From Leptotrichia massiliensis (GTDB lineage Bacteria; Fusobacteriota; Fusobacteriia; Fusobacteriales; Leptotrichiaceae): a DNA stretch of 64,000 nt. The notes below the pieces were generated by a model, which made no database searches, had not been told where the DNA came from, and saw only the letters and a list, made by a program, of their open reading frames with translations. The stretch is from contig NZ_FNVZ01000005.1 in assembly GCF_900104625.1 (NCBI RefSeq), forward strand, positions 930,001 through 994,000, given 5' to 3'. The position numbers and the translations under genes were made by a program. Positions 1 through 64,000 of the stretch are shown piece after piece; position 1 is the first letter of the stretch, and every line of letters starts with the position of its first letter.

Positions 1-818
1 ACAAACATTCCAAATTTATCTCCAGTATCGTATCTCAATCCATCAAAATTATACGCATACAATTTTTCACCATCGTTCTTCATTGCCAAAATTGCATCTG
101 TCAACTGAATTTCTCCACCTTTTCCAGGTTTTGTCCTTTTTAAATATGAAAAAATTTCAGGTTCCAACACATATCGCCCTAATGCCGCAAGATTACTCGG
201 AGCTTCATCAACTGATGGTTTCTCAATAAAATCTTCTACTGCTACTGTTTTTTCATCAATTTGTTTTAATGGCTTTATTATCCCATATTTTGAAACATTC
301 TCGTGAGGGACTTCCTGTACTCCTAAAATTGTACCGCCTTGTAATTCATTATATTTTTCTACAAGCTGTTTTGTAACAGGATTTTGCCCTTTATCTTTAT
401 CTGTATAAATAATATCGTCTCCTAAAAGCACAACAAATGGCTCATCTCCCACAAATGCTTCTGCACAACTTATTGCATGCCCTAAACCTAATGGTTTTTT
501 TTGACGCACATAATAAATATTTGACATTTCAGAAATATTATTTACAACTTTTAATAAATCTTTTTTCCCTTTTTCTTCCAAAGTCTTTTCCAGCTCATAA
601 GAATAATCAAAATGATTTTCTATTGATCCCTTATTTCTTCCAGTAATAATAAGAATTTCTTCAATTCCCGCATATACAAGTTCTTCTACAAGATACTGTA
701 GTGCAGGTTTGTCAACTATTACAAGCATTTCTTTAGGCTGTGCTTTGGTTGCTGGCAAAACTCTCGTCCCAAGTCCAGCGGCTGGAATAACAGCTTTCCT
801 TATTTTTTTTATACTCAT
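1..818 (-). CDS. galU: UTP--glucose-1-phosphate uridylyltransferase, 3' end missing
   Basis: Makes UDP-glucose from UTP and glucose-1-phosphate in the cytosol, for envelope glycans. Translating the minus strand from the ATG at 818 gives about 272 residues before the window edge cuts the gene. The nucleotidyltransferase signature is clear: AAGLGTRVLPATKAQPKEM at residues 13-31, then VDKPALQY at about 35-42 and LLGDDI further on. A strong AGGAGGG lies just upstream of the chosen start. Family members are about 290 residues, so only the C-terminal end is missing. The family is certain; a paralogue using another sugar phosphate cannot be excluded. Confidence 0.93.
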   Translation of the reverse strand, partial: MSIKKIRKAVIPAAGLGTRVLPATKAQPKEMLVIVDKPALQYLVEELVYAGIEEILIITGRNKGSIENHFDYSYELEKTLEEKGKKDLLKVVNNISEMSNIYYVRQKKPLGLGHAISCAEAFVGDEPFVVLLGDDIIYTDKDKGQNPVTKQLVEKYNELQGGTILGVQEVPHENVSKYGIIKPLKQIDEKTVAVEDFIEKPSVDEAPSNLAALGRYVLEPEIFSYLKRTKPGKGGEIQLTDAILAMKNDGEKLYAYNFDGLRYDTGDKFGMF

Positions 819-866
819 ATCTAATTTCCCTCCTGAATAATTATAGACTCAAATATGATCAAATTT

Positions 867-1415
867 TTAATATATATGCCCTTCATCAGAATAAGATATT
901 TTTGTTGATGCTAATGGAGCAAACAAATTTATTTTTTCAAAATATTCTTTTGCCTTTGAATTAACTACTAGCTGATATTCTTTAGTTTTTAAATCATATT
1001 CATATTTTCCTATTATTATTATACTTCTTTCATCTGGAAACTGAATATAGAAACGTACTATTTCTTTATCTGGAAGTGGATTTTTCCCCAAATTTTTTGT
1101 ATCAATTTTTGTAAAGAAATTTTTATAGTCATTAAATTTTTTATAAAAGTCCTTTTTAAATTCATCATTCGATGTTGTTGGACTAACTTTTATTACAATC
1201 CCTACATTTGCATTATAGTCCTCATCTTCAATAGTATAATATGCCATTTTTATTTTGTCTCTATCACAAAAAATATCATCTGATCGCTTTTCAGATTGTA
1301 TTTTTTTTATAACTCTATCTAAAAAAGTATCAGGGTTAGAGGCAAAGTTACATGTGCTATTACTAAATCCTTGCATTGCAACTAAAATTAAAAGTGATAA
1401 TATTAATTTTTTCAT
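867..1415 (-). CDS. secreted hypothetical protein
   Basis: 182 residues beginning with a typical signal peptide (MKKLILSLLILVAMQGFS), probably cleaved near residue 19-20. No family is recognised. The mature part is lysine- and aspartate-rich with alternating hydrophobic residues, suggesting a small beta-rich periplasmic or surface protein. AAGGATG lies 8 nt before the start. It ends 48 nt upstream of galU on the same strand, so co-transcription is possible but the functions look unrelated. One Cys near the predicted cleavage site (STCNF) is not in a convincing lipobox. Confidence 0.7.
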   Translation of the reverse strand: MKKLILSLLILVAMQGFSNSTCNFASNPDTFLDRVIKKIQSEKRSDDIFCDRDKIKMAYYTIEDEDYNANVGIVIKVSPTTSNDEFKKDFYKKFNDYKNFFTKIDTKNLGKNPLPDKEIVRFYIQFPDERSIIIIGKYEYDLKTKEYQLVVNSKAKEYFEKINLFAPLASTKISYSDEGHIY

Positions 1416-1655
1416 TTTATCTACATCCTTCCGATCTATGCTTGACTTTGTAAAATTGAATCATAAAAATTTAGTCTAAATTAGTAAACAATAATAAGTC
1501 ATAATTTTTGAAATTAAACTAATTTTATTATGTAATTTCAATTTTACCTAATTATATCATAATTTTTAAAATAATACATCAATATTTTATTATTTTATTT
1601 AAAATAAATTTTCACGTAAATATTACTTTTCTTGCATTTAAACAACCCAAAATTT

Positions 1656-2162
1656 TTATTTCAACAACTCTTTCTTTTTTTTGTCAAATTCTACCCGATT
1701 TATTACTCCTTCATCTAGTAATTTTTTAAATTTTATTAGTTCGTCAGCAACTGAAGTCTGATTTTTTTTTAAATTCTCAAACTCTTCTATCGAATCATTT
1801 ACAGCATTTACAAATGGAACAAGCGTTTTTTTCAGTATATTCGTTACTTTAATCATAGAGGCTCCATCCCATATTTCTATTTCTCCAAGAAAAAATCTTT
1901 TTCTATATTTTATTGAATTTACTTTACTTAGAGGTATCTCTATTTGATTTACACCAAAAAACATTCCTTTATCTAAGAAAATAATTCTTTTATTTGTTGA
2001 AATAACTAACCAAGTATGTCCATCATAAACACCTGAAGTAGCATATGTTATAATTTCATCATCACTAATAATGTTTGGCAACTCCTTAACTTCCTTCTTT
2101 GTTCCCCAAATTGCTGCACCACATTTAACCAACATTTCCTTTATATCCTTCAAAGTTCTCAT
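1656..2162 (-). CDS. PH-like domain protein with C-terminal SHOCT motif
   Basis: 168 residues. The middle (about 40-120) looks like a bacterial PH/YdjM-type beta domain (WLVISTNKRIIFLDKG, then IPLSKVNSIKY). The last 30 residues look like a SHOCT module (ELIKFKKLLDEGVINRVEFDKKKKELL). Such proteins are often found near mobile elements, but their role is mostly unknown. The start at 2162 is preferred over an ATG 27 nt upstream because AAAGGAAA is well placed for it. It diverges from the repressor at 2391, sharing a 228-bp promoter region. Domain naming is from memory of the families. Confidence 0.7.
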   Translation of the reverse strand: MRTLKDIKEMLVKCGAAIWGTKKEVKELPNIISDDEIITYATSGVYDGHTWLVISTNKRIIFLDKGMFFGVNQIEIPLSKVNSIKYRKRFFLGEIEIWDGASMIKVTNILKKTLVPFVNAVNDSIEEFENLKKNQTSVADELIKFKKLLDEGVINRVEFDKKKKELLK

Positions 2163-2249
2163 ATTTATATTTCCTTTCTTACACATCATTATTTTATATA
2201 ATTGTACTATGTTTTTATAAATTAATCAAAGAAAATTTTGTACCGATTT

Positions 2250-2290
2250 AGCAACTAAAAAAGATTTTAAAAAATTTTGTTGCTTTTTAG
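2250..2290. promoter_or_regulatory. inverted repeats overlapping the repressor promoter (possible operator)
   Basis: AGCAAC at 2250-2255 is mirrored by GTTGCT at 2279-2284, and CTAAAAAAG at 2255-2263 by CTTTTTAG at 2283-2290. The right-hand arms cover the -35 box of the promoter reading into the S24-type repressor. This is where an autoregulating repressor would bind. The assignment is inference from position and symmetry. Confidence 0.35.
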
Positions 2291-2308
2291 GAACAAATGG
2301 AGTATAAT
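2280..2308 (+). promoter_or_regulatory. sigma-70-type promoter of the repressor gene
   Basis: TTGCTT (2280-2285), a 17-bp spacer and a perfect TATAAT (2303-2308). The predicted start of transcription is about 75 nt before the repressor ATG at 2391. Confidence 0.6.
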
Positions 2309-2390
2309 ATAATAAATTAAATTTTAAAGTATAATTATCTAACTTAAAACCCTATAAACTTATATTTTTAAAGTATTGGAGGACTATTTT

Positions 2391-3068
2391 ATGAATATTG
2401 GCAAACGTTTAAAAGAATTACGAAAAAACAATAAATTATCAATGGATTCCCTAGTTGAAAAACTAAATAAAGAATACAATTTACGTATAACTAAAAGCAT
2501 GATATCACGCTGGGAAAACAATTTATCTGAACCAAGCAACAAATTTGTTACAGCCTATGCAAAATTTTTTAATGTTGATTTAAATTATTTAGCTGGTATA
2601 ACACATTTTGATTCTAATGAAAAATACAGTACTATATCTCACGGAGAAATAATTCCTGTTGAAATAAGAGAAATTCCAATGTATGGTAAAGCTAGTGCAG
2701 GAACAGGATATATAAATCTTTCTGAAGAAATTGGGAGTTATTCTATACCAAAAGATATTTATAAAAATGGTCTTTTTGCAATAAAAGTTGCAGGTGATAG
2801 TATGAATGGTTTTGATAAAAGCATCCCAGATGATTCAATTGCTATCGTAGATCCTGAGTTATGTACTAATCCGATAAGTTTAAATGGAAAAGTATGTGTA
2901 TTTGAATATGATGATGAAACATACATAAAACAACTAATAATAGATAAACAAGGAATTATTCGATTACATTCATTTAACCCTGAGTATGATGATATTATTA
3001 TTTTAAACACTGAATTATTATATTGTAAAGGGAGAGTAATTAGGACTTTTGTAGAAAATCAATGGTAA
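2391..3068 (+). CDS. XRE-family repressor with S24 (LexA/CI-like) self-cleavage domain
   Basis: 225 residues. Residues 1-69 form an XRE helix-turn-helix (MSRW-type recognition region SMISRWENN). Residues 95-220 form an S24 peptidase fold: Ala-Gly cleavage site at 103-104 (ASAG), catalytic Ser137 in GDSM and Lys180 in YIKQL. Such repressors control prophages, integrative elements or stress genes and inactivate themselves during the SOS response. The start at 2391 has GGAGG 8 nt upstream; an in-frame ATG 15 nt earlier lacks that. No integrase, replication or structural phage genes lie nearby, so it is an orphan, perhaps a domesticated remnant. It is probably autoregulated through the inverted repeats at its promoter. 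Confidence 0.88.
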   Translation: MNIGKRLKELRKNNKLSMDSLVEKLNKEYNLRITKSMISRWENNLSEPSNKFVTAYAKFFNVDLNYLAGITHFDSNEKYSTISHGEIIPVEIREIPMYGKASAGTGYINLSEEIGSYSIPKDIYKNGLFAIKVAGDSMNGFDKSIPDDSIAIVDPELCTNPISLNGKVCVFEYDDETYIKQLIIDKQGIIRLHSFNPEYDDIIILNTELLYCKGRVIRTFVENQW

Positions 3069-3104
3069 AAATAAAAATAATTTTAAATTAGAGGAGGACA
3101 AAAA

Positions 3105-3443
3105 ATGACATTAGTTAAAGAAGCTATTTCTGGAGTTATTGATGAAAATGGAAATTTTAATTTTGAAAAGGACAAATTAACTTATTTTAAGGAAATAAAA
3201 ACATATAGTATTGATAAATTAGATAAAGAAGTTCAAAAATACAATCTTTCAAATGACGAAAGAGTAGGAAAACTAAATAAATGGGAAAAAATTCAATATA
3301 TCAAATGTTTACTTTCTGATACTTTTGTTTATACTGATAACGGCACTATCAGTAATGAAGCTAGAAAAAAACTGTTAATTTCTCTTAACAAAGTATTTTT
3401 TAAAACATTAGAAATGTATAAATCAAAAAAACAAAAAATATAA
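3105..3443 (+). CDS. hypothetical protein following the repressor
   Basis: 112 residues, charged, without signal peptide or membrane segment. GAGGAGG lies directly before the start, and the gene follows the repressor by 36 nt on the same strand, so the two are probably co-transcribed. No family is recognised. Predominantly helical sequence with several KLxK stretches suggests a small cytosolic protein, perhaps a partner or target of the repressor. Confidence 0.65.
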   Translation: MTLVKEAISGVIDENGNFNFEKDKLTYFKEIKTYSIDKLDKEVQKYNLSNDERVGKLNKWEKIQYIKCLLSDTFVYTDNGTISNEARKKLLISLNKVFFKTLEMYKSKKQKI

Positions 3444-3579
3444 TTTAAAAAATACATTATTATATACTAAAACATTTTAAAATTAATCTCAAAAATTTTA
3501 TAAATTTTAAACTTAAATAGTTTAATTTTATTATTTGTTATTTGAAAAAATTGAATTACAAAAAAAGTTTATAAAAAAG

Positions 3580-3608
3580 TTGCAATTCTGTAAAAAATAC
3601 ATTATAAT
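3580..3608 (+). promoter_or_regulatory. mscL promoter
   Basis: TTGCAA (3580-3585), 17-bp spacer, perfect TATAAT (3603-3608), about 36 nt before the mscL ATG. Confidence 0.7.
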
Positions 3609-3643
3609 AAACCGTATAAAATTTTGAAAGGAGAATTACTTTA

Positions 3644-4045
3644 ATGTTTAAAGAATTCAAAGAATTTATCTCAAAAGGAAATGTAATGGATTTGGCAGTT
3701 GGAGTTATAATTGGTGCTGCTTTTGGAAAAATAGTTACTTCATTGGTTGATGATATAATTATGCCAGTTATTGGAATTATTTTAGGAAAAATTGATTTTT
3801 CAAACTTAAAATTTGTTATTACACCTGCTACTGCAACTACACCAGAAGCTGCAGTAAAATATGGATTATTTATTCAAAATATAGTTAATTTTTTAATTAT
3901 GGCATTTGTCATTTTCTTAATGGTAAAATTTATCAATAAACTAAGAAAACCTGCTGTTAAAATTGCAGAAGAAGTTGCCGAAGCTGTTCCAACAAAAGAA
4001 GAAACATTATTAGCAGAAATTAGAGATATTTTAAAAAATAAATAA
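3644..4045 (+). CDS. mscL: large-conductance mechanosensitive channel MscL
   Basis: 133 residues, the usual family length. MscL is a homopentameric inner-membrane pore that opens under membrane tension to release solutes during osmotic downshock. The N-terminal amphipathic helix and first membrane helix carry the family signature ([20 protein letters not shown], then [19 protein letters not shown]). A second membrane helix lies at about 78-98, followed by a charged C-terminal helix bundle ([10 protein letters not shown]). AAGGAG precedes the ATG. It is a single-gene unit with its own promoter and a terminator just downstream. Confidence 0.97.
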
Positions 4046-4073
4046 TTTAATTTAAGAAATAATATTACATGTG

Positions 4074-4120
4074 AACTGTACCAAAAATCTTCTAAGTAAG
4101 ATAGATGGTGCAGTTTTTTA
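4074..4120 (+). terminator. terminator after mscL
   Basis: AACTGTACC (4074-4082) pairs with GGTGCAGTT (4107-4115) with one G-U. An inner ATCTT/AAGAT stem extends it, and a T-run follows. Confidence 0.8.
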
Positions 4121-4147
4121 TATGAAAATTAAGTAGAAAAAAACTAA

Positions 4148-4184
4148 AAGGATTAACTCCTATTTTATATAGAAATCAATCCTT
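4148..4184 (-). terminator. terminator of the amino-acid ABC operon
   Basis: AAGGATT/AATCCTT arms (4148-4154 and 4178-4184). Read on the minus strand they are followed by a T-rich run (TTAGTTTTTTT). It lies 67 nt beyond the ATPase stop codon. Confidence 0.55.
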
Positions 4185-4250
4185 GTTAATTATCTAATTT
4201 TAAGCTAAATTTTGAGAATTGACTCATAAATAGCTATAAAAATTAACTTT

Positions 4251-4997
4251 TTAATTATTTGTATTCAAAAATTCCTTTACTCTTTGAGAAGCTGGATTTT
4301 CAAAGATTTGCTGTGAAGTTCCTGTTTCCAGTATTTCACCTTTTTCCATAACAATTATTCTGTCTGAAATTTCACGGACAAAATTCATTTCATGGCTTAC
4401 AATTAGCATTGTGATTTTTTGCTGTTTCAGTTTTCTTATTATATCCAGTACTTCCTTTACCAGCTCCGGATCCAGTGCTGATGTTGGTTCATCGAAAAGC
4501 ATAATATCTGGCTGTAATGCCAATGCCCTCGCTATTGCCACACGCTGCTTCTGCCCACCTGAAAGTTCATTCGGAAAACTGTCAATTTTATCCGAAAGTC
4601 CAACTAGGTCTAGCATTTTATTGGCAATGTTTTCAGCTTCTATTGTCGTCTTTTTCTTTACAAGTTTTAAAGTTCTGACTATATTGTTTCTAACTGATAG
4701 ATGAGGAAATAAATTAAATGTCTGGAAAACCATTCCTGTCTTTAGCAGCATTTCCTTTTTTATTTTTTTATCGACATTTTTATCCGCCAAATTATTTCCT
4801 TCAATCATTACTTCTCCTGATGTTATGCTTTCCAAATCAACTATGCACCGTAAAATTGTTGACTTACCACTTCCAGAAGGCCCTATTAGCGAAACAACCT
4901 CACCTCTATCAACATGCAAATTAATATTTTTCAAAATTACATTATCGCCATACTGTTTTTTTAAATTTTTCAATTCTATTATTTTTTCACTTTCCAC
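4251..4997 (-). CDS. polar amino-acid ABC transporter ATP-binding protein (GlnQ type)
   Basis: 248 residues, typical for this family. It hydrolyses ATP to drive uptake through the permease encoded immediately upstream. All motifs are intact: Walker A GPSGSGKST (39-47), Q-loop FQ (91-92), signature LSGGQKQRV (145-153), Walker B IMLFDEP (165-171) and switch His202. The start is a GTG with GGGAG 7 nt upstream. It is the last gene of a three-gene operon (binding protein, permease, ATPase). The substrate is probably a polar or sulfur-containing amino acid; the sequence does not settle which. Confidence 0.93.
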   Translation of the reverse strand: MESEKIIELKNLKKQYGDNVILKNINLHVDRGEVVSLIGPSGSGKSTILRCIVDLESITSGEVMIEGNNLADKNVDKKIKKEMLLKTGMVFQTFNLFPHLSVRNNIVRTLKLVKKKTTIEAENIANKMLDLVGLSDKIDSFPNELSGGQKQRVAIARALALQPDIMLFDEPTSALDPELVKEVLDIIRKLKQQKITMLIVSHEMNFVREISDRIIVMEKGEILETGTSQQIFENPASQRVKEFLNTNN

Positions 4998-5051
4998 GAT
5001 TTATCTCCCAGTTTCTTATATTTTAATAAAACCATTCGTAAATCAGAAATT

Positions 5052-5708
5052 TTAAATCCTGATTTTATTTCTTTTTTCAATATTCTTAAATAGCCTGTCA
5101 ACAGCAAAGCTTAATACTAGATAAATAATAATTGCACAAATATACGGAGTAATATTATAATAAATATTTGCTAGCTCCTTTGTCCGTTTCATTACTTCTG
5201 TAACAGCAAGAACATATACAAGGGAAGTATCCTTTATAAGAGTAATCGCCTCATTTCCCAATGTTGGCAGTACTCTTCTTATTGCCTGCGGTAAAATAAC
5301 GCATATTATTTTTTGCCAATAACTATAGCCTAGTACTTTTGCAGCTTCATGTTGTCCTTTGTCTATGCTTTCAATTCCACTTCTCATAATTTCCACAAGA
5401 TATGCGGCATAATTTATTATAAATGTAATTGTGGCTGCCATGTACGGTGCAAGAACAATTTTATAACCTCCAAACTTCATTAGCGGTATTCCATAATAAA
5501 CAACCATTAATTGCAGCATCAAGGGAGTACCACGAAAAATCCAGGTATAAACTGAAATAATAAATTTTACTATCTTATTTTTTCCTGTATACGCCAATGC
5601 TCCTAAAATTCCTAACGGGATGGAAAATAAAACCGTGAATATATACAGTACTACTACATTTGGTAAAGTTTTTACCAGTTCTATAAATATTGGTAACGAT
5701 TGATTCAT
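5052..5708 (-). CDS. polar amino-acid ABC transporter permease (HisM/GlnP type)
   Basis: 218 residues with about five membrane helices. It forms the membrane channel of the uptake system. The cytoplasmic EAA loop that docks the ATPase is visible as EAAKVLGYSYWQKIICVILPQA. The YTWIFRGTPLMLQL stretch near residue 60 is characteristic of amino-acid permeases. Its ATG overlaps the binding-protein stop by one base (TAATG) and has no strong ribosome site of its own, so translation is probably coupled to the upstream gene. Confidence 0.92.
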   Translation of the reverse strand: MNQSLPIFIELVKTLPNVVVLYIFTVLFSIPLGILGALAYTGKNKIVKFIISVYTWIFRGTPLMLQLMVVYYGIPLMKFGGYKIVLAPYMAATITFIINYAAYLVEIMRSGIESIDKGQHEAAKVLGYSYWQKIICVILPQAIRRVLPTLGNEAITLIKDTSLVYVLAVTEVMKRTKELANIYYNITPYICAIIIYLVLSFAVDRLFKNIEKRNKIRI

Positions 5709-6496
5709 TAATCTTTAAACCATTTCGAGTAAATTTTTTGATATGTCCCGTCTGCTTTTAATTCCTCAATAGCTTTGTTTATAGCTTCAACTAATTTTGT
5801 ATTACCTTTTTTAGCTGCAATTCCGTATTCCTCTTCACCATAATTATCATTTAAAATTTGGTACAGTTCTTTTTTAGCTTGAGTTTCTTTTGTTTTTTTA
5901 GTATATTTTGCCAATACTTCATCAGCTATAATTGCGTCAACTCTGCCTGCATCAAGATCCATAAACACCTGATCATACTGAGCATAAGTTTTAAATTCCT
6001 TAAATTTCTTGTCATCTCCTGATTTTTTCACAGCTTCCTCTCCACTGCTTTCAGTTTGACTTCCAACATTTTTTCCTGCCAAATCGGCTTTTGTATTAAT
6101 ACTTGAACCTGCTTTAACCACTATAAGCTGGTGACTTGTAAAATACGGTTTTGTCATTTCAGTTTCTTTTTTTCTTTCTTCCGTTATAGTAAGTCCGTTC
6201 CAAATTAAATCAATATTTCCACCATTTAAATCCAATATTTTAGAATCCCAGTTTATAGGTTTAAATTCAACCTCACTTCCTAATTTTTGAGCAACTGCCT
6301 TAGCCAAATCAATATCAAACCCTACAATTTCGCCTTTTTCATCCTTGAATCCCATTGGAACAAATGAATCATCCAATCCAATTACAATTTTCTTAGGAAT
6401 TCCATCAATATTTTTTCCTTCTTTTTTTTCTTCTTTTTCAACACTACACATAAAAACACTTAGTGCTAAAATCATCAATAACAATATTTTTTTCAT
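5708..6496 (-). CDS. amino-acid ABC transporter substrate-binding lipoprotein
   Basis: 262 residues, periplasmic binding protein family 3 (SBP_bac_3). The N-terminus is a lipoprotein-like signal with Cys17 as likely lipidation site, although the -3 to -1 residues (VFM) are atypical. The mature protein shows IVIGLDDSFVPMGFKDEKG, then GFDIDLAKAVAQKLG and the IWNGLTITEERK segment usual for polar amino-acid binders. AGGAGG precedes the start. It is the first gene of the operon, so ligand capture, membrane passage and ATP hydrolysis are encoded together. Confidence 0.92.
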   Translation of the reverse strand: MKKILLLMILALSVFMCSVEKEEKKEGKNIDGIPKKIVIGLDDSFVPMGFKDEKGEIVGFDIDLAKAVAQKLGSEVEFKPINWDSKILDLNGGNIDLIWNGLTITEERKKETEMTKPYFTSHQLIVVKAGSSINTKADLAGKNVGSQTESSGEEAVKKSGDDKKFKEFKTYAQYDQVFMDLDAGRVDAIIADEVLAKYTKKTKETQAKKELYQILNDNYGEEEYGIAAKKGNTKLVEAINKAIEELKADGTYQKIYSKWFKD

Positions 6497-6656
6497 AGCT
6501 ATTTCCTCCTGCTTTTATTTATATAATAACTTTTACAAATTAATTTCTAAACATATTATAATAATAACATTTTTTGAAACCCTTTGTCAATAATTATAAT
6601 ATATAACTTTTATATATTTCAATATATCTTATTTATGATTAAAGATTAAAACATAA

Positions 6657-6677
6657 GGTGAGCAATAATTACTCACC
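6657..6677. terminator. short hairpin, probably bidirectional terminator
   Basis: GGTGAG (6657-6662) and CTCACC (6672-6677) form a six-bp stem. A T-rich tract follows on the plus strand and a weaker one on the minus strand. It lies just past the stop of the lipoprotein gene at 6696. Confidence 0.55.
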
Positions 6678-6695
6678 TCTTTTTATTATTAAATT

Positions 6696-7685
6696 TTATT
6701 TTTTTAATACTAAAACATTAAACACATTTTCTAAATCTGTCTTTGCACTCAAAATATTACTTGCACTCATTACCACATCTTGAATATTTTGGTTTTTCAC
6801 GCCTGCTACCATTTTTTGTATATTTTCTGATAATAATTTTGAACTTTCTTTTATTTTCTTGAAGTCTTCCTCATTTATATTTTCTTTTTTGGCATTTTCA
6901 AGTGTCATTTCAGACACTGCCTTATATGTATTTTGCACGTTTTTATTTGCTTCTTCCAGGATTTTTACTTCATTTTCATCAAAGTTCAAATTATTTTTCC
7001 CAAAAGCTATTTTTCCAAAATTATCTACTGAATTTACAAATTTCAAAATATTTAATTTTGCTGTTTTTCCATCTGTTTGTAATTGTTTTTCTATTTTTTG
7101 ATTAATTATTTGGGCAATTTCATTTAATGAATTAGTAAAAATTTTATGATTTTCCTGTCTATTTTTCAATACAACTTTGTATTTATCATTCAATTCTTCT
7201 ATTTTTGACAATTTATCAGTTTTATAGTCGCCTTTTTCAAAATAATCATTAATCTCCGTTAACACTTTTTGTTCTTCAATCAATGAATTTAAAAGATTTT
7301 CAGCATTTTTATCAATTGCTTCCATTTTTGGAGCTTTTTGCATTACATCCGTAATTTCTTTTATATATTCACCAGTCAAATTAATTGAGTTATCTAAATT
7401 TTCAGTAAATGTAGCCAGTTCTGAGATATTTTTTATATTTCCAGCTTGATCAGTAAATTCTTCTTTTTTTATCTCTGTAAAAAAAGCATTCCATTCTTCA
7501 GAATTTGGCACATCACTTAATTTCAAATATTCATTATATTTTATGATTTCCTCAGTTGAAATATCCCTTTTCACATCTGTTACTTTCACATTATCCTTGT
7601 CATTTTTTTCATTGCCCTTGTTATCACATCCAACAATAACTAACAATGTCATTATGCCAATCAAAACATATTTTTTCAATTTCAT
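6696..7685 (-). CDS. lipoprotein, DUF3829-like
   Basis: 329 residues with a clear lipobox (LLVIVGC, Cys20). The rest is almost entirely predicted helical and rich in Lys, Glu and Asn. The opening of the mature part (IIKYNEYLKLSDVPNSEEW) and the long helical hairpins recall DUF3829 lipoproteins, whose role is unknown. GGAGGG precedes the start. It appears monocistronic, with a hairpin after the stop. The family link is from memory and moderate. Confidence 0.75.
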   Translation of the reverse strand: MKLKKYVLIGIMTLLVIVGCDNKGNEKNDKDNVKVTDVKRDISTEEIIKYNEYLKLSDVPNSEEWNAFFTEIKKEEFTDQAGNIKNISELATFTENLDNSINLTGEYIKEITDVMQKAPKMEAIDKNAENLLNSLIEEQKVLTEINDYFEKGDYKTDKLSKIEELNDKYKVVLKNRQENHKIFTNSLNEIAQIINQKIEKQLQTDGKTAKLNILKFVNSVDNFGKIAFGKNNLNFDENEVKILEEANKNVQNTYKAVSEMTLENAKKENINEEDFKKIKESSKLLSENIQKMVAGVKNQNIQDVVMSASNILSAKTDLENVFNVLVLKK

Positions 7686-7775
7686 TTTTTCCCTCCAGAA
7701 TACTTTATTTTTATAAACTTAATTATTCTCACAATACTCTGCTATTATACCAAATTTTTATTTATTTAACAAATT

Positions 7776-8720
7776 TTATACTAATCCTGCAATTTTCAAA
7801 ATATAAAGCCATCCAGTTAATGTAAAAATACTCATAATTGTAGTAATCACAACAGTTCCCGAGGTTACTGCCCCATTATGCCCCATTCCTCTTGCCATAG
7901 TAAATGAAGTTGGAGTTGTTGGACTTCCCAGCATTCCAAGCACAGCAACCAGCTTTTCATCCTTAAATCCAAATTTTATTGCTATTGGCAGAAATATTGC
8001 TGTAAGAATTAAGAGCTTAAATGAAGACGAAACTAATACAATCTTTATTTTTGAAAAAACTTCTTTCATGTCAAAACTTGCTCCAAGTGCAAGCAATCCA
8101 AGTGGAGTTGCCGCTGCAGAAAATGTAGAAATTGATTTTTTCATAATTACTGGCTGTGGAATTTTTAATAATGCCCAAATCATTCCAGCCAAAATTCCAA
8201 GTATTAAAGGATTCTTCATAACTCCCTTTAACGTGTTTTTTAAAACTACTCTATTCAATCTCCCCTGTTTCGGACGAAGTAACATCAAAATCACAACTGA
8301 AGCGACATTGTACAACGGGACAGCTCCAATTACCATAAGAGCCACAATTTTAGCCTCTCCATAGACATTCTGCACAAAGGCATAAGCAAGTAAGGCTGCA
8401 CTGCTCCTGAATCCTGCTTGAATAAATTCCCCACGAATTGACTTATCCTTCAGAAAAAGTGAGATAATACACATTATCGTTATTGAAAAAAATGTTGCAA
8501 AAAAGCAGAACATCAGATATTTCAAATCCCAGATTGCCGAAAAATCAGATAGCGACAGTTCTTTAAACAAAAGTACAGGCAAAAGTGCCAAAAATACAAA
8601 TCTGTTCATCTTATCTGCAAATTCTAAATCTATAATTCCTATTTTCCTAAAGATGTACCCAAGTATCATAAGTAAAAATACAGGCATTGTAGCATTTAAG
8701 CAAAATATCAATTCTTCCAT
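7776..8720 (-). CDS. AEC-family transporter (auxin efflux carrier type; malate permease-like)
   Basis: 314 residues with about ten hydrophobic helices in two five-helix halves. Members export or exchange small organic anions, and lactic-acid bacterial MleP malate permeases belong here. The N-terminal region (PVFLLMILGYIFRKIGIID) and the broken-helix region near the C-terminus (VLGMLGSPTTPTSFTMARGM) are typical. The start at 8720 is chosen because AAGGAG is well spaced and the gene then does not overlap its upstream neighbour. A malolactic/malic enzyme lies about 3 kb away, so malate/lactate transport is plausible but unproven. Confidence 0.85.
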   Translation of the reverse strand: MEELIFCLNATMPVFLLMILGYIFRKIGIIDLEFADKMNRFVFLALLPVLLFKELSLSDFSAIWDLKYLMFCFFATFFSITIMCIISLFLKDKSIRGEFIQAGFRSSAALLAYAFVQNVYGEAKIVALMVIGAVPLYNVASVVILMLLRPKQGRLNRVVLKNTLKGVMKNPLILGILAGMIWALLKIPQPVIMKKSISTFSAAATPLGLLALGASFDMKEVFSKIKIVLVSSSFKLLILTAIFLPIAIKFGFKDEKLVAVLGMLGSPTTPTSFTMARGMGHNGAVTSGTVVITTIMSIFTLTGWLYILKIAGLV

Positions 8721-8728
8721 TTTTCTCC

Positions 8729-9175
8729 TTAACTTCCACACGCTACATAAAATACAGGAATTCCGTCTACCTCATTATCTGAATCCATACCTTCAAAAAA
8801 TACATGATCTCCTAATTCTTTATTCGCCTGCTGATTATGAACTTTTGTCATTAATTCAAGATTTGTAAAATATTTTCCATTATCAGCCTTTAACAACGCT
8901 CTTACATCAACTTGAAAATAACCATCGTCTACATATTCTTCCGATAATTCTTCTTCATCAGTCGTTTCATTTTCCAGCAAGTCTTCTTTCCCTTTTATCC
9001 ATGCCTCATAATCAACATAAATTTCTGACTGTTTAACAGCTATTTCATCAGGCTTCCATTCTCTGTCAACATATTCACGCATTCTATCATAATATGCCTT
9101 AATATCCTTATCAAATTCTTCCGTGCTTTCATAAATTTTCTTACTAAACGTCCACATAACATCATTAAGTGCCAT
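8729..9175 (-). CDS. hypothetical acidic cytosolic protein
   Basis: 148 residues, strongly acidic, no signal peptide or membrane helix, no family recognised. The N-terminal half looks helical with aromatic residues; a glutamate-rich linker (ETTDEEELSEEY) leads to a mixed C-terminal half ending in FYVACGS. AAAGGTGG precedes the start. It lies between mnmA (45 nt upstream) and the AEC transporter (8 nt downstream), so the three are probably one transcript. Confidence 0.7.
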   Translation of the reverse strand: MALNDVMWTFSKKIYESTEEFDKDIKAYYDRMREYVDREWKPDEIAVKQSEIYVDYEAWIKGKEDLLENETTDEEELSEEYVDDGYFQVDVRALLKADNGKYFTNLELMTKVHNQQANKELGDHVFFEGMDSDNEVDGIPVFYVACGS

Positions 9176-9220
9176 ATTTTATCCACCTTTCAATTTTTAT
9201 ATTTTGTATAAATTAAAAAA

Positions 9221-10583
<1,363 letters not shown>

Positions 10584-10609
10584 AGAGCAATCTTATATTG
10601 AACTGCTCT
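10584..10609 (-). terminator. terminator of the secreted-protein gene
   Basis: On the minus strand AGAGCA pairs with TGCTCT, followed by TTTTTAATTTATT. It lies 28 nt past the stop at 10637. Confidence 0.75.
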
Positions 10610-10636
10610 CTACTTTTTAATTTATATTTTAAGATT

Positions 10637-11131
10637 TTAATTTACGGCTACTCTTTGTAGAACTTCGATTACATTTAAGTTTTTATCGAGTATAACTACT
10701 GTATTGTGTTTTTTATCAAATCCGAAATACAATCTTGCGTATTTTTTTCCATCCAAGGCTACATAGTTATTTACATAATATACACCTTTTTTCCCTGCTG
10801 AATAAACTTTATATGATCCATATACTGTACTGTCATCATCAACATCATCATAGATTTTTTCTTGTATTTCTCCACCTGTTTTTTTACCAATTTCATAGCC
10901 TTGGATTAATTCATCTATTTTTCCTTTATTATCCTCCATTATAAAAAACGAATATCTTTCAGGATATTTGTTGTTATCAAAACTTCCATCCATCCAGTAA
11001 TAACCGTTAGGAGTTGCTCCTTCCAACACCTCCTTCAATGAAATTTCCAATGTTTTATTTGAAGGTGTAAATTTTTCTGCAAATACAGACATTCCTATTG
11101 CCAACATTGATACTAGAATTAATTTTTTCAT
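10637..11131 (-). CDS. secreted hypothetical protein
   Basis: 164 residues with a signal peptide (MKKLILVSMLAIGMSVFA, cleavage after residue 18). No family is recognised. The mature protein is rich in Tyr, Lys and Asp with short beta-type segments (YYWMDGSF, VYGSYKVYSAGKKGVYYVNNY), suggesting a small soluble beta protein in the periplasm or on the surface. GGAGAG precedes the start; a terminator follows the stop. Single-gene unit. Confidence 0.72.
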   Translation of the reverse strand: MKKLILVSMLAIGMSVFAEKFTPSNKTLEISLKEVLEGATPNGYYWMDGSFDNNKYPERYSFFIMEDNKGKIDELIQGYEIGKKTGGEIQEKIYDDVDDDSTVYGSYKVYSAGKKGVYYVNNYVALDGKKYARLYFGFDKKHNTVVILDKNLNVIEVLQRVAVN

Positions 11132-11230
11132 AACTTTCCACTCTCCTGCTCTAATTTTGATTTACAAATTGATTTTATCATCCAAACCTTAAAATAAACT
11201 GAAGCTTATTTAAAAAATAAAATTTTATAT

Positions 11231-11336
11231 ACACTCAAACCTATTTAAAATGAAACTGCTAAAATTATATAAATTAAGAGGTTGAGTTAAGTAGTCATAG
11301 CTTTTGAGTTCGCTTTTGAAGAAGTTTTACTATAAT
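11231..11336 (+). repeat. ~105-bp dispersed repeat, copy A
   Basis: Matches copy B at 13781-13887 in the same orientation. The last 55 bp are almost identical (GTTGAGTTAAGTAGTCATAG, then CTTTTGAGTTCGCTTTTGAA); the first half is more diverged. The two copies flank the malolactic/malic enzyme gene. No reading frame is visible in it. Confidence 0.8.
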
Positions 11337-11691
11337 ATAATTCAAAATATATTAACAGCGGAATGTGTTTATAAACAGAATTTTGTTCTAGTATTTATTT
11401 AGCAAATATACTGTTAAGTTTATACCAAACTAAAAATCATACTAGATTTAAATAAAAAATAAACTAAAGGGTAAATGTAATCTTGAAGACACAAAATTAT
11501 AGATTTCGGGCATTTAACAAAAATTCTTAAGACATATTCAATGCAATTTTTATAATATTTTTTTCATTAATATTCTATCCTTACTAATATTTTAATACAT
11601 AATTGTCATAATTTTTTAATTTGTTACAATATATTCTTAACATTATTTTACAACAGACAAGAAAAATAATTTAAATAACAGGATAAACAAA
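11337..11691. other. AT-rich intergenic stretch
   Basis: No gene or repeat recognised between repeat copy A and the promoter at 11692. Confidence 0.5.
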
Positions 11692-11720
11692 TTGATTTCC
11701 GAATATTTCAGTGTTATACT
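11692..11720 (+). promoter_or_regulatory. promoter of the malolactic/malic enzyme gene
   Basis: TTGATT (11692-11697), 17-bp spacer, TATACT (11715-11720). It predicts a leader of about 50 nt before the ATG at 11779. Confidence 0.65.
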
Positions 11721-11778
11721 TGGATTATCTGATTATTACAAAAAATAAATTTGAAATATTATTTAGAGGTGATTATTT

Positions 11779-13413
11779 ATGAAATTAGGTTATGAAATTT
11801 TAAACAATCCATTCCTTAACAAAGGTACAGCTTTTACAAAAAAGGAAAGAGAAGAATATGGATTATTAGGACTTTTACCACCGTATATTCAAACTATAGA
11901 TGAACAGGCAAAACAGGCTTATGGACAATTTCTGAAAAAAAACAAGTTAATTGAAAAAAGACATTTCTTAATGGAAATTTTTAATACAAACAGAACATTA
12001 TTTTATTATTTATTTAGCAAACACGTAGTTGAATTTATGCCAATTGTTTATGATCCTGTAATTGCAGAAAGTATAGAAAATTATAGTGAATTATTTGTAA
12101 ATCCTCAAAATGCGGCTTATTTGTCAGTAAAAGAACCAGAAAACATAGAAACTATTTTAAAAAATGCTGCTGACAATAGAAAAATCCGTTTAATTGTCGT
12201 TACTGATGCAGAAGGAATCCTTGGAATTGGTGACTGGGGAACTAACGGAGTTGATATTTCAGTTGGAAAACTGATGGTTTACACTGCCGCCGCTGGAATT
12301 GATCCCGCTACTGTCCTACCAGTTGTAATTGATGCTGGAACAAATAGAAAAGAGCTGCTGGAAAACGACTTGTATCTAGGAAATAGATTTGAGAGAGTTC
12401 GAGGAGATGCATATTATAATTTTATAGACAAATTTGTAAAAACAGCTGAAAAGCTTTTCCCAAATTTATATCTTCACTGGGAAGACTTTGGAAGATTAAA
12501 TGCGGCAAATATTTTAAATAAATATAAAAATGAAATCGCAACTTTTAACGATGATATACAAGGAACTGGGATTATCACTTTAGCCGGAATCTTAGGAGCA
12601 TTAAAAATTTCTGGTGAAAAGCTTACTGACCAGATTTATATGTGTTTTGGAGCAGGAACTGCGGGAGCTGGAATTGCCAGAAGAATTTTCAATGAAATGG
12701 TAGAGCAGGGGCTTTCTGAAGAAGAGGCAAAAAAACGGTTTTATCTAGTTGACAGACAAGGCTTGTTATTTGAAGACACGGAAGGACTAACTCCAGAACA
12801 AATTCCTTTCGCAAGAAAACGGAGTGAATTCACAAATGCAAATGAATTAACTACTTTGGAAGCCGCTGTAAAATCCGTGAGACCAACTATACTTGTCGGA
12901 ACTTCCACAGTGCCAAATACTTTCACAAAAGAAATAGTTCAAGAAATGGCAAAACACACTGCAAGACCAATAATTTTTCCACTTAGCAACCCAACAAAAC
13001 TAGCAGAAGCCAGTGCAAAAGATCTTATCGAATGGACAGACGGAAAAGCTCTCGTTGCAACAGGTATCCCATCAGATCCAATAGAACTCAATGGAATTAC
13101 GTACGAAATTGGGCAAGCAAATAATGCTTTAATCTATCCTGGGCTGGGACTTGGAATTATCGCAACAAAATCAAAGATTGTAAACGACAAAATAATCTCA
13201 GCAGCCGCACATTCACTAGGTGGAATAATTGACACAACAAAACCTGGAGCTGCCGTACTTCCTCCAGTATCAAAACTGACAGAATTTTCTGAAACAGTGG
13301 CACTAGCAGTCGGACAAAGCGTACTAGACCAAAAATTAAATACAGAATCTTTAAATAATTTAAAAGAAGCAATAAAAAATACAAAATGGATTCCTAAATA
13401 CAAGGATTTTTAA
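11779..13413 (+). CDS. malolactic enzyme / NAD-dependent malic enzyme family
   Basis: 544 residues. The family either decarboxylates malate to lactate (malolactic, NAD and Mn dependent) or to pyruvate with NADH release. Motifs seen are the N-terminal [18 protein letters not shown] and [11 protein letters not shown], the catalytic [24 protein letters not shown] for metal and malate, and [10 protein letters not shown] for NAD binding. The N-terminus and overall length match lactic-acid bacterial malolactic enzymes as I remember them better than typical malic enzymes. GAGGTG precedes the ATG. It stands alone between two copies of a dispersed repeat. The choice between malolactic and malic is inference. 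Confidence 0.9.
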
Positions 13414-13780
13414 TTAATTTTTGAAATTTTTAGGAGCAAAATAAATTCTAAAAACTTAGATACTTACTGCTTATTTGATAAATGAAAAATACATGGATAG
13501 AGTAGATAGGGTTGTAACAAGTTAAAAAATACAGTAAAAAAGATATTTATTGTTATTAACTACTAAAACAGTAGATTTAAACTTATTATAAACTTTTTTT
13601 GCAAAGGCTTACTCCCCTTTCTACTAAATAAAGAAATAATATATTTTTATTTTTTTAATAAGTTTAATTTAATTTTTTTCAAAAAAATACTGCATAGTCC
13701 TTCAGGTATTATTCATTAAGTTATAGACAACAAAAGATATAAACTAAATTTCAATTGACTTCTTTTACTAAAAAATATAT
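13414..13780. other. AT-rich intergenic stretch
   Basis: Contains a weak TTTTTAG/CTAAAAA hairpin about 15-45 nt past the enzyme stop, without a following T-run. Nothing else is recognised. Confidence 0.45.
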
Positions 13781-13887
13781 GTACTTGAACTCATTTAAAA
13801 TTGAAATACTAAAAATTATATAAATATAAGGGTTGAGTTAAGTAGTCATAGCTTTTGAGTTCGCTTTTAAAGAAGTTTTATTATAAA
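13781..13887 (+). repeat. ~105-bp dispersed repeat, copy B
   Basis: Second copy of the repeat at 11231-11336, same orientation, 2.55 kb away. Core at 13831-13887. A TACTTGAACTC stretch at its start can pair with GAGTTAAGTA in its core with one bulge. Confidence 0.8.
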
Positions 13888-13939
13888 TCATTAGAAAAAT
13901 ATCTATTAATAAGTATTTATTTTATAAAATTTAAATAAA

Positions 13940-13969
13940 AAATACCATCCTATTTCTAAGACAGTATTT
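13940..13969 (-). terminator. terminator of the rplU-prp-rpmA operon
   Basis: AAATAC/GTATTT arms with an inner imperfect stem. Followed on the minus strand by a run of T. It lies 26 nt past the rpmA stop. Confidence 0.65.
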
Positions 13970-13995
13970 CAAAAATATATTATACAATTCTGTTA

Positions 13996-14289
13996 TTATG
14001 CTTCTACTCTTTCAGGGTAAATGCTTACTCTTTTTTTACCGCTTCCAAAATTTTCAAATTTTACATACCCATCAGTTAATGCGAATAAAGTGTAATCTTT
14101 TCCTAATTTAGCGTTAGTTCCTGCGTGAAATTTACTTCCTCTTTGTCTTACAATAATGTTTCCAGCTTTTACAGCTTCTCCATCATATTTTTTTACTCCT
14201 AAATATTTAGGGTTAGAATCTCTACCATTTCTAGTTGATCCTTGCCCTTTTTTTGAGGCAAATAACTGTAAGTTTAATTTTAATAACAT
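13996..14289 (-). CDS. rpmA: 50S ribosomal protein L27, with Prp-cleaved N-terminal extension
   Basis: 97 residues. L27 lies near the peptidyl-transferase centre. The N-terminus reads [15 protein letters not shown], which is the extension found in Firmicutes and Fusobacteria and removed by the Prp protease between Phe10 and Ala11. The mature core has [19 protein letters not shown] and [17 protein letters not shown]. The protease gene is directly upstream. GAGGAGG precedes the start. Third gene of the operon. Confidence 0.98.
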
Positions 14290-14363
14290 TTTCCAACCTC
14301 CTCGATTTCTTTTTCATATTTTATTTCTTGGATTTTTTCAAATCTTAATTTGTGAATCAAATT

Positions 14364-14702
14364 TTATTTTTTTATTACTTTAAGTTTCACAAAATTACTA
14401 TAACTTTTTGCAACTTCCTTTAAATATGAATACATTGATTCAACCAATATATCTGCATTTTTAAGTTCATCATCAGTCAATCCAGAATTTTTCAAATCAC
14501 ACTCAATATACCCATCTTCCTCAATAAACTTCATTTTTTTCTTAAGTTTTAAAGTTTCAATAAGTCCATTTACTGTCATTTGTCCTACTGATGAAACAGC
14601 TGCACAAATTACATCTTCTCCATATTCTGAAAAATTTGCATGTCCTTTTATTTCAAAATATATTATTTTATTTTTTTGTCTTTGAATTTCTATTTTTATC
14701 AT
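14364..14702 (-). CDS. prp: ribosomal-processing cysteine protease Prp
   Basis: 112 residues, usual length. Prp trims the N-terminus of L27 so that it can work in the ribosome. The catalytic pair is visible as His21 in [17 protein letters not shown] and Cys33 in the same stretch. Located between rplU and rpmA, its conserved position. The ribosome site before the ATG is poor (GTGGTTTGA), so expression may be low or coupled to rplU, as suits an enzyme needed in less than ribosomal amounts. Confidence 0.95.
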
Positions 14703-14750
14703 TCAAACCACAACAGCTTTCACAATCTAAATTTATATTAAAAAATACAA

Positions 14751-15059
14751 TTAAGCATTGATTGATTTAATTTCAATTGCTGTAAAAGATTGTCTGTGCC
14801 CTTTTTTTCTGTAGTAAGTTTTTTTGTTATATTTAAAGTTAATTTTTTTATCAGCTTTTCCATGAGATTTAACTGTAGCTACAACTTTAGCTCCTTCTAC
14901 AACTGGAGTTCCAACTGTTACGTTATCTCCTTCTCCAACTAATAGAACTTCGTTAATTTCGATGTCTGAATCAACATCAGCTGCTAATTTTTCAACTTTT
15001 AATACAGTTCCAACTTCTACTTTGTACTGTTTTCCACCTGTTTTAATTACTGCAAACAT
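14751..15059 (-). CDS. rplU: 50S ribosomal protein L21
   Basis: 102 residues, usual length. L21 binds 23S rRNA. The N-terminus [17 protein letters not shown] and the C-terminal [19 protein letters not shown] are diagnostic. GGAGGTGA lies 6 nt before the ATG. First gene of the rplU-prp-rpmA operon, preceded by a short leader with a hairpin. Confidence 0.98.
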
Positions 15060-15112
15060 TTATGTTCACCTCCAAATAATTTATCGCTATCATTGGTATT
15101 AGCCACCAATTT
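15060..15112 (-). promoter_or_regulatory. rplU leader with hairpin (possible L21-type autoregulatory leader)
   Basis: On the minus strand ATTGGT and ACCAAT (15110-15105 and 15097-15092) form a stem with a 7-nt loop, 32 nt before the rplU ATG. Ribosomal operons often carry such leaders for feedback control. Identity with a known L21 leader family was not tested. Confidence 0.35.
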
Positions 15113-15173
15113 TATGCGTATATCTTAATTAGTTTACTATATTTTCACTAATTTGTCAAATTATTTTTATAAA

Positions 15174-15260
15174 TGGCGGAAGTAGAGGGACTCGAACCCA
15201 CAAGACGTTTAACCGCCCACAGCTTTCCAAGCTGCTGCCATACCATTAGGCGATACTTCC
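15174..15260 (-). tRNA. tRNA-Ser (anticodon GGA)
   Basis: Acceptor arms GGAAGTA and TACTTCC, discriminator G and an encoded CCA (15176-15174). The anticodon loop reads TTGGAAA between GCAGC and GCTGT, giving GGA, which reads TCC and TCT codons. The long variable arm and discriminator G fit a class II tRNA-Ser. One T-stem pair is a U-U mismatch. Confidence 0.95.
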
Positions 15261-15369
15261 CTTTCCAAAAAATAATTACAAACTATTATACTAAACTTAT
15301 TTATAAAAGTCAATGAATTTGTTTAGCGTATTTTGTACATCTTTACTATGTATTTACTATCTCAGACCA

Positions 15370-16140
15370 TTATTTATTTTGATTTTTTCTGTAAATATTA
15401 AATCCAGTCGCCTGATTTGTAGCCATTATTGTAATATCTGAAATTTGTACGTGTTTTGGCTGGTTTGCAATATAAACTATTATATTTGCAATATCTTCTG
15501 GCTTCAATGCCTCAATTCCTTCATAAACCTTCTTAGCCTGCTCTGTATTTCCATGAAATCTTACATTACTAAAATTAGTTTCCACAATTCCAGGCTGAAC
15601 AGTAGTTACTTTAATATTTTTATCAATTGTATCAATCCTAATTCCATCGCTCAAAACCTTTACAGCCGATTTAGTCGCACAATATACAGCAGCTCCTGCA
15701 TAAGCATAAATTCCAGCAGTTGAGCCAATATTTATAATATGCCCCTCATCATTTTCAACCATGCTTGGCAAAATTTGTCTTGTAACGTACAATAATCCTT
15801 TTATATTAGTGTCTATCATTCGTTCAATATCCACAATATCATAGTCCTGAAATTTATCCAGTCCCAATGCAAGTCCTGCATTATTCACAAGAATATCCAC
15901 CTTTTTCACATCATCCAATATTTTCTTGGTAAATTTTACAACATCGTTATATTTAGTAACATCCAATACAAAAATATATGCGTTAGTTCCATATTTTCTA
16001 TCAATATCAATCTTTATTTCCTTCAATTTATCCGCATTTCTAGCACACAAAATCACATTATCCCCATTTTTCGCAAAGGCATAAGCTGTTTCCTTCCCAA
16101 TTCCACTTGTAGCTCCAGTAATAAAAATATTTCTATTCAT
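15370..16140 (-). CDS. SDR-family NAD(P)-dependent oxidoreductase (YdfG-like)
   Basis: 256 residues, classical short-chain dehydrogenase. The cofactor motif TGATSGIG begins at residue 8, NNAG is at about 86-89, and catalytic Ser and YCATK follow at about 144 and 158-162. The sequence resembles YdfG-type enzymes that oxidise serine, allo-threonine and 3-hydroxy acids; the true substrate is not shown. GGGAG precedes the start. No operon partner is evident. Confidence 0.9.
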   Translation of the reverse strand: MNRNIFITGATSGIGKETAYAFAKNGDNVILCARNADKLKEIKIDIDRKYGTNAYIFVLDVTKYNDVVKFTKKILDDVKKVDILVNNAGLALGLDKFQDYDIVDIERMIDTNIKGLLYVTRQILPSMVENDEGHIINIGSTAGIYAYAGAAVYCATKSAVKVLSDGIRIDTIDKNIKVTTVQPGIVETNFSNVRFHGNTEQAKKVYEGIEALKPEDIANIIVYIANQPKHVQISDITIMATNQATGFNIYRKNQNK

Positions 16141-16175
16141 AAAAACTCACTCCCTATATTTGAATTTATCATTAT

Positions 16176-16475
16176 TTATTTTAAAAATGATTTTTTTAAT
16201 TTATTTAAAATCAAATATACTTTACTCCTATGTTCTACTTCAACAGCTAAAACTATTAATTTATCATCTTGTATTTCAACTATTATCCTGTAATTTTTTA
16301 ATGGTTTGTACTTCCAATATCCTTTTAAATTATGGCTCAAAGCCTCCCCTTTGATTCTTGGATTTTCAGAATTGTTTATTTTTTTCAGAAAATCATAAAT
16401 TTTTTTACTTATATTTTTATCCATCTTTTGTAATTTTTTTGCTGCATATTTAGATAACAATACTCTGTATTTCAC
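16176..16475 (-). CDS. RelE/ParE-family toxin
   Basis: 99 residues with the family fold signature: KYRVLLSKYAAKKLQKMDK at the start, then LSHNLKGYWKYKPLKNYRIIVEI and VEVEHRSKVY near the end, carrying the basic residues used by mRNA-cleaving RelE toxins. The start is a GTG directly abutting the TAA that ends the antitoxin frame (TAAGTG), so translation would normally be coupled to the antitoxin. The toxin frame is intact although its antitoxin carries an internal stop. Confidence 0.85.
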   Translation of the reverse strand: MKYRVLLSKYAAKKLQKMDKNISKKIYDFLKKINNSENPRIKGEALSHNLKGYWKYKPLKNYRIIVEIQDDKLIVLAVEVEHRSKVYLILNKLKKSFLK

Positions 16476-16703
16476 TTAAAATCCCATTTTCTTTCCAAAA
16501 TCTTCAAGAGGTATCATTGGGGATTTTTTAGCTTTTTCAGATAACTTCACTATTCTTTTTATTTCTGATTTGGAAATTTGTTCATTTTCTTATATTTTAT
16601 CTAATTCTTTTGATATCAAATTATTAATAAAGTTGTTATCATATTCCAAAACTTCTTTTAACTGTTTTTGTTTTTTTTCGTTTAATTCAACATCTATAAT
16701 CAT
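16476..16703 (-). pseudogene. RelB-like antitoxin interrupted by an in-frame TAA
   Basis: The frame starts at the ATG at 16703 with GGAGG well placed, encodes 37 residues (MIIDVELNEKKQKQLKEVL...), meets TAA at 16592-16590 and continues in the same frame for 37 residues (ENEQISKSEIKRIVKLSEKA...) to a TAA abutting the toxin GTG. Together they make a normal 75-residue antitoxin. A single change from GAA would explain the stop. The C-terminal half normally holds the toxin-neutralising part. A sequencing error is possible. Confidence 0.75.
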
Positions 16704-16816
16704 AGTATTTCCTCCTAAAATAAATTTTGTAATTTTTTTAGAAATCGAATGATTTTTAAGTTCATTTAATAGAACATTTATATTTTTATTATACCACAAA
16801 ATTTTCATTATAAGTA

Positions 16817-17281
16817 TTATTTTATATCAAGTTTATTTTTTTGATGAAATTTTTGTCTCAACTTCAGCTTAAAAATTCCAATTCCTTTTTCAATGCTCAT
16901 TTCCTGTGAAAAATTATACACAAACATATTTGTAAATTTCAAATCCATTTTTTTATTTGAACCCAAATCAACAAACATTTCCAAATTTCTGTAATCACTT
17001 TTTTCCAGATAGGATTCTGCCCATTCTACTAAATCTATTATATTCTTTTTATTTTTTTCATACAAATCATCATTTATGCTCTCATTTTCTACATTATTTC
17101 CTGTATTTTCCAAGTTTGAAATAATTTTTCCAATTATTTCCATTTCTACTGTGCTTCTGCTGTTTGCAAGATTTGTATCTTCTGCAAGACCGATTTTATA
17201 TTTTACTTCCATAATTTCATCTTCACTTACATTTATTTCCTTTTTATTTTCCTCATCTGTAATTTTCAATCTATATTTCAT
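16817..17281 (-). CDS. tube-like protein of a contractile injection-type locus (putative)
   Basis: 154 residues. The end of the protein (FVYNFSQEMSIEKGIGIFKL followed by KLRQK) recalls small Hcp/phage-tube-like proteins found in clostridial loci beside VgrG-like spikes, where they carry odd names such as membrane-associated protease. An alternating polar-hydrophobic start (YRLKITDEENKKEINVS) fits a beta-barrel. Last gene of a three-gene operon at 16,817-19,400. AGGGGTGG precedes the start. Function is inferred from resemblance and context only. Confidence 0.5.
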   Translation of the reverse strand: MKYRLKITDEENKKEINVSEDEIMEVKYKIGLAEDTNLANSRSTVEMEIIGKIISNLENTGNNVENESINDDLYEKNKKNIIDLVEWAESYLEKSDYRNLEMFVDLGSNKKMDLKFTNMFVYNFSQEMSIEKGIGIFKLKLRQKFHQKNKLDIK

Positions 17282-17302
17282 TTATTCCACCCCTTTATTT
17301 TT

Positions 17303-18133
17303 CTAAAAAACTGCTATTTCATCAATTTTTGCTGTTTCATCAACATTTACAACTCCAAAATGATTTTCCCAAAATACTTTTAATTCTATTTCAAGTTCCA
17401 GGAACAGTAATTCCAAAGTTTTTATTTTTGCAATATTTACCTTATTTTTGGGTTTATTTATATAAACTATTATTTTATTTTTTTCTGATTTTTGTCTATA
17501 AATAAGCGAATCAATAAAAAAATACTTTATTCCCAATCTAAAATTTTTCATGCAATTTACATTATTTATTTTTTCATTATAAATTAAAAGTGCTATATAT
17601 TGTTGTTCTTCGCTATTCAAAAGTAAAAAATACTTTTTCAAGCTTATTCCTAGAATTCCTTTTTTTATATCTTCTGAAATTTTTTCACAAATAACATCAA
17701 TTACCGTTGTTCCACTAACAAAATCAAGTTCCTGCAAATAATTTATCGCATTATTTTCAATATTTTTCTTAAAATTTCTTAAAACAGGTATACTTTCCTT
17801 TTCTTCTTTAACTATGTTGTTCCTGCGTCTAAAACTATTTATTTTAGACTCTTTTTTAGGTACAGTTTCCATTGTCAGATTTTTAATTTTAGTATCTTTC
17901 TCCAGTTTATTTTCAAACTCAAAAAAATTATTATAATGATTCAGAAAACTGGTAAAAATCTTATTAAATCTCACATAAGGATTCACTTTTACAGTCTTGT
18001 TTTTTTCAAATTTATTATTCAAAAAATCTGTATTTACCTCAATATATGCTGAAATATTATTTTCCAGTTCAAATTGCACATTTGGAGGGACTGCCCATAT
18101 ATATGTGTATCCTTTTTTATTTTTATTCGCCAT
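17303..18133 (-). CDS. conserved protein of injection-type locus, unknown role
   Basis: 276 residues from the ATG at 18133, chosen because GGGGG is well placed; it overlaps the previous gene by 11 nt, showing translational coupling. The N-terminus (TYIWAVPPNVQFELENNIS), a VNPYVRFNKIF segment and the C-terminal FWENHFGVVNVDETAKIDEI resemble a clostridial family that co-occurs with VgrG-like genes and is mislabelled as iron-dependent peroxidase in some genomes. No peroxidase motif is visible. Probably a structural or baseplate-linked part. Confidence 0.5.
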   Translation of the reverse strand: MANKNKKGYTYIWAVPPNVQFELENNISAYIEVNTDFLNNKFEKNKTVKVNPYVRFNKIFTSFLNHYNNFFEFENKLEKDTKIKNLTMETVPKKESKINSFRRRNNIVKEEKESIPVLRNFKKNIENNAINYLQELDFVSGTTVIDVICEKISEDIKKGILGISLKKYFLLLNSEEQQYIALLIYNEKINNVNCMKNFRLGIKYFFIDSLIYRQKSEKNKIIVYINKPKNKVNIAKIKTLELLFLELEIELKVFWENHFGVVNVDETAKIDEIAVF

Positions 18134-19400
18134 ACAGGTACCCCCTGCATTCAAATTCATTATAATCATTTTGGATTTCTGAAATCAAAAAACTCACTTT
18201 ATCTTCTGAATAATCATCAAAATCCTTTATTTCCAGAAACAAATTCATCTTTGGCTTTTTATCAGAATATCCCTTTTGAAAATCATTTCTCAAACTTTCA
18301 TTACAGTCATAAGTATCTAGATTTTTTTCAATATTTTCTTTAAAATTAATATCTTTTAACAAAATTTTATCTTTTGTAAATTCATATTCCAAAAAATATT
18401 TTTCTAAAAATGCACGACTTCTAGTATTTTTATTTTTTGTTTGAATTTTATCAATAAAGCCCTTATTTCTAAAATTTGTAAAATGAAAATAATCTTCTTG
18501 ATTCTCGCTACTTTTTCCATAAAGTTCAAGAATTTTTCTACATTTTTTGATTGGCTTTATTGAAAATACATCCCAAATATCGCCTGTATTTTTCTTTGAA
18601 ACAATATTTAATTTGTTTTTTCCGCTGTAATAGCAGCACAAAATATCTTCATTTTCATGATTTGATACCAAAATTTGTTCATCACTTTCAAAATTTATTG
18701 TATATTCAAAAGATAGGTCAATTTTGGTCGGACGTACAAAGATAGTGCTTATAATCTTTTTCTTTTCAATATTCCAAAGCAATTTCCTGCCTCTTAGAAT
18801 TTTTTCCTGAATTTCTTCAAAATCATAAGTAATCTCATATTCTCCATTTTGAATTTTCTCCAAAATATCCTGTGGCATATCAAAACCATACTCAGCCAGT
18901 TTAACCCTATAACACCTCATAAAATGTGACATATTAATGGTTTTCCATTTTTTTCCATTAAGTTCAAAAGAATTATGCAATTTCTTTATTTCATCAAAAT
19001 ATCTTTCATCTTTTACAAGCCTTACCTTAATCTCATAATTATCTCCATCAATATCTATCCACCCAAAAAATTCCCTTTCCAGAACTTCCTCAATCTTATG
19101 TAAGCTCAAATTCAAATATACATTTTCCAAATAAATATCCTTATAATTCTCATCAAGAATATCTATTTTATCAACTACAGGAAAAAAAACTCCGTCCATC
19201 TTAAATACATTTTCTTTTTCTGCTAATATCGTTTCAACAAAAATATCTTCATATTCGGAAATTTCATTAATTTTTGCTTCTAAAAACTTATCTTTGATTT
19301 CTCGAAACCTCTCCTCCATCTCCAAATTCAACTCAAAAAACATCTCTCTTAAAGTTTTTCCAAGCATTTCCTTCTCAAAAATTTCATTCTCTCTATTCAT
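18123..19400 (-). CDS. conserved protein of injection-type locus (normocyte-binding-like)
   Basis: 425 residues, soluble, charged. It resembles clostridial proteins annotated normocyte-binding protein that lie beside VgrG-like genes: FFGWIDIDGDNYEIKVRLVK, then KWKTINMSHFMRCYRVKL. The name is historical and says nothing about the role. First gene of the three-gene operon, GGAGGGG directly before the ATG, transcribed away from udk. A part in assembling or loading an injection apparatus is plausible but inferred. Confidence 0.5.
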   Translation of the reverse strand: MNRENEIFEKEMLGKTLREMFFELNLEMEERFREIKDKFLEAKINEISEYEDIFVETILAEKENVFKMDGVFFPVVDKIDILDENYKDIYLENVYLNLSLHKIEEVLEREFFGWIDIDGDNYEIKVRLVKDERYFDEIKKLHNSFELNGKKWKTINMSHFMRCYRVKLAEYGFDMPQDILEKIQNGEYEITYDFEEIQEKILRGRKLLWNIEKKKIISTIFVRPTKIDLSFEYTINFESDEQILVSNHENEDILCCYYSGKNKLNIVSKKNTGDIWDVFSIKPIKKCRKILELYGKSSENQEDYFHFTNFRNKGFIDKIQTKNKNTRSRAFLEKYFLEYEFTKDKILLKDINFKENIEKNLDTYDCNESLRNDFQKGYSDKKPKMNLFLEIKDFDDYSEDKVSFLISEIQNDYNEFECRGYLYGE

Positions 19401-19514
19401 AACCCCTCCAATGTTTAACTATATTTTAATTTTACCATATAATTAAATTTTTTTCAAACATTTTTATTAATTTTTTAATTTTTAAAAAATATACAATTTT
19501 AAACTTTTACATTA

Positions 19515-19543
19515 TTGTAAAACTGCAAAAAAAATGCTAAAAT
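19515..19543 (+). promoter_or_regulatory. udk promoter, extended -10 type
   Basis: TTGTAA (19515-19520), 17-bp spacer, TAAAAT (19538-19543) preceded by TGC, an extended -10. It lies about 80 nt before udk. Confidence 0.55.
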
Positions 19544-19623
19544 TATTTAAAAACTATAAAAAGATACAAGTCTTCTAAAAAAATTCAAAAATTACTAAAA
19601 TTTATTCAGGAGGAAATATTTTT

Positions 19624-20271
19624 ATGAGCTATCAAACTATAATTGTCGGAATTGCTGGAGGTACTGGTTCTGGTAAGACTAGCGTTACTCAAGCCATAAT
19701 TAAAAACTTGGAAAAAACAGGTATTTACTCAATTTTGCTTGAACAGGATTCATATTACAAGAGAAATGATCACTTGACTTATGAAGAGCGAACTGCATTG
19801 AATTATGATCATCCAGATGCAATTGACTTTGACTTGCTTGAAAAGCATATACTTGCATTGAAGGATGGAAAATCTATTGAAAAGCCTATTTATGATTTTC
19901 AGGTTCATAACAGAGTTGATGAGACTCAGCATATTGAGCCTGCAAATATAATTATTGTTGAAGGAATTTTAGTCCTTGCAATATCAAAAATTAGAAGTCT
20001 TTTTGATACAAAAATTTTTGTTGATACTGATGATGATGAAAGACTGCTTAGAAGAATCGAACGAGATTTAAACGAACGGGCAAGAAGTTTTGAAAGTGTA
20101 AAAAATCAGTATATAAATACAGTGAAACCAATGCATTTGGAATTTGTTGAGCCTTCCAAAAGATATGCAGATGTTATAATTCCACGCGGGAAAGATAACA
20201 AAGTAGGTATAAATATGGTAGCAAGCAGACTTAGGTATCTATTTAATAAAATGAATCAAGAACAAAAATAA
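19624..20271 (+). CDS. udk: uridine kinase
   Basis: 215 residues, usual length. It phosphorylates uridine and cytidine with ATP or GTP in the pyrimidine salvage pathway. The P-loop AGGTGSGKT is at residues 11-19. LEQDSYYKRNDHLTYEER and NYDHPDAIDFDLL are family hallmarks, as is DERLLRRIERDLNERARS. GGAGG precedes the ATG. First gene of a plus-strand run with the CoA-disulfide reductase-like gene and K+ channel; the three functions have no obvious link. Confidence 0.96.
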   Translation: MSYQTIIVGIAGGTGSGKTSVTQAIIKNLEKTGIYSILLEQDSYYKRNDHLTYEERTALNYDHPDAIDFDLLEKHILALKDGKSIEKPIYDFQVHNRVDETQHIEPANIIIVEGILVLAISKIRSLFDTKIFVDTDDDERLLRRIERDLNERARSFESVKNQYINTVKPMHLEFVEPSKRYADVIIPRGKDNKVGINMVASRLRYLFNKMNQEQK

Positions 20272-20280
20272 CAAAAAATG

Positions 20281-20325
20281 AAAGGAGTGTATGATTTTAT
20301 AAATTATCATACAAAAAATATTATG
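20281..20325 (+). promoter_or_regulatory. Shine-Dalgarno separated from the start codon by a hairpin
   Basis: AAAGGAG (20281-20287) lies 35 nt before the ATG at 20323. Between them GTATGAT (20289-20295) and ATCATAC (20306-20312) form a perfect seven-bp stem with a 10-nt loop. With the hairpin folded, 11 nt remain between GGAG and ATG, close to the spacing of normal starts in this window. Similar layouts occur at 44,189 and 63,022. Confidence 0.5.
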
Positions 20326-21660
20326 AAAATAGTTGTAATTGGAGGCGGAGCAGCTGGAATGATGTTTTCGACTCAATATAAAAAAGCAAATCCTGAAGAT
20401 GAGGTTATTTTATTTGAAAAATCATCTTATGTGGCTTGGGCTGGATGTCCAACACCTTATTTTATTGCTGATGAATTGAAAAAAAGTGATGTCCTTCATG
20501 GAACACCTGAAGATTTTATAAAACGTGGTGTTAATGTAAAAATTCATCATGAAGTTACAGAAATAAATTTTCAAAATAAAACTGTAACAGTAAAAGGGGA
20601 TGAAATTAACGGAATAATCTTTTACGACAAACTGGTAATTGCCGTTGGGGCAAAATCATTTGTACCAAATATTACGGGCTATTCAAAGGATTTGGAAAAT
20701 GTGTTTACTTTATCTCATGCAGAACATGCCTTTAAAATAAAAGATTATCTTAATGAAAATAAATCAAAATTAAAAAATGCAGTTGTTGTAGGAGCTGGAT
20801 TCATTGGGCTTGAAATGGCTGAATCATTTAAAAAAAATGGATTAAATGTTACACTTATTGAAAAAGCTGATCAAATTTTTCCAAATGTTTCTGAAAACTT
20901 GAAAAAAAGAATTTATAAAGAAATAGAAAATAATGATGTTGAATTAAAATTAAACTCTGGCGTTTCAGAAATAATTTCTGAAAATAATGTAGCAAAATCG
21001 GTAAAACTGGATAATAGCGAAACTGTAGACTTTGATATTGCATTATTTAGTATTGGAATTACTCCAAACATTGATTTCTTGCCGAAAGAATTAAAAACTG
21101 ATTCTGGAAAAATTGTTGTAAATGATAAATTTGAGACAAATATTAAAGACGTGTATGCAATTGGAGATTGTATTTTTAATAAATATTACAAAACAAACAG
21201 AAATTTATACGCTCCATTTGGAGATGTGGCAAACAAGCACGGAATGTTCCTTGCAAAATATCTATCTGGAAAAAACGTTAGCTGGAAAGGGTTAATCCGT
21301 TCTTTTGCAACCTCATTCTATGATGTAAAACTAGCACAAACTGGACTTTCCCTAAAAGAAGCCCTGCAATTAGGTTACAATGCTGATATAGTTTCAATGA
21401 AAGCAATGTATAAAAATTCTGGCTTTGAAGACTCTGTTCCTGCAAGTGCCGAAATTATTTACGATAAAGATAAAAAAATCATTCTTGGTGGAGCAATGGT
21501 TGGAAAAGAAGCTGTTGCACAATTTGTTGATCAGATGGCTATTGTTATTGCACTTGAAACACCTATTGAAAAATTCATAGAAATTGACTTTGCATATTCT
21601 CCAACAAATGCAAGTGTTTGGAATCCGTTATTAGTAACATATAGAAAGGTTATTAAATAA
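20323..21660 (+). CDS. CoA-disulfide reductase / NADH oxidase-family flavoprotein
   Basis: 445 residues. Flavoproteins of this family reduce CoA disulfide or oxygen with NAD(P)H in redox defence. The FAD-binding motif VVIGGGAAGMM starts at residue 4; the redox cysteine Cys42 is in AWAGCPTPYF; the NAD motif VVGAGFIGLEMAESF and the second FAD motif YAIGDC are present. The start at 20323 places the Rossmann strand at the N-terminus as usual. An in-frame ATG at 20278 would add 15 residues but has no ribosome site. A strong AAAGGAG is set apart by a hairpin. A second family member (nox) is at 57330. Confidence 0.88.
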   Translation: MKIVVIGGGAAGMMFSTQYKKANPEDEVILFEKSSYVAWAGCPTPYFIADELKKSDVLHGTPEDFIKRGVNVKIHHEVTEINFQNKTVTVKGDEINGIIFYDKLVIAVGAKSFVPNITGYSKDLENVFTLSHAEHAFKIKDYLNENKSKLKNAVVVGAGFIGLEMAESFKKNGLNVTLIEKADQIFPNVSENLKKRIYKEIENNDVELKLNSGVSEIISENNVAKSVKLDNSETVDFDIALFSIGITPNIDFLPKELKTDSGKIVVNDKFETNIKDVYAIGDCIFNKYYKTNRNLYAPFGDVANKHGMFLAKYLSGKNVSWKGLIRSFATSFYDVKLAQTGLSLKEALQLGYNADIVSMKAMYKNSGFEDSVPASAEIIYDKDKKIILGGAMVGKEAVAQFVDQMAIVIALETPIEKFIEIDFAYSPTNASVWNPLLVTYRKVIK

Positions 21661-21673
21661 AACAGGAGTTTTT

Positions 21674-22456
21674 ATGAAAAAGAAAATTGAAAAATTACAT
21701 AAAAACAAAAGATTCCGTATAAGTTACCAGGTTATTTTTATTTTCTTGGCATTATACAGCTTTGTCACTACACTTTTAGATTTACACGGTGATATTAGTA
21801 TTTTTAATAATCCAATTCTGGAATTTATTGATGTATCAATCTATTTAATTTTTGCAGCTGATTATTTTATACGTTTTACGAATTCAGACAATAAATTAGA
21901 TTTTATTGAAAGCAATATCCCTGATTTAATCTCAATTATTCCGTATTATTCTATTTTTAGGCTATTCAGAATTTTTAAGATTAGACGTTTAGCCAGAGTT
22001 TTTAAGCATTTAAAGCTGACAAAAGCTTATTTGTCTGTAAAAAAATTCTACAAAAAAATAAAAAAATTTTTGAGAGCAAATGGACTTATTTATTTGTTAA
22101 TATTTGCTGTACTTGGAATCATAGTATCAGCCCTAATAGTTTCCTATGTTGAAAAACTCTCGTATTTTAATAGCCTATGGTGGGCTTTTGTAACTGCGAC
22201 TACTGTTGGTTATGGAGATGTATATCCACATACATTTATTGGAAGAATAATTGCTATTTTTCTGATACTCATTGGAATGGGAACTTTTGGAATGATTACG
22301 GGAGCAATCACAAGTTATTTCTTAAATCGGCAAACTGATTTAATTCCAGATGATGATTTAGATGAATATGTTTTAAATTCCCAAAACTATACAGATACAG
22401 AAAAACAGGAAATTATAACTTTTATACAATTTATAAGAAACAAAAGAAAAAAATAA
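21674..22456 (+). CDS. voltage-gated-like potassium channel
   Basis: 260 residues. Six membrane segments are suggested; the arginine-rich S4-like segment reads FRLFRIFKIRRLARVFKHLK (about 95-114). The pore helix and filter WWAFVTATTVGYGDVYP lie at 169-185, with TTVGYGD as K+ selectivity filter. A short cytoplasmic tail follows. It would carry K+ across the inner membrane. AGGAG precedes the ATG, 13 nt after the previous stop. The family is clear; gating is unknown. Confidence 0.92.
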   Translation: MKKKIEKLHKNKRFRISYQVIFIFLALYSFVTTLLDLHGDISIFNNPILEFIDVSIYLIFAADYFIRFTNSDNKLDFIESNIPDLISIIPYYSIFRLFRIFKIRRLARVFKHLKLTKAYLSVKKFYKKIKKFLRANGLIYLLIFAVLGIIVSALIVSYVEKLSYFNSLWWAFVTATTVGYGDVYPHTFIGRIIAIFLILIGMGTFGMITGAITSYFLNRQTDLIPDDDLDEYVLNSQNYTDTEKQEIITFIQFIRNKRKK

Positions 22457-22475
22457 ATTATACTAAAATCTTTTC

Positions 22476-22525
22476 AATACAGGAAGAACAGTTAGTTTTA
22501 ACTAACCTTATTATTCTCCTGTATT
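22476..22525. terminator. bidirectional terminator between convergent genes
   Basis: AATACAGGA (22476-22484) and TCCTGTATT (22517-22525) pair, with an inner GTTAGTT/AACTAAC hairpin. T-runs follow on the plus strand; the minus strand side is also T-containing. It lies between the K+ channel and the VgrG-like gene. Confidence 0.85.
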
Positions 22526-22543
22526 TTTTATTATTAACTACTA

Positions 22544-24076
22544 TTAATTACTGTGAACTTTTTTCCCTTTAATTCTCACATCTGAACTTAATGATTCCAT
22601 CGTTATTTCCTTCTCTTTCCCAATAATATTTATCTTAGAGCCATAAAAATCAGCATCCCCAATCGACTCTATCCCCAAATAATTATTAGAAGCCACTATC
22701 ATATTTTGATTAGCCTTATTTACAAAATTATCTGCATTTTCAACTATATTTGGTGATTCTACGCTATATTTCTCAGTCGTTTTCACTTCAAAACTGTTCA
22801 AATTCAAGCTAAAATTAAAATCACTCTGATTAACCTGAAAATTTCTTTTGGTATAATCACTAAATCTTCCATTTCCTTTATTGTTTATTGCCCACGAAAC
22901 TTTTGCAAATCGCTCATCTTCATTTGGAAAATAAACTTCCACAGTATCATTGATTTCAGGAGTACAGAAAAATCCAGTATTTGTTTGCGAATAAAAGGTC
23001 TGATAACTTAACGGAAATCTTTTTATTCCATAATCATCGTACGCTTTGTCATTACTTTCCTCATTGCTTCTTTCCTGAACAATTTTTTTCAGCCCTTCTG
23101 CAAATCTGACTTCCATTTTCGCAATTCCGCTATCTTCAAACACCCGTTCAACATTTGCTTCAATTCTACACCCTTTTATTTTTTCATTATATTTCTTGAA
23201 TATGTGATAACCGCTCATATCTGTTGCTAAAAATTCACTTTTTAAAATAAAATCCTTCAAAAATATCCTAGTTTTTAATACAGAAAAATTGCCTTTATTC
23301 CCACCAGAATCTTTATCATTTCCTTCATTTTCTACAGCATTTTCAGAAATGGAAACAATATCTCCCAAATTTATTACTTTATTTGACTGCACTTTATAAT
23401 ATAGATTTTTGTAATCTCTTACCAGCGAATAATCTGAAAAATATTTATTTTCCTTCTTAATTTCTCCCATTTCCACGATTCCAAACAATACTATCCCCTG
23501 TTCTATTACAAACATCCCAGTTTTTAATTGACTTGCAAGCCTTACCAAAAATTCCCAGTCTGTTTCATCAAACTGAACAATCAGGCTACCTATCTGCTTT
23601 TTGGCAATATCAGAATACTTTATTTCCAGCTTTTTATCAGCATAATCCTTATTAATCTCATCAATTATATCTGAAAACATTAAATTCCTATCCTGAAAAA
23701 CCCTATACTTCTTCTCATTTTTCCTGTCAAAAAGCACACTTTTAGAAAACGCCTTCATCAAAATTCTGCACCCATAACTCCCATAATCCAGAATCTCAAA
23801 ATAATCAACAATTCCGCTAAAAACTTTTCTTTTGATATCCTTATCTGCATTAGCAAGCTCAATTTCAATCCCAACATCTTCCTTTTCAATAATTCTTTCC
23901 AGATTTTTTCTCTGCTCATCATCCATTTCCAATTGAATTTCCAGCTTCTGATGTTCATTAATATTTTCATCCAATACAAATTCCTGAATCACAAAATTCT
24001 CTAACTTTGTTTTATTCAGTATGATTCCAATATTTTTCCCTTCATACATATTTTCAACATTTACATCTTTACTCAT
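22544..24076 (-). CDS. VgrG-like contractile injection system spike protein
   Basis: 510 residues from the ATG at 24076, where GAGGTGG is well placed; a GTG nine nt upstream overlaps that site. The N-terminal two thirds have phage gpD/VgrG features (VFSGIVDYFEI, then FSDIIDEINKDYADKKLEI and QFDETDWEFLVRLASQLKTG). Around residue 365 an OB-fold region (FYSQTNTGFFCTPEINDTVE) recalls gp5, and the C-terminal part is a repeated beta tail. It would form the membrane-piercing tip of a phage-like injection machine. Sheath, baseplate and ATPase genes are not in the window. It may belong with the operon at 16,817-19,400. Confidence 0.82.
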   Translation of the reverse strand: MSKDVNVENMYEGKNIGIILNKTKLENFVIQEFVLDENINEHQKLEIQLEMDDEQRKNLERIIEKEDVGIEIELANADKDIKRKVFSGIVDYFEILDYGSYGCRILMKAFSKSVLFDRKNEKKYRVFQDRNLMFSDIIDEINKDYADKKLEIKYSDIAKKQIGSLIVQFDETDWEFLVRLASQLKTGMFVIEQGIVLFGIVEMGEIKKENKYFSDYSLVRDYKNLYYKVQSNKVINLGDIVSISENAVENEGNDKDSGGNKGNFSVLKTRIFLKDFILKSEFLATDMSGYHIFKKYNEKIKGCRIEANVERVFEDSGIAKMEVRFAEGLKKIVQERSNEESNDKAYDDYGIKRFPLSYQTFYSQTNTGFFCTPEINDTVEVYFPNEDERFAKVSWAINNKGNGRFSDYTKRNFQVNQSDFNFSLNLNSFEVKTTEKYSVESPNIVENADNFVNKANQNMIVASNNYLGIESIGDADFYGSKINIIGKEKEITMESLSSDVRIKGKKVHSN

Positions 24077-24224
24077 TTTTACCACCTCAATTATTTCCTT
24101 TTATTAATTTTATTTAACAATCATTTTACAGTTTAATCCTTAAGTATTAAAATAAAAGATTTTTTAATTTCAGATTATTTTGACTAATAATTATTTTTTT
24201 ATTTATATTTTTCAAAATTTTTTT

Positions 24225-24571
24225 AACGTAAGGGCATCAATCGCCATGCCCTTACAACCCTGCTTTACGCAAAACTTTTTTATAGAAAAAAATAGAACTC
24301 GCTTTTGAATAAAAGTTATTTCAAATATAAATAAATATATCCAATTTATAATTTTATCCAAAAGCTCAAACAACTATTTTTTTCTAACAAAATTTTGCTT
24401 ATCACTCTTTTTATTATAATTGTTATAATTAAATTTAAAGTGTCGTGATTTTTTTGGAATAAAAACGACTGTTTGAGCGAAGTTTTACGTAGCGAGTTTC
24501 GTTTTTGTTTCAAAAAAATACTTAGACGAGCGGGGATTGTAAAGGGGATGGCAATTGATCCCCTTTACGTT
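24225..24571. repeat. REP/MITE-like element with two inverted, covarying hairpins
   Basis: The left end has a perfect 10-bp stem GTAAGGGCAT/ATGCCCTTAC (24228-24255); the right end a perfect 11-bp stem GTAAAGGGGAT/ATCCCCTTTAC (24539-24568). Read in the same direction the two eight-base loops are CAATCGCC and CAATTGCC, and flanks AACGTAA and AACCC/AATCCC also match. The stems differ but both pair perfectly. The ends are thus inverted copies of one unit. A nested GCTCAAACA/TGTTTGAGC repeat lies inside (24364-24372, 24471-24479). No transposase gene is present. Confidence 0.75.
24421..24510 (+). ncRNA. possible small structured RNA inside the element
   Basis: TGTTATAAT (24421-24429) is an extended -10 box. 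Downstream, AAAAACGA (24461-24468) pairs with TCGTTTTT (24499-24506) and is followed by GTTTC, resembling a terminator hairpin. An alternative GTCGT/ACGAC stem (24442-24446, 24465-24469) would compete with it. No -35 box is evident, and expression is a guess. Confidence 0.25.
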
Positions 24572-24841
24572 ATAAAAAAGAAAAAATTTATAAATTATCA
24601 AAAAATCTTTATTAACAACAAATCTTCTTGCAAAAATTAGAAATAATTATTAATTTTTATACTTAAGAAAGTATTTTTGTAATAATTTTTATTAATTAAA
24701 TATTAATATATTTTTTATTATACTATATTTTTAATTTAATTTCAATAATTATTATTTATAAAATACGCAACTTAAAATTATTTTGAAAATTATCTTATCA
24801 AATTTCTATTTATTACTTAAAATCTTCTATTCTCTGTATTC

Positions 24842-25306
24842 CTATTTAGATTTTGAAACTTCATTTAACACGTTAAGTGCTATTTCATTATTTTTATCTA
24901 ATTTTAATATTTCTTTGTCTATACTTTCTGCTTCCTCTTCTTTCATTAAACGTTCTGGAATTCCATAAAAACTTAATAATAATATCAAATTATCAATATT
25001 TTTTTCTAGCGACACTAATTCTCTAGCATGAAAAATACCAACAGCATATGCACCTTCCATCCGACATAACACATAAGCCATTATACTTACAGATAAACTT
25101 AACCAAACTGTATTGCCTGTTTTTTTAAACATATATTGCGTAAAACCATAAACACTTAAACTTTCTGTCCTATCAGCAATATTAAACCAAATTATATCGT
25201 GTATCTCTTCATCACTCATATTTTTAAATTTTTTTGCTACTTGTTCGTATTTTGCATTCAATATATCTGTTTCTATTTCTTCTAACATAACTTTATTATA
25301 TTTCAT
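24842..25306 (-). CDS. hypothetical cytosolic protein (possible immunity-type protein)
   Basis: 154 residues, helical, no signal peptide. The end (LSFYGIPERLMKEEEAESIDKE, here given in part) followed by a LKLDKNNEIALNVLNE segment resembles small immunity or TPR-like proteins in polymorphic toxin loci, but no family is named with confidence. AGGAGA precedes the start. It lies after a terminator behind ychF and 760 bp upstream of the VgrG-like gene on the same strand. No matching toxin is seen nearby. Confidence 0.6.
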   Translation of the reverse strand: MKYNKVMLEEIETDILNAKYEQVAKKFKNMSDEEIHDIIWFNIADRTESLSVYGFTQYMFKKTGNTVWLSLSVSIMAYVLCRMEGAYAVGIFHARELVSLEKNIDNLILLLSFYGIPERLMKEEEAESIDKEILKLDKNNEIALNVLNEVSKSK

Positions 25307-25333
25307 AGTTTTATTCTCCTAAAGAATTAAAAA

Positions 25334-25371
25334 AAGCCCTTTAAATAAGCAACAAACTTAAAAAAGAGCTT
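25334..25371 (-). terminator. terminator after ychF
   Basis: On the minus strand AAGCTCTTT pairs with AAAGGGCTT through one mismatch, with an inner AAG/CTT, followed by TTTTTAATTC. Confidence 0.75.
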
Positions 25372-25392
25372 CTAAAATTAATAAATATTTTC

Positions 25393-26496
25393 TTAAACAT
25401 TAAATCTGAAGAACATTACATCCCCATCTTGCACAATGTACTCTTTTCCTTCCAGTCTCATTGCACCTTTTTCTTTTGCACCGTTCCATCCGTTTAGTTC
25501 GATGAATTTGTCGAAAGACACTACTTCGGCTCTGATAAATCCTTTTTCAATGTCTGTGTGAATTTCACTGGCAGATTTTTGAGCGTTTGTTCCTTGTTTT
25601 ATTGTCCATGCTCTTACTTCTTTTACTCCAGCTGTAAAGTATGTGATTAATCCTAACAATTTGAATCCTGCTCTAATTAGTCTGTTTAGGCTTGGTTCTT
25701 TTATTCCTAATTCATTAATGAACATTTGTCTTTCTTCTTCGTCTTCGATTTCAATTAGTTCTGCTTCCACTTTTGCTGAAAAGGTTACTACTTCGCTATC
25801 GTACTGTTTTGCAAATTCACGCACTTTTTTTACATAATCATTTTCAATTCCAGCCGTCAAGTCTTCTTCCGAAATATTTGCGGCAAACATCATTGGTTTT
25901 ACTGTCAAAAATTGATAAACTTTTATTAATTCTTCTTCCCTTTGGGTAAATTCCAATGTTTTTAATAATTTAAATTCTTCCAGATGAACTTTACATCTTT
26001 CAAGAACTGCGACTAATTCTTTTCCTTCTGCGTTTCCTCCACGAGCCAGCTTCTGATTTTTCTGAATTGCCCTTTCAACTGTGTCTAAATCAGCAAAAAT
26101 CAATTCTGCATTAATTGTTTCGATATCTCTTATAGGATCAACGCTTCCTTCCACGTGAATAATATTGTCATCATCAAAACATCTTACAACCTGACAAATT
26201 GCAGCTGTATTTCTAATGTTTGATAAAAACTGGTTTCCTAGTCCTTCCCCTTTTGATGCACCTTTTACAAGTCCTGCAATATCTACAAATTCAACTGTCG
26301 CTCCAACCGTTCTTTCTGGGTTAACTACTTTCTCCAAATCTTTTAAACGTGGATCTGGCACGCTTACAAGCCCTACATTTGGCTCAATTGTTGCAAATGG
26401 ATAGTTTGCCGCCTCTGCATTCTGTGTTTTTGTTATTGCGTTAAATAATGTTGATTTTCCCACGTTTGGTAATCCTACAATTCCTATTCCTATCAT
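25393..26496 (-). CDS. ychF: redox-regulated ATPase/GTPase YchF (Obg family)
   Basis: 367 residues, usual length. YchF binds ribosomes and nucleotides, preferring ATP, and influences stress responses. G1 motif [15 protein letters not shown] is near residue 8, switch [10 protein letters not shown] follows, G3 is [20 protein letters not shown] in part, and the C-terminal TGS domain ends with [13 protein letters not shown]. The nucleotide-specificity loop reads NISEED. AAAGGAAA lies 13 nt before the start. Part of a long minus-strand run of housekeeping genes. Confidence 0.97.
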
Positions 26497-26520
26497 TCTT
26501 TTTTTATTTCCTTTCTTCTT

Positions 26521-27054
26521 TTATAATTTTTCCAAAATTTTTATTAATTTCCATTTTTCCTTATCTGTCGCTTTAAACAAATAGGAAATATCATAAATCG
26601 GCACAACCTTAATTTCTCCATAAAAATCAAACACTTTCCCCACCAAATCTTTTATATCCTCTTTTTCTACGTCTTCTAAAAGTGATTTAGTTGCCCTTTC
26701 TCCAACTGTTACAATGTACTTTGGATTAATCAAGGCAATTTGTGCTACAAGAAACTCATTACATTTTGTAATACTGTCTTTCTCAATTAAATTACTGTGT
26801 GAACTACATTTTGTGAGAGTTGTAAAATAACATTTCTTCAAATCAAGCTTTGAATATTCTAAAAATTTTTTGAAATATTTTCCATTTCTGTCAATCAAAA
26901 GTTTCTGCTTTACATCCTCTTCCTCACTTATGCTATCAAACACAAATAAAATTTCTGCCTTTTTATTTCCTTCACCAACAATTGGATTAATTCTAGTTTT
27001 TTCTAATATACATTTAGTACAAATGTCGATTTCCAGCTTTAAGTCATTCCACAT
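26521..27054 (-). CDS. uracil-DNA glycosylase family protein (Fe-S type, diverged)
   Basis: 177 residues. Family 4 UDGs remove uracil from DNA and carry a [4Fe-4S] cluster. The four cysteine positions fit: Cys12 and Cys15 in DICTKCILEKTR, one in TLTKCSSHSN and one in ITKCNEFLV. VGEGNKKAEILFVFDS matches the first active-site region. The usual HPS motif near the C-terminus is replaced by YDISYLFKA, so catalytic activity may be changed. AAGGAAA precedes the start. It sits 25 nt upstream of ychF. Confidence 0.72.
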   Translation of the reverse strand: MWNDLKLEIDICTKCILEKTRINPIVGEGNKKAEILFVFDSISEEEDVKQKLLIDRNGKYFKKFLEYSKLDLKKCYFTTLTKCSSHSNLIEKDSITKCNEFLVAQIALINPKYIVTVGERATKSLLEDVEKEDIKDLVGKVFDFYGEIKVVPIYDISYLFKATDKEKWKLIKILEKL

Positions 27055-27084
27055 AACTTTTTCCTTATTCTTTATTCTAATATT

Positions 27085-27858
27085 CTATATTTTATAAATT
27101 TCTGTTCCCTCTTCGTTAATAATTTCAATTTCCAAATGGCTTTTATTTTCACGCTCCAAAATTTGATACAGCGAATTATAAGCCAGCTCTGGCGTATTAT
27201 TATCTTTGCTTATATGCATTAAATAAACCTTTTTCAGTTTCTCGCTAAGCACCTGCCCAATCAGCTTTGATGCTTCTGCATTTGACAAATGTCCATTTCT
27301 TCCTTTTACACGGTTTTTCAGTTCCCAATGATAAGGGCCTGTCATCAGCATATTATAGTCATAGTTACTTTCCAGCACAATTACATCACTATTTTTCAAA
27401 TTTTCCTTAATAATATTGTTTACACAGCCAACATCACTTGCATAGGACAATTTTTTCCCTTCATATTCAAATGTGTATCCCAAGCACTTTTCAGCATCGT
27501 GCATTACTTCAAAATTATTTATCACACAATTGTCAATAACAATTTTTTCATCTCTTATAAAATTTAAATTTTTTTTCTCAATTTTTCCAATTCTATCCTT
27601 AATTACATTATAAGTTACTTCATGAAGATAAATTGGAATATCGTATTTTCGTGAAACAACACCAAGTCCTTGAATATGGTCAGAATGCTCATGTGTCACA
27701 AATATCCCCATTATATCATCAATTCTTTTTTCAATATTATTCAATTTTTCTACAATTTTTTTACCACTAAATCCTGCATCTATAAGAAATTTCTTATTAC
27801 CCATCTCAATATAGCTTGAATTTCCGCTACTTCCACTTCCCAAACTTGAAAATTTCAT
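27085..27858 (-). CDS. MBL-fold metallohydrolase (YycJ/WalJ-like)
   Basis: 257 residues. The N-terminus KFSSLGSGSSGNSSYIEMG and the metal motif THEHSDHIQGLG are typical of the YycJ/WalJ group, probably nucleases acting at DNA or in cell-wall stress signalling. Later metal residues are in MHDAEKCLGYTF and YASDVG, with a final LMHISKDN. The ribosome site is weak (AGAAGATTAG). The usual walRK partners are not present here, so only the fold and group are firm. Confidence 0.88.
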   Translation of the reverse strand: MKFSSLGSGSSGNSSYIEMGNKKFLIDAGFSGKKIVEKLNNIEKRIDDIMGIFVTHEHSDHIQGLGVVSRKYDIPIYLHEVTYNVIKDRIGKIEKKNLNFIRDEKIVIDNCVINNFEVMHDAEKCLGYTFEYEGKKLSYASDVGCVNNIIKENLKNSDVIVLESNYDYNMLMTGPYHWELKNRVKGRNGHLSNAEASKLIGQVLSEKLKKVYLMHISKDNNTPELAYNSLYQILERENKSHLEIEIINEEGTEIYKI

Positions 27859-27913
27859 TTTTTTTACTAATCTTCTTTCTAATTGAGTTTTTTAACTCCC
27901 CCATTTTATAATT

Positions 27914-28351
27914 TTAAATATTTGGTGAAATCGTTCCTTTTAACCGATCATAAACCCATCCACCTTTTTTATCCTTTTTTGTTACAATTCTATTGCTTCT
28001 TTCCCTAGAATCCTTTATGCTTTCAGGAATTTCATAAATTTTCTCACTTCCATAAAAAGTCCCAAAATTATACACTCCATCTGAACTCTTTACATCATGA
28101 AGATTATTTTCTAATCCCTCCAATTTAGGATTAGAACCTGTTTTTTCATTAAATTTTTTTACTGCATTTTGTAATTTTATAGTTTCTACCTGAATATCCG
28201 CCGTTATAAGTTTATCTACTTTTCTTGACAATAAAATCACAACATTTAGCATTGCGATAAATACAACTATAAGAAAAGTTATTCCACGAAGAGCAATTTT
28301 TCTAGTCATTTTTGCTCTATTATTTACATAATAATCGTTATCAAAAGCCAT
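27914..28351 (-). CDS. single-pass membrane protein, pseudopilin-like tail
   Basis: 145 residues with one membrane helix (about 20-45) and an extracytoplasmic domain. The C-terminal GGWVYDRLKGTISPN resembles the end of type IV pilin or type II secretion pseudopilins, but the N-terminus lacks the G-F-T-L-E prepilin cleavage site. The helix KLQNAVKKFNEKTGSNP also fits the pilin alpha-helix region. It lies between yqeH and the MBL hydrolase. Family assignment is tentative. Confidence 0.65.
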   Translation of the reverse strand: MAFDNDYYVNNRAKMTRKIALRGITFLIVVFIAMLNVVILLSRKVDKLITADIQVETIKLQNAVKKFNEKTGSNPKLEGLENNLHDVKSSDGVYNFGTFYGSEKIYEIPESIKDSRERSNRIVTKKDKKGGWVYDRLKGTISPNI

Positions 28352-28514
28352 TTTCCCGCATGAAATTTACAAAATTTTAAATTTAATAATTACAATGTAA
28401 AAAATCACGCCCTCCTTCTTTTAGATTTTTTTATTTCAATTTTCCTATTTTTTTAGTCTGTTTTTTCAAAAATCAAACCTTCACTAAATTCAAGTTTCTA
28501 ATAATTTCTTAAAT

Positions 28515-29636
28515 TTATTTTTTATTTTTAAAAATTGACGGTCTAACAATCACTTTTACATTTTCTGGAACTTCCAATTGTACCTTTAGTGGACCTCTTT
28601 TAACATTTATCCATCCTAGCCCTGCTATTACCAGTTCCTCATTTTCCCCGATTTCCACTTCATGAGTTACAAATTCATTTTGAAAATATTTTTCTTTTTC
28701 AGCTCCTTGTAAAATTTCAAAGTAATTTCCATTTAGCAAGTCTTTCACTCTTTCCTCACGAGCCACATGAAACTTCACACTTTTTGAAGCATAAGCAGAA
28801 AAAATAGGCTTGCTTCCACTTTCTAAAAGTTCATTTCCAAGTATTTTAAATCTGCAGAAAACATCAAACATAAATACCTGATTTTCTTCAAGTTTAAAAG
28901 TTTTTCGTGAAATTTCTCCAGCTGGCACCAGCTTTAATCCACTTTCTACACTGATTAAATCAGAAATTCTTCCATCTGGAATAAGTCCAGGCGTGTCAAT
29001 TATCGTAATTTCACTATTTGGAATTTTATTGTTAATTGATTTTAAAGTAGTTCCAGAATATTTAGAAGTTGTTATTTTATTGTTCCCAAGAAGTAAATTT
29101 ATAACTGATGATTTCCCAACATTTGAAACTCCAAGCACAGTCACCTTTACTTTTTTATTATAAAAAATATTTTTAATTTTTCTAATTATTCCATTTACTC
29201 CATATTTATTTTTTGCACTGATAAAAGCGATATCATCGGGTACAATATCTTCTTCGGCAAGCCTATCCTTTACCCAGTTGGAAATTTCAGTTGGATGTAT
29301 AAAATCAGGCAGCAAATCTATTTTGTTAATTAAAATTATCGATCTGTAGTCTCTTAGATAATCTAAAATTTCCTCAGTAAATGAGCCTTCAAAGTCAATA
29401 ATATCAAAAATCGGAAGTATTATATCAGATTTTTTCACACTTTCATTTACTTCCTTCAGATAATCTTCCCTGCTAAAATTATTTACAAGGTTTTCTCCAT
29501 AATTTTTAATTTTAAAACATCTCTGACAAAGTAAATTATCCTGCGTAATAAACTTCTCTTCAGGAACATACCCTTCCTTATTTTTATCCTCAAACTGCAG
29601 TTCAATTCCACAACCGCTACATTTTTTTATAATCAA
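28515..29636 (-). CDS. yqeH: ribosome biogenesis GTPase YqeH
   Basis: 373 residues, usual length. YqeH assists 30S subunit assembly. The N-terminal zinc motif is CSGCGIELQ with CQRCFKIK. The GTPase motifs are circularly permuted, as expected: NKIDLLPD (G4), then ISAKNKYGVN (G5), GVSNVGKSSVINLL (G1) and IDTPGLIPD (G3). The start is TTG with GGAGG just upstream, an uncommon but well-supported choice since no better ATG precedes the zinc motif. Confidence 0.95.
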   Translation of the reverse strand: MIIKKCSGCGIELQFEDKNKEGYVPEEKFITQDNLLCQRCFKIKNYGENLVNNFSREDYLKEVNESVKKSDIILPIFDIIDFEGSFTEEILDYLRDYRSIILINKIDLLPDFIHPTEISNWVKDRLAEEDIVPDDIAFISAKNKYGVNGIIRKIKNIFYNKKVKVTVLGVSNVGKSSVINLLLGNNKITTSKYSGTTLKSINNKIPNSEITIIDTPGLIPDGRISDLISVESGLKLVPAGEISRKTFKLEENQVFMFDVFCRFKILGNELLESGSKPIFSAYASKSVKFHVAREERVKDLLNGNYFEILQGAEKEKYFQNEFVTHEVEIGENEELVIAGLGWINVKRGPLKVQLEVPENVKVIVRPSIFKNKK

Positions 29637-29692
29637 AATTTCCTCCTATTTTCTCATTCCTTTTACATTAAAATTCAATCCAATCAAACCCA

Positions 29693-30802
29693 TTATTCCT
29701 TAGCCAATGGATGAGTACTCATATAAATATCTCTCAAGAAAGCCTTACTCACATGTGTATAAACTTGCGTTGTCGCAATACTGCTATGCCCAAGCAATTC
29801 CTGTAAATATCGGATATCTACTCCGTTATTCAAAAGTTCTGTTGCAAACGAATGTCTAAATACATGCGGTGTTATTTCCTTTTGTATCCCCGCTTCATGT
29901 GCGTGTGCCGAAATAAGCCTCCTTAATGAACGGGTTGTCAATTTTTTTCCTTTACTGTTTACAATCAAGACTTCCCTAGTGTAGTTTTCATATTGCTTTT
30001 TCTTTTCCTCAATATACTTTATCAGCCATTTCTTAGCATTTTCACTAAAAAAAGTTATTCGCTCCTTATCCCCTTTTCCAATAACTCTGATTTCCCGCTC
30101 TTCAATATCAATCATAAATTCACTTAAATTAATAAGTTCTATCGAACGAAGCCCACTAGAATAAAGAAGTTCAATAATCAATCTATCACGAATTCCAGTA
30201 ATCTTTTCGGTATTTATAACGTTTCTCAATCTGTTTAAATCATCTCTATTCAACACATTTGGCAATTCCTTCTCAAATTTCGGAACATTAATATAAGCCG
30301 CCTTGTTCGTTTCAATCACTTTTATTTCCTGAAGATATTTAAAAAATGTCCTAAGTGCTGAAATCTTCCTATTTATAGTTCTTTTAGACACTGGCTTGAC
30401 ACTCATTTTTGTATTTAATTCTTCCATATCTTCAATACTCTTTATTTTATTAATTTCTGTTTCGGTATCTGAAATTTCTAAATTTTCAGAAATTTTCTCT
30501 GAATTTTCTCCCTTATCCTCATCCTTGGTCTGCCTTTTGGGAGAATTTAAATACGCAATAAAAGATCTGAATGTCATCATTTCAATTTCCTCAAAATTAT
30601 GAATTTCCTCATATTCATCCAGATATTCCATAAACTGCAGCAAATCCCGCCGATAACTTCTAATCGTATTAAAACTTTTCCCAAGAATAACCTCTTCATA
30701 ATACAAAAATTTGTCAACATACATCACAAGATTTTCATTTCTTATATTATCTTTATTTCCAATTGCCTTTTCTTTCTCAACGTCTTTGTCACTATTATTC
30801 AT
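29693..30802 (-). CDS. tyrosine recombinase (XerC/XerD-like) with acidic linker insert
   Basis: 369 residues from the ATG at 30802 (GGAGA 8 nt upstream). The core-binding domain is at about 15-85 and 130-190; the catalytic domain shows SSGLRSIEL (Arg), VIGKGDKER (Lys), HVFRHSFATELL (His-x-x-Arg), LGHSSIATTQVYTH (His and Tyr). Xer enzymes resolve chromosome dimers at dif. It is longer than usual (about 300) because of a 45-residue Glu/Lys-rich insert around residues 90-135 within the N-terminal domain. Lying beside topA and dprA, the chromosomal role is the best guess. Confidence 0.88.
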   Translation of the reverse strand: MNNSDKDVEKEKAIGNKDNIRNENLVMYVDKFLYYEEVILGKSFNTIRSYRRDLLQFMEYLDEYEEIHNFEEIEMMTFRSFIAYLNSPKRQTKDEDKGENSEKISENLEISDTETEINKIKSIEDMEELNTKMSVKPVSKRTINRKISALRTFFKYLQEIKVIETNKAAYINVPKFEKELPNVLNRDDLNRLRNVINTEKITGIRDRLIIELLYSSGLRSIELINLSEFMIDIEEREIRVIGKGDKERITFFSENAKKWLIKYIEEKKKQYENYTREVLIVNSKGKKLTTRSLRRLISAHAHEAGIQKEITPHVFRHSFATELLNNGVDIRYLQELLGHSSIATTQVYTHVSKAFLRDIYMSTHPLAKE

Positions 30803-30989
30803 TAAAACTTCTCCATTTATTATAACACAATCATTCACAGCAATACAGATTAATTCTCTTTTTTATTTAAAAACTATCTAAAATCGTATTTAAAATCTAT
30901 AACACTCTACATTATTCAATTTATTGGTCCGATAATAAATAACAAAATAATTTTAAACTTATATTTTAATAAATTAATTATTTTTCTAG

Positions 30990-33374
30990 CTATTTAGACT
31001 TTTTTGCTGTAGATTTTCTAGTTGCCGCTGTCTTTTTAGCCTTTGCAGATGTAGATTTTGCTTTAGCTGTCGTTTTTTTAGTCGCTTTTTTTGTAGTTTT
31101 CTTGGCTTTTTCTACTTTTTCAGTCACTCTTGTAACTTTCCCAGTTTTTATATTTTTTATAGTTTTACATTCTGGATAGCCTGTACAAGCCAAAAATTTT
31201 CCAAATCTTCCAGTTTTTATTTCATAGGGTTTTCCGCAAAATTCGCAGACTCCTGCTTCTTCTATTATTTTTCTGTCAATTTCATAAAGCCGTTTCATTT
31301 CATCGCTTATTTGCAATACTCCATCCAGCTCTATTACAGCGCCTTTTTTATATTTTTGCTTCAACTCAGCTGGTAACGACATTCTCTTTTCATCTTTTTC
31401 ATAATTTTCACTTTCAAGATATTCCCCAAATCGTCCAACTTTAAGCACATATCTGTTTCCTTCTTCATCAAAATAATCAGTTAAAATTCCTTTTTTATTG
31501 TTTTGAAGTTTCTCAACTTCCTCTTTTACAAAGATTTCTCCCTTTTTAAGAACTTCTGGCGATATTGCAATTCCTTTTAACGAAATTTTTTCTTTCTCGT
31601 TTGTTTCACTAATCAAATATTTTCCATAAAGCCCCGTTTTTAAAACCATCGGATTACCCTCTGAATCCAGCACATCCGACACAATTCTGCGATTCTTTAT
31701 TTTATCAATTTCCTTCTCGAACTTGTCGATGTCCTTTTCAAGAGAATCATAAAAAGTTCTCAAAAGCTGTACCCATTCAACTGTGCCTTCTTCAACCTTA
31801 TCCAGTTCCTTTTCCATATTCGCCGTAAATTTCACATTTATAATGTCCTTAAAGTTCTTGACAAGTTCATCCTTTACCTCGTATCCCAAATACGTTGGAT
31901 AAAAACGCTTTTCAATAAGTTCAACATATTCCCTTGATTTAAGCGTTTCGACAATTGAAGCATAAGTTGATGGACGTCCAATTCCTTCTGATTCCAGTTT
32001 TTTTACAAGCGTCGCTTCGGAAAATCTTGTTGGAGGCTTTGTTATTCCTTCTTCCACATTTAATTTGTCTATTGGATGAACATTGCCCTCCTTTAATTCT
32101 GGAAAATCTCCAGTCTTAATTTCATCCTCATCTTTAAAAATCTTGTAGTATCCATCAAAAATTACTTTGTTAATAGTCCCACGAAAATTATAATCCCCAT
32201 TTACAGCGTTAATTTGCATCTGCTCATACTGCATAGCTGCAAACTGTGAAACTAAAAATCTATCCCAGATCAATTTATACAATCTGTACTGTTCATTAGT
32301 CAAATAAGCTTTTATATCATCTGGAACTAAGTTAATATCAGATGGACGGATTCCTTCGTGGGCATCCTGAACATTTGATTTTGAATTTTTTACAACGTAT
32401 CTCCCAACATACTTTTCACCATAATTTTTTGTAATATAATCTTTTGCCATATTTAGGGCATCAACAGAAATTCTTGTGGAGTCTGTTCTCATATATGTTA
32501 TAAGCCCTTTATTTTCGCCATTAATCGCAAGTCCTTCATAAAGCTGCTGTGCAATTCTCATTGTTTTGCTTGCACCGTAGCCAAGATAGGATGAAGCAAG
32601 CTGCTGCAGTGTACTTGTCTTAAATACAAGTGGCGGTCTTTGCGATTTTTTCTTAACTTCTATTTTTTCAAGCGTCAATGATTCATTTTTCAAATCTTTT
32701 TTCAATTTTTTTACAACTTTTTCATCAAAGATTTTATCTACTTTTTCATCTGCAATTTTTACTAAATTAAGATTAATATCTTTTTCAATTAATGCATTTA
32801 CTTCCCAATATTTTTGCGGTACAAACGCATTTATCTCGTCTTCCAGGTCACAAATCAGCTTTAATGCAACCGACTGTACACGACCAGCACTGGCGTTACG
32901 ATTAATTATTTTCCATAAAAGCGGACTTATCTTATATCCCACAATTCTATCCAATAGTCTTCTTGCCTGCTGTGCATTCACAAGGTTATCATTAATATCT
33001 CTTGGATTTTTAATCGCATTATTTACAGCCGTCTTTGTTATCTCGTTAAATTCTATCCTTTTTACCTTGTCAGGCTGCTTAATATAATTAGAAATATGCC
33101 AAGCAATCGCTTCCCCTTCCCTATCCTGATCTGATGCGAGATAAACAGCATTTGCGCTTTTCGCTTTTTCCTTTAATTTCTTTAAAACCTCACCTTTCCC
33201 TTTTATAACCTTATATTGAGGTTCAAAATTATTTTCCACATCTATTCCAATTTTCGTTTTAGGTAAATCAATCACATGTCCGTAAGATGCAACAACTTCA
33301 TAATTTTTACCAAGTATTTTTTCAATAGTTTTTGCCTTCGACGGTGACTCAACAATAACTAACTTTCTAGCCAA
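30990..33374 (-). CDS. topA: DNA topoisomerase I
   Basis: 794 residues. Relaxes negative supercoils by cutting one strand. TOPRIM domain at the N-terminus (VIVESPSKAKTIEKILG, then SDQDREGEAIAWH), catalytic Tyr in LITYMRTDSTRIS. The C-terminus carries one four-cysteine zinc ribbon (CEFCGKPYEI and CTGYPECK) and a Lys/Ala/Thr-rich tail that probably binds DNA. The start is TTG with AAGGAG 9 nt upstream, followed by ARKLVIVE. Located with dprA as in many genomes. Confidence 0.97.
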   Translation of the reverse strand: MARKLVIVESPSKAKTIEKILGKNYEVVASYGHVIDLPKTKIGIDVENNFEPQYKVIKGKGEVLKKLKEKAKSANAVYLASDQDREGEAIAWHISNYIKQPDKVKRIEFNEITKTAVNNAIKNPRDINDNLVNAQQARRLLDRIVGYKISPLLWKIINRNASAGRVQSVALKLICDLEDEINAFVPQKYWEVNALIEKDINLNLVKIADEKVDKIFDEKVVKKLKKDLKNESLTLEKIEVKKKSQRPPLVFKTSTLQQLASSYLGYGASKTMRIAQQLYEGLAINGENKGLITYMRTDSTRISVDALNMAKDYITKNYGEKYVGRYVVKNSKSNVQDAHEGIRPSDINLVPDDIKAYLTNEQYRLYKLIWDRFLVSQFAAMQYEQMQINAVNGDYNFRGTINKVIFDGYYKIFKDEDEIKTGDFPELKEGNVHPIDKLNVEEGITKPPTRFSEATLVKKLESEGIGRPSTYASIVETLKSREYVELIEKRFYPTYLGYEVKDELVKNFKDIINVKFTANMEKELDKVEEGTVEWVQLLRTFYDSLEKDIDKFEKEIDKIKNRRIVSDVLDSEGNPMVLKTGLYGKYLISETNEKEKISLKGIAISPEVLKKGEIFVKEEVEKLQNNKKGILTDYFDEEGNRYVLKVGRFGEYLESENYEKDEKRMSLPAELKQKYKKGAVIELDGVLQISDEMKRLYEIDRKIIEEAGVCEFCGKPYEIKTGRFGKFLACTGYPECKTIKNIKTGKVTRVTEKVEKAKKTTKKATKKTTAKAKSTSAKAKKTAATRKSTAKKSK

Positions 33375-33444
33375 CTCTATTTTCTCCTTATTTCTTTCTC
33401 TATTTATAAATATTTTTTTATTTTTAAAATTATTTTCTAAATTC

Positions 33445-34152
33445 TTATAATTTCACTTTATATTTTTCATTTTCTTCAATTAAATAAACTGGTTCTATTT
33501 CCATTTTTTCCATTAATTTTTTTAAATTTTTCCTCTCTTCCTGCATTTCTTTATACTGCATCCCTTCAAAAAATACAAGTGGAGAGGCTTTAACTATCGT
33601 ATCTTTTGGTAATCCAAAATCTTTTAAAAGTTTATCTTTATTTACAATTTTTAAATAGGTATAAACTTCTAACAGGCATTTTAACATAGTTTCTTTACTA
33701 TCTGATTTTTTTAATTCTAAAATTCTTAAAGTGTCAGTGTCTTCATTATAAGCAAGCAAATCTATTTTACCAGCATCATCTGTTTGTTTATTTTTTAAAG
33801 GTGTCTGGTAATCTATAATTTTCCCAATTTTATCAAAAATTTCTCCTTTATTTTGCGAATAATCAAATAATTTCATAGCAATTTTTTCTTCTGCACGATT
33901 TGAATTTTGATTTATAATTTTTCCATCATGTCTCTCTATTCTGTAACTTCCTTCTCTATTTATTAGCTTTATCTTATTAAATAAGTCAACGTGACTCAAT
34001 AGCCATTCTGCAATAATTTCTGTATAGTATTCTTTTGAATCTTTTGTTTTCCCTGCATAGTTTACAAAATCTTGTTTATAAAAACTCCTAATATCAAATT
34101 TTGCTTTCTCTATCATTTCTAAAATTTCATTTTTTGAATACTTTATTGCCAT
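33445..34152 (-). CDS. PD-(D/E)XK-type hypothetical protein
   Basis: 235 residues, not recognised as a named family. Around residues 126-150 the pattern KIDLLAYNEDTDTLRILELK matches a PD-(D/E)XK nuclease core, with Asp131, Glu146 and Lys148 as candidate catalytic residues, followed by a helix (MLKCLLEVYTYLKIV) with the usual hydrophobic side. It lies between dprA and topA in the same direction, with its own AAGGAA site. A role in DNA repair or processing fits the context, but a purely structural use of the fold is possible. Confidence 0.65.
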   Translation of the reverse strand: MAIKYSKNEILEMIEKAKFDIRSFYKQDFVNYAGKTKDSKEYYTEIIAEWLLSHVDLFNKIKLINREGSYRIERHDGKIINQNSNRAEEKIAMKLFDYSQNKGEIFDKIGKIIDYQTPLKNKQTDDAGKIDLLAYNEDTDTLRILELKKSDSKETMLKCLLEVYTYLKIVNKDKLLKDFGLPKDTIVKASPLVFFEGMQYKEMQEERKNLKKLMEKMEIEPVYLIEENEKYKVKL

Positions 34153-34192
34153 ATTATTCCTTCCCTGAAATTCTCATATTTTCTCACTTTAA

Positions 34193-35284
34193 TTATACTA
34201 TCCTTATATACTTTGCCCCGTTTGTTTCTGTAATTAATCCTCTGATTTTTAGACTCATAATTATTGAAAACAATTTATTTTTTTCGATTTTTTCTTTTAC
34301 ATTTTGCAGAATTTGTTCAAAACTTACTTCTTCCATTATTGTTTCAAATACAATTTGTTCTTCTGATGTAAGTTTTTGTAATTTACTTTTTTCTTTTTTT
34401 ATATCCCATAAAAATTCTTCAGCAATGTCATTCCCGCAAGTTACTAATTTTGCTTTGTTGTTTTTTATTAAATCATTACAGCCTTCAAAAGATGGATAAT
34501 TTATGAATCCAGGTACAGCAAAAACTTCACGGTTCATGCTAAAAGCCAGTTCTGCTGTAATTAATGCACCACCTTTTTTAAAACTTTCGGCTACCAGAAC
34601 TCCATCTGACATTCCTGCTATAATTCGATTTCTTCTAGGAAAAGTCCATCTTGTGGGTTGTGTCCCAAGCGGATATTCGCTTATAAGAGTTCCAATTTCT
34701 CCTATTCTTTCCCATAAATCCCGATTTTCGTATGGATAAACTACATCCAGCCCTGTTCCAACTACTGACACAACTTCTATTTCCTTATCCAGTGCTGTTT
34801 TTAATGCAATTGTATCTATTCCATCAGCAAGTCCACTAATTATAGTTACATTATAGTTCACAAGTTCATTTACAATTTTTTCACAGGCTGTTTTTCCAAA
34901 TTTAGTAGCTCTTCTTGTACCCACTACACCAATATTTCGCTTACTATCTACTGAAATTTTGTCTTTATCCATTTTTATTTTATCGTAATCTTTTAATTTT
35001 TTCCCCTTTAAATACAAAAAGACTGGAAAATCCTTTATTTCCTTTAGTTTTTTTGGATATTCCTTATCATTTGCACTTATTATTCTTACTTTGTTTCGCT
35101 CATAAAGATCAAGCCTTGCTTTCATATCAATTTTCACTGCTTCTTCCAGCTGATATTTTAATTCATCATTAAATAATTTAAAATTTTCTTCATAAAACAA
35201 TTCTTCAAAATCTTGAAAAATTAACATCAGTTTTTTTATATGAGCATTTTTCATCCCATATTCCTTTAATCTAAGCCATTCCAC
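34193..35284 (-). CDS. dprA: DNA-processing protein DprA
   Basis: 363 residues. DprA binds incoming single-stranded DNA and loads RecA during natural transformation. Rossmann-fold motifs are VVGTRRATKFGKTA, then SGLADGIDTIALKTAL, FPRRNRIIAGMSDGVLVAE and GGALITAELAF. A C-terminal winged-helix-like part follows (about 300-360). The start is GTG with GGGGGG upstream. Followed by the PD-(D/E)XK-like gene and topA, preceded by the TPR gene by 20 nt. Other competence genes are not in the window. Confidence 0.95.
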   Translation of the reverse strand: MEWLRLKEYGMKNAHIKKLMLIFQDFEELFYEENFKLFNDELKYQLEEAVKIDMKARLDLYERNKVRIISANDKEYPKKLKEIKDFPVFLYLKGKKLKDYDKIKMDKDKISVDSKRNIGVVGTRRATKFGKTACEKIVNELVNYNVTIISGLADGIDTIALKTALDKEIEVVSVVGTGLDVVYPYENRDLWERIGEIGTLISEYPLGTQPTRWTFPRRNRIIAGMSDGVLVAESFKKGGALITAELAFSMNREVFAVPGFINYPSFEGCNDLIKNNKAKLVTCGNDIAEEFLWDIKKEKSKLQKLTSEEQIVFETIMEEVSFEQILQNVKEKIEKNKLFSIIMSLKIRGLITETNGAKYIRIV

Positions 35285-35304
35285 AATAATTCCCCCCTAT
35301 TTTC

Positions 35305-35982
35305 TTATTTTGAACCAGCTAATATTTCATTTAATACTGCAATTTCTTTTTTTACTTCATCGTCAGAATATTTTGAATTGTATTCACGTAAATATCCTAA
35401 CGCCTTTGAAAAATCCCCTTTTGATTTGTAGGCTATGCCTATCCCCAGTTTTGCTTCAGCCTGATTGCTATCCTGTGACAAAATTCTAGTGTAATAATCA
35501 ATTGACTGCTCATTATTCCCCATAAGCCTTGAACCAATCGCAATTACATACATTACAGGAATATCAGGTGCTTCATCCTTTAATGCCAAATTTACTGCTT
35601 TTTCGTAAAGCCCGTCACGAAAGTAAAGCTGTGCCATTCTGAATGTAGCTGATGAACTTTTTTTAGCGAGTGTAGCATTTTCATAATTTGCATAGGAATT
35701 GTATTTTGCCTCAGTTGAGATGTCTTCGGTCTGTGTTGCGGGCATAGTTCCTGTGTCAACTGTCTTTTTTTCTTCTTTAGGATTCGTCTTTTCATTTCCT
35801 TGCTCAAGCGCTTTTTGTGTGCTATCATCATTTTCATTTGTTGCTGGCACTATTGGTTCTTCCACAGTTGTCGCAGTTGCATCATTATTGTTTGTATTTT
35901 CTACAATATAATAATTTGCCTTTACAATTGTTGCAAAAGAAAGTAACAATATTCCCATTAATATTCGTTTTAATTTCCTCAT
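35305..35982 (-). CDS. exported TPR-repeat protein
   Basis: 225 residues. The signal peptide (MRKLKRILMGILLLSFATIVKA) is likely cleaved after residue 22. A low-complexity Thr/Glu/Asn linker spans about 30-95. The C-terminal half holds tetratricopeptide-type helix pairs (about 110-220): EQSIDYYTRILSQDSNQAEA and LGIGIAYKSKGDFSKALGYL. Such proteins act as scaffolds in the periplasm. GGAGGA precedes the start. It lies 20 nt upstream of dprA, so they probably share a transcript. Confidence 0.82.
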   Translation of the reverse strand: MRKLKRILMGILLLSFATIVKANYYIVENTNNNDATATTVEEPIVPATNENDDSTQKALEQGNEKTNPKEEKKTVDTGTMPATQTEDISTEAKYNSYANYENATLAKKSSSATFRMAQLYFRDGLYEKAVNLALKDEAPDIPVMYVIAIGSRLMGNNEQSIDYYTRILSQDSNQAEAKLGIGIAYKSKGDFSKALGYLREYNSKYSDDEVKKEIAVLNEILAGSK

Positions 35983-36108
35983 TTTTCCTCCTGACTATAT
36001 AGTTCCCATATTATTTTTATACCTTAACATAAATTATACAAAAAATATAATTCTACTTTTTCTTTAAATACAACTTTAATATATTGTCAAGCGGGATTTC
36101 CTAAAATA

Positions 36109-37497
36109 CTAAAACTCAAGATTTTTAGTAGTTCTTGGGAATGGAATCACATCTCTTATATTTGTCATTCCAGTAATGTACATAAGCATTCTGTCAAATC
36201 CAAGTCCAAATCCTGAATGTGGTACACTTCCATATTTTCTCAAGTCTAAATACCACCAGTAATCTTCCTCTTTTAATCCCATTTCCTTAATTTTCCCTAA
36301 CAGAGTTTCATAATCATCTTCCCTTTGGCTTCCACCTACGATTTCTCCAATTCCTGGTGCTAATAAATCAACCGCTCTTACAGTTTTACCATCTTCATTC
36401 AACTTCATATAAAATGCTTTTATGTCTTTTGGATAATCAGTTACAAATACAGGTTTTTTGAAGTGTTTCTCTGCCAAGTATCTTTCGTGTTCAGTTTGCA
36501 GGTCAATTCCCCATTCCACTTCATACTCAAATTTCTGTTTTGAATTTTTCAAAATTTCAATTGCTTCTGTATAAGTAATTCTCCCAAATTCATTATTTAC
36601 TAAAGTATCAAGCCTATTAAACAGATCCTTGTCTACAAATTGATTAAAGAATTCCATTTCTTCCTTAGCATTTTCTCTTACATAATTTACAATATATTTT
36701 ATCATTTCCTCAATAACATCCATATTTACATCCAAATCTGCAAATGCAATTTCAGGCTCCATCATCCAAAATTCTGCAGCATGTTTTGGAGTATTAGATT
36801 TCTCAGCTCTAAATGTAGGTCCAAAAGTGTATGTATTTTTAAACGCTGTTACAAATGTTTCAACATTTAGCTGCCCACTTACTGTAAGATTTGCCTCTTT
36901 TCCAAAGAAATCCTGCTTAAAGTCAATGCTTCCATTTTCAGTTTTTGGAACATTGTTTATATCAAGTGTCGTAAGCCTAAACATTTCTCCAGCACCTTCC
37001 GCATCACTTCCAGTAATTATAGGTGTTTGAACGTACACAAAGTTCTTTTCCTGAAAAAATTTATGAATTGCATAAGATAAAATTGAACGCACTCTGAAAG
37101 TTGCAAAAAAAGCATTAGTTCTAGGACGCAAATGTGCAATTGTTCTCAAAAATTCAAAACTGTGTCTTTTATTTTGCAACGGATAATCTGAATCGGCTTT
37201 TTGATAAACAGAAATTTTTGTTGCTTTAATTTCGTAAGCTTGTCCCTTTCCTAACGATTCAACTACAATTCCTGCAACTTTAATAGAACTCGAAATTGTA
37301 AGTTTAGAAATTTCCTCAAAATTTTCCATTCCTTCTTCAAAGACAACTTGAATCCCTCTAAAAAAGGTTCCATCATTTAATTCAATAAATCCAAAGTTCT
37401 TCTGACTTCTGATTTTTTTTACCCATCCATTAATTTCAATTTCTTTTCCCAAATACTCTTTTGTATTCTTCTGAAGTTCTCTTAATTCTAATAACAT
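36109..37497 (-). CDS. asnS: asparaginyl-tRNA synthetase
   Basis: 462 residues, usual length. Charges tRNA-Asn. The N-terminal OB fold ([20 protein letters not shown]) binds the anticodon. Class II motifs follow: motif 2 region [20 protein letters not shown] and motif 3 [15 protein letters not shown], ending in [16 protein letters not shown]. Asn rather than Asp specificity is supported by [10 protein letters not shown] and the C-terminus. AAGGAG lies 12 nt before the ATG. Confidence 0.97.
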
Positions 37498-37850
37498 ATA
37501 TTATTATTCTCCTTTTCCTAAAAATTATTTTCATTTAATTTCTTAGTTTATACTAAACCTTTTTAAAACTCAACTTATAATTTCAAAGTCTATTACTAAA
37601 ATTATAAATTTGTCTACTTTTATAAATTTTTTTATTAGGTTCAAATTTATATCCATATTTTCACATTATAACATAATTTCTTGCATATTTTAATAAGAAA
37701 TTCAAAAAAATATTATAATTTCAATCTTAATAAAATATAAATTTCTTTGATTGTATTATATCACGTTTTTTAATTTTATCAATCATTTCAATAATTTATT
37801 CATAAATCTCTAAAAATCATAAAAACAAAATATACTTATTTTCTAAAAAA
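37498..37850. other. AT-rich intergenic stretch upstream of asnS
   Basis: About 350 bp with no coding potential, repeat or clear promoter pair that I can separate from AT background. Confidence 0.5.
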
Positions 37851-37881
37851 GAACAGCAAAACCTAAGTTCCGCTGCCCTCT
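37851..37881 (-). terminator. terminator of the first autotransporter gene
   Basis: On the minus strand GGCAGCGGAAC pairs with GTTTTGCTGTT with G-U pairs and is followed by CTTTTTTAG. It lies about 30 nt past the stop. Confidence 0.75.
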
Positions 37882-37910
37882 CTTTCTTTATTCTGTCTTC
37901 TGTCTTTGTT

Positions 37911-40900
37911 CTAGTAAATAGCTCTAAATCCTATTCCTGCTCTTACGTTATTTCCTTTAGTGTCATATCCTCCATTTACTGTAACTCCGAATCTTGTGTT
38001 ATCCACTCCAATATTTAAGTCAAACTTACCATTCCCTCGTCTATCCTCTTTTTCTCCTCTGATTCCAAACCAGTCTGCTGTCGTATATCTTACTCTTCCC
38101 TTATTGTTCACATCTCCAACTTTTCCTAGCTCATTTTCATACGCAGCTGTTACTCCTACTGTTAAGTTTGTTCTTACTGCAAGTGGCTGTACATATCTGA
38201 ATTCCATTCCAACTTCAGGTTTAACTGAGAAATAGTCGTTTCCTTTTACTTCCAGTCTCATTTCCCCTCTATCTTCTTTGATGTCATTGAATTTACCATA
38301 TTCCATCTTCAACGCTCCATATGGACGTAAATGTGTTCTTTCACTCATTCTAATGTCATATCCTAAATCTGTTTTAAGTGCTGCACCATAAGAATGATAG
38401 TCTGATTTAGCCTGGAACACTTCATCTACAACCAAGTATCTACGTTTCATTGCATTAATACCTACAAATGCATCTCCACCAATTGTCCATTGCAATGCTC
38501 CATTATGGTCTCCTTTTGGTGACATAGTTTTAAATACTCCTGCTTTAAGTATTGTCTGATCTTCTCTTGAGCTTCCAATATCCTTGAACTTAAATCTATT
38601 TGTTACTGCTCCTGCATACCATCCGCTTGAGTTACCCATCTTAATCTTTTCATCTTCATGAACATAAGCTACACCATAGGCATTGCTTGTATAGTTGATG
38701 ATTCCTGCTGTATCAGTGTTGTATTCATCTCTCATACCAAACACTTTAATCTTGTTGTTTTGTTTAGATGGATTTCTCCAGTTGTGTTTTAAGTATTTAA
38801 ACTCTTTGTCAAGTAAGTTTCCTGTAGCATTAATTCTTTGCTGTAAGTTTCCATACTGATGTCCCATCATTTCATCAAATGCTTGATACAACAATACTTC
38901 TTCGTTGTTTCCAATTCCATTCAGTTTTGTAAATATTAACCTTTCCCTAGTTCCTAAATCTTTTACTCCATATCTTTGCTCCAATCCATCTGCAAAGTTA
39001 TATGTGTCTAAACTGTTTATTGGTGTTGCTTTTCTTCCAGCCCATTCTGTGTACGGCACTTTTGCCATGTATAGGCTTGTTATTGAACCATCATTTGGAT
39101 CCAGTGTTGGAGTTGCAATCCATCCTATTGATCCTGAATACACATTCCATTTAATGTTTGGATTACTTAGCATTGCTGTTTTATACGGATTTATTATATT
39201 AGGGTCATTTACTAATATATATTTACTGTTTGTTGATTCAGCTGCCTCATTACCAATGATTAAGTCTGCTTCACTTGTCAAGTTTTGCAATCCATCTATT
39301 GATCTTGTGTAATTAACTCCTGATGTATTTACATATAGACCAATACTTGAAGCTGATACTGATATTGGATTTCTTCCTGTCGTATTTACAACTGTCGGTA
39401 TTTGTGGTACTCCATTTACAGTGATTGTAGCAGTCTGAGCTCCTGCAGGTGCATCAATTGCTACTCCTCCTATTCCTTTTCCTGTGTCAGGAACTGTAAA
39501 TTCATATATTAGTTTACCATCTGTCTCACTGTTATTTGTTTTAGAAACACCATTTACTGTTATAGTTCCGTAGTTTTCTACTATTCCTCCTTTTAAGTAG
39601 ACTCCTACACCGTTCTTGGCATTTATATTAATTGATGCTCCAGGATTATTTATCAGTTTAGAATCTTTTCCTAGATATACTCCAACCGTATTCGTATAAG
39701 TTCCTGAACCTGTTGTAATATTTTTGTTATTTATTGCTGTCGCTCCATTGTCAGCATAAATACCTGTTGTGTTGCTTTCGTTCAAGAAAATATCCCCATC
39801 ATTTGTTGCAGTACTTCCTGCTCCACTTGCATACATTCCTATACTGTATTTACCATTTACATTAATTGTTCCCTTGTTCACAATGTTTCCTGTATCAATC
39901 GTATCATATCCTGCTCCCATACCTATTGAGTAAAGGCTACTTGTAACATCAGATGGTCCTACAGTGATTGTTGCATTATTTGTTGCAGTTCCTCCTTTAA
40001 TACTGTAAATTGCCACACTTCCTTTTCCGCTTGAAAGGTCAATATTTCCATTATTTGTTACTGTACCTGCTGAATAGATTCCATAGTTCTGTTCTCCAGT
40101 AGAAGTTATGTTTGTAAAGTTTGTTACTGTACCTGCTTTATCATTTGAATACATGTACACATTGTTGTCTCCAAGTCCTACATTTGAAATACTTGAAGTT
40201 ATTGTGTTTCCAGTTCCAACGTTTACAAATCCAAATGAATTATTTCCAATGTTAAATGATGTACCACTATTTGTAACTGTTTGTCCACTTCCTACTGTAT
40301 AAACTCCAACTGCCTCATCAGTTCCAGTTGTAATTGTTCCTCCTGTCAGATTAACATTTCCACTTTGAGAATAAATTCCAATTGCTGCATTTCCTATCTT
40401 CAAGTCACCTGAATTTTCTACAGCATGTCCATATATTCCAATTGTGTTGTTTCCAGACTCTATTTTACCTGTATTTTGTAATATTACAGTGTTATGATCC
40501 GTATAAAGTCCAACGTTAGGACTCGTAATTGATGCTGAATCTCCCAATGTAATTGTTCCACTGTTCTTAGCCGTGTATCCAGGCGTACCTGTTGCATACA
40601 TTGCTGTATTTCTGTCACCTGTCATTGTGATTTTACCTGTATTTTCAAGAACTGTTCCTGAAGTAAGTGCTGCATCTGGTTTGTAAGATATTGCAACTGA
40701 ATCATTCCCTGCTGATTCTATCTCTCCTGTATTTTTTATTGTTTGTGTCTTAGATCCTTCTGAATACAGTCCAGTTGAATTTGAACCTATCGTAATTTTT
40801 CCTGCATTTTCAATCAATGAATCTTCAATTCCATAAATGGCAGTTGATTTGTCACCCATTGACATTACACCTGTTGCTTTGTTATACAATTCTCCGTATT

Positions 40901-43900
40901 TAGCGTAAATTCCTGTAGATCCTGTACCACTTAAGTTAATTGTTCCTTCATTTGATAGTGTAACTTTGTTTCTTGCATACAACTTACTATCATTTTCTTG
41001 AGCCATTGCAACCTGATCAGCTTTTGTTCCTGTAATAGTCTTAGTATTCGCATTTGTTATTGATGAGTTTGAAATTTCAAGCTGATTGTATGCATCATTA
41101 GCATTATCTAGGTTTACATCCTGATTAATTGTCAATTTACTCAAATATAGCATAAATGTCTTATAGTCAGTTCCATTTATATTTGCTCCTGTAGCCTTTG
41201 AAACAGCATCTCCTGTTGTGTCAGATAAATCCATTCCAACATTTTGAGCAATAAATAGTCTTGAACCTTTATTCATATTCAATGTTAAATTTCCTAAAGT
41301 TGTCTTTGTCCCATCTCCAAAGTTATTCTTTGCCCATCCTTGAATTTGAGATTTTCCAAAGTCTCCACCATTTCCTACATAGTAGAATGCGTTACCTCTC
41401 TCATTAGGTGTTGTTCCTCCTTCAATAGTGGCAGTCATAGCACCGTCTATTGAAACTTTTCCTGAACCATCTTGTCCTAGATAGAATAACAATGATTTTT
41501 GTCCTGTAGTTGAAGTCCCTGTACCTTTTAAAGTTATTTTACCTTTGTCAGCATCATAGTTTACTGCACCCTCATAGGCTTTTACATTATGATCTCCAAC
41601 TTCAAGTTCAGCTCCTTCTCCAGAGTACAACCCTATTGATTCTGCACCTTTTACATCAGCAACTACATTTACATTACCTGTAGGACTACTTAGAAGTTTT
41701 GAATTTTTACCTACAACAATACCATAAGAACCCTTCTTAATTTTAGTTTTACCATCAGAAGCTAGATATTCATAAACTCCAGCAGATCCACCTGCACCAT
41801 CATTTACTGTTACAGTTCCAGCTTTTGTAGTCGTTACAACAGCATTATTTGCAGCCGTATTATCTCCTATTATCAATCCTGTAACTCCATTTCCAGTAGC
41901 AGTAGTAGTTCCTCCATAGTTCAATGTACCGTTTGTAATAAGGACACCTGTTGAGTTGTCTCCTTCTACACTTATATCACTTGTCGCTGCAAGTGTTCCT
42001 GATGGATTTCCAGTTCCTTTTGTCATGTACACACCAACATTAGTTGCTGCTCCTGTACCTTTTAGCTCAATTTTTCCAGAATTATTAAGTGTTCCACCAG
42101 ATGTTGCCATACCGATTCCATTAATGATTGTTTTTCCGCTAGTAGTTCCTATTGTTTTATTAGCATTATTTACAACATCTGCATTTGTTCCAACCATACC
42201 TATTGAAGAATCTCCATCTAGATTGATTGTTCCATCATTTATTGCTTTTGGTGTTTCATTTGTAGCATCTGTTGTAACCGAACCTTTATCAACCCTCATA
42301 GCAATATTTTGTCTTTTTTCAGTACTGCTAACATTTATTGTTCCACTATTAGTTATATCGTCGTCTGCTTTTACAATTAAAACCATAGCTGTATTACCTT
42401 TACCACCAGACACGTTAATTGTTCCTTTATTTTCAACCTTTCCTTGATACGCTCTTATTGTAGCATTTTTTGCCGCATTAGTTTCTATTACAGCAATACC
42501 TGACGATAATGAATTTACTGGTTTATTTTTAGAATCAACTCCAGCATCACCAGTTACGTTAATTACTCCGCTTTTATCATTAATCATTGTACTGTTAGCT
42601 CCTACACGTGAAGACCATTTCATACCATAACTTGCTGTACCACCTATATTCATCTTATTTGTATTTGCTACTTCTACAAGTGAAGGTGAACCTGGTGCAT
42701 AAACTTGAATTCCTATTGATTTTTCACCACCAAAATCAATTGTTCCATTATTTGTTAATACATATTTTGTATTAACTCTCGTATCATTATTTTCATATGT
42801 TAATATCATACCGATTTTATATCCTGTGTATCCAGCTGCAGTTCTATTTATGTTAACAGTTTCATTCCCTAATAAAGGGGCAAGAGTTAATGGTGCAGAA
42901 TCTCCTTTATTTAGTCCACCAATAGTTGCAAGCGTTGTTTCAGCAGCATCTGTTATTGTTCCTGTATTAACCATTTCTCTCTTACTTCCATTTGGTCCAT
43001 AATATGTATCTGTTTGAACTTCAAATCCTACTGTCAAAGGACCTACTAAATTAACTGTTGCTTTATTGTCAAGCTTAACATCTGTATTTGCAGGTGCATT
43101 ATCCATTGTAGCTGCCCGAGAACCTCCAACTAAGAATCTTTGAGCATTATAACCTCTGTTTGCATCTCTTTCAGATTGCTGTTGAGCGTTATTAAGAGGA
43201 TTTTCTGAATTAACTGTTAAATTAGTTGTTAAATCATAATTTCCTTCTGTGTCAAAGTATGATTTCAATAAAACACTTCCTGTTGTATTCCATGAATGTC
43301 TTAATGAAGGACGACCATCTACAAGCGTTCCTCTAACAGTTCCATTAGCTAAAACAGAAACAGCATAAGTATCAAAATCATAGTTATAAGCTCCTCCACT
43401 CACACTTCTTCCACAACCTGTCATATAATTACAATAAGATCCTAATTCTATATTAAATGTAGGGGGTGCTGGTAATTCTGGCAATTCTGGTAATCCGATA
43501 ACTGGACTTGGTGGTGTAAAGCTAATTGCCTCTGGCAATGTAGGAGTAATAGCTGTTTTATCAGCTATTGTAATTGCTGATTTGTTTATACTTCTTGGAC
43601 GTATTCCAGCCCTTACTTCAAATGGTATAATTGGCTCTCTTACTGGTTTGAAACTCGCTATACCGTATCCAGCAGCTGAACCTGAAGCAAAGTTTGGTCT
43701 TCTGTTTCTACTTAACAATCCATAATTTTCACTATCTGGTGATATTGTTCTTTCATAAATATCTGAACTTCTTTCAAATATTCCTTCGTATGGATATTTT
43801 GTTTTCTTATCTCCACGTCCTTTATATGTTCCATTCCAATTATTATTAAAATAGTTTATTCCGTACTGCCAGCTACTCCAAGGTGATTTAACTACATGAT

Positions 43901-44189
43901 CTCCTTGTTCCATTAATTGAATCAGTTCAAGATTTGTATTTTTTAATAATTTATCATTCTCTTTTCGTGTTTCCCTAACCTTTTGATGCATATTTTTTAT
44001 TGAAGATGAAATCTCCAGTTTTTGATTTTCTATGCTTTTATCTGTAGTTTGTGAAAATAAATTACTTGTAATTGATACTACTCCTGTCATTAAAAATGTG
44101 ACCAATGCAGAATCTGTGTATTTAAAATCTTTTGTTTTTTTTGCAAACGCACGTAGATCTTTTTGCAAATTTCTAAGATTATTCGTCAT
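37911..44189 (-). CDS. type V autotransporter, fusobacterial N-terminal type (copy 1)
   Basis: 2092 residues from the ATG at 44189 (MTNNLRNLQKDLRAFAKK), conserved in the paralogue at 51453; a GTG at 44237 would add 16 residues. Order: long signal region with hydrophobic ALVTFLMTGVVSITSNLFS; coiled coil ending ELIQLMEQGDHVVKSPWSSW; proline-rich linker; a large passenger of short N-x-G-x-I beta-helix repeats; a C-terminal 12-strand-type barrel (last ~290 residues) ending in FRAIY with terminal aromatic. The passenger would be displayed on the cell surface for adhesion. Its only cysteines seem to be a pair in SYCNYMTGCG. The start lies behind a hairpin separating it from AAAGGAG. Confidence 0.93.
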   Translation of the reverse strand: MTNNLRNLQKDLRAFAKKTKDFKYTDSALVTFLMTGVVSITSNLFSQTTDKSIENQKLEISSSIKNMHQKVRETRKENDKLLKNTNLELIQLMEQGDHVVKSPWSSWQYGINYFNNNWNGTYKGRGDKKTKYPYEGIFERSSDIYERTISPDSENYGLLSRNRRPNFASGSAAGYGIASFKPVREPIIPFEVRAGIRPRSINKSAITIADKTAITPTLPEAISFTPPSPVIGLPELPELPAPPTFNIELGSYCNYMTGCGRSVSGGAYNYDFDTYAVSVLANGTVRGTLVDGRPSLRHSWNTTGSVLLKSYFDTEGNYDLTTNLTVNSENPLNNAQQQSERDANRGYNAQRFLVGGSRAATMDNAPANTDVKLDNKATVNLVGPLTVGFEVQTDTYYGPNGSKREMVNTGTITDAAETTLATIGGLNKGDSAPLTLAPLLGNETVNINRTAAGYTGYKIGMILTYENNDTRVNTKYVLTNNGTIDFGGEKSIGIQVYAPGSPSLVEVANTNKMNIGGTASYGMKWSSRVGANSTMINDKSGVINVTGDAGVDSKNKPVNSLSSGIAVIETNAAKNATIRAYQGKVENKGTINVSGGKGNTAMVLIVKADDDITNSGTINVSSTEKRQNIAMRVDKGSVTTDATNETPKAINDGTINLDGDSSIGMVGTNADVVNNANKTIGTTSGKTIINGIGMATSGGTLNNSGKIELKGTGAATNVGVYMTKGTGNPSGTLAATSDISVEGDNSTGVLITNGTLNYGGTTTATGNGVTGLIIGDNTAANNAVVTTTKAGTVTVNDGAGGSAGVYEYLASDGKTKIKKGSYGIVVGKNSKLLSSPTGNVNVVADVKGAESIGLYSGEGAELEVGDHNVKAYEGAVNYDADKGKITLKGTGTSTTGQKSLLFYLGQDGSGKVSIDGAMTATIEGGTTPNERGNAFYYVGNGGDFGKSQIQGWAKNNFGDGTKTTLGNLTLNMNKGSRLFIAQNVGMDLSDTTGDAVSKATGANINGTDYKTFMLYLSKLTINQDVNLDNANDAYNQLEISNSSITNANTKTITGTKADQVAMAQENDSKLYARNKVTLSNEGTINLSGTGSTGIYAKYGELYNKATGVMSMGDKSTAIYGIEDSLIENAGKITIGSNSTGLYSEGSKTQTIKNTGEIESAGNDSVAISYKPDAALTSGTVLENTGKITMTGDRNTAMYATGTPGYTAKNSGTITLGDSASITSPNVGLYTDHNTVILQNTGKIESGNNTIGIYGHAVENSGDLKIGNAAIGIYSQSGNVNLTGGTITTGTDEAVGVYTVGSGQTVTNSGTSFNIGNNSFGFVNVGTGNTITSSISNVGLGDNNVYMYSNDKAGTVTNFTNITSTGEQNYGIYSAGTVTNNGNIDLSSGKGSVAIYSIKGGTATNNATITVGPSDVTSSLYSIGMGAGYDTIDTGNIVNKGTINVNGKYSIGMYASGAGSTATNDGDIFLNESNTTGIYADNGATAINNKNITTGSGTYTNTVGVYLGKDSKLINNPGASININAKNGVGVYLKGGIVENYGTITVNGVSKTNNSETDGKLIYEFTVPDTGKGIGGVAIDAPAGAQTATITVNGVPQIPTVVNTTGRNPISVSASSIGLYVNTSGVNYTRSIDGLQNLTSEADLIIGNEAAESTNSKYILVNDPNIINPYKTAMLSNPNIKWNVYSGSIGWIATPTLDPNDGSITSLYMAKVPYTEWAGRKATPINSLDTYNFADGLEQRYGVKDLGTRERLIFTKLNGIGNNEEVLLYQAFDEMMGHQYGNLQQRINATGNLLDKEFKYLKHNWRNPSKQNNKIKVFGMRDEYNTDTAGIINYTSNAYGVAYVHEDEKIKMGNSSGWYAGAVTNRFKFKDIGSSREDQTILKAGVFKTMSPKGDHNGALQWTIGGDAFVGINAMKRRYLVVDEVFQAKSDYHSYGAALKTDLGYDIRMSERTHLRPYGALKMEYGKFNDIKEDRGEMRLEVKGNDYFSVKPEVGMEFRYVQPLAVRTNLTVGVTAAYENELGKVGDVNNKGRVRYTTADWFGIRGEKEDRRGNGKFDLNIGVDNTRFGVTVNGGYDTKGNNVRAGIGFRAIY

Positions 44190-44247
44190 CTTTTTACTTT
44201 GTATGATAAATATATAATCAATTATATAAAATATCACACTCTCCTTT
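44187..44247 (-). promoter_or_regulatory. Shine-Dalgarno separated from the start codon by a long hairpin
   Basis: AAAGGAG (44247-44241) is 51 nt before the autotransporter ATG. Nearly all of the gap (44239-44201) folds: GTGTGATA pairs with TATCATAC and, inside, TATATAAT pairs with ATTATATA around a two-base loop. Outside the hairpin 12 nt remain between GGAG and ATG. The paralogue at 51453 has GGAG directly before its ATG, so the hairpin looks inserted. Arms share ATCATAC with the hairpin at 20,289-20,312. Confidence 0.55.
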
Positions 44248-44379
44248 CTTTTATTTTTTAATTTATTTTATTTATCCTTCTATTGCTTTAAAAATAGATA
44301 GCACGTTATTTTATCAAATTTAACAAAAAAATACAATACATTTTGATAATTTTTTTATTTAAAATATTTCAAACCAAAT

Positions 44380-47300
44380 TTAATAAATTAACCGAAATCC
44401 AATTCCACCTCTTATATTTTCCCCTTTAGTATCATAACCAGCATTTACAGTAACTCCAAATTTTGTATTATCAATTCCAATGTTCAAATCAAATTTACCA
44501 TTTCCACGTCTATCTTCTTTCTCTTTTTCAAGATTATACCAGTCTGCCGTTGTATTTCTTAATCTTGCCTGATTTGAATTTTGTAATTTTCCAATTTCAT
44601 TTTCATAAGCGGCTGATACTCCTACTGATAAATTTGTTTTTACTGCAAGCGGCTGAACATACTTAAATTCTATCCCTGCTTCTGGTTTTACAGAAAAGTA
44701 GTCATTCCCTTTTACTTCCAGTTTCAGTTGTCCACTATTTTCTTTTATACCGTTAAATCTTCCATATTCCATCTTTACAGCTCCATAAGGACGTAAATGA
44801 GTTCTTTCACTCATTCTAATATCATAACTAAACTCATTTTTAATTGCTGCTCCATAAGAATGATAGCCAGATTTAGCCTCAAATACTTCATCAACAACCA
44901 AATATCTACGTTTTATATTATTAATTCCTGCAAATATATCTCCCGAAACTGTCCATTGTAATGCACCATTATGATCATTTTTAGGTGACATGGTCTTGAA
45001 AACCCCAGCTTTAAACATTGACTGATTTTCTTTTGATTTTCCCAAATCTTTAAATCTATATCTGTTAATTACAGCTCCAGCATACCATCCACTTGAATTT
45101 CCCATTTTAATTTTTTCATTTTCATGAACATAGGCTACACCATAAGCATTATTTGTATAATCAACAATTCCAGCTGTGTCTGTATTGTATTCATTTCTTG
45201 AGCTAAATAATTTAATTTTATTATTTTGCTTACTTGGGTTTCTCCACTCATTTTTTAGATATGAAAATTCTTTATCCAAAACATTTCCCGTAGCATTGAT
45301 TCTTTGTTGTAAACTACCATATTGATGCCCTTTCATTTCATCAATGGCTTGAGCCATTATATGTCCTTCACCTTTTCCAAGGTCATTTAATTTCTGGAAT
45401 ATTTCATTTTCACGTGTCCCAATTCCCTCAGCACCATATCTTTGTTCCAAACCAGTTAAAAAATTATATGTGTTTTCATCTCCCTTTTGAGCTAGAGCAG
45501 TATAAGGAACTTTTACTAAATATACTTTATCAAGAAGCCCAGTTACTGGATCTTTTGTTGGCTGAGCCATCCATGTCAGACTTGATGAAGTTACATTAAG
45601 CATTGTCCCTGCTGTCACGACTCTGCTTAACGCATCATTGTATGGTGTCAATATATTATCTCCAACTTGTATAACTTTAGAAGTAGTGTATCTTGCCACT
45701 TCTGTACCAAAATACAAGTTAATATCTGAAAGTCTTCCTAAATTTTCAATACCTTGAATCGGATTTGTGTAGTTTATTCCTGATGTATCCACATACATTC
45801 CAATTGTATTTGCTTGCGATGCTGACGGATAATTCAACATTGAAGAATTCCCAACTTTTAGTGTACTTAAATCAAGTGCAGTAACTCCTGAAGGAGAAGT
45901 TACATTTACTATTGTCGGTGCGGGAGAAGATACATTTGTATCTACATTAACTATTGGAAGCACATTCCCTTTAGCATCAGTTACAGTTACTGGAGTTGCT
46001 GCAGGCGGTACTTTTATAGTTACTCCTCCCATTTCTTTCATATCGGTAGCTGTTACTACTTTTGTCGCAGGAGCGGATGTCCCCCTTCTATTTGTTAATG
46101 GATTAAGTGCATTTTCTTCAACATTTTCTGAAGATTCCTTATCAGTCCATATTCCAGCACTTTTAGTATCAGATGCCTGAATATTTATTGTTCCATAATT
46201 TTTAATATAGCTTCCGTTTGCAAGATAAATACCTTTTACTTCCTTCAGTCCAGAAACTGTTGTTTGAATCGTTCCCCAGTTTTCACCATGAGCCCCTCTG
46301 TCAAGATACATTCCAATCGTATTATTGCCTGAAAGATTTATATCTCCATAGTTCACTGCTTTTGAATTAGGCCCAACTGCATACATTCCCATTGAGTTTG
46401 CCTGACTTACTTCTATAGTTCCTTTATTTATAATAGTTCCTTGATTACTATAAGGATTTGCAGCGTGTTTATCATAATATCCTGTTGCCATTCCCACACC
46501 AAATTCCTTATTCTGCAAGTTAGTCCCACCAACTTTAATTAATCCGTGATTTGTTGCAGTTCCCCCAGTAGAATATATCGCTACATTTCCAACACCCGTC
46601 ACAAAATCAATATTTTCTGTATTTTCAATAATTCCGTTACCATAAAGTCCATAATTTCTATCTCCAGTCGAAACCAATGCAGTATTATTGAATACTTTTC
46701 CTGTATTATCATTTTGATAAATATAAATTGCATCACCTTTTAATGTTACTGGATTTGCATTTGAAGTTATCGTATTTCCTTGTCCAGCATTTACAAAGCC
46801 AAATGAATCTTTTCCTATGTTAAACTGCGATCCAGAATCTGCCGTAACAGTCTGGTCTTTTCCAACTACATATACTCCAACTGCTTGATTTTCTCCAACA
46901 TTTATAATTGATGCTGAAGTTAAATTCACATTTTCTAAAGGATTTGTTCCGCTTCCAACTGTATAAATAGCCGTTCCATTATCTCCAGTATTTATAGTTC
47001 CGCTATTAGTCACTCCATATCCATAAATTCCAATAGCATTTTTCCCTGTTGTAATTATTCCTTCGTTAATTATTTTACTGCTTCCTTTTGCATAAATTCC
47101 TACATTTGCATCAGATTGCGATGTTGCATTAGACAATGTGATTGATCCTTTATTTAAAACATTTGCGCCATTTGTCACTATTCCAAACTCTTTTGCAGAT
47201 GATGTTCCTGTGATTGTTCCAGTATTTATCAAGTCTTTTCCAGTAGAAAGCGTATAAATTCCAATTATTCCACCCGCTGTACCAGAAGCATTATTTAATT

Positions 47301-50300
47301 TTATATTGGCAGAATTTGTTATATTTACAAGATTTCCGTTTGTGTCTGTCTGGTCATAAACTATTCCCATACCTGTTTTTGAAGTATTTCCAGCATATTT
47401 ATATTCAAGTGTCCCTGTTACATTTGTCTCTCCTGAAGCAAATATTCCAACACCGTCATCTTGTGTTTCAATCACATAATCTCCACCTGTCAGGTTTACA
47501 TCCGAATTTTTAGCAAATATCCCTTTTCCTTCAATTCCAGCAGTAATGTCTGAACCAGTTCCAGAAGCCATTGCCGTTAAAATCCCGCCATTTTCAGTAC
47601 CACTTGCTGATTTCTCAGAAACTATCGCAATTCCAACTCCTTCTTTTCCTACCGTCAATTGATGGTCATTTACAACTGTTACCCGATTTCTCGCAACACC
47701 AGTATTATTTTTTGCAAAAATTGCAATTGCTTTGTCTCCCGCAACATTAATTGTTCCGTGATTTTCTATTTCAACAGTAGGCCCTGTTCCTATATCATCT
47801 GTTCCATAAGTTTGAACTGTTGCTCCTGTTCCAATCCCAGCAATTCCGACTCCAGATGTAGAAACTGTCACTGTTCCTGTTTTTTCATTCACAAGTTTAC
47901 TTCCATTTGTTCCATAAAGACCTGCTCCATTGTCTATTGTCACAGAATTTTTATTTTGTATTGTTCCATAACTTACATTTATTCCAGCAATTCCCTGTGC
48001 ACCGGTTCCTCCAGTTACATTTACTGTACCTTCATTAACAAAACCAGATGTAGCATTTGAAGGCGTTATACCTGCTGATACTTGAATACTTGTTGCAATA
48101 TTTCCCATAGAAAGACCTTGAGCTTCACCTTTTCCAACTAACCCTGTTGAGCTTATATTTCCAGTTACAGTTGTAGTATTTTTAATGGTTACCATTTCAT
48201 TTCCCATTTGTATTCCATTATACAAATCACTAGAATCATTTAAATCCACATTTGTCGCTGATACTTTTAATGTTCCATTTACAAGAATTGACTTATAAGT
48301 GGCATTTGATATCAAATTAACCTTTCCACCTGCAAATTTTGAAATTCCTGGTAACCCATTCTGATAAGTCTGTTTACTATCAGTTTTGTCATCCCATTCT
48401 AAATCTAGCCCATCAAATGATCCTAATGTAACATTGTGTCCGTGAATATTTACTGTTACATTATTTAATCCCTGATATTTACTCTTATTATCAATAGTTT
48501 TACTGTAATCAGTATTTGTTCCTGTTATTAAAATTCCATCGTGCATATCAAGCGTAGTTGCACCATTAAATTTAATTTGTCCATCTGTTGTAGCATAAAA
48601 CGGAGTCGTATTATCATGGTCGTTCTTATTATCAGCAGCCAAAGTCAGGTTATCTTTGTGAGTAATCGTTCCACCGCCGAAATTTATTGCTCCTTTATCT
48701 TTAGCCACCAATGCACCCGCAGCTCCTGTATTAATTGTGGTATTTGTTCCATACATATTAACTGTAGAGCCTTCTCCATCCGCATAAGCTCCCAAACCAT
48801 TTATTACAGTTGTTATAGCATTTTTACTTGTCCCAAAGTTTACAATTCCACCATCTTTAGCATATCCACCAACATTAGTCCATTTTAGTTTTTTAGTATC
48901 ATCATCATTTGCAGCATTTGCATCCTGAGCCGTTACATTTCCTTTTAAATTAACTTCACTTCCTGCTTTAGTATCTCCATTTACACCGCTAGCGTAAGCA
49001 ATTATAGAACCGTATCCCAATGCCTTTGTGGTTTTTTCTGCATTAACTATTCCACCTTTAGTTGCAGCATAAGCAATTGGGTAAATTTCTTCCACATCTG
49101 CTTTTCCATAAACAAATTTATGATATCTTGCCGACATTTCAACGTCTTGACCTATGTTAATTGTACTTGAAAGATTTTTTAAATTTGTTACCGTATTTGA
49201 AGACATACTGCTCAGATTGCCTGTTGCATCACTCCATTTTCCTTGTGCCAGTGCTATTATGGTTCCTGTTGCTGCTTCATTAGTGGTATCATCCACAGCA
49301 GATGTTGGTGCTGCTCCACTTACTCCATAATCAGTTAATTTAGTCTGAGTTATTTGAGTAACTTTGTTACCTCCACTATCCTGCACATCCTGTAAATTTG
49401 TGCTCATCAATACATCAACTTCTGTCCCATTTTGAGCAGCGATCATTACTCCATTCTTAGAATATTTCCCAAATTTGAAATCCGCTCCATTTATTTGCAA
49501 TGAATGGATAACATCTTGAGAAAAAGGAATATTACGAGTTCTTGCACCTGCGTCAGCTCCCAAGTCGTTTTGTGAACTTATACCCGTTCTTTGACCAGAT
49601 GCAGCCAATATTCCTACATTTTTTTCTACCCATTGATTACTGTCACTTCTAGTTCCTGTATTTCCTTGAATAGTTTGAGCAGTAGTACCTCCATTTTTAC
49701 TAAGTTCCATACCTATTTTTGCCCCTGTTTTAATTTCCCCTTGATAAATTCCTATTACAGACTTATTCCAAGCCTTTTTTTCGGGTGAAGTTTCAGCAAA
49801 AGTTTGTGTTGCAGCCCAATATGGAGCTATATCTGTAACCGTATTTGGAGCAAAAAACATTACAATATTCCCGTCTCCAGAAGATGATATCTTATTACTG
49901 TCAAAATTTATATATGGCTTCATTCCTGCCAGTGTATGCTGCGAACCATTTGTGCTGGCATTATTAGTAAGGCTGCTTGCAAATGCTCCATAATTGGCTT
50001 GATATCCTAACCCTGAATACAATGTATTTTTAGAACCTTCCAAATTATACATTCCGTGATTGTTATCTATTCCAAATGAACCTGCATTTCCAACAACAGA
50101 ATAAACTATATTATAACGAGTAGTCAAATCTGCATTTACATCTCCATTAAATTTCCCTCTGTTACGGTTAGTTAAAGTATGTGCTGTAAAACCTGTCGTC
50201 GTTTCATAATAGCTTGGATATATATTAAAAATTATGTTTTCATCAGAAAGCCCTTTTTGATTTGTAGCTTCATTTTCAATCCCTTTATCAATTATGTTTA

Positions 50301-51453
50301 CTTTTACCCCACTAAAACTCCAATCATGCATTTGCCATGTTTCTAATGAGAAGGCATTTGCTTTCCCATACATATTAATTGTAGAATTAGTGACTGTATT
50401 TTTCCCAAACAAATGAAACGCTATCTGTCCATTATGCGTAGAATTACTAGCATTTTGTGATATTACCCTTCCATCAAGAGCTGTTCCACCTAAAGAAGTA
50501 GAAGTTGTTGTTCCTACTTTTCCAGCCCCTCCTGTATTTCCAGCAACGTGAACAGTTACACCAGAATACGTAGGAGCTCCATTTGTCAAGTATATCAAAA
50601 CTCCTGTTCTTTCACTGTTACTCGCAGTATTATTAACCAATAAATTATTTCCAAATCCTTGAACATAACTATTTGAGTACGGATTGTATCCAGCCCAAAA
50701 AGTTTTACCAGTATCACTCATTCCACTTCTATTCCAAAATCCATTAAGAAATGTAAAGTCTGAAAATGGATTCAAATTTGGTGAAGGTGTTGATGGTATT
50801 ATGTTAGGCAATGTTGGATTAATAGTTGTTACTTGGAGTGGATCCGATACTCGTACATTTAATTGCGGAGTCCCTGGAGTTCCAATAACTGGTAAATTTA
50901 TATTTAGTGCCGTTTTACTTATATTTTTAGGAACAACTCCTGCATCTATCGGTATAAACGCTATTGGTTCCACTAGTCTTGCTAAATTAGTTGCACCATA
51001 TTTTGCTCCAAAATGAGTATCTCCAGACATCTTAGCATTTTTATCTCTAGTATAAATTATATTGTCAGTTTTATTACCACGTCCTTTATAAGTTCCATGC
51101 CAATCATTATAAAAATTATTTATCCCATATTGCCAGCTGCTCCATGGCGATTTTGTAACATGATCCCCTTGTTCCATTAACTGAATTAATTCTATATTTG
51201 TATTTTTTAACAATTTATTATTTTCAGCTTTTGCTCTTTTAAAATTTTGATGTATGTCCTTAATTGACTTAGAAATTTCCTGTTTCTGCTTTTCAATATT
51301 TGTATTTTCTCCTTCTGAAAAAGCATTTTTAACAGAAAAAATCATTCCTGTTATCAAAAATGTAATCAACGCTGAATCTGTATATTTAAAATTTTTGTGC
51401 CTCTTTGCAAATGAACGCAAATCTTTTTGTAAAGTTTTAAGATTATTTGTCAT
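44380..51453 (-). CDS. type V autotransporter, fusobacterial N-terminal type (copy 2)
   Basis: 2357 residues from the ATG at 51453, where AAAGGAGAGAGG is directly adjacent; an upstream ATG at 51525 lacks a site. The same plan as copy 1: signal region (MTNNLKTLQKDLRSFAKRH, then ALITFLITGMIFS), coiled coil ending ELIQLMEQGDHVTKSPWSSW, passenger, barrel ending FRLIY. The first ~900 passenger residues are unlike copy 1; the later repeats (FNIGKDSFGFVNAGQGNTIT and following) and barrel align closely with it. No cysteines are seen. It lies 190 bp upstream of copy 1 on the same strand. Probable large surface adhesin; ligand unknown. Confidence 0.93.
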   Translation of the reverse strand: MTNNLKTLQKDLRSFAKRHKNFKYTDSALITFLITGMIFSVKNAFSEGENTNIEKQKQEISKSIKDIHQNFKRAKAENNKLLKNTNIELIQLMEQGDHVTKSPWSSWQYGINNFYNDWHGTYKGRGNKTDNIIYTRDKNAKMSGDTHFGAKYGATNLARLVEPIAFIPIDAGVVPKNISKTALNINLPVIGTPGTPQLNVRVSDPLQVTTINPTLPNIIPSTPSPNLNPFSDFTFLNGFWNRSGMSDTGKTFWAGYNPYSNSYVQGFGNNLLVNNTASNSERTGVLIYLTNGAPTYSGVTVHVAGNTGGAGKVGTTTSTSLGGTALDGRVISQNASNSTHNGQIAFHLFGKNTVTNSTINMYGKANAFSLETWQMHDWSFSGVKVNIIDKGIENEATNQKGLSDENIIFNIYPSYYETTTGFTAHTLTNRNRGKFNGDVNADLTTRYNIVYSVVGNAGSFGIDNNHGMYNLEGSKNTLYSGLGYQANYGAFASSLTNNASTNGSQHTLAGMKPYINFDSNKISSSGDGNIVMFFAPNTVTDIAPYWAATQTFAETSPEKKAWNKSVIGIYQGEIKTGAKIGMELSKNGGTTAQTIQGNTGTRSDSNQWVEKNVGILAASGQRTGISSQNDLGADAGARTRNIPFSQDVIHSLQINGADFKFGKYSKNGVMIAAQNGTEVDVLMSTNLQDVQDSGGNKVTQITQTKLTDYGVSGAAPTSAVDDTTNEAATGTIIALAQGKWSDATGNLSSMSSNTVTNLKNLSSTINIGQDVEMSARYHKFVYGKADVEEIYPIAYAATKGGIVNAEKTTKALGYGSIIAYASGVNGDTKAGSEVNLKGNVTAQDANAANDDDTKKLKWTNVGGYAKDGGIVNFGTSKNAITTVINGLGAYADGEGSTVNMYGTNTTINTGAAGALVAKDKGAINFGGGTITHKDNLTLAADNKNDHDNTTPFYATTDGQIKFNGATTLDMHDGILITGTNTDYSKTIDNKSKYQGLNNVTVNIHGHNVTLGSFDGLDLEWDDKTDSKQTYQNGLPGISKFAGGKVNLISNATYKSILVNGTLKVSATNVDLNDSSDLYNGIQMGNEMVTIKNTTTVTGNISSTGLVGKGEAQGLSMGNIATSIQVSAGITPSNATSGFVNEGTVNVTGGTGAQGIAGINVSYGTIQNKNSVTIDNGAGLYGTNGSKLVNEKTGTVTVSTSGVGIAGIGTGATVQTYGTDDIGTGPTVEIENHGTINVAGDKAIAIFAKNNTGVARNRVTVVNDHQLTVGKEGVGIAIVSEKSASGTENGGILTAMASGTGSDITAGIEGKGIFAKNSDVNLTGGDYVIETQDDGVGIFASGETNVTGTLEYKYAGNTSKTGMGIVYDQTDTNGNLVNITNSANIKLNNASGTAGGIIGIYTLSTGKDLINTGTITGTSSAKEFGIVTNGANVLNKGSITLSNATSQSDANVGIYAKGSSKIINEGIITTGKNAIGIYGYGVTNSGTINTGDNGTAIYTVGSGTNPLENVNLTSASIINVGENQAVGVYVVGKDQTVTADSGSQFNIGKDSFGFVNAGQGNTITSNANPVTLKGDAIYIYQNDNTGKVFNNTALVSTGDRNYGLYGNGIIENTENIDFVTGVGNVAIYSTGGTATNHGLIKVGGTNLQNKEFGVGMATGYYDKHAANPYSNQGTIINKGTIEVSQANSMGMYAVGPNSKAVNYGDINLSGNNTIGMYLDRGAHGENWGTIQTTVSGLKEVKGIYLANGSYIKNYGTINIQASDTKSAGIWTDKESSENVEENALNPLTNRRGTSAPATKVVTATDMKEMGGVTIKVPPAATPVTVTDAKGNVLPIVNVDTNVSSPAPTIVNVTSPSGVTALDLSTLKVGNSSMLNYPSASQANTIGMYVDTSGINYTNPIQGIENLGRLSDINLYFGTEVARYTTSKVIQVGDNILTPYNDALSRVVTAGTMLNVTSSSLTWMAQPTKDPVTGLLDKVYLVKVPYTALAQKGDENTYNFLTGLEQRYGAEGIGTRENEIFQKLNDLGKGEGHIMAQAIDEMKGHQYGSLQQRINATGNVLDKEFSYLKNEWRNPSKQNNKIKLFSSRNEYNTDTAGIVDYTNNAYGVAYVHENEKIKMGNSSGWYAGAVINRYRFKDLGKSKENQSMFKAGVFKTMSPKNDHNGALQWTVSGDIFAGINNIKRRYLVVDEVFEAKSGYHSYGAAIKNEFSYDIRMSERTHLRPYGAVKMEYGRFNGIKENSGQLKLEVKGNDYFSVKPEAGIEFKYVQPLAVKTNLSVGVSAAYENEIGKLQNSNQARLRNTTADWYNLEKEKEDRRGNGKFDLNIGIDNTKFGVTVNAGYDTKGENIRGGIGFRLIY

Positions 51454-51781
51454 TCCTCTCTCCTTTTTTATTTTTGATTCTATTTTTTTAATAATATTCT
51501 CAAACTCAACATTTTTAGAAATCAAACAATTTTTACCTTAAAATTTAAATCAATAATTATTTTATATAAACCTAAACTGATAACGAAATTGTAAAGATTT
51601 CAAAAAATTAATCACAAGATTTATTATATCACAAAAAAAAAGAAAAAAATAGTGTTTTTTTTATAAAAATATAATATTTTTATCAGATTTTTAAAAGAAA
51701 AGGTTTACAAATATAAAACCAAATTTAATGCAATTTCTAAAACTTCTTAAAAACTAAATTATAGAATAATTCCCCACAAAA
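51454..51781. other. AT-rich leader/intergenic stretch upstream of autotransporter copy 2
   Basis: Must contain the promoter for copy 2. Several TATAAA-like boxes exist but none has a convincing -35 partner. Confidence 0.45.
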
Positions 51782-51809
51782 AAATCACTGTTCTCTAAAA
51801 CAGCGATTT
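51782..51809 (-). terminator. terminator of the triple membrane-protein operon
   Basis: AAATCGCTGTT pairs with AACAGTGATTT on the minus strand, one G-U, followed by TTTTGTG. Confidence 0.85.
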
Positions 51810-51820
51810 GTTAACATTTT

Positions 51821-52702
51821 TTAATTATTTTTATTTTTGTTATCATCTAAGATTTGATTCTTTTCATTTAAATTATTTTCAATTCCAAATTTTAATTCTT
51901 CGTTTAAATTTTCCCCCAAGTAATCATATTCTACATTTAAAAATACTATAATATCTAAAATTTGTAAATACATTACAAATAAACTCAAAATCATCACAAA
52001 GATAAATATTATAATTAAATTTGCTACAAAATTTTCTATATTTAAAATATTGAAAAATATGTTTGTCATAATGTTAAAAATTAAAATTCCTAAAGCAATA
52101 ATAAGTCCTGGTAAAAATTTTCTAATCCTATTTCCATCAGACAAGTTCAAACTGTAGTCAATTGATTCCATAAGTCCAAAATTACGAATATAATAAGCCT
52201 CAAAATACCAAAAAGCCCATATCGCAATACAAAAGGAAACAATACTAAATATAATTAAAAAAATAACTCCAACTATTGAATTTTCCATTCTATTTCTAAT
52301 AATTCCTGCTACAAAAAATATAACTACCAATACCGAAGCTTTTGAAAACAATTCTTTTAATTTTAAATTTTTTTTATTTCCTTCAATTGTTAATGCTACT
52401 TTTCTAAAAAAATAGACTGTGACAAAAATTGAAGCTATTGAAATTATTACATCTAAAACATTAAATATTTTAGCCCACAGTATCATTATTTTACTAGCTC
52501 TAAAATAAACGAGTAATTCCTCATCCAATGTTAAATTTACAATTTTTATTATAATTGACGCAATTATAAATGCAAATATTGAAACCATCATTAAAGTGTT
52601 CTCTTTCCAAAAATTTTTAAATGCTTCAAAAGCAAGAATAAAGTATTCTAAGGTACTTAATTTTTTTTCTATTAATTTTTCTCTTATATTTTCTAAACTC
52701 AT
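51821..52702 (-). CDS. multi-pass membrane protein, paralogue 3 of 3
   Basis: 293 residues with about six membrane segments. The N-terminus (MSLENIREKLIEKKLSTLEY) and the YYIRNFGLMESIDYSLNLSDG motif before the last helices match the two upstream genes; the fold recalls the membrane domain of glycerophosphodiester phosphodiesterases (PF10110-like), without a catalytic part. The C-terminal tail is Asn/Glu/Lys-rich. Third gene of a tight operon. Function unknown. Confidence 0.78.
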   Translation of the reverse strand: MSLENIREKLIEKKLSTLEYFILAFEAFKNFWKENTLMMVSIFAFIIASIIIKIVNLTLDEELLVYFRASKIMILWAKIFNVLDVIISIASIFVTVYFFRKVALTIEGNKKNLKLKELFSKASVLVVIFFVAGIIRNRMENSIVGVIFLIIFSIVSFCIAIWAFWYFEAYYIRNFGLMESIDYSLNLSDGNRIRKFLPGLIIALGILIFNIMTNIFFNILNIENFVANLIIIFIFVMILSLFVMYLQILDIIVFLNVEYDYLGENLNEELKFGIENNLNEKNQILDDNKNKNN

Positions 52703-52730
52703 AATTTCATCTTACCTCTCTCTCTATAAA

Positions 52731-53648
52731 TTAAATATTTTTTTCAATTTTTCTCATTTCTTCATCTTTATTTTTTAAATAATTATACTCTACATTTAAA
52801 AATATTACTACATTCATTATTGTTATAATAAGCACTAAGACACTTGCAAATACCCCGTATATAATATTTACAGGTATAATATAAGCTGGTATATAAAACA
52901 ATAATTTATCAAGTACCAGAGAAATTATAAAATTTAATACTGTAATTCCAAAAACAGGAATCACTATTCTTAGTCTATTCTTCTTAGACAATTTTAAGTT
53001 ATATCTAAAAGCATCTATTACTGTCGTATCTCTAATGTAATAAGTTTGTTCAAAATAAAGGATATTTATAGCTATAAAAAATCCAATAATTCCAAAAATT
53101 ATCATAGAGATTATTTGAATAACCTTTACCGCTAATGCCGAATCTAATTTCATAATTAATATAACAAAAACCTGTATCATTGATATAAATAAAGCTATAA
53201 GAAAAAATACAATTGTAGCCAAAAGAGCTACTCCAATCATTTTTATATATTTTACAAAGATTTTTTTTAAACTATAACTATCTTCATTGCCCTCAATTTT
53301 GCAAGCAACTTTAAAATATATAATTCTTTTTACAAAACCTACATACAAAATTATTAAAAATGTACTAAAAACAATCAATAACATTGAGGTGAAATATCCT
53401 GTCAATAATTCCATTTGTTCATACGAACCCGTATTTCTTATTTCTAATGATAATCGTTGCATTTTTAAAAATATTTCTCTTATCTTTATATTTGAAAGCA
53501 TTAACCATATATAACTTAGGACAAAAAATAAAATCCATAATTTATTTTCTTTAATTACATATTTTAATACTTCAAGTACTTTTTTAAAATATTCTACTAT
53601 TTTTAACTTTCTTTCAAATAATTCCCTTTGTAAATTTTCAAAATTCAT
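52731..53648 (-). CDS. multi-pass membrane protein, paralogue 2 of 3
   Basis: 305 residues from the ATG at 53648 (AAGGAGATT upstream; an ATG 21 nt earlier has no site). About six membrane segments. Shared motifs with its neighbours: N-terminal MNFENLQRELFERKLKIVEY, EQTYYIRDTTVIDAFRYNLK with LSKKNRLRIVIP, and a final NVVIFLNVEYNYLK. Lies 24 nt after the previous gene. The three probably arose by tandem duplication; together they may form a membrane complex, but there is no direct evidence. Confidence 0.78.
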   Translation of the reverse strand: MNFENLQRELFERKLKIVEYFKKVLEVLKYVIKENKLWILFFVLSYIWLMLSNIKIREIFLKMQRLSLEIRNTGSYEQMELLTGYFTSMLLIVFSTFLIILYVGFVKRIIYFKVACKIEGNEDSYSLKKIFVKYIKMIGVALLATIVFFLIALFISMIQVFVILIMKLDSALAVKVIQIISMIIFGIIGFFIAINILYFEQTYYIRDTTVIDAFRYNLKLSKKNRLRIVIPVFGITVLNFIISLVLDKLLFYIPAYIIPVNIIYGVFASVLVLIITIMNVVIFLNVEYNYLKNKDEEMRKIEKNI

Positions 53649-53672
53649 AACTAATCTCCTTCTGTTCATAAT

Positions 53673-54527
53673 TTAAATTATTTCTCTTCTCAATTCCTTT
53701 AAATCCATATATTCCAGATTCAAATAAACAACATTTTCAAGTGTAACTACAAAAATTTCAGAAATTGTTTTAATTATTCCTGCAATTATTGAAATAACTA
53801 CGGCTAATAATTGTGGATTTTTAATCATTATTTCCAAAGTCCATCCAAAAAATTGATTTAATAAAAGAGTAATTAAAATTATTATTACTAATGGAATTAC
53901 TATTAATAACCTTTTTCCTTTGCTCAAATGAAGATTATATTTAAATGCTTCTATTATATTTACATCTCTTAAATAATATGCTTGTTTAAAATATAAAAGA
54001 TTTATTTTGAGAATCAGTAAAACCATTACTATTAAGACTAATGGACTTGCAACTATTGAAAAAATAATCGCAATAATTAACAATACTGTCCAAACCAATA
54101 TATTTATAAAAACCATTATTAGATATTTAACAATAATTTCCAACACTTTAAATTCATCAATCTTCTCCTCTATTTCTAATCCTATTTTTTTTCTAATAAT
54201 CACAATAATGAATTCAATAAATCCAGAAATTGCAATATAGCCCAATAAACAAATAACAACTGTCAACATTGCCAAAATAAATTTATCTGTAGTTAATTTG
54301 TTTTGTATTTTGTTATACTCAAAAGCTGCTTCATACATTTTTCTTAATGGTGTCCATAAAACAAATGATATGAAAAGTCCTAAAATAGTAGAAACTAAAA
54401 AATGCAAAAACACTATTAAAGGATACTTTTTTACAAAGGATTTAAAAACATCAAAACTATTATTCCCATATTCCAAAAAGGAAAAATATTTTTCTTGTAA
54501 ACTTTTTCTCAAATTCCCTAAATTCAT
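53673..54527 (-). CDS. multi-pass membrane protein, paralogue 1 of 3
   Basis: 284 residues, about six membrane segments. N-terminus MNLGNLRKSLQEKYFSFLEY; KQAYYLRDVNIIEAFKYNLH with LSKGKRLLIVIP; end TLENVVYLNLEYMDLKELRR. First gene of the operon, GAGGTAG before the ATG. Divergent from the secreted MORN protein gene at 54763. The membrane topology is clear; the role is not. Confidence 0.78.
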   Translation of the reverse strand: MNLGNLRKSLQEKYFSFLEYGNNSFDVFKSFVKKYPLIVFLHFLVSTILGLFISFVLWTPLRKMYEAAFEYNKIQNKLTTDKFILAMLTVVICLLGYIAISGFIEFIIVIIRKKIGLEIEEKIDEFKVLEIIVKYLIMVFINILVWTVLLIIAIIFSIVASPLVLIVMVLLILKINLLYFKQAYYLRDVNIIEAFKYNLHLSKGKRLLIVIPLVIIILITLLLNQFFGWTLEIMIKNPQLLAVVISIIAGIIKTISEIFVVTLENVVYLNLEYMDLKELRREII

Positions 54528-54762
54528 CCAAACTACCTCTTTCTACAAAAATAAGTTTAAAATTCCTCAATGCTAAAATTATAACATACTTTATTAGTTT
54601 TTAAAAATTATTTTCCTTTATTTTAGCTGTTTTTTATTCTTACAGTTTATAAATTTTACCAAAATAAATTTTTTCATTTTGTTAAATAATTTTTTTCTCT
54701 AAGCAAAATATAATTAATTATTGATATAATAAAACTAATGCTAAAAAAGGAGGAATTTTATT

Positions 54763-55674
54763 ATGTTAAAATCATTCAAAAAATCAATGATTGTTTTATT
54801 TTCATGTATATCTATTAGCATGATTTCATCTGCCGCAACTCAAAGTGTTACACCAAAAAGAATCAGTGAATATCTATCACAATCATCACGTGCATTAAGT
54901 TCGCCTTACAGCACGGTTGCCGATGTTGCTGTTTCTGGAAACCTTGCGACTGTAAAAGAAACTGGGCAACCATTTACTGGAACTTATGTTGAATTTAATC
55001 AGTCTGGAAATGCTCAAGTTGTAAGAAATTTCCAAAATGGAACATTAAACGGGCCTATGTTCTTGTATTATGAAAACGGTAACATCCAAAAAGTAGTAAA
55101 CTATGTAAATGGTGTAAGAAATGGCGAAGATATTGATTTTTATGGAAACGGAAATTCAAAAGTCCTAAGAAATTACCAAAACGGTCTGTTAAATGGAAAA
55201 AGTTTTGAATTTGATGAATTTGGACGCTTAACTTCTTCGCTTGAATATGTAAATAATGCTAAAAATGGAAAAGAAATAAAATTTTCTAATGGTGTTGTAA
55301 CAAATGAAAATACATACGCAAACGGACAATTAAACGGTGAAGCAAAATCGTATTATTCTAATGGTACTATACGTTCAAATGGGAATTATTCAAGTAACTT
55401 TAGAAATGGACAATGGACTTGGAATTATGAAAATGGTAAGAAAAAATTAATTGAAACTTATCAAAACGGTATAATTACTGAAATTCTTGGGTATTCAAGA
55501 AATGGTTCAAAAGAGCGTGAAATGAAACTTGTAAATGGAAATGGTAATTTTACCCAATATTATGATAACGGAAAAATCAAAGTTCAAGGTGCATTAAAAA
55601 ACTACAAAGCTTATGGAAACTGGAGTTTTTATAACAAAGATGGATACTTGACTGATACTCAAGGGTTTTATTAA
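54763..55674 (+). CDS. exported MORN-repeat protein (YwqK-like)
   Basis: 303 residues. The signal peptide is likely cleaved after SSA near residue 23-24. At least seven MORN-type repeats follow (about 70-300), pattern N-G-x-L-N-G-x-x-x-x-Y-x-x-N-G-x-I, for example FQNGTLNGPMFLYYENGNIQ. YwqK-type MORN proteins are annotated as antitoxins of YwqJ-type nucleases in some genomes, but here the export signal argues for an envelope or surface role. GGAGG precedes the ATG. Confidence 0.85.
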   Translation: MLKSFKKSMIVLFSCISISMISSAATQSVTPKRISEYLSQSSRALSSPYSTVADVAVSGNLATVKETGQPFTGTYVEFNQSGNAQVVRNFQNGTLNGPMFLYYENGNIQKVVNYVNGVRNGEDIDFYGNGNSKVLRNYQNGLLNGKSFEFDEFGRLTSSLEYVNNAKNGKEIKFSNGVVTNENTYANGQLNGEAKSYYSNGTIRSNGNYSSNFRNGQWTWNYENGKKKLIETYQNGIITEILGYSRNGSKEREMKLVNGNGNFTQYYDNGKIKVQGALKNYKAYGNWSFYNKDGYLTDTQGFY

Positions 55675-55680
55675 AAACGA

Positions 55681-55708
55681 TTGATTTTTTTATAAAATAG
55701 TGTATAAT
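55681..55708 (+). promoter_or_regulatory. promoter of the FMN-binding-like gene
   Basis: TTGATT (55681-55686), 16-bp spacer, TATAAT (55703-55708). It starts seven bases past the previous stop and would give a 150-nt leader before 55868. A second AAGGAG lies at about 55,821, without an obvious start. Confidence 0.5.
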
Positions 55709-55867
55709 TATAGTAGGAAGACTTTAAAACTAACTAAAAAAGATTAAAATAAAATTGATTTTTACATGATATTTTATTAATTTTTATAATTATATTTTAA
55801 AGTAATCCGAATATATATTTAAGGAGATTTAAGAAAAAATTTTTATTTTAGAAAGTGGTGTTTAAGT

Positions 55868-56236
55868 ATGAAAAAATTATTGTTTGTATTAATGTTTTTA
55901 TTAAATGTTTTGGGCTTTTCAGCAATGAAAAATGGTATTTATTCAGTTGAGAAAAAATATGATGGTAACTGGACTTCATTCGTAAAATTAACTGTTAAAG
56001 ATGGTAAAATAATTGGTGCCCAGTACGACAGAAAAAATCAAAAAGGTGAATTATTATCAATGAATCAAAACTCATTTAGAGATACAGCTCTTGAAATTTC
56101 AAGAAATCTTATAAATTCCCAAAACGTAAGTTCCGTAACGGGAAAAGACGCAACAGCGGTATCAGAATTTAAACAAATGTCAAACTTTTTAATTAATAAA
56201 GCCAATAATGGTGAAACTGGAGATTTCAAAATGTAA
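55868..56236 (+). CDS. exported FMN-binding-domain-like small protein
   Basis: 122 residues with a signal peptide (MKKLLFVLMFLLNVLGFSA, cleavage near 19). The mature domain resembles exported FMN-binding domains: GIYSVEKKYDGNWTSFVKLT then VKDGKIIGAQYD. The usual flavinylation site S/T-G-A-T is altered to VTGKDATAVSEF, so covalent FMN is doubtful. Such proteins can take part in extracellular electron transfer. GTGGTG precedes the ATG. Confidence 0.7.
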   Translation: MKKLLFVLMFLLNVLGFSAMKNGIYSVEKKYDGNWTSFVKLTVKDGKIIGAQYDRKNQKGELLSMNQNSFRDTALEISRNLINSQNVSSVTGKDATAVSEFKQMSNFLINKANNGETGDFKM

Positions 56237-56291
56237 TAAATCATTACAATTAAAATCTTAATTTTTTCAAAATTAAAAAGTTAATATAGTA

Positions 56292-56334
56292 AAAAAGGAG
56301 TTATCTTCATTAATCTATGAGATTGCTCCTTTTT
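56292..56334. terminator. bidirectional terminator between convergent genes
   Basis: AAAAAGGAG (56292-56300) and CTCCTTTTT (56326-56334) form a nine-bp stem with A- and T-runs on both sides. Confidence 0.85.
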
Positions 56335-56336
56335 TA

Positions 56337-56882
56337 TTAATTATTTTCTTCCAAGAAATTTAATAATTTCTGTATTTTCCTATCCTTTTCATCTTCCACT
56401 AATTTTATTTCAAAAAAATACTTTCCTATATTTTTATACTCCATAGCCTCTTTTTCAAATTCTTTTGAATAATCAGCTTTTTTTAAATACAGTATCTGCC
56501 TTTCTGGAAAATAAATCAGTTTTCTATTATATGGCAATATAAAAACATAAAACACATCTTTACTGCCTATCTTCCATTTCCACCCGATTAAATGTCTTTT
56601 AAAGTTAAAACGATATGATCTAACTGTATCATTAAGCGAGAATCCATAATTCATTACATAAAGTTTCGTTTTGAAATCAAATTTCTGAAGATACCAAAAA
56701 TCATATTTTCGATTCTCTTTTACAAGTCTAATTCTCTCATCTTTAAGAAAGAAAATTAAACTTCCTACATAAATTGAAATTATAAAAATAAAAATACTTA
56801 TAACTATACTTTTTCTTTTCCTGTAGTAAGCTCTTACTTTCCAAAATAACTCTTCTAAAAAATCTAATATATCGTATATCAT
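56337..56882 (-). CDS. single-pass membrane protein, hypothetical
   Basis: 181 residues. A short basic N-terminus leads into one membrane helix (IVISIFIFIISIYVGSLIFF, about 27-46), followed by a lysine- and aromatic-rich domain that would be outside the cytoplasm. No family is recognised. AGGTGAG precedes the ATG. Third gene behind nox and the OsmC-family gene, gap 26 nt; its link to redox defence is only positional. Confidence 0.68.
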   Translation of the reverse strand: MIYDILDFLEELFWKVRAYYRKRKSIVISIFIFIISIYVGSLIFFLKDERIRLVKENRKYDFWYLQKFDFKTKLYVMNYGFSLNDTVRSYRFNFKRHLIGWKWKIGSKDVFYVFILPYNRKLIYFPERQILYLKKADYSKEFEKEAMEYKNIGKYFFEIKLVEDEKDRKIQKLLNFLEENN

Positions 56883-56908
56883 TTTTTCTCACCTAAATGC
56901 AGTTTTAA

Positions 56909-57295
56909 CTATTCCACATCATAAATAAATGAATAGTTTTGTTTCACATCTTTACTTAAACTTCTGCCAACTACACACATTTCTTCTACTGATTTTTCAG
57001 CTTTTTCTCTTACTTCCTGACTGTATTCCTTTTTTAGATGAAATACAATATTGATTTCTGTAACTTTAAAAGTTGTTAAATCGACTTTTTTCGCAACTTC
57101 TGCATAGCAATTTTGAAAATTCTGGTTATTAGCCTCCAATTTTATTGATAAAACTGTCATAGCACATGAAGCTACAGATGCAGCGAGAAGTTCTGACGGA
57201 GAAAGCATTTCGCCATTACGGTCTGTCAAAATAATCTCGCTATTTCTGTTATTTTCTATTTTCATTCTAAAATTTTTGTCATATTTTACTATCAT
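56909..57295 (-). CDS. OsmC/Ohr-family protein
   Basis: 128 residues, usual length. OsmC-type enzymes reduce organic hydroperoxides with two reactive cysteines. Here they are in LLAASVASCAMTVLSIKLEA (Cys about 43) and VEEMCVVGRSLSKDV (Cys about 106). The N-terminal strand segment SEIILTDRNGEMLSPSELL is typical. Located 34 nt downstream of nox, consistent with a shared role in oxygen or peroxide defence. Confidence 0.9.
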   Translation of the reverse strand: MIVKYDKNFRMKIENNRNSEIILTDRNGEMLSPSELLAASVASCAMTVLSIKLEANNQNFQNCYAEVAKKVDLTTFKVTEINIVFHLKKEYSQEVREKAEKSVEEMCVVGRSLSKDVKQNYSFIYDVE

Positions 57296-57329
57296 TTTAT
57301 CTATTTTTATCCTTCAATTATCTTAAATT

Positions 57330-58661
57330 CTATTTTAAAGCATTTAATCCTGCTAAATTCAAGAAGTTCCAAGGCTTGTTATAGTGAGGCTGGAAGAAGA
57401 AGTCTACAAATGCCAATTCTTCTACAGTCATTTTATTTTGAATGCATACTGACAATGTATTAATTGATTGTGTTAAATCAATTTTAGAAGTTAACTGTGC
57501 TCCTAAAATTCTTCTGCTATTTTTTTCAAATACCACTTTTAATGTTACTTTTTCATAAGTTGGCATAAATTCAGGACGATAGTTGTCAACTGCAATTACG
57601 CTTTCAACCTCTACTCCTTCCTGTTTTGCAATTTCCTCTGTTAATCCAGTTGCAGCCATATTGTTTTCGTAAATTTTAATTCCTGAAGTACCTTGTGTTC
57701 CAAGATGTCTAACTTTATTTTCAAACAAGTTTATACCTGCTAATGTTCCCATTCTTACAGCGTTAGTTGCAAGCGGAATATATCTTTCTCTTTGTAGCGG
57801 ATTATAGAATACTGAACAGCAGTCTCCTGCAGCCATAACGTCTTTATTGCTTGTTCTCATATATTCGTCAACTTTAATTGCTCCATTTGGAAGCATTTCA
57901 AGCTGTCCTTTAAACAATGAAGTGCTTGGCAGGAATCCAACACACATAATTACCATATCAGCTTCATATTCATTTTTATCAGTAACTACTTTTGTTACAT
58001 TTCCATTGCTTCCTTCAAATTTAACAACTTTTTCTCCAGTTGCTATTACAATTCCTCTATGTTTAAACGATTCTTCAGCAACATCTGTAAATTCCTTGTC
58101 AAAATATTTACTCAAAACTCTTTCTTCCGCATCTACTAGCACAACTTCTTTTCCATTATCCCTAAATGCTTCAACAAGTTCGACTCCAATGTATCCTGCT
58201 CCAACAACAATAACTTTTTGTGAATGTTTTGCTCTTTCAATAATTTCATTTGAATGATTGTAATTTTTACAAAGCAAAATATTATTTAAGTCAATTCCTT
58301 CAATTGGTGGAATAATAGGCCAAGAACCAGATGTAATAATCAATTTGTCAAAAGTTTCATTAAATTCAATTCCAGTTTCCAAGTTCACAACTCTTACTTT
58401 TTTACCTTCAATATCAACATTCTTTACTTCGTGTCTCATTCTAGTGTCAACATTTAATTCTCTTAATTTTTCAGGTGAACAGTAAAACAGTCCTTGCGGA
58501 TCTTTTACAACTCCTCCTACATACAAGGCAATTCCACAAGATAAGAATGAAATATTATCATTTCTTTCAAATACTGTTATCTCCGCATCGGGATTTGTCT
58601 TTCTCAAATTTAAGATTGCCGCTGTACCAGCGTGTGTACATCCAATTACAACTACTTTCAT
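57330..58661 (-). CDS. nox: NADH oxidase, probably water-forming
   Basis: 443 residues, usual length. Flavoprotein that reduces O2 to water with NADH, helping an anaerobe survive oxygen and regenerate NAD+. FAD motif VVVIGCTHAGTAAI at the N-terminus, single redox Cys42 in ISFLSCGIALYVGG, NAD motif VVGAGYIGVELVEAF, second FAD motif MAAGDCCSVFY. AAGGAG precedes the ATG. First of a three-gene operon with an OsmC-family gene. The CoA-disulfide reductase-like protein at 20323 is a relative with a different active-site surrounding. Confidence 0.93.
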   Translation of the reverse strand: MKVVVIGCTHAGTAAILNLRKTNPDAEITVFERNDNISFLSCGIALYVGGVVKDPQGLFYCSPEKLRELNVDTRMRHEVKNVDIEGKKVRVVNLETGIEFNETFDKLIITSGSWPIIPPIEGIDLNNILLCKNYNHSNEIIERAKHSQKVIVVGAGYIGVELVEAFRDNGKEVVLVDAEERVLSKYFDKEFTDVAEESFKHRGIVIATGEKVVKFEGSNGNVTKVVTDKNEYEADMVIMCVGFLPSTSLFKGQLEMLPNGAIKVDEYMRTSNKDVMAAGDCCSVFYNPLQRERYIPLATNAVRMGTLAGINLFENKVRHLGTQGTSGIKIYENNMAATGLTEEIAKQEGVEVESVIAVDNYRPEFMPTYEKVTLKVVFEKNSRRILGAQLTSKIDLTQSINTLSVCIQNKMTVEELAFVDFFFQPHYNKPWNFLNLAGLNALK

Positions 58662-58842
58662 CTATTTCCTCTCCTTCACTATATTCATATTTTAATTTTT
58701 AAACAAAATTTATAATAATTGTTAAATCAAATTATTTTTTTCCCAATCTATTTAATTATACTACATTTTAAAAAAAAATCAATAGTATTTTGAAATTTTT
58801 ACAAATTTATATTTAAATAAAATTATTTTTAAAATAAAAAGA

Positions 58843-58890
58843 CTACTTCAGAATTTCATTTCTATTTCCCAAAATAGCCTCTTTCTAAAT
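58843..58890 (-). terminator. weak terminator candidate after the asr operon
   Basis: On the minus strand AAGA-CTA and TAG-TCTT arms with a bulge, followed by TTTTATTTT, about 40 nt past the small protein stop. Confidence 0.35.
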
Positions 58891-58929
58891 TTAATTTTTA
58901 ATATCATAAATTACAATATTTTACAAATT

Positions 58930-59088
58930 TTATTCTTTAGTTTCATCATCATTATCTTTATCCTGATGCTCTTCGTATTCGTCATATTCATCATACTCAT
59001 TGACTTCACTAGGATCTTCACCATGATAATCTTTTTTGTTAAAATCTTTTTTATATTTTTTATATTTATCCATCCAAGATGAAGACAT
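58930..59088 (-). CDS. 52-residue acidic small protein behind asrC
   Basis: MSSSWMDKYKKYKKDFNKKD begins the protein: a basic, Tyr/Lys-rich first half, then a very acidic second half with EYDEYDEYEEH. No family is recognised. GGAAGTG lies 8 nt before the ATG. It starts 58 nt past the asrC stop on the same strand, so it is probably the last gene of the sulfite-reduction operon. A charged small partner or metal-binding protein is possible; nothing in the sequence proves it. Confidence 0.6.
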   Translation of the reverse strand: MSSSWMDKYKKYKKDFNKKDYHGEDPSEVNEYDEYDEYEEHQDKDNDDETKE

Positions 59089-59146
59089 ACAAATCACACT
59101 TCCTTATCTTTAATTTATACCTTACACTAAAAGTTAATCTTAATAT

Positions 59147-60121
59147 TTATAATATTCCTTGATATTTTATACCTTTCCAGTACACATTATTTACAATTAC
59201 AGCTTCTTCTGGAAGATTAACGTCTTTTAATGCCCATTTTTTAAACTCTTCAAAACCTGTTCTGTCAACAATGTAACCAATATGTTCTTTTGGAAGACTT
59301 CTGTCGATGTATTTGTCAACATATTCGTAAGTATTTTTTATTATTTTTATTATTGATTCTTCATCTGCCCAGAATAACCAGTCTTCTGCCAATCTTGGAT
59401 TTTGTTTTCCACTTCTTCCCATTATTGCAAGTTTATAATACTTTTTAGGAGATCTTGTCCATGCTCCTGTTGGGCAGTTCAGTACACATTCTCCACAACC
59501 AATACATCTTTGGTGATCTCTTACAGGTTTATAGTTTTTATATGAAATTGCTCCTGTTGAAAGCTTTTTACATTTTCTTTCACACATTCCGCAAGAAACA
59601 CATTTAGATTCGTCAAGTTCAGGTTTTGCCATTCCAATTATTCCAAAATCATGCATTCTGACTTTTTGACAGTCATTTGGGCAGCCTGTTAATGCTACTT
59701 TGAAGTGAAAATCATGTGGAAATATTGCTTTTTCGATTTTTTTTGCAAATTCTGTCGTATTATAGGCAGCTTTTGGACATACCTTGTTTCCAATACAAGC
59801 GGCAATATTTCTCGTACCAGCTGCAGCATATCCTTTATCCTTATCCTTATAATTAATTTCCAGTTTTTCCATAATTGGCTGCACCATCTTGTTTACTTTT
59901 TCAATATCATTCCAAGAAATTCCCAACACTTCAAAACCTTGACGAGTTGTAATATGAACATTTCCATCTCCATAAGTGTTAGCTATCTTTGCAACCATTT
60001 CCATTATTTCCCCAGTAATTGCTCCTCCTGGCACTCTCACACGCAATGCGGTTTTAGATCTGTCCTTTGTTACCCTGAATGCATTTTTGGTAACAGTTTT
60101 TCTATTTATATCCATGCTCAT
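59147..60121 (-). CDS. asrC: anaerobic sulfite reductase subunit C
   Basis: 324 residues. Catalytic subunit of dissimilatory-type sulfite reductase reducing sulfite to sulfide. Siroheme-[4Fe-4S] cysteines are in IGNKVCPKAAYN and LTGCPNDCQKVR; two ferredoxin-type clusters follow (CVSCGMCERKCKKL and CIGCGECVLNCPTG). GAGG is 9 nt before the ATG. It follows asrB by 41 nt; together asrA-asrB-asrC form the complete complex. Confidence 0.95.
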   Translation of the reverse strand: MSMDINRKTVTKNAFRVTKDRSKTALRVRVPGGAITGEIMEMVAKIANTYGDGNVHITTRQGFEVLGISWNDIEKVNKMVQPIMEKLEINYKDKDKGYAAAGTRNIAACIGNKVCPKAAYNTTEFAKKIEKAIFPHDFHFKVALTGCPNDCQKVRMHDFGIIGMAKPELDESKCVSCGMCERKCKKLSTGAISYKNYKPVRDHQRCIGCGECVLNCPTGAWTRSPKKYYKLAIMGRSGKQNPRLAEDWLFWADEESIIKIIKNTYEYVDKYIDRSLPKEHIGYIVDRTGFEEFKKWALKDVNLPEEAVIVNNVYWKGIKYQGIL

Positions 60122-60162
60122 TATTTTTACCTCTTCTTTTGTTTTTTCTTAAAATTCATATC

Positions 60163-61041
60163 TTAATCAAGCAGTTTTTTTGCAAAATCATATCTAAATA
60201 CTGGACCTTCAAGGCAAATATACGTTTCATCAATTTTACAATGCCCGCATTTCCCAACGGCACAGGACATCTTTCTTTCAAAGGAAACCCATATTTTTTC
60301 AGTTGGAATACCTGTTTTTAGGATTTCAAGGCAAGAAAAATGCATCATTACTGGAGGACCTACAACAATGTATTCAACTTCATCCATATTTTCAGGAATT
60401 TTTAAATCGGGAATATATTTGGTAACCATTCCTTCATGAATTTCGTCTTCTGTCTTTCCAATATTTCTTGCTGTTTCTACATTATCCAATGTTACAAGTA
60501 TTTCAATATTTTCTCTCCAACGTGAAAATTCCTCTTCAAAAATAACACTTTCATAATTTTTATATCCAACAATGATTTTAAAGGACTTCATTTCATCAGG
60601 ATATTTTGTAAAATATTCAATAATTGGACGAACTGGAGCAATTCCACTTCCTCCAACAACCATTACAATATGCTTATTTTTGTATTGTTCAATTGGAAAG
60701 CCGTGTCCATAAGGTCCTCTTAAAAAAATTCTATCTCCTGCTTTCAGTTCAAAAATCTTGTCTGTAACTTTTCCAACTTTTCTAATCAGAAAATCAAGAT
60801 AACCTTCCTCCAAGTCAAAATTCGCAATAGAAATAGGGGCTTCTCCAACTCCTGGTAATGAAACCTGCATAAACTGTCCAGCTTCTACATTTCCCTTTTT
60901 ATATTCCACCCGAAACAGCCATTCCAGTTCGGTAACTTTCTCGATGAACAAAAGTTTATGAACAGTCGGCAAATATACATTCATGTCCATTATAGCCTGT
61001 TCATCCATATTTATTGTATTTAATGTGTTAATTGTACTCAT
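60163..61041 (-). CDS. asrB: anaerobic sulfite reductase subunit B
   Basis: 292 residues. FAD- and NAD(P)H-binding subunit passing electrons to AsrC. The FAD motif reads EAPISIANFDLEEGYLDF with RGPYGHGFP; the NAD region VMVVGGSGIAPVRPIIEYF. The C-terminal [2Fe-2S] cysteines are in MSCAVGKCGHCKID and YICLEGPVF. It is about 20 residues longer than the usual ~272 because of an N-terminal extension. Its ATG overlaps the asrA stop (ATGA), showing coupling. Confidence 0.94.
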   Translation of the reverse strand: MSTINTLNTINMDEQAIMDMNVYLPTVHKLLFIEKVTELEWLFRVEYKKGNVEAGQFMQVSLPGVGEAPISIANFDLEEGYLDFLIRKVGKVTDKIFELKAGDRIFLRGPYGHGFPIEQYKNKHIVMVVGGSGIAPVRPIIEYFTKYPDEMKSFKIIVGYKNYESVIFEEEFSRWRENIEILVTLDNVETARNIGKTEDEIHEGMVTKYIPDLKIPENMDEVEYIVVGPPVMMHFSCLEILKTGIPTEKIWVSFERKMSCAVGKCGHCKIDETYICLEGPVFRYDFAKKLLD

Positions 61042-62198
61042 TCTGATTCTTCACCTCTTTTTTCAGCCGAAATTCTTTTTAGTTCGGCACTTAACTTGTT
61101 TATGCAATTTGAGAATGAAATATATTCAGGACATGCATCATCACATCTTCCACACCCTGTACACATCTGATATCCAAATCTCTTTTTAAAATCAGATATT
61201 TTGTGCATTACCTTAAATCTCATTCTATCTCCATGTCTTTGTCTGAATGAATGCCCTCCAGCCATATCCGTAAAGCCGTTCACATGACATGAAGCCCACA
61301 CACGTCTTCTTTCTCCATTGTTTTCATTTTCGCTGTAAAAAACATCTTGTGTAGTTGTGCAGGTACAAGTTGGACAAACAAAGTTACATTTTCCGCAGGC
61401 TATGCAACGGCTATCGTATTCACGCCATAAATCCAGATTTATTATATCTTCAAGCTCAATATTGTCAGGAATATCCACATGAATTTCATTATCTTCTACG
61501 AATTCCATTTCAAATTCAACATTTTCTTTTATCTTATTACTATTATTTTCAGCAATTATCTCTTCAAGATATTTTTTCATTTTTTCATCTTTTACATCCA
61601 TGTACATTTCATTTATTTTATGTTCATCATTACTTCCATTGTTTTTCTCAGCGATAAGTTCTTTAAAATAAGCCTTCAGCTCATCATCTTTTATATCAGC
61701 AAATATTTCCTCTTCTGTAACTTTTATTCCAATATTATATTCATCAGTCTTGTTAGTGCCCATATCTACACAAAAACAGTTCTCAAATGAATTTGGACAT
61801 CCAAACACTACAAATTTAACTTTATCTCTAACTCTCTTGTAGTAAATATCCAAAAATTTATTATTCAAGTAAATATCATCAACTCTTTTGACACCATGTA
61901 AATCACAGCTTCTAAGAAATATAAGATATTTTTGTTCCTGTTCTTTGGGCATCTTGCATCCTTCTTCTGTAAAATAAAACATTGTTTGTGTTATTGGCAA
62001 CATTATTTCTTTTGCTGAAAAATGAGATTTTTTGTCAAAACATATTTCATCAATTTTTTCAATTTCAGAATATCTGATTACAGAAGTATCTGAAAATGTA
62101 CCACGAAATGGTATCTCAATTGGAGCATATATCTTGTATTCTTTTTTCAGCTTTTCAAGTGCCAGATTAAAATTTTCACGATTTAAACTGATTTTCAT
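61038..62198 (-). CDS. asrA: anaerobic sulfite reductase subunit A, with internal duplication
   Basis: 386 residues. Iron-sulfur subunit. Two [4Fe-4S] ferredoxin motifs are seen: CIACGKCNFVCPTC (265-278) and CTGCGRCDDACPEY near residue 347. It exceeds the usual ~350 residues. Residues 166-187 and 199-219 are clearly duplicated (FADIKDDELKAYFKELIAEK against YMDVKDEKMKKYLEEIIAEN), explaining the extra length. GGAGGG precedes the ATG. Second gene after the FNT channel. Confidence 0.94.
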   Translation of the reverse strand: MKISLNRENFNLALEKLKKEYKIYAPIEIPFRGTFSDTSVIRYSEIEKIDEICFDKKSHFSAKEIMLPITQTMFYFTEEGCKMPKEQEQKYLIFLRSCDLHGVKRVDDIYLNNKFLDIYYKRVRDKVKFVVFGCPNSFENCFCVDMGTNKTDEYNIGIKVTEEEIFADIKDDELKAYFKELIAEKNNGSNDEHKINEMYMDVKDEKMKKYLEEIIAENNSNKIKENVEFEMEFVEDNEIHVDIPDNIELEDIINLDLWREYDSRCIACGKCNFVCPTCTCTTTQDVFYSENENNGERRRVWASCHVNGFTDMAGGHSFRQRHGDRMRFKVMHKISDFKKRFGYQMCTGCGRCDDACPEYISFSNCINKLSAELKRISAEKRGEESE

Positions 62199-62257
62199 TT
62201 TCCCTCCTAAATTTTACTTTATCTCTCCATTTAAAAATTATTTTTTTATTTAAATTA

Positions 62258-63022
62258 TTATTTATCCTTTTTTGCTAAATAATAGCAAGCAAAACCAACA
62301 AATGCTCCACCAACAATATTCCCCAATGTTACAAATAATAAATTATAAAAATAACCATTTAATGTTATTTCTTTTGCTCCATTGTATATTATCCCCATCA
62401 TTAAAAGAGTCATATTAGCAACACTGTGCTCAAATCCAGCAGTTATAAATGCAAATAAACACCAGAATACCATTATTAGCTTAGCAGTTTCCTCTTTTAA
62501 TTTTATTCCAGCCAGAACCGCAAGACACACAAGAATATTACATAAAATTCCTTTAAAAAACAGTTCGTGAGGCAGTGCAGTAATTTTTGCCTTTGAAACT
62601 TTCACAATAAATTCTACAACAGGTTTTGAAGCAGAATTTGAAAATACGTATACTATTGCAAGCATAATTGATCCTACAATATTTCCAAGATAAGATGCTA
62701 TCCACATAAAAATCATATCCTTAAAGCTTATACCCTTGTTCAGAAGCCCTGCTACCCCTATCATATTATTCCCTGTAAAAAGTTCTGTTCCAAATACAAC
62801 TACAAGGCTAAGCGCTATTCCAAAACTAATTCCCATAAGAATTTTGTTAGTTGGTAAGCCGCTACTAACTCCACCAACCGTAAATGTCAATAAAATTCCA
62901 ATTCCAATAAACATTCCAGCCAAAAATGCAGATAGGAAGTACTTTCCTTTACCTTCTTTTAAAAGTCCAATTTTACTTTTCGCGGCATTTGTTACTAATT
63001 CTAAAGTTTCTTTATTTCTCAT
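62258..63022 (-). CDS. formate/nitrite transporter family channel, probable hydrosulfide channel
   Basis: 254 residues with six membrane helices. Typical FNT features: KYFLSAFLAGMFIGIGILLT, FGTELFTGNNMI and GFEHSVANMTLLMMGI. FNT pores carry small anions. In Clostridioides difficile the FNT gene next to asrABC encodes a hydrosulfide channel, so this one likely exports sulfide made by AsrABC. The ATG at 63022 is fixed by an in-frame TAA just upstream; the strong AAAGGAG is 39 nt away behind a hairpin. Confidence 0.9.
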   Translation of the reverse strand: MRNKETLELVTNAAKSKIGLLKEGKGKYFLSAFLAGMFIGIGILLTFTVGGVSSGLPTNKILMGISFGIALSLVVVFGTELFTGNNMIGVAGLLNKGISFKDMIFMWIASYLGNIVGSIMLAIVYVFSNSASKPVVEFIVKVSKAKITALPHELFFKGILCNILVCLAVLAGIKLKEETAKLIMVFWCLFAFITAGFEHSVANMTLLMMGIIYNGAKEITLNGYFYNLLFVTLGNIVGGAFVGFACYYLAKKDK

Positions 63023-63068
63023 TCTTTACATTGCAATAAAATCTCTATATTTTATTACATTCTCCTTT
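63020..63068 (-). promoter_or_regulatory. Shine-Dalgarno separated from the start codon by a hairpin
   Basis: AAAGGAG (63068-63062), then TGTAATAAAAT (63059-63049), loop ATAGAG, and ATTTTATTGCA (63042-63032), an 11-bp stem with one G-U. GGAG and ATG are 39 nt apart, 11 nt without the hairpin. A decoy ATG followed at once by TAA sits at 63031-63029, in frame. Confidence 0.5.
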
Positions 63069-63191
63069 CCTATCAAATTTATTTGTGAAAAAATTCTTAT
63101 ATTAAATTATTACATATATATTTAAAAAAGTCCACAGTAAAAAATAATTATTTTATATTTGTAATGATAATATTTTGATAAACAAAATTAT

Positions 63192-63209
63192 AATGAATTC
63201 GAATTCATT
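63192..63209. promoter_or_regulatory. 18-bp perfect palindrome, probable operator
   Basis: AATGAATTCGAATTCATT. One base overlaps a TATAAT box on the minus strand (63192-63187) that could serve the FNT-asr operon, and the palindrome fills the -35 to -10 gap. It is shared with the divergent gene at 63356. The binding protein is unknown. Confidence 0.6.
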
Positions 63210-63355
63210 TGATACTCAATTTAACAATAAAATTAAAATTTCACAAAAAAGACACAAATTCTTCATTTTTTTGTCAAAATTTAGTGATATTATACTCTTG
63301 TCGGTAAGAAAGACGAAAAAAATAAAATTATAAATAAACAATTGGAGGAATTACT

Positions 63356-63829
63356 ATGAAAAAAATAGGTAAAAAGAAAATTTTAGGAATCGCTTTACTA
63401 ACATCATTATCAATATTTGCAGGAACAACAATTACGGCAAATAATAATAACAGAGCTACTACTGCTGTTAATAGTATGCCTAATAATGAATGTAAACCAC
63501 CACATAAATTACAAAAAGACAGCAACGGAAATCTTCTGGATGAAAATGGAAATATCATAAAAAAACCTGATCCTGCTAAAATAGAAGAGTTAAAGAAAAA
63601 ACTAACTAATGGAAAAATTACAAAAGATGAAGGTGCTGAAATTGCAAAAATGTTAGAAAGAAAAGGACCTCATGGGAAACCAAATGATAAATGCATACCA
63701 AAAGATGCTCCAAAAAGATTAACTGATACAGAAATTCAAACATTAATAAATTCATTAAACAGCGGAAAAGTTTCAAAAGATGAAGCTAGTAAATTAATAG
63801 AAATGCTAAATAACCGTCACAGAGGATAA
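63356..63829 (+). CDS. exported protein with two homologous repeats
   Basis: 157 residues. Signal peptide (about 1-29, ending TITA-N). Two related segments follow: EELKKKLTNGKITKDEGAEI with AKMLERKG (about 77-104) and QTLINSLNSGKVSKDEASKL with IEMLNNRH (about 128-156). Each resembles an EF-hand-like or K-x-S-K-D-E helix-turn-helix but without a full calcium loop. Two Cys (ECKP, KCIP) may form a disulfide. GGAGG precedes the ATG. Divergent from the asr operon. Confidence 0.75.
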   Translation: MKKIGKKKILGIALLTSLSIFAGTTITANNNNRATTAVNSMPNNECKPPHKLQKDSNGNLLDENGNIIKKPDPAKIEELKKKLTNGKITKDEGAEIAKMLERKGPHGKPNDKCIPKDAPKRLTDTEIQTLINSLNSGKVSKDEASKLIEMLNNRHRG

Positions 63830-63917
63830 AGATCTAATGATATTCCTAAAAATTAACTTGGTTAATAAAATCGTACTAATAATAATGCTAATTAAATATA
63901 TTTTTAATAATTCATAT

Positions 63918-63965
63918 CTTGAATAGTGAATTATTCTAATTCTCTCTCCATATTCATTATTCAAG
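63918..63965. other. 14-bp stem hairpin near the window end
   Basis: CTTGAATAGTGAAT (63918-63931) and ATTCATTATTCAAG (63952-63965) pair with one G-U around a 20-nt loop. Neither side has a T-run, so a simple terminator is unlikely. The next gene is outside the window. Confidence 0.45.
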
Positions 63966-64000
63966 AAAAAAATGACAGTAATAAAAATTGATATACTGTC

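What the first reader, a model, noticed from the sequence alone, without database searches (positions are those of the whole stretch)
20278..20325. Same hairpin-bridged Shine-Dalgarno before the CoA-disulfide reductase-like gene
AAAGGAG, one T, a perfect GTATGAT/ATCATAC stem, ten nt, ATG at 20323. The effective spacing is 11 nt. The arm ATCATAC is the same as in the autotransporter hairpin, so the two may share an origin. The canonical FAD fold begins exactly at this ATG. A competing in-frame ATG at 20278 lacks a ribosome site.
Basis: partly seen in the sequence, partly recalled or inferred. Interest (0 to 1): 0.65.

Follow-up and report, generated by a model that had tools for sequence, protein, structure and literature searches.

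The report
Transposon-end hairpin bridging a ribosome-binding site
In this oral bacterium (genus Leptotrichia) a small RNA hairpin sits between a gene's ribosome-binding signal and its start codon and probably loops out the extra distance; dozens of unrelated genes in the genus have the same arrangement, and the hairpins look like leftover ends of a transposon that inserts precisely into ribosome-binding signals.

Summary
AAAGGAG (20281-20287) is followed at once by a perfect stem (TGTATGAT/ATCATACA, 8 bp), then 9 nt, then ATG 20323. It is not a one-off. The hairpin is kept in 10 of 13 Leptotrichia orthologs. In the other three a Shine-Dalgarno (SD) lies at normal distance from the same ATG. 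Three ortholog families give 26 leaders with hairpin plus distant SD, 9 with no hairpin plus near SD, and no mixed cases. Stems in the other two families show compensatory changes. ATG 20278 is an open in-frame ATG in only 3 of 10 orthologs, so 20323 is the start. A covariance model finds 73 such elements in 13 genomes, before unrelated genes; the median SD-ATG distance is 38 nt linear and 10 nt with the stem closed (direct-SD genes 8.5). The mechanism matches the 'split' ribosome-binding sites of phage T4 genes 25 and 38. Unexpectedly, the same GAAAGGAG-hairpin is the outward-facing end of an IS110-family transposon inserted exactly into host AAAGGAG motifs, in 3 of 5 copies just upstream of a gene start (purL is one). 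Four decayed IS110 copies sit next to such hairpins. Most likely the window's hairpin is an IS110 scar that keeps translation working. Function is inferred, not measured.

The parts
19624..20271 (+). upstream gene, uridine kinase (udk); stop 51 nt before the start codon of the gene studied
   Evidence: NCBIfam NF004018 and TIGR00235 above cut-off; synteny kept in relatives
20278..20280 (+). competing in-frame ATG, rejected as start
   Evidence: an in-frame ATG open to the gene in only 3 of 10 hairpin-bearing orthologs
20281..20287 (+). Shine-Dalgarno AAAGGAG, 35 nt from the start codon
   Evidence: sequence; identical GAAAGGAG in all 10 hairpin-bearing orthologs
20288..20295 (+). 5' arm of the bridging hairpin, TGTATGAT
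   Evidence: conserved in 10 of 13 Leptotrichia
20296..20305 (+). hairpin loop, variable in length and sequence between species
20306..20313 (+). 3' arm of the bridging hairpin, ATCATACA
   Evidence: conserved in 10 of 13 Leptotrichia
20314..20322 (+). spacer between stem and start (9 nt); corresponds to the whole SD-ATG spacer of relatives without hairpin
   Evidence: comparison with L013 GAGAGGAG-AAATATTTT-ATG
20323..21660 (+). pyridine nucleotide-disulfide oxidoreductase, CoA-disulfide reductase-like, 445 aa; start ATG 20323
44187..44248 (-). second bridged SD: GAAAGGAG + long hairpin GTGTGATATTTTATATAATTGATTATATATTTATCATAC + ATG 44189 of an autotransporter; about 84% identical over ~100 nt to the IS110 end
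   Evidence: Pfam Autotransporter
63020..63068 (-). third candidate: AAAGGAG, 11-bp stem with unrelated arms, then ATG 63022 of a formate/nitrite transporter
28349..28417 (-). fourth candidate: AAGGAG + GCGTGA...TCATGC stem + ATG 28351 of a small uncharacterised protein (145 aa)
   Evidence: p 0.06 in one run of shuffles, so weaker

Best explanation
The leader is a split ribosome-binding site. The anti-SD of 16S rRNA pairs with AAAGGAG, the 8-bp stem directly after it folds, and the 26-nt insert is looped out, so the ribosome sees about 9 nt between SD and ATG 20323 instead of 35. The hairpin is most likely the remnant of the outward-facing end of an IS110-family transposon that inserts into SD sequences. 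Such an element would push the host SD 1.6 kb away, but its own end carries a fresh GAAAGGAG followed by a hairpin that restores the working distance, so the invaded gene stays translatable. Loss of the element body, for example by deletion between the host AAAGGAG and the element's AAAGGAG, would leave SD-hairpin-ATG. Shown by sequence: the hairpin, its conservation, compensatory changes in two other leader families, the association of hairpin with distant SD, the precise IS110 insertions into AAAGGAG, and the same kind of hairpin at the IS ends. Inferred: that the hairpin is needed for translation, that initiation is at 20323, and that this particular hairpin is an IS scar. My separate estimates are 0.85 for the bridge and 0.65 for the IS110 origin at this locus.
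For: Leaders of 13 genus orthologs: 10 have SD-hairpin-ATG, 3 have a near SD and the same ATG. NUDIX and pyroglutamyl-peptidase (Pcp) leaders: 16 with hairpin, 6 with near SD. Combined 26/0 against 0/9, Fisher p = 1.4e-8 (orthologs are related, so this is descriptive). Pcp stem 100% paired with two pairs changed on both sides and a T-A, T.G, C-G series; NUDIX 98% paired with one pair changed on both sides. Model R1 finds 73 elements at E<=0.01 in 13 Leptotrichia genomes and 25 in 41 Fusobacteriaceae genomes. In 61 elements, median spacing is 38 nt linear and 10 nt outside the stem, against 8.5 for 84 direct-SD genes. IS110: five full copies (G012 x4, G010 x1) all have AAAGGAG at the left boundary and end ...GAAAGGAG-hairpin-CATACAAG at the right. 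Empty purL site in G005: AAAAGGAG|AGAAAAAAATG. Transposase is Pfam DEDD_Tnp_IS110 plus Transposase_20. Decayed IS110 lies directly upstream of such hairpins in the expected orientation in G005, G012, G010 and G044. G044's IS end starts GAAAGGAGTGTATGAT, identical over 16 nt to this leader.
Against: No expression, probing or proteomic data. In the CoADR family itself the stem shows only one-sided changes (G.U) and one A.C mismatch (L008), so the compensatory evidence comes from other genes. There is no IS110 sequence next to the window's hairpin beyond the hairpin itself, and no IS110 related to this one was found in the window's genome. The CoADR hairpin (26 nt) is shorter than the known IS ends (about 40 nt). 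Two of the five full IS copies have no clear gene start just downstream. Some bridged SDs have unrelated arms (63022, L151, L180), so not every one need come from this IS lineage.
Confidence: 0.72

Rival explanations
1. The hairpin is a regulatory RNA (riboswitch, protein-binding hairpin or thermometer) controlling a set of genes.
For: First hits included NAD-linked genes: CoADR, nicotinamide phosphoribosyltransferase and a NUDIX ADP-ribose pyrophosphatase. Arm sequences are partly shared between genes.
Against: With the full set the genes are unrelated (pcp, hisZ, argJ, pheT, cbiC, speE, RND efflux, autotransporter and others). The loop varies from about 3 to over 20 nt with no conserved sequence. 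It is gained and lost between close species with no other change. No Rfam match.
Confidence: 0.1
2. The inverted repeat is a DNA operator for a dimeric repressor rather than an RNA structure.
For: GTATGAT...ATCATAC is a perfect dyad, with near-identical arms at several genes.
Against: Arm distance varies by more than 20 bp between instances. It always lies directly between SD and start. G.U-type changes that break DNA symmetry but keep RNA pairing occur (L005, L007, Pcp G008).
Confidence: 0.04
3. The split RBS works as described, but the CoADR hairpin arose independently of IS110; the likeness is convergence on an A+T-rich stem after GAAAGGAG.
For: Bridged SDs with unrelated arms exist in the same genome. 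The IS is absent from this genome.
Against: The arms and their register to the SD match IS110 ends closely (16 of 16 nt at the 5' side of G044's IS end). A model built mostly from solo hairpins retrieves IS ends at up to 52 bits. Orthologous leaders show one clean insert between SD and spacer.
Confidence: 0.2
4. Translation does not use this SD: it is coupled to udk termination or starts at 20278, and the hairpin is neutral.
For: udk ends 51 nt upstream; 20278 is in frame here.
Against: 20278 is not conserved. SD and stem are kept together over 10 species while the rest of the gap drifts. Relatives without the hairpin have a near SD.
Confidence: 0.06

Closest known systems
Split ribosome-binding sites of phage T4 genes 25 and 38 (reviewed in PMC3014915)
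   Same: Strong SD too far from AUG (27 and 22 nt); an RNA stem between them brings it to 11 and 5 nt; destabilising mutations lower translation.
   Different: Two phage genes there; here dozens of unrelated chromosomal genes of one bacterial genus, gained and lost between species, with a likely transposon origin.
IS110-family insertion sequences (IS621 bridge RNA, PMC11208160; ISEc21 seekRNA, PMC11187229)
   Same: DEDD transposase with Transposase_20 domain, specific target, core CT on the transposase strand, long noncoding end upstream of the transposase that here contains CAAAGGAG, complementary to the target CTCCTTT.
   Different: The target is the Shine-Dalgarno motif; the element end carries an outward SD plus hairpin in register with the host start codon. 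I found no description of this in the two IS110 papers, which I searched by term and did not read in full.
Small interspersed palindromic repeats such as BOX, RUP and REP (own knowledge)
   Same: Short, hairpin-forming, dispersed, derived from or moved by transposons.
   Different: Those lie anywhere in intergenic DNA; these lie strictly between SD and start codon and keep that function.

Membership tests
Split ribosome-binding site (T4 gene 25/38 type) | strong SD more than about 15 nt from the start codon, none nearer | tested here: met
   AAAGGAG 35 nt before ATG; CATACAAAAAATATT has no SD
Split ribosome-binding site (T4 gene 25/38 type) | stable hairpin between SD and start that leaves a functional spacing | tested here: met
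   MFE structure, 8 bp, 9 nt outside the stem; 61 elements with median 10 nt
Split ribosome-binding site (T4 gene 25/38 type) | helix maintained by compensatory change | tested here: inconclusive
   met in Pcp and NUDIX leaders of the same kind; CoADR itself has only one-sided changes
Split ribosome-binding site (T4 gene 25/38 type) | mutations in the stem reduce translation | not testable with these tools
   needs reporter assays
IS110 insertion sequence (source element in G012/G010) | DEDD and Transposase_20 domains | tested here: met
   PF01548 E=3e-37, PF02371 E=1.2e-25
IS110 insertion sequence (source element in G012/G010) | site-specific insertion with a short shared core | tested here: met
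   five copies, all at AAAGG-AG; core AG (CT on transposase strand)
IS110 insertion sequence (source element in G012/G010) | noncoding end encodes a guide RNA matching target and donor | tested here: inconclusive
   311-nt end contains CAAAGGAG (target match) and ATAGTTG (donor match); no RNA data
IS110 remnant at the window locus | recognisable element body beside the hairpin | tested here: not met
   only the hairpin remains; udk lies directly upstream. Body remnants exist beside other such hairpins
Riboswitch or protein-regulated leader | consistent gene association and conserved loop | tested here: not met
   unrelated genes, variable loops; no Rfam match

The most novel reading that the evidence does not exclude
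Leptotrichiaceae harbour IS110 transposons whose guide RNA targets the Shine-Dalgarno sequence itself and whose end carries a replacement SD with a folding spacer, so that insertion silences nothing. Their decay has seeded dozens of genes with split ribosome-binding sites, making bridged initiation a routine mode in a bacterial genus.
Probability: 0.6. Interest if true: 0.85.

Novelty: new variant of a known kind. Interest (0 to 1): 0.7.

Why it matters
Split ribosome-binding sites have been documented in two phage T4 genes; here they appear to be common in a bacterial genus, and gene-finding or translation models that demand a near SD will misplace such starts. A transposon that aims at ribosome-binding sites and repairs the damage with a folded spacer is an unusually clean case of a selfish element limiting its cost to the host. 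It is directly testable in E. coli with reporters.

Tried and rejected
An NAD-related regulon was suggested by the first five gene families and dropped once the full gene list was seen. A conserved micro-ORF starting at the ATG inside the 5' arm (MIL*) was dropped because its frame and length differ between species. An unrestricted count of GGAG + any stem + any ORF start was no higher than mirror-repeat or other-tetramer controls: the pattern is swamped by chance within coding DNA, so only leader-restricted tests are informative (5 of 26 distant-SD leaders at p<=0.02 against 0.5 expected). Perfect GTATGAT/ATCATAC pairs without an SD before them (L034, L038, L044) are taken as chance matches. 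IS110 with a different end in G010 (contig ends, L229 and others) does not show this hairpin in the part seen. No plasmid match to the IS.

Full report
What is in the sequence. Between udk (ends 20271) and a 445-aa pyridine nucleotide-disulfide oxidoreductase (ATG 20323) lies AAAGGAG, a perfect 8-bp stem with a 10-nt loop, and 9 nt of spacer. The stem is the minimum-free-energy structure, and 1 of 200 dinucleotide shuffles folds as well.

Conservation and the start codon. All 13 genomes of the genus have the gene. Ten keep GAAAGGAG-hairpin-ATG. Three (G005, G007, G012), and relatives in other genera, have a GAGG- or GGAG-like SD at normal distance from the same ATG and no hairpin. G022 shows the apparent pre-insertion state, GAGAGGAG-AAATATTTT-ATG. 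The upstream ATG 20278 (ATG or TTG in relatives) is out of frame in five of the ten hairpin-bearing orthologs, TTG in a sixth and TTG followed by a stop in a seventh, leaving an open in-frame ATG in three. So 20323 is the start, inferred from comparison.

A family of leaders. The perfect arms recur after GGAG in other leaders of the genus. A covariance model of 14 leaders (R1) finds 73 elements at E<=0.01 in 13 Leptotrichia genomes, elements in most other Leptotrichiaceae genera, and 25 weaker matches in 41 Fusobacteriaceae genomes. Genes behind them are unrelated: CoADR, NAMPT, NUDIX hydrolase, pyroglutamyl peptidase, HisZ, ArgJ, PheT, CbiC, SpeE, RND transporter, autotransporter and more (names other than those tested are read from the sequences by eye, not searched). 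In 61 distinct elements the median GGAG-ATG distance is 38 nt, but 10 nt (quartiles 8-11) outside the stem. 84 directly spaced AAGGAG genes have a median of 8.5 (quartiles 6-10). The model includes a start codon, so the spacing comparison is partly built in; the long reading frames behind the elements are not.

Tests that the hairpin matters as RNA. NUDIX leaders: 8 with hairpin and distant SD, 5 with near SD. Pcp leaders: 8 and 1. With CoADR this is 26 to 0 against 0 to 9. In the Pcp leaders the stem is paired in every sequence although two of six pairs are changed on both sides, including a T-A, T.G, C-G series; NUDIX has one such pair. Loops differ freely. An operator or riboswitch would be expected to need fixed spacing or a conserved loop.

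Where the hairpins come from. Four identical hairpin copies in G012 and one in G010 are the end of a 1.6-kb element with an IS110 transposase. Its left boundary is always AAAGGAG|ATCAAC, and its right boundary ...GAAAGGAG-TGTGTGGTATTTTATATAATTATTTATATATTTATCATACA-AG| followed by host DNA. In G005 and G007 the purL leader is ...AAGGAG|AGAAAAAAATG; in G012 the element sits exactly there and purL starts a few nt after the IS end. Thus the element targets the Shine-Dalgarno motif (core AG, which is CT on the transposase strand, as in IS621, PMC11208160) and brings a replacement SD plus a folding spacer. Its noncoding end contains CAAAGGAG, complementary to the target strand CTCCTTT, as a guide would be. 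A more distant IS110 in G023 inserts within the SD so that its end, ACAAG, plus host GAG rebuilds AAGGAG in several copies. Decayed IS110 pieces lie just upstream of SD-hairpin leaders, in the expected orientation, in G005 and G012 (same ABC-transporter gene), in G010 (gene resembling murI) and in G044. G044's IS end begins GAAAGGAGTGTATGAT, identical over 16 nt to the window leader.

Most likely mechanism. The window's hairpin is a remnant of such an end. Deletion between the host AAAGGAG and the element's AAAGGAG would leave exactly SD-hairpin-spacer-ATG; this step is inferred. In Pcp, host sequence is kept on both sides (G000 TCTGAAAGGAG-AAAAAATAAA-ATG; G012 TCTAGAAAGGAG-[stem]-AAAAAATACT-ATG). 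The stem then serves as a fold-away spacer, as in T4 genes 25 and 38, where structure cuts 27 to 11 and 22 to 5 nt (PMC3014915). Necessity of the stem for translation is not shown here.

Limits. No expression data. The scar origin is weaker for this locus than for others, because no element body remains. Other bridged SDs with unrelated arms occur (63022 in the window; L151, L180, L181), so other sources are possible. In the literature searched (open-access full text) I found no description of SD-targeting IS110 or of bridged SDs in Leptotrichia, but that library is partial and several queries were narrow.

Noticed in passing
window 63020-63068 (-): AAAGGAG, 11-bp stem with unrelated arms (TGTAATAAAAT/ATTTTATTGCA), then the ATG of a formate/nitrite transporter: another bridged SD without the GTATGAT arms.
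   Followed up: partly
window 28349-28417 (-): AAGGAG, GCGTGA...TCATGC stem and ATG 28351 of a 145-aa protein; homologous leaders in G002 and G011 also have stems (L134, L110).
   Followed up: partly
L259, L264, L268, L271, L273 (G023): A second IS110 lineage, several identical copies, inserted inside TAAGGAG-like sites of leaders so that its end restores AAGGAG.
   Followed up: partly
L036 / L060 (G005:C1:1716050): Bridged SD before what looks like an autotransporter gene broken early in its frame.
   Followed up: no
L193, L195 (G010): The IS110-end hairpin occurs without SD between two genes, in two near-identical 2.7-kb segments.
   Followed up: no
L229, L231, L233, L226, L223 (G010 contig ends): A further multi-copy IS110 with a different end (TTGACATTATATAGTTAGTC) breaks the G010 assembly.
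   Followed up: no
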